The notes under the pieces were generated by a model. The model was not told the origin of the DNA. It worked only from the letters and a program-made list of their open reading frames with translations, and made no database searches. This document shows, piece by piece, positions 1-23,855 of a stretch of DNA of 23,855 nucleotides. This DNA comes from a virus, in IMG/VR virus record IMGVR_UViG_3300017748_000136, positions 1-23,855 of that record; one strand, given 5' to 3'. How positions within the stretch are numbered: the first letter of the stretch is position 1; every line of letters begins with the position of its first letter. The translations under genes and the position numbers were made by a program.

Positions 1-80
1 GGGTCTGATGTGATTAAACAACAAGGATTGGATTTGATAAAATCAGTCGTAGCGACTTGGTGCTCAAAAGCTTTAAGCAT
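1..80 (-). CDS. Start of an unknown protein, cut by the window edge
   Basis: An ATG at 80 opens a frame that stays open for 26 codons to the window edge (N-terminus MLKAFEHQVATTDFIKSN). AAAGGA lies about 8 nt upstream, a good Shine-Dalgarno match, which is why I place a start here. It would be the last visible gene of the leftward operon, 29 bp after the preceding small gene. Too little is present to assign a function, and a short spurious frame is possible. Confidence 0.5.
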   Translation of the reverse strand, partial: MLKAFEHQVATTDFIKSNPCCLITSD

Positions 81-109
81 AATAATTGTCCTTTGTTAAT
101 TGTTAACTG

Positions 110-253
110 TTAACTGTTACTTGGTTTTACGTTTATATAAGTGCATGATTTGTTTAGTATATTTAAACAGAAATAGCCAAGCAAAGTTCCGTCTTTAGAG
201 TAAACTGGCTCTAATATTTTATTACAATCTGGGCAAGGCGTAGTTGATTTCAT
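110..253 (-). CDS. Small Cys-containing protein, possible zinc ribbon (47 aa)
   Basis: A 47-codon frame whose ATG overlaps the stop of the upstream gene as TAATG, the arrangement used repeatedly in this operon. The protein has a CPDC motif at residues 7-10 and further Cys at 30 and 37, so a small Zn-binding fold is conceivable. The second Cys pair is widely spaced, so metal binding is an inference. No family is recognised. Translation probably depends on re-initiation after the membrane protein upstream, because no separate ribosome binding site is obvious. Confidence 0.6.
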   Translation of the reverse strand: MKSTTPCPDCNKILEPVYSKDGTLLGYFCLNILNKSCTYINVKPSNS

Positions 254-558
254 TATTTTATCTCAATGTCAGGGTCTATTCTAACCCAAACAAAGTGGAT
301 AAAGGGACTTTTTCGTGATAATTCTATGAGTAGTTCTTCTCTGCGCATAAATTTCTTCATGCCAAATAGAATAATTGAAACGATTAAGCCACCGACTAGG
401 GCCGCCATCATGCCGCTGTATGTACCAGCAAGTGAGTACATAAGAACAGCTGTGATGGCAACGTCAAAGAATATGTCGTATGAAATTACTCGGCGAATGC
501 CAAATTTAAAACATAGAAGCAGCATTCCTGCTGCGCCAATAAGTCCTGCAAGCATCAT
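253..558 (-). CDS. Small multi-pass membrane protein (101 aa)
   Basis: The product is dominated by hydrophobic stretches: residues about 2-20, a second near 25-45 and a third around 48-66. It ends in a charged tail, so it is probably an inner-membrane protein with three helices. The start has AGGAGA about 8 nt upstream. Residues 1-18 overlap the 3' end of a small ORF in another frame (506-622). The stop overlaps the next ATG (TAATG). No family is recognised. A holin-like role is possible from size and topology alone, but nothing lytic is adjacent, so I do not assign it. Confidence 0.7.
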   Translation of the reverse strand: MMLAGLIGAAGMLLLCFKFGIRRVISYDIFFDVAITAVLMYSLAGTYSGMMAALVGGLIVSIILFGMKKFMRREELLIELSRKSPFIHFVWVRIDPDIEIK

Positions 559-622
559 AAAGTTTATCTCCTATAAACAGTAGTGCTGAAAAAAGTTCAA
601 TGATTGTTAGAAGTTGAGTCAT
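506..622 (-). CDS. Possible overlapping small membrane peptide (38 aa)
   Basis: ATG at 622 follows AAGGAG by 5 nt, one of the best Shine-Dalgarno sites in this part of the window. The product starts MTQLLTIIELFSALLFIGDK, a hydrophobic N-terminus followed by an Arg-rich tail. It overlaps the gene before it (597-764) by 26 nt and the 101-aa membrane gene after it by 53 nt, each in a different frame. The strong ribosome binding site argues for translation; the heavy overlap argues for caution. It could simply be a leader ORF coupled to the 101-aa gene. Confidence 0.45.
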   Translation of the reverse strand: MTQLLTIIELFSALLFIGDKLYDACRTYWRSRNAASMF

Positions 623-764
623 CGTTGCTCCTTAGTATGTAACCGAATGCGGTTACACCTACAATAATTGTAGCTAGAATAAACAGTTCAATAGCGTTAG
701 CTATCAGTGATATTGCTACAATTATTGCGACTAAGGGCAAGAGTATTTTTAGAAATGTATTCAT
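597..764 (-). CDS. Small two-helix membrane protein (55 aa)
   Basis: ATG at 764 is preceded by GGAG at 8-nt spacing. The product begins MNTFLKILLPLVAIIVAISL and contains a second hydrophobic stretch (ELFILATIIVGVTAFGYIL), then a short polar tail, so two transmembrane helices are predicted by eye. It overlaps the 3' end of the 68-aa ORF (697-903) by 68 nt in another frame. Both have usable ribosome binding sites. No family is recognised. Confidence 0.55.
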   Translation of the reverse strand: MNTFLKILLPLVAIIVAISLIANAIELFILATIIVGVTAFGYILRSNDDSTSNNH

Positions 765-903
765 TTGAATTACTCCGTTGGTTTACATCGTAGCCCCTAA
801 GAGTTAGGAACTTCATGAATCCTTCTGTCGTTGAAGTGCAGCGAAGTTCACTATACGACAAGTTATGCACTTTTGATAATAATATAAAGTCATAAAGATG
901 CAT
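697..903 (-). CDS. Hypothetical protein (68 aa)
   Basis: ATG at 903 follows AGAGGA with about 8-nt spacing and starts 4 bp after the stop of the 89-aa gene, which fits the operon. The product is soluble-looking, Ser/Asn-rich and without recognisable motifs. Its last 23 codons are overlapped by the 55-aa membrane gene. If only one of the two is real, the membrane protein has the more protein-like composition. Confidence 0.5.
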   Translation of the reverse strand: MHLYDFILLSKVHNLSYSELRCTSTTEGFMKFLTLRGYDVNQRSNSNEYISKNTLALSRNNCSNITDS

Positions 904-907
904 TGTT

Positions 908-1177
908 TTATTCCTCTAGATTGTAATGAGTTGATGTGTACGTTGTAAGAGGTTGTATAGAAGTGCACCAATCAGTTGGTATTGCATGCACACCTCCGCC
1001 GTATTCATCTCCTTCGATAGTACTCATAATAATTATTTGTTTACTGTCTTGTGATACAATCCACCCCACGCTTTTGCAAACTGCTAAGTCATGTTGTTTT
1101 ATGGTATCTAACTCGTGCCAACCGCCCTCCATTTCAACGGCGTCGTTCCAAGTTATTAATACTAATTGATCTTTCAT
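908..1177 (-). CDS. Small conserved-type phage protein (89 aa)
   Basis: I start this at ATG 1177 rather than at an upstream in-frame codon, because GGGGAG lies 7 nt before it and the ATG overlaps the nuclease stop as TAATG. The product reads as a compact beta-rich domain: a VLITWNDA strand, then GWHELDTI, CKSVGWIVSQ, IIIMSTI and GVHAIPT. This pattern (W-x-D-A, 'W..l', 'svGwlv.' and a closing IP element) is familiar from small unannotated phage proteins near replication genes. I know of no established function. It probably travels with the RecB-like nuclease. Confidence 0.75.
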   Translation of the reverse strand: MKDQLVLITWNDAVEMEGGWHELDTIKQHDLAVCKSVGWIVSQDSKQIIIMSTIEGDEYGGGVHAIPTDWCTSIQPLTTYTSTHYNLEE

Positions 1178-1926
1178 TAAGTAACTCCCCAGACGCATTG
1201 TGGTTCGTCGCCTTTTGAATATGAGCACCATCGGCAAGCTGTTTTGCTTGGTGTTGGATCATATCGAGTAGCTGTTGTCATTTTAATAGCGCGTCGGTGA
1301 ATGCCTGGCATAAAGATCATTGCTTGATCTCTAGTGTAACTTTTTATTGTCGTTTCACCTTTGTCTAAATACCACATTTCTGTTTGTATATAGTCTAGGT
1401 GTGGGTAACGCATAAAAGTACCAATAGCATAAAGAAGGGCCTGCTGTCCGTGACCTATTTCGTTTCCAAATTTTTTACCAGTTTTATAATCAATAACTCG
1501 AGCAGATGTCTCGTCTTGGTTAACAAGAGCATCAAGTTTAATTCTAGCCCAAGTGTCTTTACCAAACCAAGCTACAGGTTTCCAATCAATACTAAAGCCC
1601 CACTCACCTTCGAGTTCTACTTTAGCTTCATCGTAAAGACGACGTAATGTTTCAAATTCGTTTTTAAATTTGTGTAAAGTATCTGGCATTTCACCAAGTT
1701 TACCGTTTACATAATCTTCAGCTTGTTGGTGTATCTCGGTGCCGCGTTGTGCAGCGGGCCCGGATTCTTCGCGTATTTTTTTTACTTTAGATATGTATGT
1801 TCTGTAAGCACATTCTTCAAATGTTTTTAATGCTGAGTAAGACCAAGCTGGTGTTAGTCCTAATTCGGTTGGTTTTTCTAGAGGTTTATCTTTATCAGGT
1901 CTTGTATCTTGAGTAAGTTCAATCAT
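1177..1926 (-). CDS. RecB-like PD-(D/E)XK nuclease with probable Fe-S cluster (249 aa)
   Basis: A predicted nuclease of the PDDEXK_1 (RecB/Cas4/AddB-like) group. Visible motifs are H66 in RGTEIHQQAE, D132 in KLDALV, D146-x-K148 in VIDYKTGK, and Q161/Q162-x3-Y166 in QQALLYA. C39 near the N-terminus plus C231, C234 and C244 at the C-terminus match the four-Cys arrangement that holds a 4Fe-4S cluster in Cas4 and AddB. AAGGAT lies about 7 nt before the ATG. Its place directly after the primase-helicase suggests DNA end processing during phage replication or recombination. The fold assignment is confident; the exact substrate is not known. Confidence 0.88.
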   Translation of the reverse strand: MIELTQDTRPDKDKPLEKPTELGLTPAWSYSALKTFEECAYRTYISKVKKIREESGPAAQRGTEIHQQAEDYVNGKLGEMPDTLHKFKNEFETLRRLYDEAKVELEGEWGFSIDWKPVAWFGKDTWARIKLDALVNQDETSARVIDYKTGKKFGNEIGHGQQALLYAIGTFMRYPHLDYIQTEMWYLDKGETTIKSYTRDQAMIFMPGIHRRAIKMTTATRYDPTPSKTACRWCSYSKGDEPQCVWGVT

Positions 1927-1955
1927 TTAGCTAATCCTTGATAGGTATTAGCTAT

Positions 1956-4466
1956 TTAGTGTGTCACAGTCTCGAGTAGTTTGCCATCTTTTTCAGTAAA
2001 GTATGTGGCTACTAATTGATCATATTGTTCTTGATCTATGTTCCACATTACCTCTACGCCTTTTATTGGGTTTGAATTTTTACTGCCAACCGGGCGTTTG
2101 CGGATACGTTTTACACCGTTTCGTTCTATCTTTTTAACAAACTCTCGTTGTGACAGACGTGGTGTTTGTTCTGTTTGAACGTGGTATATAGTTCTTAAGT
2201 GTTCTGTAGGTATTATTGAGTAGTCTTCTTGGGTTTCTTTTATCCAGTTTTTGATTACTCTTTGAGCAGTCATAATTTCAGAAGCATTAAAAGTATTGCT
2301 AACTGATACTTCTAAGACATCTGCAAAGAATCCTATGTTGCCGTCTTTTAGTGCAGCACAAAACTCTTCTAACAATGACATAGTAACAGTCTTCATAGCT
2401 GTTTTAGCATCATTGTTTATACATGTACGTACAAGTTTGTTTTGTACTTTGAATTCTTGTAACACACCTGCAAACAACAGCAACTCTTGTTCCAGGTCTT
2501 CGATGTGTTCGATTACTTCTGGATATACTTCTTCTAGTTTCTTTTCTTGGCGAGGTGCAACGTTGTAGCGCCGGTCCCCGTCTTCTATCTTAACTGCGTC
2601 TGGTCTGTTAGTTAAGAATATAAAATTAGTGTAGCTTGGTAGTTCGTGTTGGTTGCTGCGCATAGCTCGTATTGCAAGCGTCTTCTCTGTTATTTGATTC
2701 TTTAGTTTGTCAGCCATTTTTATAGTGCCAGATGCTGAGTCTGCCATACGAAACTCGTCAACTATTAAGAACAAAGCTGAACGCATGTATAAGTTGAATT
2801 GTTCTTCAATATTTTGCAGCGAACGCATTGGCACATGTTCGTCGCCAAAGAGAGGTTTAAGTATATGACTGTAGAAGATACCTTTACCTGTACCTGGGAC
2901 ACCTGTCAGTATCCAGGCTGTCATTGCTTTTGTTTTAGTTTGATATACATAAGCAAGCCAGTTTATAAAGTATTCAAATTCTAGCTCGCCGTTGCCAAGT
3001 ATGTGAGATATAAGTTTGTATGTAAGTGGACAATGCTCAGACATTAATTTAGCTGTGCCAACTTCATACTGCTGCGTTTCTTTAGCAGCTAACATGTATT
3101 TTGTTTTACGATACATGTTTACATAATATGGTGCGGTGCTTAAATTTACAGCCGGGCTTTTATCTGTGGGATCAAACACAACCCTGGCGTCTGGTACAAA
3201 CGTTGGATTGGTTCGTCCGTGAGAACGCATAAACCCTTCTATTGATGTTTTACTTGTTGGTATAAGAGGATAATGCTCAGTAAATTGATTTAGGTTTGGG
3301 TCAAACAATCCATTGTAGTATGTGTCAGTATAGTAATCGCGCAGCACAATTGGCTGCACAGCACGTCCCGCTTCTTTTATTTCTTCCTCATATGTATCAA
3401 ATACAGATAAGTAGAAATCTTTGTCAGCTTTCTCTATTTCAAAGATAGGTTCGTCTTTAAAATTATACATGTATGTAGGATCATTAATGTTAAAGTAATA
3501 AGCATTGCTGTCACCACCGTTTATGTTGCAGCGAATGTAAGGGCTCGATGATTCATCTGCAATAGTGATGGACATTTTGTCTGGGTTAGTTAGTATTTCT
3601 TCTGGCTTATTGTCTACTGTTGCTATTTGTATGTTAGCTTTTACTTTTTTAAATCCTATGTCTTTTCTTAACTTGTTCTTTAACTCTTGTCCTTTTTGAA
3701 AGCAAACTTCTGGGCTGATGCTGCCCATCATTGCTGCAAGGTTTATTGACGACGCACTACGTTCCACCAAAACGACCCGCTCTAATTGGGGGGAGAACGG
3801 ATCGTTGGTGGCTTCATCAAACGTAGGAGGAGCGATGAAGATGATCTTCGAGTTGTCAGCTACTGATGTGTCAAGTGGATACTTGAGGGCATGGCTGTTG
3901 CTAGACAATTCGAGTTGGGAACTAAATAGTTCCGAAGTATAGTTAACATGTTGCAGCCATAACTTAACTGATTTGGCTGGCATTGGTACGCTTAATAGCA
4001 TAAAGATGTGTAGAGATACTTTAGTCTCTTTAAGTCCTAAGCTAGCTGATGCTTGTGCAATGTAACTTATGTTTTGCATTTCTTCGGGCAGATTCATAAT
4101 TATCTGCTCAGCCATAAACTCAACATCTACAATAGTCAAATTTGCTTTTTTAGGGTTGTAGTTTGGTAGCACGATGCCGTCTAAATCTAAAACTAATAGG
4201 CTTGTATACGCCGCCCTGTCAGATAACCCAGCCCTGCTTTCGTTTAGGATAGGACGTTTTAATGGGCCCTTTAACATGCAGTGCCCTTTGTTACCATGAT
4301 CTATTATTAGATCTTTTAGTTCTTTCAATCCGTCTTTTGAGGTCGGAATGTTATAATGATGGGAAGTAACTGCTTTAACGTGGGGGTATGGAGTAAAGGT
4401 GTTGTCTTTTTTATAGAGCTTACTAAGCCTGAGACCGTTGCTGGCCTCTAAAAATGTAATATCCAC
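1956..4466 (-). CDS. Primase-helicase, AEP-like primase plus SF3/D5-type helicase (836 aa)
   Basis: Likely bifunctional replication protein. The N-terminal third has an archaeo-eukaryotic primase pattern: D94-x-D96 in LVLDLDG, then SLHIFMLL with H153, then a distal acidic residue near D199. The C-terminal half carries a helicase of the DUF5906/NrS-1-like group: Walker A GVPGTGKG at 522-529 (K528), Walker B LFLIVDEF with D570/E571, sensor N620 in FLTNRPD and the family-typical DGDRRY at 629-634. The start is GTG at 4466, supported by AGGAGG 5 nt upstream in the 9-bp gap after csrA. Together with the upstream polymerase it forms the replisome core. The primase assignment is less certain than the helicase. 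Confidence 0.88.
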   Translation of the reverse strand: MDITFLEASNGLRLSKLYKKDNTFTPYPHVKAVTSHHYNIPTSKDGLKELKDLIIDHGNKGHCMLKGPLKRPILNESRAGLSDRAAYTSLLVLDLDGIVLPNYNPKKANLTIVDVEFMAEQIIMNLPEEMQNISYIAQASASLGLKETKVSLHIFMLLSVPMPAKSVKLWLQHVNYTSELFSSQLELSSNSHALKYPLDTSVADNSKIIFIAPPTFDEATNDPFSPQLERVVLVERSASSINLAAMMGSISPEVCFQKGQELKNKLRKDIGFKKVKANIQIATVDNKPEEILTNPDKMSITIADESSSPYIRCNINGGDSNAYYFNINDPTYMYNFKDEPIFEIEKADKDFYLSVFDTYEEEIKEAGRAVQPIVLRDYYTDTYYNGLFDPNLNQFTEHYPLIPTSKTSIEGFMRSHGRTNPTFVPDARVVFDPTDKSPAVNLSTAPYYVNMYRKTKYMLAAKETQQYEVGTAKLMSEHCPLTYKLISHILGNGELEFEYFINWLAYVYQTKTKAMTAWILTGVPGTGKGIFYSHILKPLFGDEHVPMRSLQNIEEQFNLYMRSALFLIVDEFRMADSASGTIKMADKLKNQITEKTLAIRAMRSNQHELPSYTNFIFLTNRPDAVKIEDGDRRYNVAPRQEKKLEEVYPEVIEHIEDLEQELLLFAGVLQEFKVQNKLVRTCINNDAKTAMKTVTMSLLEEFCAALKDGNIGFFADVLEVSVSNTFNASEIMTAQRVIKNWIKETQEDYSIIPTEHLRTIYHVQTEQTPRLSQREFVKKIERNGVKRIRKRPVGSKNSNPIKGVEVMWNIDQEQYDQLVATYFTEKDGKLLETVTH

Positions 4467-4475
4467 TAGATCCTC

Positions 4476-4664
4476 CTACGAATCTTTTGACTGTTTTTTA
4501 TCGTAAATTTCTTTACGATCTATATATACTTCTTCGTTAGCATCAAAAGCCAATCTAACTTGATTACCTTCTATTTTTATTATTTTTATAGTAGTAATGA
4601 CGCCACCATAATCATGGACGATTATTTCCTGGCTTGATTTCCTTGTTAATACTAGTCTGCTCAT
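4476..4664 (-). CDS. csrA: CsrA/RsmA-family translational regulator (62 aa)
   Basis: The full length matches bacterial CsrA, an RNA-binding dimer that recognises GGA in hairpin loops and controls translation and mRNA stability. Residues 3-13 (RLVLTRKSSQE) align with the CsrA N-terminal strand LxLTRxxxE. The core GNQVRLAFDA (33-42) and EVYIDRKEIY (45-54) match the family, and R50 is the counterpart of the RNA-contacting R44 of E. coli CsrA. I start at ATG 4664, which overlaps the polymerase stop as ATGA; an in-frame ATG lies 12 nt upstream. The gene lies between polymerase and primase-helicase, so it is co-expressed with replication. Targets may be host or phage transcripts; that is inference. 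Confidence 0.88.
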   Translation of the reverse strand: MSRLVLTRKSSQEIIVHDYGGVITTIKIIKIEGNQVRLAFDANEEVYIDRKEIYDKKQSKDS

Positions 4665-6454
4665 TTGGAGTAGCATACATCGAAACCACCCTCCGCGTCC
4701 AATGGTAATGCAGGGGCCCACTTAGGTTGTATGCACATAGCATAGACTAGAGCATCCATGTTACGTTGTGCATCCTCTTGGGGCCCTAATGCAATGATCT
4801 CATCGTGTACAGTTAGCACAATTTTTAGCTCGGGTAATGACTCTTCTATGCGTAACATAGCGTCAGTGATTACTATTCTGGACAAAGCTTGTACAATGTT
4901 CTCGGTGATACGACCGCCCCAAGTACTTTGTCGTTTGCCACCAATTGTGTAGAAATGGTCATTTCCCCATATTTCTAAATTGGGATACCAAAGAGACATG
5001 CCGTTCGGCAGCACAATACGGCTGTCTTGTATTTCAAGGCAAGCGTATTTGTTTACAAAGCAAAACTTATCAGCTGTTTGTTCAAGTAAATTTGTAGCTC
5101 GTTTCCAGAAGCTGGATATACCTGGGTATGTTGTACGATACGTTTGCACGACGCGTTGGGCTTCGTCCAGGTCCATATTGATGCCAGCTGCTTTGACTGT
5201 TGCTTGGAATTTGTCTGGGCCCATGCCGTAGCCAAGGCCAAGGATAGCAGTTTTGCCTACAAAACGCTCAGTTGGGTTGTCGTGCTTGTTAATTGGTTTG
5301 TCATATATAACTGATGCGAAGTTAGAATATACGTCAACGCCATCCTTGAATGACCGCAGCAGTTCGTGTTCACCTGCTAACCATGCAAGCATGCGAGCTT
5401 CGATGTTTGACAAGTCAGCTACATACACAAACATGTTATCAGGTGCGGTAAGTGCTTTACGTAGTATTGAACCACGGGGTAGGTTTTGTAGGTTGATTTT
5501 TTCTGTACCGCCAAAACGACCAGTGTGTGCTGCGTAGTAACGAAGAGGTGCAGGCATGGTCCCTTGAGGTGTGACTGCATCAATGAAGCGCTGCGCCCGG
5601 GTCTCTGCAATGCGACTCTTGACTGCAGTGCGTGCATCCCAGATGTGCTGCAGTTCAGGGTACATGCGTTGCATCTGTTTGAAACCAGGGTCGTTCTTAC
5701 CAAAGGCTGGTATAGTTTTGCCGGTGCGAGGACTTACTTTAGTAGCTGGTGTAATGTCTATAGATTCTAGGTGTTCTTTGAATTGTTTATCGCTGCCAAG
5801 GACCTTGCGGCTAAGGCCAGATGCTTGTATAATATTGTCATTCCTTTCGATTTCTTCGTCTCGGTACTTGATTAATAGATCACGGTCCACGGTCAGCTGT
5901 GGCTCGCAGAACATGCGTGTTGTCATGTCTATTAGCTTGAGTTCTTTGCGTGGGAATTTGTAAAATAATTCTTGGTAAATGGCATATGTTAGATCGACAT
6001 CTTGTATACAGTATCCTGCTATTAATTCTTCTATATCCGGGGGTAGGTCTCTTACACCTTTCGCAGTTACGAGCTCATCTCCCTTACGCATTGACTCATC
6101 ATCAGGAAACAATCGAGTTGCCACGTCCTTTAAACGGGCGCTCTCGCCAGGATACAAACCGCGACTCATTGCAGCAGTATCAATATACATCCTAGGTACT
6201 AGTCCGTAGTATTGAGTTAGTATGTAAGCATCAAAGGGTGTGTTGTGGCAAACTAAGTCAATAGATGACCAGTCAAGAATGTTAAGAAATGTTTCAGTTT
6301 CGTCTTCGCCGTACCATTCTGTAGGGCCATCTCCTACTTTGATGCCAACACCCCAGACTTTAAACCGTTCGTCCTTCACATACTCCATAGTGGACATTTT
6401 AGTCAGACTAAATTGTGGGTCGTAATAAGTTTCAAAGTCTAGGGTGATGAGCAT
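4661..6454 (-). CDS. Family A DNA polymerase with 3'-5' exonuclease (597 aa)
   Basis: Replicative polymerase of the Pol I/T7 type without the 5'-3' exonuclease domain. Proofreading DEDD motifs: D6 and E8 in LDFETY, D75 in CHNTPFDAY, and Y148-x3-D152 in YCIQD. Polymerase motifs: A at 345-354 (D347, DLSNIEAR), B with R397, K401 and Y409 (KTAILGLGYG), C at 550-552 (HDE). The residue equivalent to E. coli F762 is Leu405. AGGA lies 7 nt before the ATG. The length is normal for phage polymerases of this class. The stop overlaps csrA, and the gene begins 9 bp after the 117-aa protein. Confidence 0.95.
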   Translation of the reverse strand: MLITLDFETYYDPQFSLTKMSTMEYVKDERFKVWGVGIKVGDGPTEWYGEDETETFLNILDWSSIDLVCHNTPFDAYILTQYYGLVPRMYIDTAAMSRGLYPGESARLKDVATRLFPDDESMRKGDELVTAKGVRDLPPDIEELIAGYCIQDVDLTYAIYQELFYKFPRKELKLIDMTTRMFCEPQLTVDRDLLIKYRDEEIERNDNIIQASGLSRKVLGSDKQFKEHLESIDITPATKVSPRTGKTIPAFGKNDPGFKQMQRMYPELQHIWDARTAVKSRIAETRAQRFIDAVTPQGTMPAPLRYYAAHTGRFGGTEKINLQNLPRGSILRKALTAPDNMFVYVADLSNIEARMLAWLAGEHELLRSFKDGVDVYSNFASVIYDKPINKHDNPTERFVGKTAILGLGYGMGPDKFQATVKAAGINMDLDEAQRVVQTYRTTYPGISSFWKRATNLLEQTADKFCFVNKYACLEIQDSRIVLPNGMSLWYPNLEIWGNDHFYTIGGKRQSTWGGRITENIVQALSRIVITDAMLRIEESLPELKIVLTVHDEIIALGPQEDAQRNMDALVYAMCIQPKWAPALPLDAEGGFDVCYSK

Positions 6455-6463
6455 ATCAATATC

Positions 6464-6817
6464 CTATTGATCAAGTAGGTGTACAAGGTCGTGGTAATCC
6501 CAAAGAACGTATTTTGTAATATGTTCTTTGAGGAAACCTTTCATGAGGTCTGGACGGCCGCTAGCTGGCACTCCATTGGCAGCAGTAAAGTTGTAATATA
6601 ATAGATCCATCATGCCTCCGGGCTCTAATATATTATCAGCAATTTGCTCAGCAACGAATGCTAACATAGTTTTGTTGTGATCAGGTGGCATTTCTCGTTC
6701 CATGAACATACGAGTTAGCTCTTCGATCTGTCTGTCGTAGTCATTGACGCCGTCTGGTTCTACCCAGGACAAAGGCTCCTCATCGAGCCCAGGTCCTGAT
6801 TGGTCAAACCTACCCAC
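6464..6817 (-). CDS. Hypothetical acidic protein (117 aa)
   Basis: An unrecognised soluble protein with an acidic N-terminal half and an aromatic-rich C-terminus (VLWDYHDLVHLLDQ). The start used is GTG at 6817, overlapping the end of the HTH gene by 8 nt. Only a weak GGATGG precedes it, so translation is probably coupled. An internal ATG at residue 37 (MFMERE) is the alternative start but has no better ribosome binding site. It lies directly before the DNA polymerase, so it may be an accessory replication factor; this is based on position only. Confidence 0.7.
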   Translation of the reverse strand: MGRFDQSGPGLDEEPLSWVEPDGVNDYDRQIEELTRMFMEREMPPDHNKTMLAFVAEQIADNILEPGGMMDLLYYNFTAANGVPASGRPDLMKGFLKEHITKYVLWDYHDLVHLLDQ

Positions 6818-7043
6818 GATTTTCTACCATCCAATGATATTTCTTTGGAAGTTGATCAATAGTTAATGGGGCTTCTGGCAATACTTTGTCTAAAGCTGCT
6901 AAGAACTTAAGTGTGACAGGGCGTTGCTTGTAGATAGTTTGTTCAAACTCACCTCGACTGATACCCATTTTTTTGTACATATCTACATGACGTAGGTTAC
7001 GTTGCTTCATTCGAACTTTAACTTCTTTGTAGTTGAGATACAT
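6810..7043 (-). CDS. Small helix-turn-helix protein, XRE-like (77 aa)
   Basis: Residues about 8-55 have the spacing of a phage-repressor-type HTH: VRMKQRNLRHVDMYKKMGIS, a GEFEQTIYKQ recognition-helix region, then LKFLAALDKVL. I place the start at ATG 7043, which overlaps the stop of the VWA gene (TAATG) and has GGAGG 7 nt upstream. A longer frame to 7076 would begin inside that gene. It could regulate the early promoters or bind the repeated intergenic elements described elsewhere in this window, but no target is shown. An HTH fold is likely; family membership is moderately sure. Confidence 0.7.
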   Translation of the reverse strand: MYLNYKEVKVRMKQRNLRHVDMYKKMGISRGEFEQTIYKQRPVTLKFLAALDKVLPEAPLTIDQLPKKYHWMVENRG

Positions 7044-8164
7044 TATGCATCCTCCATGTAAGTGACAGTGCCCCAAGGGGCTTCATGTTTTTCGGTAGAG
7101 ACCCAAAGAACTGGGTACTCTGGTTCATCTCCAAAGTCGTTTGACTCTAGATCGGTCAAGTAAACAACTGCTACCACGTCGGGGTAATGTTCACTGATGT
7201 AATCAAAAGCGGGTGAGAACCTAGTTCCGCCACCGCCTTTGAGTTCTGGTACATACTCATGTGGGTCACAACCTTTGTCAAGCGTAACGGCATCGGTTAC
7301 ATCTGTGTCACATTGTAGTATGTGTATAGCTTGTGGAGCGCATTGTTGCATGACGGCAGCAGCTTCGGACCAAAATGTCTGCGCATACTCGACGCATGAT
7401 CCACTTGTGTCGAAGATAACTGCAATCTCGCCCAAGCCCTCGGCATACATACTAGGAAGATACTCGTCTTCAGATATGTAAGCACGGTTGGGTTTGCGCC
7501 AGGTGTAGTCGTCGTCGATCATGTCAGTAAAGAAGGGCCACATGATTGTGCGCCAGTCAATCTTGGGCTCGAGTGCTGCGCCAACAAGATCAGAAAGACT
7601 GCCGGGGAGCTTGCCTGCTGCACGGGCAACTTCCGCTGCTTGTTGTATTGAGATGTTCCAATCAGCCTCGAGTGCTGCACCGGATGTAGGTGTCAACGAT
7701 CCCTGTCCAGGGTCCATGACCAAGCCCCACATAGGCGGGTTCTTTCCTTTTGATGGTCTGTCGTCGTCACCTAGCATGTTGTAAATTGCTTCGGCTGTCA
7801 TGTCACGATACTGTTCATCGTGTATACCACCGTCAGGTAGTATGAAGCCTTGTTCCAAGAGGTGTAGATTGATTGCATGATCACAAGCAACGTTCCATAA
7901 CTCAGGGTCTCGTTCGCCGCGACGCAGTGGGTGTGATAGTACACAATGCATTACTTCGTGGGCGACAAGACCTAGGGTCTGATGGCTTGATTGTTTTGCA
8001 ATAAACTTTGGGTTGAATACCAGTCGCTCCATGTCGGTACCAGCGGTTGGTATGTCTTCAGTTTCTACAAGTTTGAGCTTGATAGCCAACGTGCCAAAGA
8101 ACGGTTGTTCAATAAGCAAGTTGGCACGAGCTCTGGTCATTTGATCGTAAGCCATCATTTCCAT
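7043..8164 (-). CDS. Metallopeptidase-like/VWA-domain protein (DUF2201-like, 373 aa)
   Basis: Two-domain protein. The N-terminal region has a zinc metallopeptidase-like HEVMH at 69-73 followed by H79 and D95, as in the DUF2201 N-terminal family. The C-terminal region is a von Willebrand A-like domain with the MIDAS start DTSGS at 252-256 after the IAVIF strand, and a second acidic motif in VVYLTDLESND. Such proteins are usually partners of MoxR AAA+ ATPases, and one is encoded upstream (9220-10230) with one gene between. MoxR/VWA pairs remodel or metal-load protein complexes; the phage target is unknown. AGGA lies about 8 nt before the ATG, and the gap to the previous gene is 2 bp. Confidence 0.85.
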   Translation of the reverse strand: MEMMAYDQMTRARANLLIEQPFFGTLAIKLKLVETEDIPTAGTDMERLVFNPKFIAKQSSHQTLGLVAHEVMHCVLSHPLRRGERDPELWNVACDHAINLHLLEQGFILPDGGIHDEQYRDMTAEAIYNMLGDDDRPSKGKNPPMWGLVMDPGQGSLTPTSGAALEADWNISIQQAAEVARAAGKLPGSLSDLVGAALEPKIDWRTIMWPFFTDMIDDDYTWRKPNRAYISEDEYLPSMYAEGLGEIAVIFDTSGSCVEYAQTFWSEAAAVMQQCAPQAIHILQCDTDVTDAVTLDKGCDPHEYVPELKGGGGTRFSPAFDYISEHYPDVVAVVYLTDLESNDFGDEPEYPVLWVSTEKHEAPWGTVTYMEDA

Positions 8165-8166
8165 AG

Positions 8167-8898
8167 TTACAGTCCTAGTAAGTTAGATGTGAGTATTGCT
8201 TGGTTTGCCTCCGTTGCATCGAAGTCAACTTCTTGACGCACCGTTGCAGCGCGTTCTTTGCGTGTTTGTTTTTGATGCATTTTCTGTATGACGTTGTCAG
8301 GAAGCAGCTTCTCGATACCAGGCCAGGCTTCGATTGCTTGCTTGACTGTGTTGCAGTTGTTGAGAAGAGATTCAATCTTTTTGTCAAACGTTTTTCGTTT
8401 TTCGTTATGTTCTTCGCGGGCTTTGTGATATTTGTCAATTATTCCATTGGCTTTTTCTACGCAGTCAGCTTTGAAGTCTGTCGTGTGTATACCACTAGAC
8501 CAACCATTGTTCCACATTGGAAATAAACGTGGAGTGTCAAAGTTAACTTCGAAATACGATGCGTCTTTTAGCCTGTGGTAACTTTGACGTTCACCGTCTC
8601 TGTCAAATGATGGGCTGCCTGTTATAAATCTAACAGATTCTTGTTTTCGAGTAGCGCTATCAGCCATAATCTTAGCTGTCTTCCATGTATTTGTATCTAA
8701 AGTAAATTGAGCTAAAGATTCAAGTGCTGGTGTAGCATTGTTGATTGCTTGTACAAAAGGTGAGTCAAGGTATGCATTGTGAAGGAAGTCTTTCTCTTCA
8801 TTTGTTGGTTTTGTAGCGTGGTTTACGTTGTCCCAAGCTATCATTGCTTCACGATTGAGACTGTGTCGTAGTTCATTAGTCATTCTTACTGATGCCAT
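8167..8898 (-). CDS. Unknown protein of the MoxR/VWA cluster (243 aa)
   Basis: An unrecognised soluble protein with a Lys/Glu-rich, probably helical segment (about residues 145-215) after a mixed N-terminal domain. I choose ATG 8898 (MASVRMTNELRHSLNREAM) because GAGG lies 8 nt upstream; a longer frame to 8997 runs into the structured intergenic region and has no good ribosome binding site. It sits between the AAA+ ATPase and the VWA protein, 2 bp from the latter. It is therefore a good candidate for a third component or substrate of that pair. This is inference from context. Confidence 0.75.
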   Translation of the reverse strand: MASVRMTNELRHSLNREAMIAWDNVNHATKPTNEEKDFLHNAYLDSPFVQAINNATPALESLAQFTLDTNTWKTAKIMADSATRKQESVRFITGSPSFDRDGERQSYHRLKDASYFEVNFDTPRLFPMWNNGWSSGIHTTDFKADCVEKANGIIDKYHKAREEHNEKRKTFDKKIESLLNNCNTVKQAIEAWPGIEKLLPDNVIQKMHQKQTRKERAATVRQEVDFDATEANQAILTSNLLGL

Positions 8899-9219
8899 GG
8901 TGATGTCCTCGGTTGATTGATGAAGGCCCGTTGAGCGTGTAAGGTAGGCGAAACCTTTGCAAAGATCGGCAATGCACACGTTGTAACTTGACAGCAATTA
9001 AGCAGCTTATCGGCCAATATTTGAACTTCGCTGATGAAGTCCCGCGTCACGCTAAAAGATGCTGGCGGAGCTTCCGAAATAGCCTCCACCCCGTCCCAGC
9101 TTACGCAGTCTCAACTACGGATTTACAGTTTTCTCTAAGTCGTTTGTTTGCAGGGAGTGATCCTGCTCCTCATCGGGTGACCAAACCCCGACTAGCCAGT
9201 TACCACGCTGGCACGCTGG
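8899..9219 (-). ncRNA. Noncoding gap with a run of hairpins; candidate structured RNA
   Basis: There is no credible gene in these 321 bp inside an otherwise gapless operon. On the leftward transcript several short stems follow one another. GCCAG/CTGGC pairs at 9195-9212 and TCGGG/CCCGA at 9173-9191. GCAGG/CCTGC pairs at 9150-9166, GGAG/CTCC at 9067-9087 and ACTTC/GAAGT at 9025-9040. A GCACGCTG octamer lies at 9211-9218. No U-run follows the stems, so it is not an ordinary terminator. It may be a processed small RNA, a 5' leader of the 243-aa gene, or simply spacer. I matched no known riboswitch or ribozyme class. Confidence 0.4.
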
Positions 9220-10230
9220 TTAGACCAAGACATTTGCGTTGTCAGCTGTCCACTGTGTGAACGATGCGTGCTGAAGCAACGTTTTGTCTTTGGCCAATGA
9301 GTCACGCACGACGATTACCTGGTATTCTGCAGGCATGCGTCTTGCGAATTGCATTATCGCTTTGAACGTCGTTTGATCTGCACGGGCAGCAAGTGCGCCG
9401 GCTACTGCAAAACAGATAGACGTGTCGGATGGTACAGTTACAGATGATGGTGCGTTGATGCATTTGTCGATGTCAGGCATGTCATTGATCATCTTTTTGA
9501 ATGCAACGAACTCACCGGCAGGACCGTCGCCGATGAGCGATGCGCAACCATAAAACTCTTCATCATGTGTGCCGCCGAAGAAAGGCAGCTTGCGATTGAG
9601 CATCTCCCATGACCGGGGCGTGGGGAATGCAGCTTGCGATACGTCCATATCATGTAGGAGTTTAGGACGGTAACGCAAGAAGGCAGTGATCGCCGGGTCA
9701 ATGCCTGCATTCACGGCCCACGCACACCAGTCATCGATGTTGGCCTCGAGGGTGTAATGCGCAAAGCGGTTCTTGACCGGAGTGGGCATCTCGTTGACCG
9801 CTGCACGATCAACTGACCTGTTGCCATTGGCGACAATTACTGTGTTGGGTGGTAGCTTGTAGCTGCCGATTTGTTTGTCAAGGATGAGTTGTAACAAGCC
9901 ATTCATAGTTGCTTTACTTGCGTTAGGCAGCTCTTCGATGGCCAGGACAACAGTGCCTTGGTAGTTACTATCGGGATAATCTTCTGGTATACCGTAGCGA
10001 GTGCGGTATGTGCCGTCTTCTTGCTCAACTACTTTGAGGCCGCCGCGTATGTCAACCGGGTCAAACAGGTTGGCACGCAGCTCGTATAGTTTTGCATTGA
10101 GTTGGCGAGCGATGCTGTATGTTACTTGTGACTTACCAACACCTGGTGGGCCCCAGATCATTGATGGTATGTCAGCTTTGGCATTGGCCATCAGCTCATT
10201 GTCGAGTTGTGATGCACGGATTGTACGCAT
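9220..10230 (-). CDS. MoxR-type AAA+ ATPase (336 aa)
   Basis: AAA+ chaperone-like ATPase. Walker A GPPGVGKS is at 27-34. Walker B is the VVLAIEEL strand with E99/E100, an EE in place of the usual DE. Sensor 1 is N136 in VANGN and an arginine-finger candidate is R155 in PVKNRF. The length is typical for MoxR proteins. AGGAGA lies about 5 nt before the ATG. With the 243-aa protein and the metallopeptidase/VWA protein downstream it forms a three-gene set. In known MoxR systems the ATPase drives conformational change or metal insertion in a client with help of the VWA partner; the phage client is not evident. Confidence 0.9.
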   Translation of the reverse strand: MRTIRASQLDNELMANAKADIPSMIWGPPGVGKSQVTYSIARQLNAKLYELRANLFDPVDIRGGLKVVEQEDGTYRTRYGIPEDYPDSNYQGTVVLAIEELPNASKATMNGLLQLILDKQIGSYKLPPNTVIVANGNRSVDRAAVNEMPTPVKNRFAHYTLEANIDDWCAWAVNAGIDPAITAFLRYRPKLLHDMDVSQAAFPTPRSWEMLNRKLPFFGGTHDEEFYGCASLIGDGPAGEFVAFKKMINDMPDIDKCINAPSSVTVPSDTSICFAVAGALAARADQTTFKAIMQFARRMPAEYQVIVVRDSLAKDKTLLQHASFTQWTADNANVLV

Positions 10231-10252
10231 GTAAGTCTCCTACTTGGTTGGT

Positions 10253-10444
10253 TTATAATAAATCTAGATCAGCTGCAGCTTGTATTTCGTTTAAGTCTTG
10301 TATGTTATCTAGCGCTGAGTTAGCGTCCATTAACAGTAAAGATACGATAGCTAACAGGATATCTGTTGGGTTGTTTTTGATAGTGTCAGTAAACCAATAC
10401 CAAAAGTTTCTTAGTTTTTGTGTCGCATTAATTGTCTGTGTCAT
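10253..10444 (-). CDS. Small single-pass membrane protein (63 aa)
   Basis: One hydrophobic segment (residues about 28-40, DILLAIVSLLLM) lies between an aromatic/basic N-terminal half and an acidic C-terminus. AGAGG about 9 nt upstream supports ATG 10444. The gene overlaps the end of the 78-aa gene by 17 nt and ends 22 bp before the MoxR gene. No family is recognised. Confidence 0.65.
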   Translation of the reverse strand: MTQTINATQKLRNFWYWFTDTIKNNPTDILLAIVSLLLMDANSALDNIQDLNEIQAAADLDLL

Positions 10445-10664
10445 CTGTCATTTCCTCTTTGCCATTTGTTAATCGATTGAAGATTGCATCAACTCTGTTG
10501 ATTTGTGTTGCAATTTCTACTTCTGTTTGCAGCAGAAATATTTCGTTTTCTGTAACGTCAGCAAGTTTGCCTGCAACAATTTTTTCAGCTATGCCGTGTA
10601 GCACACTCTCTTCGTATGCGTCGTTTGGCATTGCTTCTTGTAGTAGTTCGTTTAATTCATTCAT
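10428..10664 (-). CDS. Hypothetical helical protein (78 aa)
   Basis: An acidic, probably alpha-helical protein (MNELNELLQEAMPNDAYEES at the N-terminus) without recognised motifs. I choose ATG 10664, which has GAGGG 8 nt upstream and overlaps the previous gene's stop. An in-frame ATG at 10682 lacks a ribosome binding site. It shares composition and size with its neighbour upstream, and the pair may have arisen or act together; that is speculation. Confidence 0.65.
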   Translation of the reverse strand: MNELNELLQEAMPNDAYEESVLHGIAEKIVAGKLADVTENEIFLLQTEVEIATQINRVDAIFNRLTNGKEEMTDDTDN

Positions 10665-10932
10665 CTGCAAATCCCTCGTCAACTAGTGATTGTTTAAGTT
10701 CATCAATTGCGTCTTGTATTTCTTGTAGTTCTTGCTTGTTTTTTTCACGGTGCAGTATTTCATTATAATCGTGTGTTTCTTTATGTAGTCGCTCGTGTTT
10801 GATTATCTGTTGTACATCAGACGCCGTTAGTTGTGTTTCTGCTGCTTCAGTGATGTCTTCTATCGCTTTAGCTAGTCGTTCAGTGTTATGTGCTATAGCT
10901 TCGAGCCATCTGACCATTACATGTTCATACAT
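10657..10932 (-). CDS. Coiled-coil hypothetical protein (91 aa)
   Basis: Almost entirely charged and helical. Residues about 50-85 (HREKNKQELQEIQDAIDELK) have coiled-coil heptad spacing. GAGG lies about 6 nt before ATG 10932, inside the stop region of the 28-aa ORF upstream. The function is unknown. It probably oligomerises. Confidence 0.7.
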   Translation of the reverse strand: MYEHVMVRWLEAIAHNTERLAKAIEDITEAAETQLTASDVQQIIKHERLHKETHDYNEILHREKNKQELQEIQDAIDELKQSLVDEGFADE

Positions 10933-10935
10933 ATC

Positions 10936-11022
10936 TCACCTCATTATTGCTTGCATCATTTCGTTTAACATATATCCGAGTGTTATCCATACGACAACAT
11001 CTACCCAATCCCAGTCGTTCAT
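10936..11022 (-). CDS. Tiny hydrophobic protein (28 aa)
   Basis: ATG at 11022 follows AGAGG by 5 nt. The product starts MNDWDWVDVVVWITLGYM, an acidic/aromatic N-terminus running into a short hydrophobic helix. Its stop lies 3 bp from the start of the next gene and just upstream of that gene's ribosome binding site, so it may also act as a leader peptide. A terminator stands between it and the 249-aa gene upstream, so it may need its own promoter. I infer a real gene from the ribosome binding site and packing only. Confidence 0.5.
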   Translation of the reverse strand: MNDWDWVDVVVWITLGYMLNEMMQAIMR

Positions 11023-11055
11023 ATTTACCTCTGCACGCTGTAAGCCCTGGCTCTG

Positions 11056-11085
11056 AAAAACCCCACTAGCCGAAGCTAGCAGGGT
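11056..11085 (-). terminator. Rho-independent terminator with UUCG loop
   Basis: On the leftward strand CTAGC-TTCG-GCTAG forms a 5-bp stem with a stable UUCG loop. Three more GC pairs extend it across a small internal loop, and TTTTT follows (A-run at 11056-11060 on the + strand). It begins 8 bp after the stop of the 249-aa gene and should end that transcript or reduce read-through into the genes beyond. Confidence 0.8.
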
Positions 11086-11092
11086 TGGTTAG

Positions 11093-11842
11093 TTAGAACG
11101 AAGCTTTTACTTTGTCGTTGAACTCGGACTGAGCTACGTCAGCGTTGCGTTGAACGTTGACTGGCTTGTGTCGTTGCATGTTGAACTTAGCATCGCGAGT
11201 CATGTTGTTGAGAATGGCTGCGCGAACTTGTCGTTCATTGATCTCGTAGTCAGTGCCGTAGGTGGCATTGATGTCGAGAAGAATGTCACGACATAGCCGC
11301 CATTGTCTGCCCAAGTATGGGGTAGATGACTCAAGAGTATCTTTGAAGTTAAGCTGCTTGTCTGACAAGTTTGTCTTAGAACAAATGTCATCGTAGGCTA
11401 GGCAATTTTTGCACCAGTCTGCGATCAAGCGATTGGCTGCACCAGCAAAGCTGTACAACATGCCATTCGCCGGGCGAGCTGAGTTACCGCTTGCTGCGAC
11501 ATGAGTCGAAGTAAAGAACGGAACTAAGAAGTCAATGCCTGAGTCTTTCTCGCTATTGTAGTTCTCGATGTCGTCGTCATGCGGAACTTGCGAGTTAGCT
11601 GCAGTTTTGTAATACAACAAAGCTTTCTCAACGATGTCCTCTCGTGGAACGAGGTTGCCGTTGTCGTCAAGACGATATGTATCAAACAAGTAAGCTGGAT
11701 AGTCAGCGGTATGCACAAGTCGAGCGGCTGCGCCGTCGGGATCTGCATTGGTATCTTGAGTGTACATGTCTTGAGTTGTTTCTTTAGCGTATACAACTTC
11801 TTTAGTTTCTACTTCTGATGGGTCAAAGTGTGTGCTTTTCAT
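11093..11842 (-). CDS. Unknown protein (249 aa)
   Basis: A well-formed gene: AGGA about 10 nt before the ATG, the start overlapping the 55-aa gene's stop as ATGA, and a strong terminator after the stop. This suggests an abundantly and separately expressed product. The protein is soluble, acidic at the N-terminus and basic at the C-terminus (MQRHKPVNVQRNADVAQ). Three Cys lie in the middle third. I recognise no family. A DNA-binding or recombination role would fit the position but is not shown by any motif. Confidence 0.8.
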   Translation of the reverse strand: MKSTHFDPSEVETKEVVYAKETTQDMYTQDTNADPDGAAARLVHTADYPAYLFDTYRLDDNGNLVPREDIVEKALLYYKTAANSQVPHDDDIENYNSEKDSGIDFLVPFFTSTHVAASGNSARPANGMLYSFAGAANRLIADWCKNCLAYDDICSKTNLSDKQLNFKDTLESSTPYLGRQWRLCRDILLDINATYGTDYEINERQVRAAILNNMTRDAKFNMQRHKPVNVQRNADVAQSEFNDKVKASF

Positions 11843-12006
11843 AGTTGTGTTTCCTGTAGTTGATTAAGTTTGTCTTCGGTTTTTTCGAGAATATCTGCAG
11901 GGTCTTGCGCTCCCTCTTCGTTATCCTCTGGCTGTCGCCATGCTTCTGACAGCATAAAGCCTGTCAAAAATTCTCTTCGTGATAGTACTCTTGGTGGTTC
12001 GTTCAT
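11839..12006 (-). CDS. Hypothetical acidic protein (55 aa)
   Basis: ATG at 12006 is preceded by TAGGAGG, the strongest ribosome binding site in this stretch, at about 5-nt spacing. The protein begins MNEPPRVLSRREFLTGFMLS and becomes acidic and helical. RREFL resembles the start of a twin-arginine signal, but the rest is not a signal peptide, so I take it as chance. The stop overlaps the 249-aa gene (ATGA), which implies coupled translation. Confidence 0.7.
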   Translation of the reverse strand: MNEPPRVLSRREFLTGFMLSEAWRQPEDNEEGAQDPADILEKTEDKLNQLQETQL

Positions 12007-12040
12007 ATGCACCTCCTACAATGCATGGTTAGTAATAAGG

Positions 12041-12147
12041 TGTATGTATTCACCAGATGGTCATAGCACTTACACTGCGGGGTGGTACAGATTTACGGTC
12101 TGCCCTACTGATGCTCAGGTGATCAAGCTTCGCACTGAATACATACA
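12041..12147 (-). repeat. 12-bp perfect inverted repeat closing a structured 107-bp segment
   Basis: TGTATGTATTCA (12041-12052) and its exact complement TGAATACATACA (12136-12147) enclose 83 nt. On the leftward transcript the interior can form GGG-CAGA…TCTG…CCC and TGAT…ATCA stems, giving a branched RNA closed by the 12-bp helix. It lies between the stop of the 121-aa gene and the ribosome binding site of the 55-aa gene. No U-run follows. Candidate roles are a riboregulator, an RNA processing site or a small mobile repeat. The repeat is certain; the function is inferred. Confidence 0.6.
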
Positions 12148-12154
12148 ATAAAAA

Positions 12155-12520
12155 TTAGTAAACTGATGTTGGAAATATGGTGGTGTACAAGCCCTGTTCA
12201 TAAAGCGCTTCTTGCATATCAAGTGCTCTTGAGAAGGGCAGGTTGACTGCTAGATGTTGCGAGGGGTGCAAGATCTCTGTTGAATCTGGATGAATCCTAC
12301 TGACGTCATCTACGATTCGTTTTATGTCGCTAAGGCGTAAGTCTGCGAAGCACTCTTTTCGTGCTCCGCTGTTGTTTAAGTTTTTGATGGCGTCGATTCG
12401 AGCTTTAGCGTCGTAACGGCCTTCTCTGTCGTCGAAGTATCCGTCTAGTCCTATAGCTGCGACGATCCAGTTACGTCTTTGTTGGTAGTCTTCGATTGTT
12501 GGTAGTTTCTTTATGTTCAT
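12155..12520 (-). CDS. Hypothetical protein (121 aa)
   Basis: A soluble, mixed-charge protein (MNIKKLPTIEDYQQRRNWIV at the N-terminus) with no recognised motif. AGGA precedes ATG 12520 by 7 nt, and one copy of the repeated hairpin/promoter element lies just upstream. It is preceded by a terminator after the 111-aa gene, so it probably has its own transcription start. Confidence 0.7.
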   Translation of the reverse strand: MNIKKLPTIEDYQQRRNWIVAAIGLDGYFDDREGRYDAKARIDAIKNLNNSGARKECFADLRLSDIKRIVDDVSRIHPDSTEILHPSQHLAVNLPFSRALDMQEALYEQGLYTTIFPTSVY

Positions 12521-12537
12521 GTTTTAGTCCTTTAGTT

Positions 12538-12586
12538 TATTAATAACTCTTACTTAGCCTATCGACATCTGCCGAAGGCAGTGTCG
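12538..12586 (-). promoter_or_regulatory. Repeated hairpin/promoter element, copy 1
   Basis: Reading leftward: a 10-bp hairpin with one bulge and a TTC loop (stem CGACA/TGTCG then CTGCC/GGCAG), GATAGGCT in place of GATATGTC, 9 bp, then TTATTAATA. If TATTAA is a -10 box, a weak -35 lies 17 bp upstream. It precedes the 121-aa gene. Compared with the other copies, the box next to the hairpin is the most divergent. Confidence 0.6.
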
Positions 12587-12635
12587 CTTACTGTCTAGTG
12601 GCACGCTGTGAGCAGCACACGGTAAAACCAGGAAT

Positions 12636-12669
12636 AAAAAAAGATGATGGCCTGTCAGGACTCATCATC
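12636..12669 (-). terminator. Rho-independent terminator overlapping a stop codon
   Basis: On the leftward strand a 7-bp GATGATG/CATCATC stem with an inner CCT/AGG pairing is followed by TTTTTTT. The 5' arm contains the last codons and lies against the stop of the 111-aa gene. It should end that transcript. The region beyond also holds GTGGCACGCTG at 12598-12608. Confidence 0.85.
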
Positions 12670-12990
12670 TTCAGTTGATACTGCTGTGATTGATGGCTTG
12701 TTATCTGGTGATAGTATTGTGGAGCCAGGATCCTCTTGTTCCCAACGTTCCAGAGTGCGGTATGCATCTTCCTCTGCCATGTACTCGGTGTCGCGTGACC
12801 ATGGCTGTGGTATGAACATGTTGCAGTCCCAATCCCACTCAGTACATACTTGTCCTACGTAGTAGCCAGCTGCTGAATGCATGACGCAGTACGGAGATAC
12901 TTCTAGTATCACGTCGGTTGCGTCAAAATCAGATATGACTATGTTGTTTTGAGCTGCTGACATCCAAGCTTGGGTATTAGTATCGATCAT
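12655..12990 (-). CDS. Hypothetical acidic protein (111 aa)
   Basis: I start at ATG 12990 (MIDTNTQAWMSAAQNNIV) because AGGAG lies about 8 nt upstream; a frame extending to 13062 would run through the promoter element. The middle is rich in Trp, Tyr and Cys (CTEWDWDCNMF) and the end is acidic (TEDDES). No family is recognised. It has its own promoter-like element upstream and a terminator at its stop, so it is probably transcribed as a single gene. Confidence 0.75.
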   Translation of the reverse strand: MIDTNTQAWMSAAQNNIVISDFDATDVILEVSPYCVMHSAAGYYVGQVCTEWDWDCNMFIPQPWSRDTEYMAEEDAYRTLERWEQEDPGSTILSPDNKPSITAVSTEDDES

Positions 12991-13010
12991 TTTGTATACT
13001 CCTAATATAT

Positions 13011-13059
13011 AATTAATAACAGACACCAGACATATCGCCAATTGCCGAAGGCAATGGCG
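13011..13059 (-). promoter_or_regulatory. Repeated hairpin/promoter element, copy 2
   Basis: Stem CGCCA/TGGCG, one bulged base, stem TTGCC/GGCAA, loop TTC on the leftward strand, then ATATGTC, 9 bp and TTATTAATTA. TTGGCG lies 17 bp before TATTAA, the best -35 among the copies. The predicted RNA start is about 15 nt before ATG 12990. T-rich DNA follows the hairpin on the opposite strand. Confidence 0.65.
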
Positions 13060-13144
13060 CATCTTTTATCTTTTAGGATCTAGATGATAAGACGGACTGG
13101 TTTGTGGCACGCTGAAAGCGCACGCTGATAGGTTTATGCGAACT

Positions 13145-13160
13145 AAGGGCCGAAGCCCCT
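13145..13160 (-). terminator. UUCG hairpin at the stop of the 65-aa gene
   Basis: AGGGGC-TTCG-GCCCTT on the leftward strand, a 6-bp stem with a UUCG loop overlapping the TAG stop. No U-run follows, so it may stabilise the mRNA 3' end rather than terminate. The rest of the gap to the next gene (13060-13144) holds two GCACGCTG octamers (13107-13114 and 13120-13127). Confidence 0.5.
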
Positions 13161-13356
13161 AGAATGGTATGTCTTCATCCCAATCTTCGCTGCCGCTAGG
13201 GATGAAATCGTAGGCGAGAATGTCGTCTTCTATAGCATCGAGGATGTTCTCAAATGTGCTGGTCTCTTCGCAAGTCAGCTCATCATTGTCTATCGCTCGG
13301 CGTATAGAAGCGGCTTCATCTATGAGCTCTTGAAGCTCAGTCGGTATTGTATTCAT
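13159..13356 (-). CDS. Small acidic protein with an SSB-like C-terminal tail (65 aa)
   Basis: A strongly acidic 65-aa protein with a helical body and no room for an OB fold. The last residues are SEDWDEDIPF*, nearly the bacterial SSB C-terminal tip (DFDDDIPF in E. coli), the docking peptide for RecO, RecQ, PriA, exonuclease I and other genome-maintenance proteins. AAGGAT lies about 6 nt before the ATG. It follows the SLOG gene by 15 bp. It may recruit host SSB-binding proteins to phage DNA, or compete for them. The tail is seen directly; the role is inferred. Confidence 0.8.
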   Translation of the reverse strand: MNTIPTELQELIDEAASIRRAIDNDELTCEETSTFENILDAIEDDILAYDFIPSGSEDWDEDIPF

Positions 13357-13371
13357 AAGCTATCCTTGCCC

Positions 13372-13752
13372 CTAGAATAGAGGCTGTTGTGGGTTATCGT
13401 ACTCGACCAAGCGGCCAGGTTTATCCAAGGCCTGCATGGTAGTGATCATGTTGCGAGTGCCAGGTGAGCTGCCATCCCAGAATGCAACGAGTGCATCTGC
13501 GTGGCTGGCCATGCGGGCATTGCGCTCGTAGCCAGCGGACTTGCCGTATCTTGCCCAGTTAGCTGGGAAGAGATCGAGTTGGCAGCCGCGCTCTTTGGCA
13601 TAGCGTTCGCCAAGTTGATCAGCGCCGCGTGCTGTGCCGCTGACAATGTGGACAGTGGCTAGATCTTTGTTAGCTAAGAGATGATCAAGCTTGCGCTTAA
13701 GCAGATCGTAGTCGTTGAAAGATCTTGAGCCTGCAACAATAACTTTGAACAT
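13372..13752 (-). CDS. DUF2493/YspA-like SLOG-family protein (126 aa)
   Basis: Matches the DUF2493 family of the SLOG superfamily, Rossmann-like domains proposed to bind nucleotides or ADP-ribose derivatives. Landmarks: VAGSRSFNDY (6-15), VSGTARGADQLG (37-48), PANWARYGKSAGYERN (63-78), and FWDGSSPGTRNMI (91-103). It is full length for the family. GGAG lies 8 nt before the ATG, with a copy of the repeated promoter element upstream. Phage members are common but no function is established; roles in nucleotide signalling or anti-defence are proposals only. Confidence 0.88.
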   Translation of the reverse strand: MFKVIVAGSRSFNDYDLLKRKLDHLLANKDLATVHIVSGTARGADQLGERYAKERGCQLDLFPANWARYGKSAGYERNARMASHADALVAFWDGSSPGTRNMITTMQALDKPGRLVEYDNPQQPLF

Positions 13753-13771
13753 AAGATGTACTCCATTAAGT

Positions 13772-13820
13772 AATTAATAATGTTGAATTGACATATCGAC
13801 TGCGACGAAGGAGTCAGTCG
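13772..13820 (-). promoter_or_regulatory. Repeated hairpin/promoter element, copy 3
   Basis: Leftward: outer stem CGACT/AGTCG, then GAC/GTC with a 2-nt bulge and larger loop, then ATATGTC, 9 bp, TTATTAATTA. The outer stem differs from the other copies but still pairs. The hairpin overlaps the stop of the DUF4326 gene (13814-13816). The predicted start is about 14 nt before ATG 13752. Confidence 0.6.
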
Positions 13821-14119
13821 GCAAAGGGATGGATAGAATCATTAGCCCAAGCAGCAGCTCGTACTAGCACATCGCCATGGCATGGTTGAGGGGAGCAGTA
13901 ACAAGCTAGTTGCTTGCCATGCAAATCCGCTAACCTACACATAAGTTCATAGCCAGTTAGATCGTGCTTTAAACGATTCCAAAGATGGACTCTATACTTT
14001 GCTATAACGTCCTCGCGAGTGCCATCAGGCCCGATGCGATATGGGTTACCCCACTCGCTACCTCGGCCGATGTACACAGCGTTAGGAACTTTATCTTTAA
14101 CATGGACTACAGTAGCCAT
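13814..14119 (-). CDS. DUF4326-family protein (101 aa)
   Basis: Recognised by YIGRGSEWGNPYRIG near the N-terminus and LACYCSPQPCHGDVLVRA near the C-terminus, the two signatures of DUF4326. I use ATG 14119 (MATVVHVKD), with AGAGG 5 nt upstream, rather than the codon 6 nt earlier. The family is common in phages and small; the conserved His/Cys cluster suggests a metal or catalytic site, but no activity is known to me. A repeated promoter element lies directly upstream. Confidence 0.88.
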   Translation of the reverse strand: MATVVHVKDKVPNAVYIGRGSEWGNPYRIGPDGTREDVIAKYRVHLWNRLKHDLTGYELMCRLADLHGKQLACYCSPQPCHGDVLVRAAAWANDSIHPFAD

Positions 14120-14134
14120 AAGCACCTCTTAAAT

Positions 14135-14183
14135 AATTAATAACATTGAGTTGACTTACCGTCATTTGCCGAAGGCAATGGCG
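14135..14183 (-). promoter_or_regulatory. Repeated hairpin/promoter element, copy 4
   Basis: Fills the gap between two genes. Leftward: stem CGTCA/TGGCG with one G-T pair, one bulge, stem TTGCC/GGCAA, loop TTC, then GTAAGTC, 9 bp, TTATTAATTA. The hairpin starts on the base after the upstream stop codon. The predicted start is about 10 nt before ATG 14119. Confidence 0.6.
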
Positions 14184-14366
14184 CTAGAAGTATGTAGCTA
14201 TACCTAAGCCTTGCACTATGATCATTGCAAAGCCTAGACAGATTGTGAAGATTGCTAACGCCTCTGCGGCGTAAGACAGCGTCTTCCTAAGCATCCGTTG
14301 TCTGCGTGTAAGCAAGCGATGCTTGCGTCTGTACCGTGCTGATACTGCATAGCGATTCTTATTCAT
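14184..14366 (-). CDS. Small basic membrane protein (60 aa)
   Basis: A very basic N-terminal half (RYRRKHRLLTRRQRMLRK) is followed by one hydrophobic helix (about residues 35-56). It is predicted to sit in the inner membrane with the basic part in the cytoplasm. ATG 14366 has GGAGG 8 nt upstream and overlaps the 26-aa ORF. No family is recognised. Confidence 0.7.
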   Translation of the reverse strand: MNKNRYAVSARYRRKHRLLTRRQRMLRKTLSYAAEALAIFTICLGFAMIIVQGLGIATYF

Positions 14367-14439
14367 GATCGTCTCCTCCAAAGTATGCTTCTATGAGAAT
14401 GTAGATAGCTAATGATCCAATGATAAAGGTTGTAGTCAT
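14359..14439 (-). CDS. Tiny single-helix membrane protein (26 aa)
   Basis: ATG 14439 follows GGAG with good spacing in the sequence GGAGATCACCATG, which also precedes the 85-aa gene. The peptide is one hydrophobic helix (TTTFIIGSLAIYILIEAYF) with an acidic tail. Its 3' end contains the ribosome binding site of the next gene and overlaps it by 8 nt. It is a real small protein or a coupling leader. Confidence 0.5.
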   Translation of the reverse strand: MTTTFIIGSLAIYILIEAYFGGDDHE

Positions 14440-14453
14440 GGTGATCTCCAAAG

Positions 14454-14711
14454 TTAAAGGTCAAGTGCTTCGATGAAGTAGCGGCCATCTCTGCGACGGA
14501 CAGAGTTGATAGCATCGTGATGGTCAAGTTCTGGGCAGCATTGACGCATGTTGATGTTAAAGCGAAGGCTTTTCATACCTTCTACGCCACGGGCATCCAG
14601 GCTAGCGATCCAGTGTGGATTGACGACTTCATACCACGTTACGCCTACGTCGTGTCCACTAGTTGAGTTGTTGTTAGTTACTGTGTGTGAAATCTTTTGG
14701 ATGTTATTCAT
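14454..14711 (-). CDS. Hypothetical protein (85 aa)
   Basis: A soluble protein (MNNIQKISHTVTNNNSTSGH at the N-terminus) with two adjacent Cys and an Arg-rich segment (VRRRDGRYF). AGGAG lies 6 nt before the ATG. It is the first gene leftward of the GTGCAC array, so its promoter probably lies inside that array. No family is recognised. Confidence 0.65.
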   Translation of the reverse strand: MNNIQKISHTVTNNNSTSGHDVGVTWYEVVNPHWIASLDARGVEGMKSLRFNINMRQCCPELDHHDAINSVRRRDGRYFIEALDL

Positions 14712-14727
14712 GGTGATCTCCTAGTTT

Positions 14728-15015
14728 GTGCACCATTGAGTGGGTCTGTGCACCATTTCGTGCACCATTTCGTGCACCATTTAGCAATCGTAAGTTGTTG
14801 ATTGCCATTTGTTAATTGTGTTTGTGCACCTTGTGCACCCTTTTTTTAAGTTAAGTTGTAATTTAGTAGTATTAATAAAATAAAGGTATATATATAAAGC
14901 ATGTACGAAAAATGGTGCACATCGTGCACAAGGTGCACAGATGATTGCAAGTTGTTGATTGTCAACTGTTTATTTTCGTGCACCCAAGCAATTGCAAGGG
15001 TGCACAAGGGTGCAC
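14728..15015. repeat. Array of 12 GTGCAC hexamers; candidate origin or operator cluster
   Basis: GTGCAC starts at 14728, 14748, 14760, 14772, 14824, 14833, 14915, 14924, 14933, 14978, 15000 and 15010. The first four are extended to GTGCACCATT; the copy at 14915 is the reverse form with AATG before it. The copies flank an AT-rich core at 14841-14905. The 13-bp direct repeat AAGTTGTTGATTG occurs at 14792-14804 and 14949-14961, one on each side. The 312-bp gap contains no convincing gene. The layout fits an iteron-type replication origin or a cooperative regulator array. Confidence 0.7.
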
Positions 15016-15023
15016 AGCATTTA

Positions 15024-15335
15024 TTAGTTGTTTTCAGGCCGTCCTTGCTCGGCTTCGCGGTCGTCGCAGTACTCGTTCCAAGCCTCTTGGCGGAACTCGT
15101 TGTCGTCTTCAGGGTAGAAAACTCTGTCGGAACGGTTGTTCCAGACATTATTCATGTGGTTGAGGATGGTATTGTTCTTGAGCAACTGCTCATTGAACTC
15201 GATCTTGCGCTTGATCTTGCGCATCTCGATGGCGGTAAGTGCGAAGTGCGCTATGGCAGCGCCCATGAGGCCAGGTAGGCCAGCGATTAGGAAGTTGATG
15301 AAGTATAGAGAGATGATTACGGTAAGTTTAAACAT
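15024..15335 (-). CDS. Membrane-anchored hypothetical protein (103 aa)
   Basis: The first 37 residues are hydrophobic (MFKLTVIISLYFINFLIAGL, then GLMGAAIAHFALTAI), one or two membrane helices. The rest is charged and probably helical and cytoplasmic. AGGAG lies about 7 nt before the ATG. The leader is nearly the same as that of the next gene rightward (TAATCAGGAGT), suggesting a duplicated 5' region. No family is recognised. Confidence 0.7.
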   Translation of the reverse strand: MFKLTVIISLYFINFLIAGLPGLMGAAIAHFALTAIEMRKIKRKIEFNEQLLKNNTILNHMNNVWNNRSDRVFYPEDDNEFRQEAWNEYCDDREAEQGRPENN

Positions 15336-15368
15336 GATGAACTCCTGATTAGATAATAGACAATAGAC

Positions 15369-15410
15369 AATTGGTAAGTGATAGGTGACGACGGCCTAGT
15401 AATGACCGTC
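15369..15410 (-). promoter_or_regulatory. Degenerate copy of the repeated hairpin/promoter element
   Basis: Leftward: stem GACGG/CCGTC (15390-15410) overlapping the stop of the 66-aa gene, then CCGTCGTC in place of GATATGTC, 9 bp, and TTACCAATT in place of TTATTAATT. The spacing is kept but the boxes are poor. Possibly a decayed or weak copy serving the 103-aa gene. Confidence 0.3.
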
Positions 15411-15596
15411 CATCTGCAACATGATGTCCGCATAGATGAGTGCGTTCATGTCGTGAACCAAGTCACCGATGGTATCCAGTTCGAAGACCACGAGTGCACC
15501 CACAACACCAGTGATGATGGCTGGGTTGTTTGCGATTACTCGGATAGTAGATAGGATGCGTTGCTTAACAGATGCTTTAGTAATAGTAGGTAACAT
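15396..15596 (-). CDS. Small membrane protein, first gene of the leftward block (66 aa)
   Basis: One or two hydrophobic stretches (ITGVVGALVVFEL and around NALIYADIML) follow a basic N-terminus (MLPTITKASVKQRILSTIRV). AGGAG lies about 8 nt before the ATG. It is the leftward gene closest to the divergent intergenic region and has a copy of the repeated promoter element upstream, so it is probably expressed early. No family is recognised. Confidence 0.7.
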   Translation of the reverse strand: MLPTITKASVKQRILSTIRVIANNPAIITGVVGALVVFELDTIGDLVHDMNALIYADIMLQMDGHY

Positions 15597-15624
15597 AAGA
15601 TGTACTCCTGATTAAATAATAAAC

Positions 15625-15670
15625 AATTAATAACATACATATGACATATCACGACGCCGAAGGCGGAGTG
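15625..15670 (-). promoter_or_regulatory. Repeated hairpin/promoter element, copy 5
   Basis: Leftward: a hairpin with CGCC/GGCG around a TTC loop and outer CAC/GTG pairs across a tandem G-A mismatch, then ATATGTC, 9 bp, TTATTAATT. It would drive the first gene of the leftward block, with a start about 22 nt before ATG 15596. Confidence 0.65.
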
Positions 15671-15677
15671 TTTTTTT
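15650..15677 (+). terminator. Rightward terminator using the same hairpin
   Basis: On the + strand the copy-5 hairpin is followed at once by TTTTTTT (15671-15677), the form of a rho-independent terminator. It would stop rightward transcripts arriving antisense from the leftward block before they enter the late operon. Confidence 0.6.
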
Positions 15678-15828
15678 GATACAAGGTTCCAGGGGGTAAA
15701 TCTGCAAGAACAAGGTTCCAAAGCAAAAAAGGGTGCGGGGGTGTGTCTGTGGGTACAGGTAAAACAATGCGTGAGCGATTCAGATTACTTTTTCAAATTT
15801 TTTTTTCTGCAAATTTTTTTACAGCGTG
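15678..15828. promoter_or_regulatory. Divergent intergenic region with paired 11-bp repeat
   Basis: No gene is seen here. ACAAGGTTCCA occurs twice, at 15681-15691 and 15710-15720 (29 bp apart, nearly three helical turns), a likely operator pair between the two opposed transcription units. The right part is rich in A/T runs, including two CAAATTTTTTT tracts, which may bend DNA or act as UP-type elements for the rightward promoter. Confidence 0.5.
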
Positions 15829-15834
15829 TATACT
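15807..15834 (+). promoter_or_regulatory. Promoter of the rightward late operon
   Basis: TATACT (15829-15834) is a good -10 box. A weak -35 (CTGCAA, 15807-15812) lies 16 bp upstream behind T-rich DNA. The predicted start falls on or next to the ATG at 15842, and no Shine-Dalgarno site exists, so the first mRNA may be leaderless. The sequence ACAGCGTG between the boxes recalls the CAGCGTGC octamer of the leftward gaps. Confidence 0.6.
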
Positions 15835-15841
15835 CTAGCGC

Positions 15842-16315
15842 ATGTCAGATAAAAGGACGTGCGCAAAGTGTGGCGTTGAAAAAACGTTGGACGCGTTCAG
15901 AGCGAATGAAGGCAAGCGCACAATAAAAACATGTCAAGACTGTCTGGAACTGCGAAAGCGCAGGCGCCACAGTAGCTCTCCCGCCGCATATTTAGCCAAT
16001 CTAATAAACCAGTCCAAATACCACCGCAACAAACTACAAGAAATAGAATACAAACTAACTAGCGAAGATTTAGAAAAGATTTGGGAAGAGCAAGAAGGCA
16101 GGTGCGCTTTGTCAGGTGTCTACTTAACACACCACAGAGACGGCGATGGTGCAAAAGAGTTTAACGCGTCGATAGATCGCATAGATCCCAATGGTTCTTA
16201 CACAAAAAACAACGTACAATTGGTAGCGTACCGTGTAAATTTCTTAAAACATACCCTTTCTGAGGATATGTTGTACTGGTGGGTCAAAAATATCCACGAT
16301 TTCTCTTGTGACTAA
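15842..16315 (+). CDS. HNH endonuclease-like protein with N-terminal zinc ribbon (157 aa)
   Basis: The N-terminus has C7-x2-C10 and C31-x2-C34, a small zinc ribbon, followed by a basic linker. The C-terminal part has the phage HNH-like pattern: GRCALSG, then SIDRIDPNGSYTKNNVQLV and a final NFLKHTLS. In this variant an Asp (IDRID) stands where classical HNH proteins have the first His. HNH proteins next to terminase genes assist DNA packaging in some phages, which fits the location; homing or nicking is the alternative. No ribosome binding site precedes the ATG. Confidence 0.85.
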   Translation: MSDKRTCAKCGVEKTLDAFRANEGKRTIKTCQDCLELRKRRRHSSSPAAYLANLINQSKYHRNKLQEIEYKLTSEDLEKIWEEQEGRCALSGVYLTHHRDGDGAKEFNASIDRIDPNGSYTKNNVQLVAYRVNFLKHTLSEDMLYWWVKNIHDFSCD

Positions 16316-16345
16316 CACATAACTAGGCTAACATCCAATACTATT

Positions 16346-16633
16346 ATGGAATTAGAATACGATATTAACTACTTCTTAGCTATAGAAGGTCTAGATGACG
16401 CAGTTATAGGCACTGCATCTAGCACATCAAGCGGCCAAGAGGTATTAGCGTACGATTTTGATCTAGCTGTAGAGATTCTACAAGCTCAAGACTGGTCTAA
16501 AGACGAAGTTGAGGCTTGGTTAGAGAACTCTATCCCTGATGCTGGCACTAATCAGCCAGTTTTTGTCTACAGAGATGCTAATGTTAGAGAGCAACTTAGA
16601 GAAAACAAGCGAGACAAGCGACTTCTCAACTGA
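16346..16633 (+). CDS. Hypothetical acidic protein (95 aa)
   Basis: An acidic, soluble protein (MELEYDINYFLAIEGLDDAV at the N-terminus) ending in a basic tail (RENKRDKRLL). The ribosome binding site is weak. Its last 53 nt overlap the small-terminase gene in another frame. No family is recognised; its place just before the terminase suggests a packaging accessory role, by position only. Confidence 0.6.
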   Translation: MELEYDINYFLAIEGLDDAVIGTASSTSSGQEVLAYDFDLAVEILQAQDWSKDEVEAWLENSIPDAGTNQPVFVYRDANVREQLRENKRDKRLLN

Positions 16634-17114
16634 AGCCGAGCTGTCCCACACAGAATTTCAGTCATTTATGCCCTACATGGGCCTAAATATTAACGACCTT
16701 ACTGTCCAACAAGAAAAACTAGTGCAATTAGTGGCCAGCGGCATGTCTGTTGCCGCCGCAGGGCGAGCAGCCGGTTATGCAACGCCCAATGCAGCGCGTG
16801 AAGCTGCACGGCGACCCGCTGCAGCGAAGGCTTTAGAGTTCTTACGCGAAGAAATGCGCGAAACCGTAAATTTTAAGCGCGAAAACGCGCACATGATGTA
16901 CATGGAAGCGTACACATCTTCGGCAAACGCCACAGAAATGAAGAACACTGTAGATTCGCTAGTAAAATTGCATGGTTTAGCTACACCTGACAACTCCACA
17001 CAGATAAATATCAACGTTCAAGGCACAAAACAACTAGAACGCATGTCAGACGCCGAGTTACTAAAGCTAGCTGGACAAAATACAAACTATTTAGAACCAT
17101 CTTCGGAGGGCTAA
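16581..17114 (+). CDS. terS: Probable terminase small subunit (177 aa)
   Basis: DNA-recognition part of the packaging motor. Residues about 36-82 form an HTH typical of phage small terminases: LTVQQEKLVQLVASGMSVAA, then AGRAAGYATPNAAREAARRP. A helical region follows (LEFLREEMRETV…MEAYTSSANATEMKNTVDSLVKLHG). ATG 16581 is chosen for the GAGAT just upstream; ATG 16575 and an internal MPYMG start are alternatives. The position before TerL agrees, although four small genes lie between. The assignment rests on the pattern and context. Confidence 0.75.
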   Translation: MLESNLEKTSETSDFSTEAELSHTEFQSFMPYMGLNINDLTVQQEKLVQLVASGMSVAAAGRAAGYATPNAAREAARRPAAAKALEFLREEMRETVNFKRENAHMMYMEAYTSSANATEMKNTVDSLVKLHGLATPDNSTQININVQGTKQLERMSDAELLKLAGQNTNYLEPSSEG

Positions 17115-17218
17115 TGGCCACTACTAAGTTGTATAACGCCAAGAACCCTAAAACTGTCCAAGTCGGACGTAAAAAGCGCAAGAAAAAGAAAGATTGCGGC
17201 TGTAAACACAAGAGGTAA
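17114..17218 (+). CDS. Tiny Lys/Arg-rich protein (34 aa)
   Basis: ATG overlaps the TerS stop (TAATG), with GGAGGG just before it. The peptide is extremely basic (VGRKKRKKKKDCGCKHKR at its C-terminus) with a CGC motif, so it probably binds nucleic acid. Similar tiny basic genes recur in this structural block. Confidence 0.6.
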   Translation: MATTKLYNAKNPKTVQVGRKKRKKKKDCGCKHKR

Positions 17219-17223
17219 TTGCT

Positions 17224-17340
17224 ATGCCAGGAACTAACAAGAAAAACCTTAAGAAGCCTACTAAACTAACTGCGAAGCAAAAAAAATTGCCTGCGTTTTT
17301 GCAGAAAAAAATCGCCCAGAAAAACAGAGGTAAAAAATAA
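17224..17340 (+). CDS. Tiny Lys-rich protein (38 aa)
   Basis: ATG 17224 has AGAGG 8 nt upstream. The product is very basic with scattered Pro (MPGTNKKNLKKPTKLTAKQK at the N-terminus). Its stop overlaps the next ATG (TAATG). Probably a nucleic-acid-binding or virion-internal peptide, inferred from charge and location. Confidence 0.6.
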   Translation: MPGTNKKNLKKPTKLTAKQKKLPAFLQKKIAQKNRGKK

Positions 17341-17882
17341 TGGTCGCACCATTAATAGGTGGCATAGCCCAAGGAGCAAGAGCAGTATCTGCTTACGGTA
17401 AAACACCAGCCGGTCAAAAAACTCTTAGCAGTTTAAGAAGAGTAGTATCTAGCTCTGTAAAAGCTGATCGGATGGGGGAACAAGGTAGGCAGGAGAAACT
17501 AGACATGGGTAAAGATCTGGCTGCAAAAACAGTATATGCAGCGACAGGCTTTGATGACCGTGATGCAGCTAAACTCGAAAGCATGATCGGGCAGGAATAT
17601 AAAAGAGATCCTGTAGGTGAAGCCCTTTCAAATATGGGTTTAGTAGATAAACAGATCAAAGACCCGTTTGCTGAAGAGTACCTTAAGATATTATCCGAAG
17701 GTAACGACATGCAAGCCAAAGGGGTACTGATGCAGAGCGAAAACACGTTCTTTAGTACGCAAGATGCTATAGACGACCCACTCGAGTACATACTTAGTTT
17801 AGAGATACCAGACAGTCCGCAGGCTACACAAAAGGTTGCCCCGGAGAAAGGTATGTCTGTAGGCATAAGTAAACTTAGATAA
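17340..17882 (+). CDS. Hypothetical structural-block protein (180 aa)
   Basis: A mostly helical, mixed-charge protein with a Gly/Ala-rich N-terminus (MVAPLIGGIAQGARAVSAYG). No family is recognised. The stop-start overlap with the gene before it, and its position between the terminase subunits, suggest a virion or packaging-related role. An N-terminal amphipathic segment of this kind is seen in some ejected internal proteins, but that is a weak analogy. Confidence 0.7.
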   Translation: MVAPLIGGIAQGARAVSAYGKTPAGQKTLSSLRRVVSSSVKADRMGEQGRQEKLDMGKDLAAKTVYAATGFDDRDAAKLESMIGQEYKRDPVGEALSNMGLVDKQIKDPFAEEYLKILSEGNDMQAKGVLMQSENTFFSTQDAIDDPLEYILSLEIPDSPQATQKVAPEKGMSVGISKLR

Positions 17883-17906
17883 TTTAGATAATAGGAGAAC
17901 ATAGTA

Positions 17907-18143
17907 ATGGCAGATCCACGTTATATAGTAGTAAAAGAAGTAGTAAAAGGCGTAAGCAGATTGGTTACTAAGGCAGTTAAGCCGAAACCTAAGCCGAAAC
18001 CTAAGCCGAAACCTAAGCCTAAGCCTAAACCAAAAGAAGAATCTTTAGATAATGTGGGAAGAATACGTGCGGCACGCGATCAAAATTTAAAAATACAAGA
18101 AATGCAGAAAAAGCTAAACGCACAAAAAAAGAATGGAAGTTAA
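17907..18143 (+). CDS. Lys-Pro repeat protein (78 aa)
   Basis: A central (KP)n run at about residues 25-43 is flanked by a short N-terminal domain and a charged C-terminal helix. At DNA level the run is built from three exact copies of AAGCCGAAACCT (17979-18014) and shorter AAGCCT units, so it probably grew by slippage. Such KP tracts form stiff extended spacers, as in TonB. AGGAG lies about 10 nt upstream. It overlaps the start of terL by 11 nt. The function is unknown. Confidence 0.7.
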   Translation: MADPRYIVVKEVVKGVSRLVTKAVKPKPKPKPKPKPKPKPKPKEESLDNVGRIRAARDQNLKIQEMQKKLNAQKKNGS

Positions 18144-19782
18144 TAAACTAGAGTGCGTAAGGTGTAAGAACCTGCACCCTGAAACTTTATACGCCGGCAA
18201 TGACCGGCTTTGTGTTTACTGTAAGGCCGATGATGCAGAAAGAATCCCCGCCCCCAATGAAACGGGCGAAAAAAACAACGAACAACCAATTGAAGCATCA
18301 GTTGAGGAAAAAGCAAAGGCTGAACTCGCGCTCAGATTTCTCACGAGAAAACGTCTTTTGCCATTTGTCGAGCGATTCAATCCAGACTACCAAGCAGGAT
18401 GGGTCCACAAAGACATTTGCCAGCGTTTGGAAAAATTTTCAAAGGATGTGGCGGAGAAAAAGTCACCACGGTTAATGCTCTTTATGCCGCCCCGACACGG
18501 TAAGAGTACTTTAGCTAGTGTTGCATTCCCCGCATGGCACTTAGGACGTAACCCGAGCCACGAGTGTATCAGCTGTTCATACTCAGGCTCGTTAGCTATG
18601 ACGTTCAGCCGTAAGGTTCGTCAGCTATTACGAGAAGAATCGTACAAGTCTGCGTTTGATACGCGACTTGATCCAGATAGCCAGTCTGCCGAAGCGTGGT
18701 TAACAACCATGGGTGGCGGATATGTAGCTGCAGGTGTAGGCGGCGGTATCACAGGTAAGGGTGCACACATACTCCTTATCGATGACCCCGTAAAAAATAG
18801 GGACGATGCCGAATCTCAGAACGGCCGAGAGGCTAACTGGGACTGGTATACGTCAACCGCATACACACGTCTTGCCCCTGGCGGCGGCGTGTTGGTAATC
18901 ATGACGCGATGGCACGATGATGACTTAGCAGGACGATTACTAAAGGCTGATGCCGAAGGAGGTGATCAGTGGGAGTTGGTCCGTTATCCAGCAATAGCGG
19001 AAGAGGACGAAGATTATAGGTCCACGGGCCATGCTCTCCACCCAGAACGCTACGATACAGAAGCGTTAGACAGAATACGAAAAGCCGTTGGCCCTAGAGA
19101 TTGGTCAGCGTTGTACCAACAAAACCCAGTTGCCGATGATGGTGATTACTTTACAAGGGACATGATCCAGTACTACGACTGGGAAGATGTAGATATGGAC
19201 CATATGCGTTACTATTGCGCATGGGATTTGGCGATAGGCCAAAGAGACCGTAATGACTACACAGTAGGTATGGTTGTAGGCGTAGACCAGTGGGACAACT
19301 TGTACGTGGTAGATGTCATACGCGGTAGGTTCGATGGCTTTGAGATAGTAGAAACCATACTAGATGTATATGAACAGTGGAAGCCATCTATAATAGGAAT
19401 AGAAAAAGGCCACATAGAGATGGCACTTGGCCCATTCCTAGAGAAGCGAGTAAGAGAACGTGGGTTAACGCAGGCGTACTTTAAAGATCTAAAGACAGGT
19501 CGCCGAGATAAAGAAGCCCGAGCAAGAGCTATACAAGGTAGGATGCAACAAGGCATGGTTTATTTGCCGAAAGACGAAGTATTTACTGGGCCACTGGTGG
19601 CGGAGCTATTACGGTTCCCCAACGGCGTACACGATGACCAAGTAGATGCTTTATCTTGGATCGGCCTTATGATGGCTGAGTTTAGTTCTTATGTAGATAC
19701 AGTAGATCACGTACCATCTTGGAGAGATCGTCTAGACTATTTAACTAAATCTGACCGCAGCAAGTCTGCCATGAGCGCATAA
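18133..19782 (+). CDS. terL: Terminase large subunit (549 aa)
   Basis: ATP-driven packaging motor and headful/site nuclease. ATPase: Walker A PPRHGKST at 119-126 (K124), Walker B ILLIDDP with D217/D218, and coupling motif TRW (258-260). RNase H-like nuclease: D365 in AWDLAIG, E424 in IGIEKGH, and D501/D502 and D505 in HDDQVDAL. A zinc ribbon (C8, C11, C27, C30) precedes the usual domains, an uncommon addition. The start overlaps the KP-repeat gene by 11 nt; no strong ribosome binding site is seen. The portal gene starts 1 bp after the stop. Confidence 0.96.
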   Translation: MEVNKLECVRCKNLHPETLYAGNDRLCVYCKADDAERIPAPNETGEKNNEQPIEASVEEKAKAELALRFLTRKRLLPFVERFNPDYQAGWVHKDICQRLEKFSKDVAEKKSPRLMLFMPPRHGKSTLASVAFPAWHLGRNPSHECISCSYSGSLAMTFSRKVRQLLREESYKSAFDTRLDPDSQSAEAWLTTMGGGYVAAGVGGGITGKGAHILLIDDPVKNRDDAESQNGREANWDWYTSTAYTRLAPGGGVLVIMTRWHDDDLAGRLLKADAEGGDQWELVRYPAIAEEDEDYRSTGHALHPERYDTEALDRIRKAVGPRDWSALYQQNPVADDGDYFTRDMIQYYDWEDVDMDHMRYYCAWDLAIGQRDRNDYTVGMVVGVDQWDNLYVVDVIRGRFDGFEIVETILDVYEQWKPSIIGIEKGHIEMALGPFLEKRVRERGLTQAYFKDLKTGRRDKEARARAIQGRMQQGMVYLPKDEVFTGPLVAELLRFPNGVHDDQVDALSWIGLMMAEFSSYVDTVDHVPSWRDRLDYLTKSDRSKSAMSA

Positions 19783-19783
19783 T

Positions 19784-21910
19784 ATGTATAAGGACAAAAA
19801 GAAGAAGCTATCCCCAGGCGAAGAAGAACGTATATCGCGTGAGCAGTGGGACAGGTATACAAGAGCTAGAGATAACGGCCATCTAGAGTTTGTAGACATG
19901 GCAAAAAAATGCGACGCATACTACCAAGGTGAGCAGTGGGACTATGCAGATGTAGCTAACCTTGACGCTGAAGGCCGACCTGCATTAACAATCAATACTA
20001 TCCTACCTACAATCAACACAGTACTAGGCGAGCAGTCTACTAGACGCGCAGACGTACAATTTAAAGCTAGGCGGAACACAGACAACGAAACAGCCACAGT
20101 GCTTACGAAGCTGTTTATGCAGATAAGCGACAATAACAAGTTAGATTGGATAGAGAACCAAGTGTTCAGCGATGGCCTTATTATGGACGGACGCGGCTAT
20201 TTCGATGTACGTGTAGATTTTAGTGACAGCACTGAAGGCGAAGTGCGTATAACAGCTAAAGACCCCCTCGATATACTTATTGACCCCGATGCTAAGGAGT
20301 ATGATCCTAAGTCTTGGACTGAAATATTTGAATCCAGGTGGATGACTTTAGAAGAGCTAGAAGAAGCCTACGGTAAAAAAGCTGCTGACAAGTTAAGGTT
20401 CATAGCCGAGAACGGCAACACCTACGGTAAAGACTCTGTAGAGTACACTGAGACCCGCTATGGCGACACTGACGACAACTTTGATTATGTTGGTACGTCA
20501 ATACCAAGTGAAGACGAGTACCGCATGGTTAAGTCTCTACGCATCATAGAGCGCCAGTACCGTAAGTTAATGCGCAAAGAGTTCTATGTAGACCCTACTT
20601 ACGGCGACCAACGACCAGTTCCAAGCGAGTGGTCAGAAGCTAAAACTAAGAAGTTCGCTAAAACACACGGGCTAAACATCATAAGCAAAATGATGAGATG
20701 CGTACGATGGACCGTCACATGTGATAGGGTTGTTTTACATGATGACTGGTCACCTTACGAAGATTTCACAATCGTCCCATTCTTTGCGTTCTTCCGTCGA
20801 GGTAGACCTTTCGGCATGGTGCGTAACTTATTATCACCGCAAGAACAACTAAACAAAATTGCTTCCCAAGAATTACACATCGTTAACACTACCGCTAACA
20901 GTGGGTGGATGGTTGAGTCAGGATCATTAGTGGGTATGACTGCTGATGATATGGAAGAGCACGGCGCACAGACTGGACTAGTAGTCGAGTACAACCGTGG
21001 TTCTAACCCACCTGTAAAAATTCAACCTAACCAAGTCCCTACTGGGTTAGATCGCATAGCTCTCAAAGCACAAGAGAATATAAAAGCGATAAGCGGCGTT
21101 AATGATTCGATGTTAGGTACTGATGCTGCAGAAGTGTCAGGCATAGCCATTCAGGCGAAGCAGAACCGTGGTGCAGTAATGATACAAGTGCCACTTGATA
21201 ACTTGCGTAAGACGCGTCAGTATCTAGCCGAAAAAGTGTTAAATATAGTACAAAGGTTCTACACTGAAGAACGTGTCATTATGATTACGGACGAAGATGA
21301 TCCTATGAAGCCTAGGGAGGAGATGACAGTTAACGAAACTACTCCACAAGGCGACGTTATTAATGATCTTACAATAGGCGAGTACGACGTAGTAGTGTCT
21401 ACCGCCCCTGCTCGTGATTCGTTCGACGAGATGCAGTTTGCAGAGGCACTTAACTTACGTCAAGTAGGTATAGCCATACCTGATGATGCTGTTATAGAAT
21501 ATAGCCACTTAGCACGTAAGGCTGAACTAGCCACTCGTATACGAGAACTCACCGGCCAAGAACCACCTACCCCAGAGCAACAAGAAGCTATGGCACAACA
21601 ACAAGAGATTCAAATGCAACAAGTACAACTCGAGCTTGCTAAGATGCAAGCAGAGGTACAGAAATTGCAAGGCGAAGCTCAACTCAATATGGCTAAAGCA
21701 CAGGAGACTGTTGAAATCGATCCCCAACTTAAAATGGCTGAGCTACAAGCTAAGCTACAAATGAAGCAAGAAGAACTACAACTACGTAGAGACCTTTCTT
21801 CTGCTACTAACCAATTAAGAGCTTCTCAATCTGAGCAGCAGGCAGCAGCAAGTATTGCAACCACAGTTTTGAAAACCACAAAACCCGCAGATAGACCACC
21901 AGGAGAGTAA
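19784..21910 (+). CDS. Portal protein, P22-like (708 aa)
   Basis: Dodecameric DNA channel at the capsid vertex. The length is close to that of P22 gp1. The N-terminal region (CDAYYQGEQW…RPALTINTILPTINTVLGEQ) and the KDPLDILIDPDAKEYD segment are typical of the P22-like portal family. Residues from about 600 on are Gln/Glu-rich coiled coil (QQEIQMQQVQLELAKMQAEV), a barrel-like extension seen in this family. It lies directly between terL and scaffold, as expected. This supports a podovirus-like particle, although portal type alone does not prove the tail type. Confidence 0.92.
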   Translation: MYKDKKKKLSPGEEERISREQWDRYTRARDNGHLEFVDMAKKCDAYYQGEQWDYADVANLDAEGRPALTINTILPTINTVLGEQSTRRADVQFKARRNTDNETATVLTKLFMQISDNNKLDWIENQVFSDGLIMDGRGYFDVRVDFSDSTEGEVRITAKDPLDILIDPDAKEYDPKSWTEIFESRWMTLEELEEAYGKKAADKLRFIAENGNTYGKDSVEYTETRYGDTDDNFDYVGTSIPSEDEYRMVKSLRIIERQYRKLMRKEFYVDPTYGDQRPVPSEWSEAKTKKFAKTHGLNIISKMMRCVRWTVTCDRVVLHDDWSPYEDFTIVPFFAFFRRGRPFGMVRNLLSPQEQLNKIASQELHIVNTTANSGWMVESGSLVGMTADDMEEHGAQTGLVVEYNRGSNPPVKIQPNQVPTGLDRIALKAQENIKAISGVNDSMLGTDAAEVSGIAIQAKQNRGAVMIQVPLDNLRKTRQYLAEKVLNIVQRFYTEERVIMITDEDDPMKPREEMTVNETTPQGDVINDLTIGEYDVVVSTAPARDSFDEMQFAEALNLRQVGIAIPDDAVIEYSHLARKAELATRIRELTGQEPPTPEQQEAMAQQQEIQMQQVQLELAKMQAEVQKLQGEAQLNMAKAQETVEIDPQLKMAELQAKLQMKQEELQLRRDLSSATNQLRASQSEQQAAASIATTVLKTTKPADRPPGE

Positions 21911-21912
21911 CT

Positions 21913-22848
21913 ATGTCTGAAGTTGAAAACGAAGCCCAAGCACCTGAAGAAACATTAGCTACCATGCCCGGATCTGATAGTCACCCTATGGATGATGACC
22001 AGACTGGTATGAGCTTAGATTTTTCAGATGTGCCCGAAGAAACTACGCCCGAGCCCGAGCCCGAGCCAGTAGCTGCCGAAGCTGAACAAGAAGAAGTTGA
22101 AGCTGAAGCCACCCCCGAACCAGTAGTTGACGAGAAGAAGGAACATATGATTCCTAAAACTCGTCTTGATGAAGCGTTGCAAAAACAAAGAGCCCTGCAG
22201 AAACAATTAGAGGATATGCAGAAAGAGCAGTTTGTTGCTCCAGCAGAACCAGATACGTATGACTTCGAGTCTAAAGAGCTAGAGTACCAAGAGCTAGTTT
22301 TAGATGGGGAAAACAAGAAAGCTGCTTTACTAAGGCAAGAAATCCGTCACGCTGAAAAACAAGCACTTATGTTTGAAATGCAACAGAACGTAAATGCAAC
22401 TGTTGACGAAACGGTCAATCAAACTAAACAAGGCATGGAGATAGAAGACGTAGCTGAAGAACTGGCTAGAAAATATCCTACGCTAGACCCAGAAGCTAAA
22501 GAGTTTAATGAAGAGTACATAGACGAAGTAATTGAACTTAGAGATGCGTTTATAGGTAAAGGATATGAGCCAGCTGACGCTTTGATTAGATCAGTAAAGT
22601 ATATAGTAGCTGATCATAATATACCCGAATCTGGAACTACTACCCAACCACAACAAGACGAGTTAGCAAAAAAACGAGCACAAGTCGCTGCAAAACTTGA
22701 AGCTGCTGAGCAACAACCACCTGATTTAGTTGGAGAAGGCTCTTCTACCAAAGGGCAATCAGCGATTGATATATCAACCTTATCTGACGACGAGTTTGCA
22801 GCTTTGCCTGCAGCAACCTTAGCCAGACTACGTGGAGACATAGTATGA
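21913..22848 (+). CDS. Scaffolding protein (311 aa)
   Basis: Internal assembly core for the procapsid, recognised by position between portal and capsid genes and by composition. Residues 1-75 are very acidic with PEPEPEP runs, 80-175 are Gln/Glu/Lys-rich coiled coil (LDEALQKQRALQKQLEDMQK), and the C-terminus is helical (DDEFAALPAATLARLRGDIV). There is no sequence signature for a protease. GGAG lies 6 nt before the ATG. The stop overlaps the next small gene (ATGA). Confidence 0.88.
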   Translation: MSEVENEAQAPEETLATMPGSDSHPMDDDQTGMSLDFSDVPEETTPEPEPEPVAAEAEQEEVEAEATPEPVVDEKKEHMIPKTRLDEALQKQRALQKQLEDMQKEQFVAPAEPDTYDFESKELEYQELVLDGENKKAALLRQEIRHAEKQALMFEMQQNVNATVDETVNQTKQGMEIEDVAEELARKYPTLDPEAKEFNEEYIDEVIELRDAFIGKGYEPADALIRSVKYIVADHNIPESGTTTQPQQDELAKKRAQVAAKLEAAEQQPPDLVGEGSSTKGQSAIDISTLSDDEFAALPAATLARLRGDIV

Positions 22849-22952
22849 AAAAACCAATGAAACCAATGAAGCCTGCTAAAAAACCTAAAAAGACTAAACC
22901 GCTTCCTAAGCGCGGCGGTCGAGCAGCTACTAATAGGTCTAAAGGTTACTAA
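22845..22952 (+). CDS. Tiny Lys/Pro-rich protein (35 aa)
   Basis: ATG overlaps the scaffold stop as ATGA, with GGAGA 7 nt upstream. The product (MKKPMKPMKPAKKPKKTKPL at the N-terminus) is very basic and Pro-rich, with an RGGRAATNRSKGY tail. Its stop overlaps the next ATG (TAATG). Probably a virion-internal or nucleic-acid-binding peptide; the function is not known. Confidence 0.65.
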   Translation: MKKPMKPMKPAKKPKKTKPLPKRGGRAATNRSKGY

Positions 22953-23104
22953 TGAAAAAGTCCGTAGATGCACCTAAAGGGTATCATTGGATGAAAGCTG
23001 GTAAAGGGGTCAAACTTATGAAAGACCCCTCTACTGGCTACAAACCACACAAAGGGGCAAGTAAGAAAGCACCCTTTGATGTACAAATGGTACATAAAAA
23101 GTAA
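22952..23104 (+). CDS. Small basic protein (50 aa)
   Basis: Starts within the TAATG overlap and has AAAGG upstream. The protein holds GYHWMKAGKGVKLMKDP followed by GYKPHKGASKKAP. Short proteins with this 'GYHWMK…L' and 'Y.pH.GA' layout are common between scaffold or capsid genes of tailed phages; I know of no assigned function. A terminator follows 1 bp after the stop. Confidence 0.7.
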   Translation: MKKSVDAPKGYHWMKAGKGVKLMKDPSTGYKPHKGASKKAPFDVQMVHKK

Positions 23105-23105
23105 T

Positions 23106-23132
23106 AAAAACTTGTGCACGTTGCAAGTTTTT
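23106..23132 (+). terminator. Bidirectional terminator before the capsid promoter
   Basis: AAAAACTTG and CAAGTTTTT form a perfect 9-bp stem around a 9-nt loop that itself contains GTGCAC (23114-23119). The A and T tracts make it usable in both directions. It separates the packaging/scaffold transcript from the capsid unit. Confidence 0.75.
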
Positions 23133-23149
23133 GTTATAAGGTCTATTAT
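23121..23149 (+). promoter_or_regulatory. Promoter of the major capsid gene
   Basis: TTGCAA (23121-23126) and TATTAT (23144-23149) are separated by 17 bp, 4/6 and 5/6 matches to the sigma-70 boxes. The -35 box lies inside the terminator hairpin, so read-through and initiation may be linked. The start is predicted near 23156, leaving a leader of about 195 nt. Confidence 0.7.
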
Positions 23150-23156
23150 ATGTAAC

Positions 23157-23351
23157 ACCTCGCTTGCCGTAGCGATATACGGTAGTGCCGTACACTTAAA
23201 AATCGAACCTCGTCTGCTAGAGACGTTAACTTCGCCGAGGCCGCACCTCGTAAATCAGCGAACCTCGTTTGCCTCCACGATAGTAGGTATGGATTCGACC
23301 GCTCCTTAACGTCGGTCATACTTTTATTAACTTTATTTTTGGAGGCCTAAA
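23157..23351 (+). ncRNA. Structured 5' leader of the capsid mRNA with attenuator-like end
   Basis: Short stems: CGCT/AGCG (23161-23174), TACGG/CCGTA (23178-23192), CGTCT/AGACG (23211-23225) and CGAGG/CCTCG (23236-23250). TACGG can pair instead with an upstream CCGTA (23167-23171). The last stem (GTAT plus GACCG with CGGTC plus ATAC, 23287-23321) is followed by CTTTTATT and resembles a weak terminator. ACCTCG is repeated four times. GGAGG at 23341-23345 is the capsid ribosome binding site. No known riboswitch class is matched. Confidence 0.5.
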
Positions 23352-23855
23352 ATGGCTAATACTAACTTTGCTGCACTTGCTGATACGCAGTTACAGGCGT
23401 GGTCACGAGACTTTTGGAAAGTTGCTCGTAACATGTCTTTCATCAATCAGTTCGCTGGCACCGGCAGTAACGCTGCTATTCAACGAATTACTGAACTTAC
23501 TAAATCTGAAAAAGGCACAAAAGCTAATCTAACACTTTTAGCTGATATGCAAGAAGATGGTACTGTAGGTGACTACACATTAGAAGGTTCTGAAGAAGCA
23601 CTTCGTTCATTCGATATTCAAATCGATATGGACCAATTGCGATTCGCTAACCGTCTTTCTGGTCGTCTTGCAGATCAAAAATCAGTCGTTAACTTCCGCG
23701 AGCAATCTCGTGACGCACTAGCTTACGCTATGGCGGATCGTATTGACCAACTTGCGTTCTTAACTTTGTCTGGCGTTTCTTACGCTTACAAAAATAACGG
23801 CTCACTTCGTAATGTTGCCGGCACAGGTCAAAACTTAAGCGAGCTTGAGTTTGCA
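23352..23855 (+). CDS. Major capsid protein, N4 gp56 type, N-terminal part
   Basis: 168 codons to the window edge. The N-terminus (NFAALADTQLQAWSRDFWKV), the 'FINQFAGTGSNAAIQ' segment, 'GDYTLEGSEEALRSFDIQID' and the 'ALAYAMADRIDQLAF' helix agree with HK97-fold capsid proteins of the N4 gp56/DUF4043 group. GGAGG lies 6 nt before the ATG and the gene has its own promoter and long leader, as expected for the most abundant virion protein. The C-terminal half is missing from the window. Confidence 0.9.
   Translation, partial: MANTNFAALADTQLQAWSRDFWKVARNMSFINQFAGTGSNAAIQRITELTKSEKGTKANLTLLADMQEDGTVGDYTLEGSEEALRSFDIQIDMDQLRFANRLSGRLADQKSVVNFREQSRDALAYAMADRIDQLAFLTLSGVSYAYKNNGSLRNVAGTGQNLSELEFA

Follow-up and report, generated by a model that had tools for sequence, protein, structure and literature searches.

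Promoter early stem-loops (PeSLs), reportedly treated by Arbiol in 2010 and Comeau in 2014, are cassettes of T4-type phages (PMC4503421). The early promoters read by the virion RNA polymerase of phage N4 are built on a template-strand hairpin with a three-base loop, whose extrusion follows a rule of a C-G closing pair and a loop that starts with G and ends with A, and which requires a G at template position -8 (PMC4496689). The d(GNA) triloops form a stable family of DNA loops (PMC5815330).

Here we analyzed a repeated hairpin module in a sequence of 23,855 nucleotides from an uncultivated bacterial virus (IMG/VR record IMGVR_UViG_3300017748_000136), hereafter the window. PeSLs resemble these modules in being composite units of stem-loop and gene start, many per genome, among small early genes in a shuffling region; here too a stem-loop between genes is joined to the start of the next gene and repeated in a variable early region. 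However, the window phage is not of T4 type (its terminase and DNA polymerase are related to those of phiA008 and KPP25), an early-promoter consensus could not be made out, and the hairpin differs in its strand polarity, its GNA loops and its tandem G-A pairs.

Layout of the modules in the window

Direct reading of the window located five copies, all on the leftward strand, at 12538-12586, 13011-13059, 13772-13820, 14135-14183 and 15625-15670 (49, 49, 49, 49 and 46 nt), as the preliminary description had placed and measured them; that they mark gene starts also held. The order is hairpin, 7-nt box, nine nucleotides (N9) and TTATTAAT, with the start codon about 40-53 nt downstream. TTATTAAT is present in all five copies at a spacing of exactly 9 nt from the box. 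The box had been given as ATATGTC throughout, which is exact in three copies (13029-13035, 13790-13796 and 15643-15649) but reads ATAGGCT or GTAAGTC in the other two, and the distance from TTATTAAT to the start codon is 16-29 nt, not the 10-23 nt first reported. Allowing up to three mismatches, the pattern ATTAATAA-N9-GACATAT gave 8 matches in the window against 1.3 expected from shuffles, and 0 of 100 shuffles reached 8. The features are as follows.

12539-12562, - strand: copy 1 box ATAGGCT, N9 and TTATTAAT, then the gene at 12155-12520
12563-12586, - strand: copy 1 hairpin (CGACACTGCCTTCGGCAGATGTCG), + strand loop C(GAA)G
12636-12669, - strand: T-tailed intrinsic terminator, judged by its fold, before copy 1; also in the related contig L107
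13012-13035, - strand: copy 2 box ATATGTC, N9 and TTATTAAT; gene start at 12990
13036-13059, - strand: copy 2 hairpin (CGCCATTGCCTTCGGCAATTGGCG); orthologous hairpin in L107 at 4206-4229
13773-13796, - strand: copy 3 box ATATGTC, N9 and TTATTAAT, then the YspA-like SLOG gene at 13372-13752
13797-13820, - strand: copy 3 hairpin, which overlaps the DUF4326 stop codon; + strand CGACTGCGACGAAGGAGTCAGTCG, folding into 5 outer pairs and a tandem G-A block, with loop C(GAA)G
14136-14159, - strand: copy 4 box GTAAGTC, N9 and TTATTAAT; DUF4326 gene start at 14119
14160-14183, - strand: copy 4 hairpin, immediately past the stop codon of the ORF before it; mismatched C.A leftward, T.G on the + strand
15626-15649, - strand: copy 5 box ATATGTC, N9 and TTATTAAT, then the gene at 15396-15596
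15650-15670, - strand: copy 5 hairpin, at the first leftward gene; + strand CAC-GA-CGCC(GAA)GGCG-GA-GTG
15681-15719, - strand: repeat GGAACCTTGT in two copies, upstream of the module at the first gene and kept in many relatives

Conservation of the hairpin fold

Three copies had been assigned a leftward fold of 5 bp, a bulge, 5 bp and a triloop. This is clean at 12538 and 13011, but not in copy 14135, whose outer stem, earlier written CGTCA/TGGCG, is the + strand sequence and is paired through T.G only there. Leftward, copy 13772 has an inner stem of only 3 bp; on the + strand all five copies form a GAA-loop hairpin, that of copy 13772 with a tandem G-A block.

The earlier claim that the fold is under selection is borne out mainly by the relatives, the window copies alone showing few changes. 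In an alignment of three window copies with one from L107, 97.5% of cells pair and three pairs have changed on both sides, and no sliding of the partner exceeds 55%. The 24-nt hairpin persists in L107 with changes on both sides of its stem. A search of IMG/VR with a stem-blind pattern returned 16 matches, all fully paired (64 of 64 cells, 4 distinct stems) and all sharing one layout in gene sense. These both-sided changes and the pairing of all 16 matches show that the fold is selected. A covariance model, a check proposed in the preliminary description and here built on the 24-nt hairpin, gave strong matches in the window, L105, L103 and L107 but none below E = 1 elsewhere, and no RNA family scored above its gathering score in a scan of Rfam 15. 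It had also been proposed that relatives should conserve both stem pairing and box spacing; in L107 the pairing is kept, but the box and its spacing are not. We rejected as a main idea a class II activator palindrome centred near -42, because a fixed operator is not expected to show paired changes.

Relatives and gene shuffling

The large terminase subunit matched at least 599 stretches, so the clade is common; a terminase of more than 50% identity was found in no cultured phage of the collection. A search of viral contigs with the exact boxes returned 22 stretches, two of which carry the module, both of them contigs of the same species (L105, equivalent to L090, and L103); in the other 20 no hairpin is present, and these appear to have matched by chance. 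For the 135-aa, 249-aa and 103-aa early proteins, relatives were found at only three loci each.

In gene sense, the cassette of the clade consists of a 21-25-nt hairpin, GTC(G/A)G with a T-rich stretch, T(A/G)TG(A/T), an AT-rich segment, a Shine-Dalgarno sequence and the start codon. The T(A/G)TG(A/T) segment often opens a second hairpin, and ATATGTC is probably its counterpart in the window, where the form is shortened to hairpin, A-TATGTC, N9, the AT-rich TTATTAAT and the Shine-Dalgarno sequence.

Genes move relative to these cassettes. The 85-aa gene found at 14454-14711 of the window is absent from its own site in L105 and sits directly behind the 13011 module, and in L107 the YspA-like and 65-aa genes occur in swapped order, with modules that differ. 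As aligned, these loci show that gene shuffling, a PeSL trait, accompanies the modules, which does not imply that the modules mediate it.

Strand polarity of the hairpin

Judged from sequence, the design of the hairpin belongs to the + strand, which serves these genes as template. Tandem G-A blocks occurred in the best hairpin of 21 of 35 dereplicated first-gene leaders on the template strand versus 2 on the coding strand, and mean z for the same leaders was 2.3 versus 0.6, a score that by modelling choice explicitly credits tandem G-A pairs. Template-strand loops in the relatives, which are metagenomic and not fully independent, were GNA in 27 cases versus TNC in 3 (binomial p about 8e-6), and the tandem pairs were GA in 17 versus TC in 3 (binomial p about 0.003); the C-G closing pair is missing in about half of the relatives' GNA loops. 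Standard DNA energies gave no mean strand difference (-0.2 kcal/mol), probably because their parameters hardly credit tandem G-A pairs. The preliminary description had offered hairpin DNA as an alternative recognised element, and this fits the polarity.

Pseudomonas phage KPP25 (NC_024123), a distant relative, has perfect hairpins 39-48 nt before its first three early genes, the first followed by TTGTGTC. In contrast to those described here, its loops (GGA, GGA and GGGA) lie on the coding strand and its stems are without tandem mismatches; the polarity is therefore not universal. Integron-like attC sites, considered on account of the strand polarity, were set aside.

Comparison with terminators and 5' leaders

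The module hairpins are unlike the ordinary terminators of the same phages, most of which have a UUCG tetraloop or some other loop: among 59 T-tailed terminator hairpins located outside the module, 25 had UUCG and none a TNC triloop, whereas the module loops read on the coding strand were TNC in 19 of 26. We regard it as unlikely that the hairpin in leftward RNA is an intrinsic terminator of the upstream gene, with a conventional promoter elsewhere, the whole forming a terminator-plus-promoter cassette. Several mid-gene copies in relatives do lie 8-33 nt past stop codons, some have a T-run as intrinsic terminators do, some carry GTCGG-TTTTTTT with an outer CCGA/TCGG stem, and the consensus is T-rich following GTCGG. 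However, a T-run directly after the hairpin in the leftward sense is absent at all five window hairpins, and the coding-strand TNC triloops are accompanied by T.C/C.T mismatches. The module also stands shortly before the start codon of the first gene, which has no upstream transcript to terminate, and copy 1 is preceded by its own separate terminator at 12636-12669, which points to a new start near that copy. A rightward terminator was rejected, as a T-run straight after the + strand hairpin occurs only in copy 5 and is absent in the other copies and in relatives.

The hairpin and AT-rich segment might instead form a 5' untranslated leader, in which the hairpin, as RNA, shields the mRNA or marks a site of processing, and TTATTAATT, next to the Shine-Dalgarno sequence, acts as an AU-rich translation enhancer. 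The Shine-Dalgarno core begins 6-8 nt past TTATTAAT in four of five copies, and the leaders of relatives have AT-rich sequence before the Shine-Dalgarno as well as second hairpins. Yet the polarity favours the strand that is not present in this RNA, and we hold this explanation unlikely.

Promoter readings

TATTAA had been proposed as a -10 box, with ATATGTC as the activator site of an activated sigma70-type promoter. The exact spacing of box and TTATTAAT and the TG that precedes T-TATTAA in three of five copies are in keeping with this, but in four of five copies transcription starting 6-8 nt downstream would begin no more than about 3 nt from the Shine-Dalgarno core. TATTAA also ends without the T expected of a -10 box, the -35 boxes are poor and two of five boxes deviate from ATATGTC. 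L107 has 10 nt rather than the 16 nt of the window between hairpin and TTATTA, with ATATGTC replaced, and in wider relatives the segment preceding the Shine-Dalgarno is simply AT-rich. A scan for a host-type early-promoter consensus found fewer promoter-like sites than in shuffles. Given the predicted start at or next to the Shine-Dalgarno core and the box and spacing lost in L107, the -10 reading is weak and the promoter as proposed quite improbable; TATTAA would rather be part of the AT-rich leader.

An early promoter of N4 type, for which this clade would need a virion RNA polymerase, has in common with the modules a template-strand hairpin with a C(GRA)G-type triloop, placed upstream of the gene. 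The C(GAA)G and C(GGA)G loops conform to the N4 extrusion rule, in four window copies, in copy 3 as read on the + strand, and in L107. On the other hand, the equivalent of the -8 position, where N4 requires G, is C in the GCC(GAA)GGC copies, the stems are longer than in N4, with a bulge or tandem G-A, and the copies are more numerous. The window's own record being only 23.9 kb, the polymerase was judged from two large relative contigs (61.1 and 56.7 kb), in which no RNA polymerase, virion or otherwise, was recognised by a PF00940 search (run without a positive control), PHROG and Pfam scans, a motif scan or alignments of giant virion proteins. We consider a promoter of this type very improbable.

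A proposed reusable early-gene cassette

Taken together, these comparisons show a structure that is kept with compensating changes, polarised to the template (+) strand, with genes exchanged behind it. The retained hairpin shape and the movement of genes behind the modules argue for reusable gene-start cassettes rather than ordinary promoters. We give nearly an even chance to the proposal that the modules are diverged copies of one early-gene boundary or leader cassette acting in early transcription; by analogy, this cassette is best read as resembling PeSLs in its organisation and N4 promoters in the design of its hairpin.

The working form of such a cassette would be a hairpin of the template DNA strand, formed by extrusion or during a transient single-stranded state, which may set the early transcription start for each cassette. 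As no phage polymerase was detected in the two large relative contigs, host RNA polymerase would most likely read it. A bolder and rather unlikely proposal is that the early genes of the clade are switched on by DNA hairpins that are extruded on the template strand and that host RNA polymerase uses, possibly together with a small phage factor; such a promoter would sense supercoiling through its hairpin, do without a virion polymerase of N4 type, and be moved from gene to gene as a cassette.

The conserved, strand-polarised hairpin offers a testable case for DNA hairpins as transcription signals outside N4-like phages, and the modules may be a second instance, outside T4-type phages, of regulatory cassettes moving together with small early genes.

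The phage and its relatives

The source of the window is a tailed phage, represented by a record of 23,855 bases, with the following gene sets.

Leftward (-): early/replication genes (primase-helicase, DNA polymerase, exonuclease, MoxR-type ATPase, VWA protein)
Rightward (+): late genes (terminase, portal)

Among cultured phages we found no close DNA relative of the window, the best cultured match to its TerL being that of Aeromonas phage phiA008 (49%). A TerL search of IMG/VR returned at least 599 stretches, the best 80 of which show 79-92% identity.

Hairpin modules in the window

All five module copies of the preliminary description were located.

12538-12586 (-): copy 1
13011-13059 (-): copy 2
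13772-13820 (-): copy 3
14135-14183 (-): copy 4
15625-15670 (-): copy 5

TTATTAAT and the 9-nt spacing before it are present in every copy, whereas the ATATGTC box, also claimed for all five, is exact in only three; the composite of box, spacing and TTATTAAT is nevertheless far above chance in the window. The hairpin had been assigned to the leftward strand, where it is clean for two copies only, but the + (template) strand has a hairpin in all five. Copy 14135 has T.G on the + strand in place of the leftward C.A. The leftward fold of copy 13772 is weak; its + strand is CGACTGCGACGAAGGAGTCAGTCG, in which direct reading shows a C(GAA)G loop and a tandem G-A block inside five outer pairs. Two adjoining genes, for a YspA-like SLOG protein (13372-13752, -) and a DUF4326 protein (13814-14119, -), are both module-borne.

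Conservation and gene shuffling

The module was found in two near-identical contigs: L103 (99.4% identical to the window) spans four copies, and L105 (about 96-98%) contains the full set of five, three of which differ by a single change each, always outside the hairpin. In a further relative, L107, the 135-aa ORF has a 69% identical ortholog, and the 13011 hairpin reads CGGCGCTACCTCCGGTAGCTGCCG, its length unchanged and three pairs altered on both sides in a four-sequence alignment. The box-spacer part is not conserved there, reading TTGTGTCTGG and then TTATTATT. Since L107 keeps stem pairing while changing box spacing, the structure is the constrained part and the spacing is not.

Genes behind the modules move even between near-identical phages.

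Window 14454-14711: 85-aa gene, gone from this site in L105
L105 3318-3600: the same gene, directly after the 13011 module

L107 has the 65-aa and YspA-like genes in reversed order, the latter without such a module, and a different hairpin precedes its ortholog of 12155-12520.

Pairing and strand polarity in the wider family

Many relatives carry a hairpin in the corresponding position of their first leftward gene leader, after the GGAACCTTGT repeats. Read on its template strand, it has loops of GAA, GTA or GGA together with 5'-GA/GA-3' blocks capable of sheared tandem G-A pairing; the coding strand has T.C/C.T mismatches and TNC loops at the equivalent positions. Across 35 dereplicated leaders, tandem G-A occurs in the best template hairpin of 21 and the best coding hairpin of 2, with mean z against shuffles of 2.3 and 0.6, respectively. 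Template-strand counts over early regions favor GNA over TNC loops (27 vs 3) and tandem GA over TC (17 vs 3), and the late regions of these contigs rarely carry the GNA class (2 in 315 kb, vs 12 in 122 kb early). A stem-blind pattern, with the flanks, the GA blocks and the G and A of the loop fixed and any 4-nt stem allowed, matched 16 places; all 16 were fully paired, with four different stems, which is direct evidence of maintained pairing. Together with the both-sided changes in L107, this bears out the earlier proposal that the fold is selected. The five modules are real and under selection.

Module layout and the promoter reading

In gene sense, the general module comprises a hairpin, GTC(G/A)G, about ten T-rich bases, T(A/G)TG(A/T), an AT-rich sequence, a Shine-Dalgarno (SD) sequence and the start; a second hairpin often sits between T(A/G)TG(A/T) and the AT-rich sequence. 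The GTCGG-T segment is absent from the form in the window, so ATATGTC there probably corresponds to T(A/G)TG(A/T), and TTATTAAT to the AT-rich segment.

TATTAA had been proposed as a -10 box. TTATTAAT lies 6-8 nt from the SD core start in four copies (16 nt in the fifth), so that a transcript starting 6-8 nt past the hexamer would in those four begin right at its SD or no more than about 3 nt from it. Also, a -10 box ends in T, and the hexamer does not. For both reasons TATTAA makes a poor -10. The modules are not the ordinary promoter set first described.

A terminator role was also considered. T-tailed hairpins outside the module in these phages have a UUCG tetraloop in 25 of 59 cases and a TNC triloop in none, while TNC is the coding-strand loop in 19 of 26 module hairpins. 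One separate T-tailed terminator precedes copy 1.

12636-12669: T-tailed terminator

In relatives, however, GTCGG is followed by a T-run in some mid-gene copies, which are also located shortly after a stop codon; this makes a dual role, termination included, possible.

Other repeats near the modules

In the non-coding stretch at 14712-15018, roughly twelve GTGCAC repeats surround an AT-rich core; the equivalent place has GTGTACAC repeats in L107 and TGACACAC, TGGCACA or GTGTGCC repeats in other relatives. The stretch resembles an iteron-type origin of replication with a repeat sequence that differs from one relative to another. Two GGAACCTTGT repeats (15681-15719, -), 29 bp apart, lie upstream of the first leftward gene, and some 40 relatives keep the pair, mostly with a spacing of 25-29 bp. 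An imperfect palindrome, TATTAGYNNNRCTAATA, recurs upstream of genes in seven relatives (L034, L039, L044, L051, L068, L069, L029), with no strong copy in the window, and is a candidate operator.

Possible mechanism

The module hairpin may fold in template-strand DNA, where it would take part in starting early transcription. This reading rests on two points: GNA triloops form a family of stable loops in DNA (PMC5815330), and the N4 rule asks for a C-G closing pair and a loop that begins with G and ends with A (PMC4496689). Against it stand the hairpins at the equivalent position in Pseudomonas phage KPP25 (NC_024123), before the first three early genes with such leaders.

KPP25 7022-7042: hairpin
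KPP25 7323-7343: hairpin
KPP25, before 7935: hairpin

These are perfect, lie 39-48 nt before the start codon and carry their purine loops (GGA, GGA and GGGA) on the coding strand. Membership of the N4 system, in which a virion RNA polymerase uses template-strand triloop hairpin promoters, fails on the polymerase: two relatives, of 61.1 kb and 56.7 kb, yielded none that could be recognised. As the PF00940 search was silent even in its controls, the absence of the polymerase from these relatives is only likely. Two giant virion proteins of relatives (L114 2864-8254, 1796 aa; L117 8241-14201, 1986 aa; 41% identical) share a conserved HExxH-like AHELGH motif and are related to KPP25 virion proteins.

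As far as sequence comparison goes, the hairpin structure is conserved and strand-polarised, it stands where genes start, and the genes behind it shuffle. The modules are a variation on the stem-loop cassette idea, with an unusual strand-polarised hairpin.
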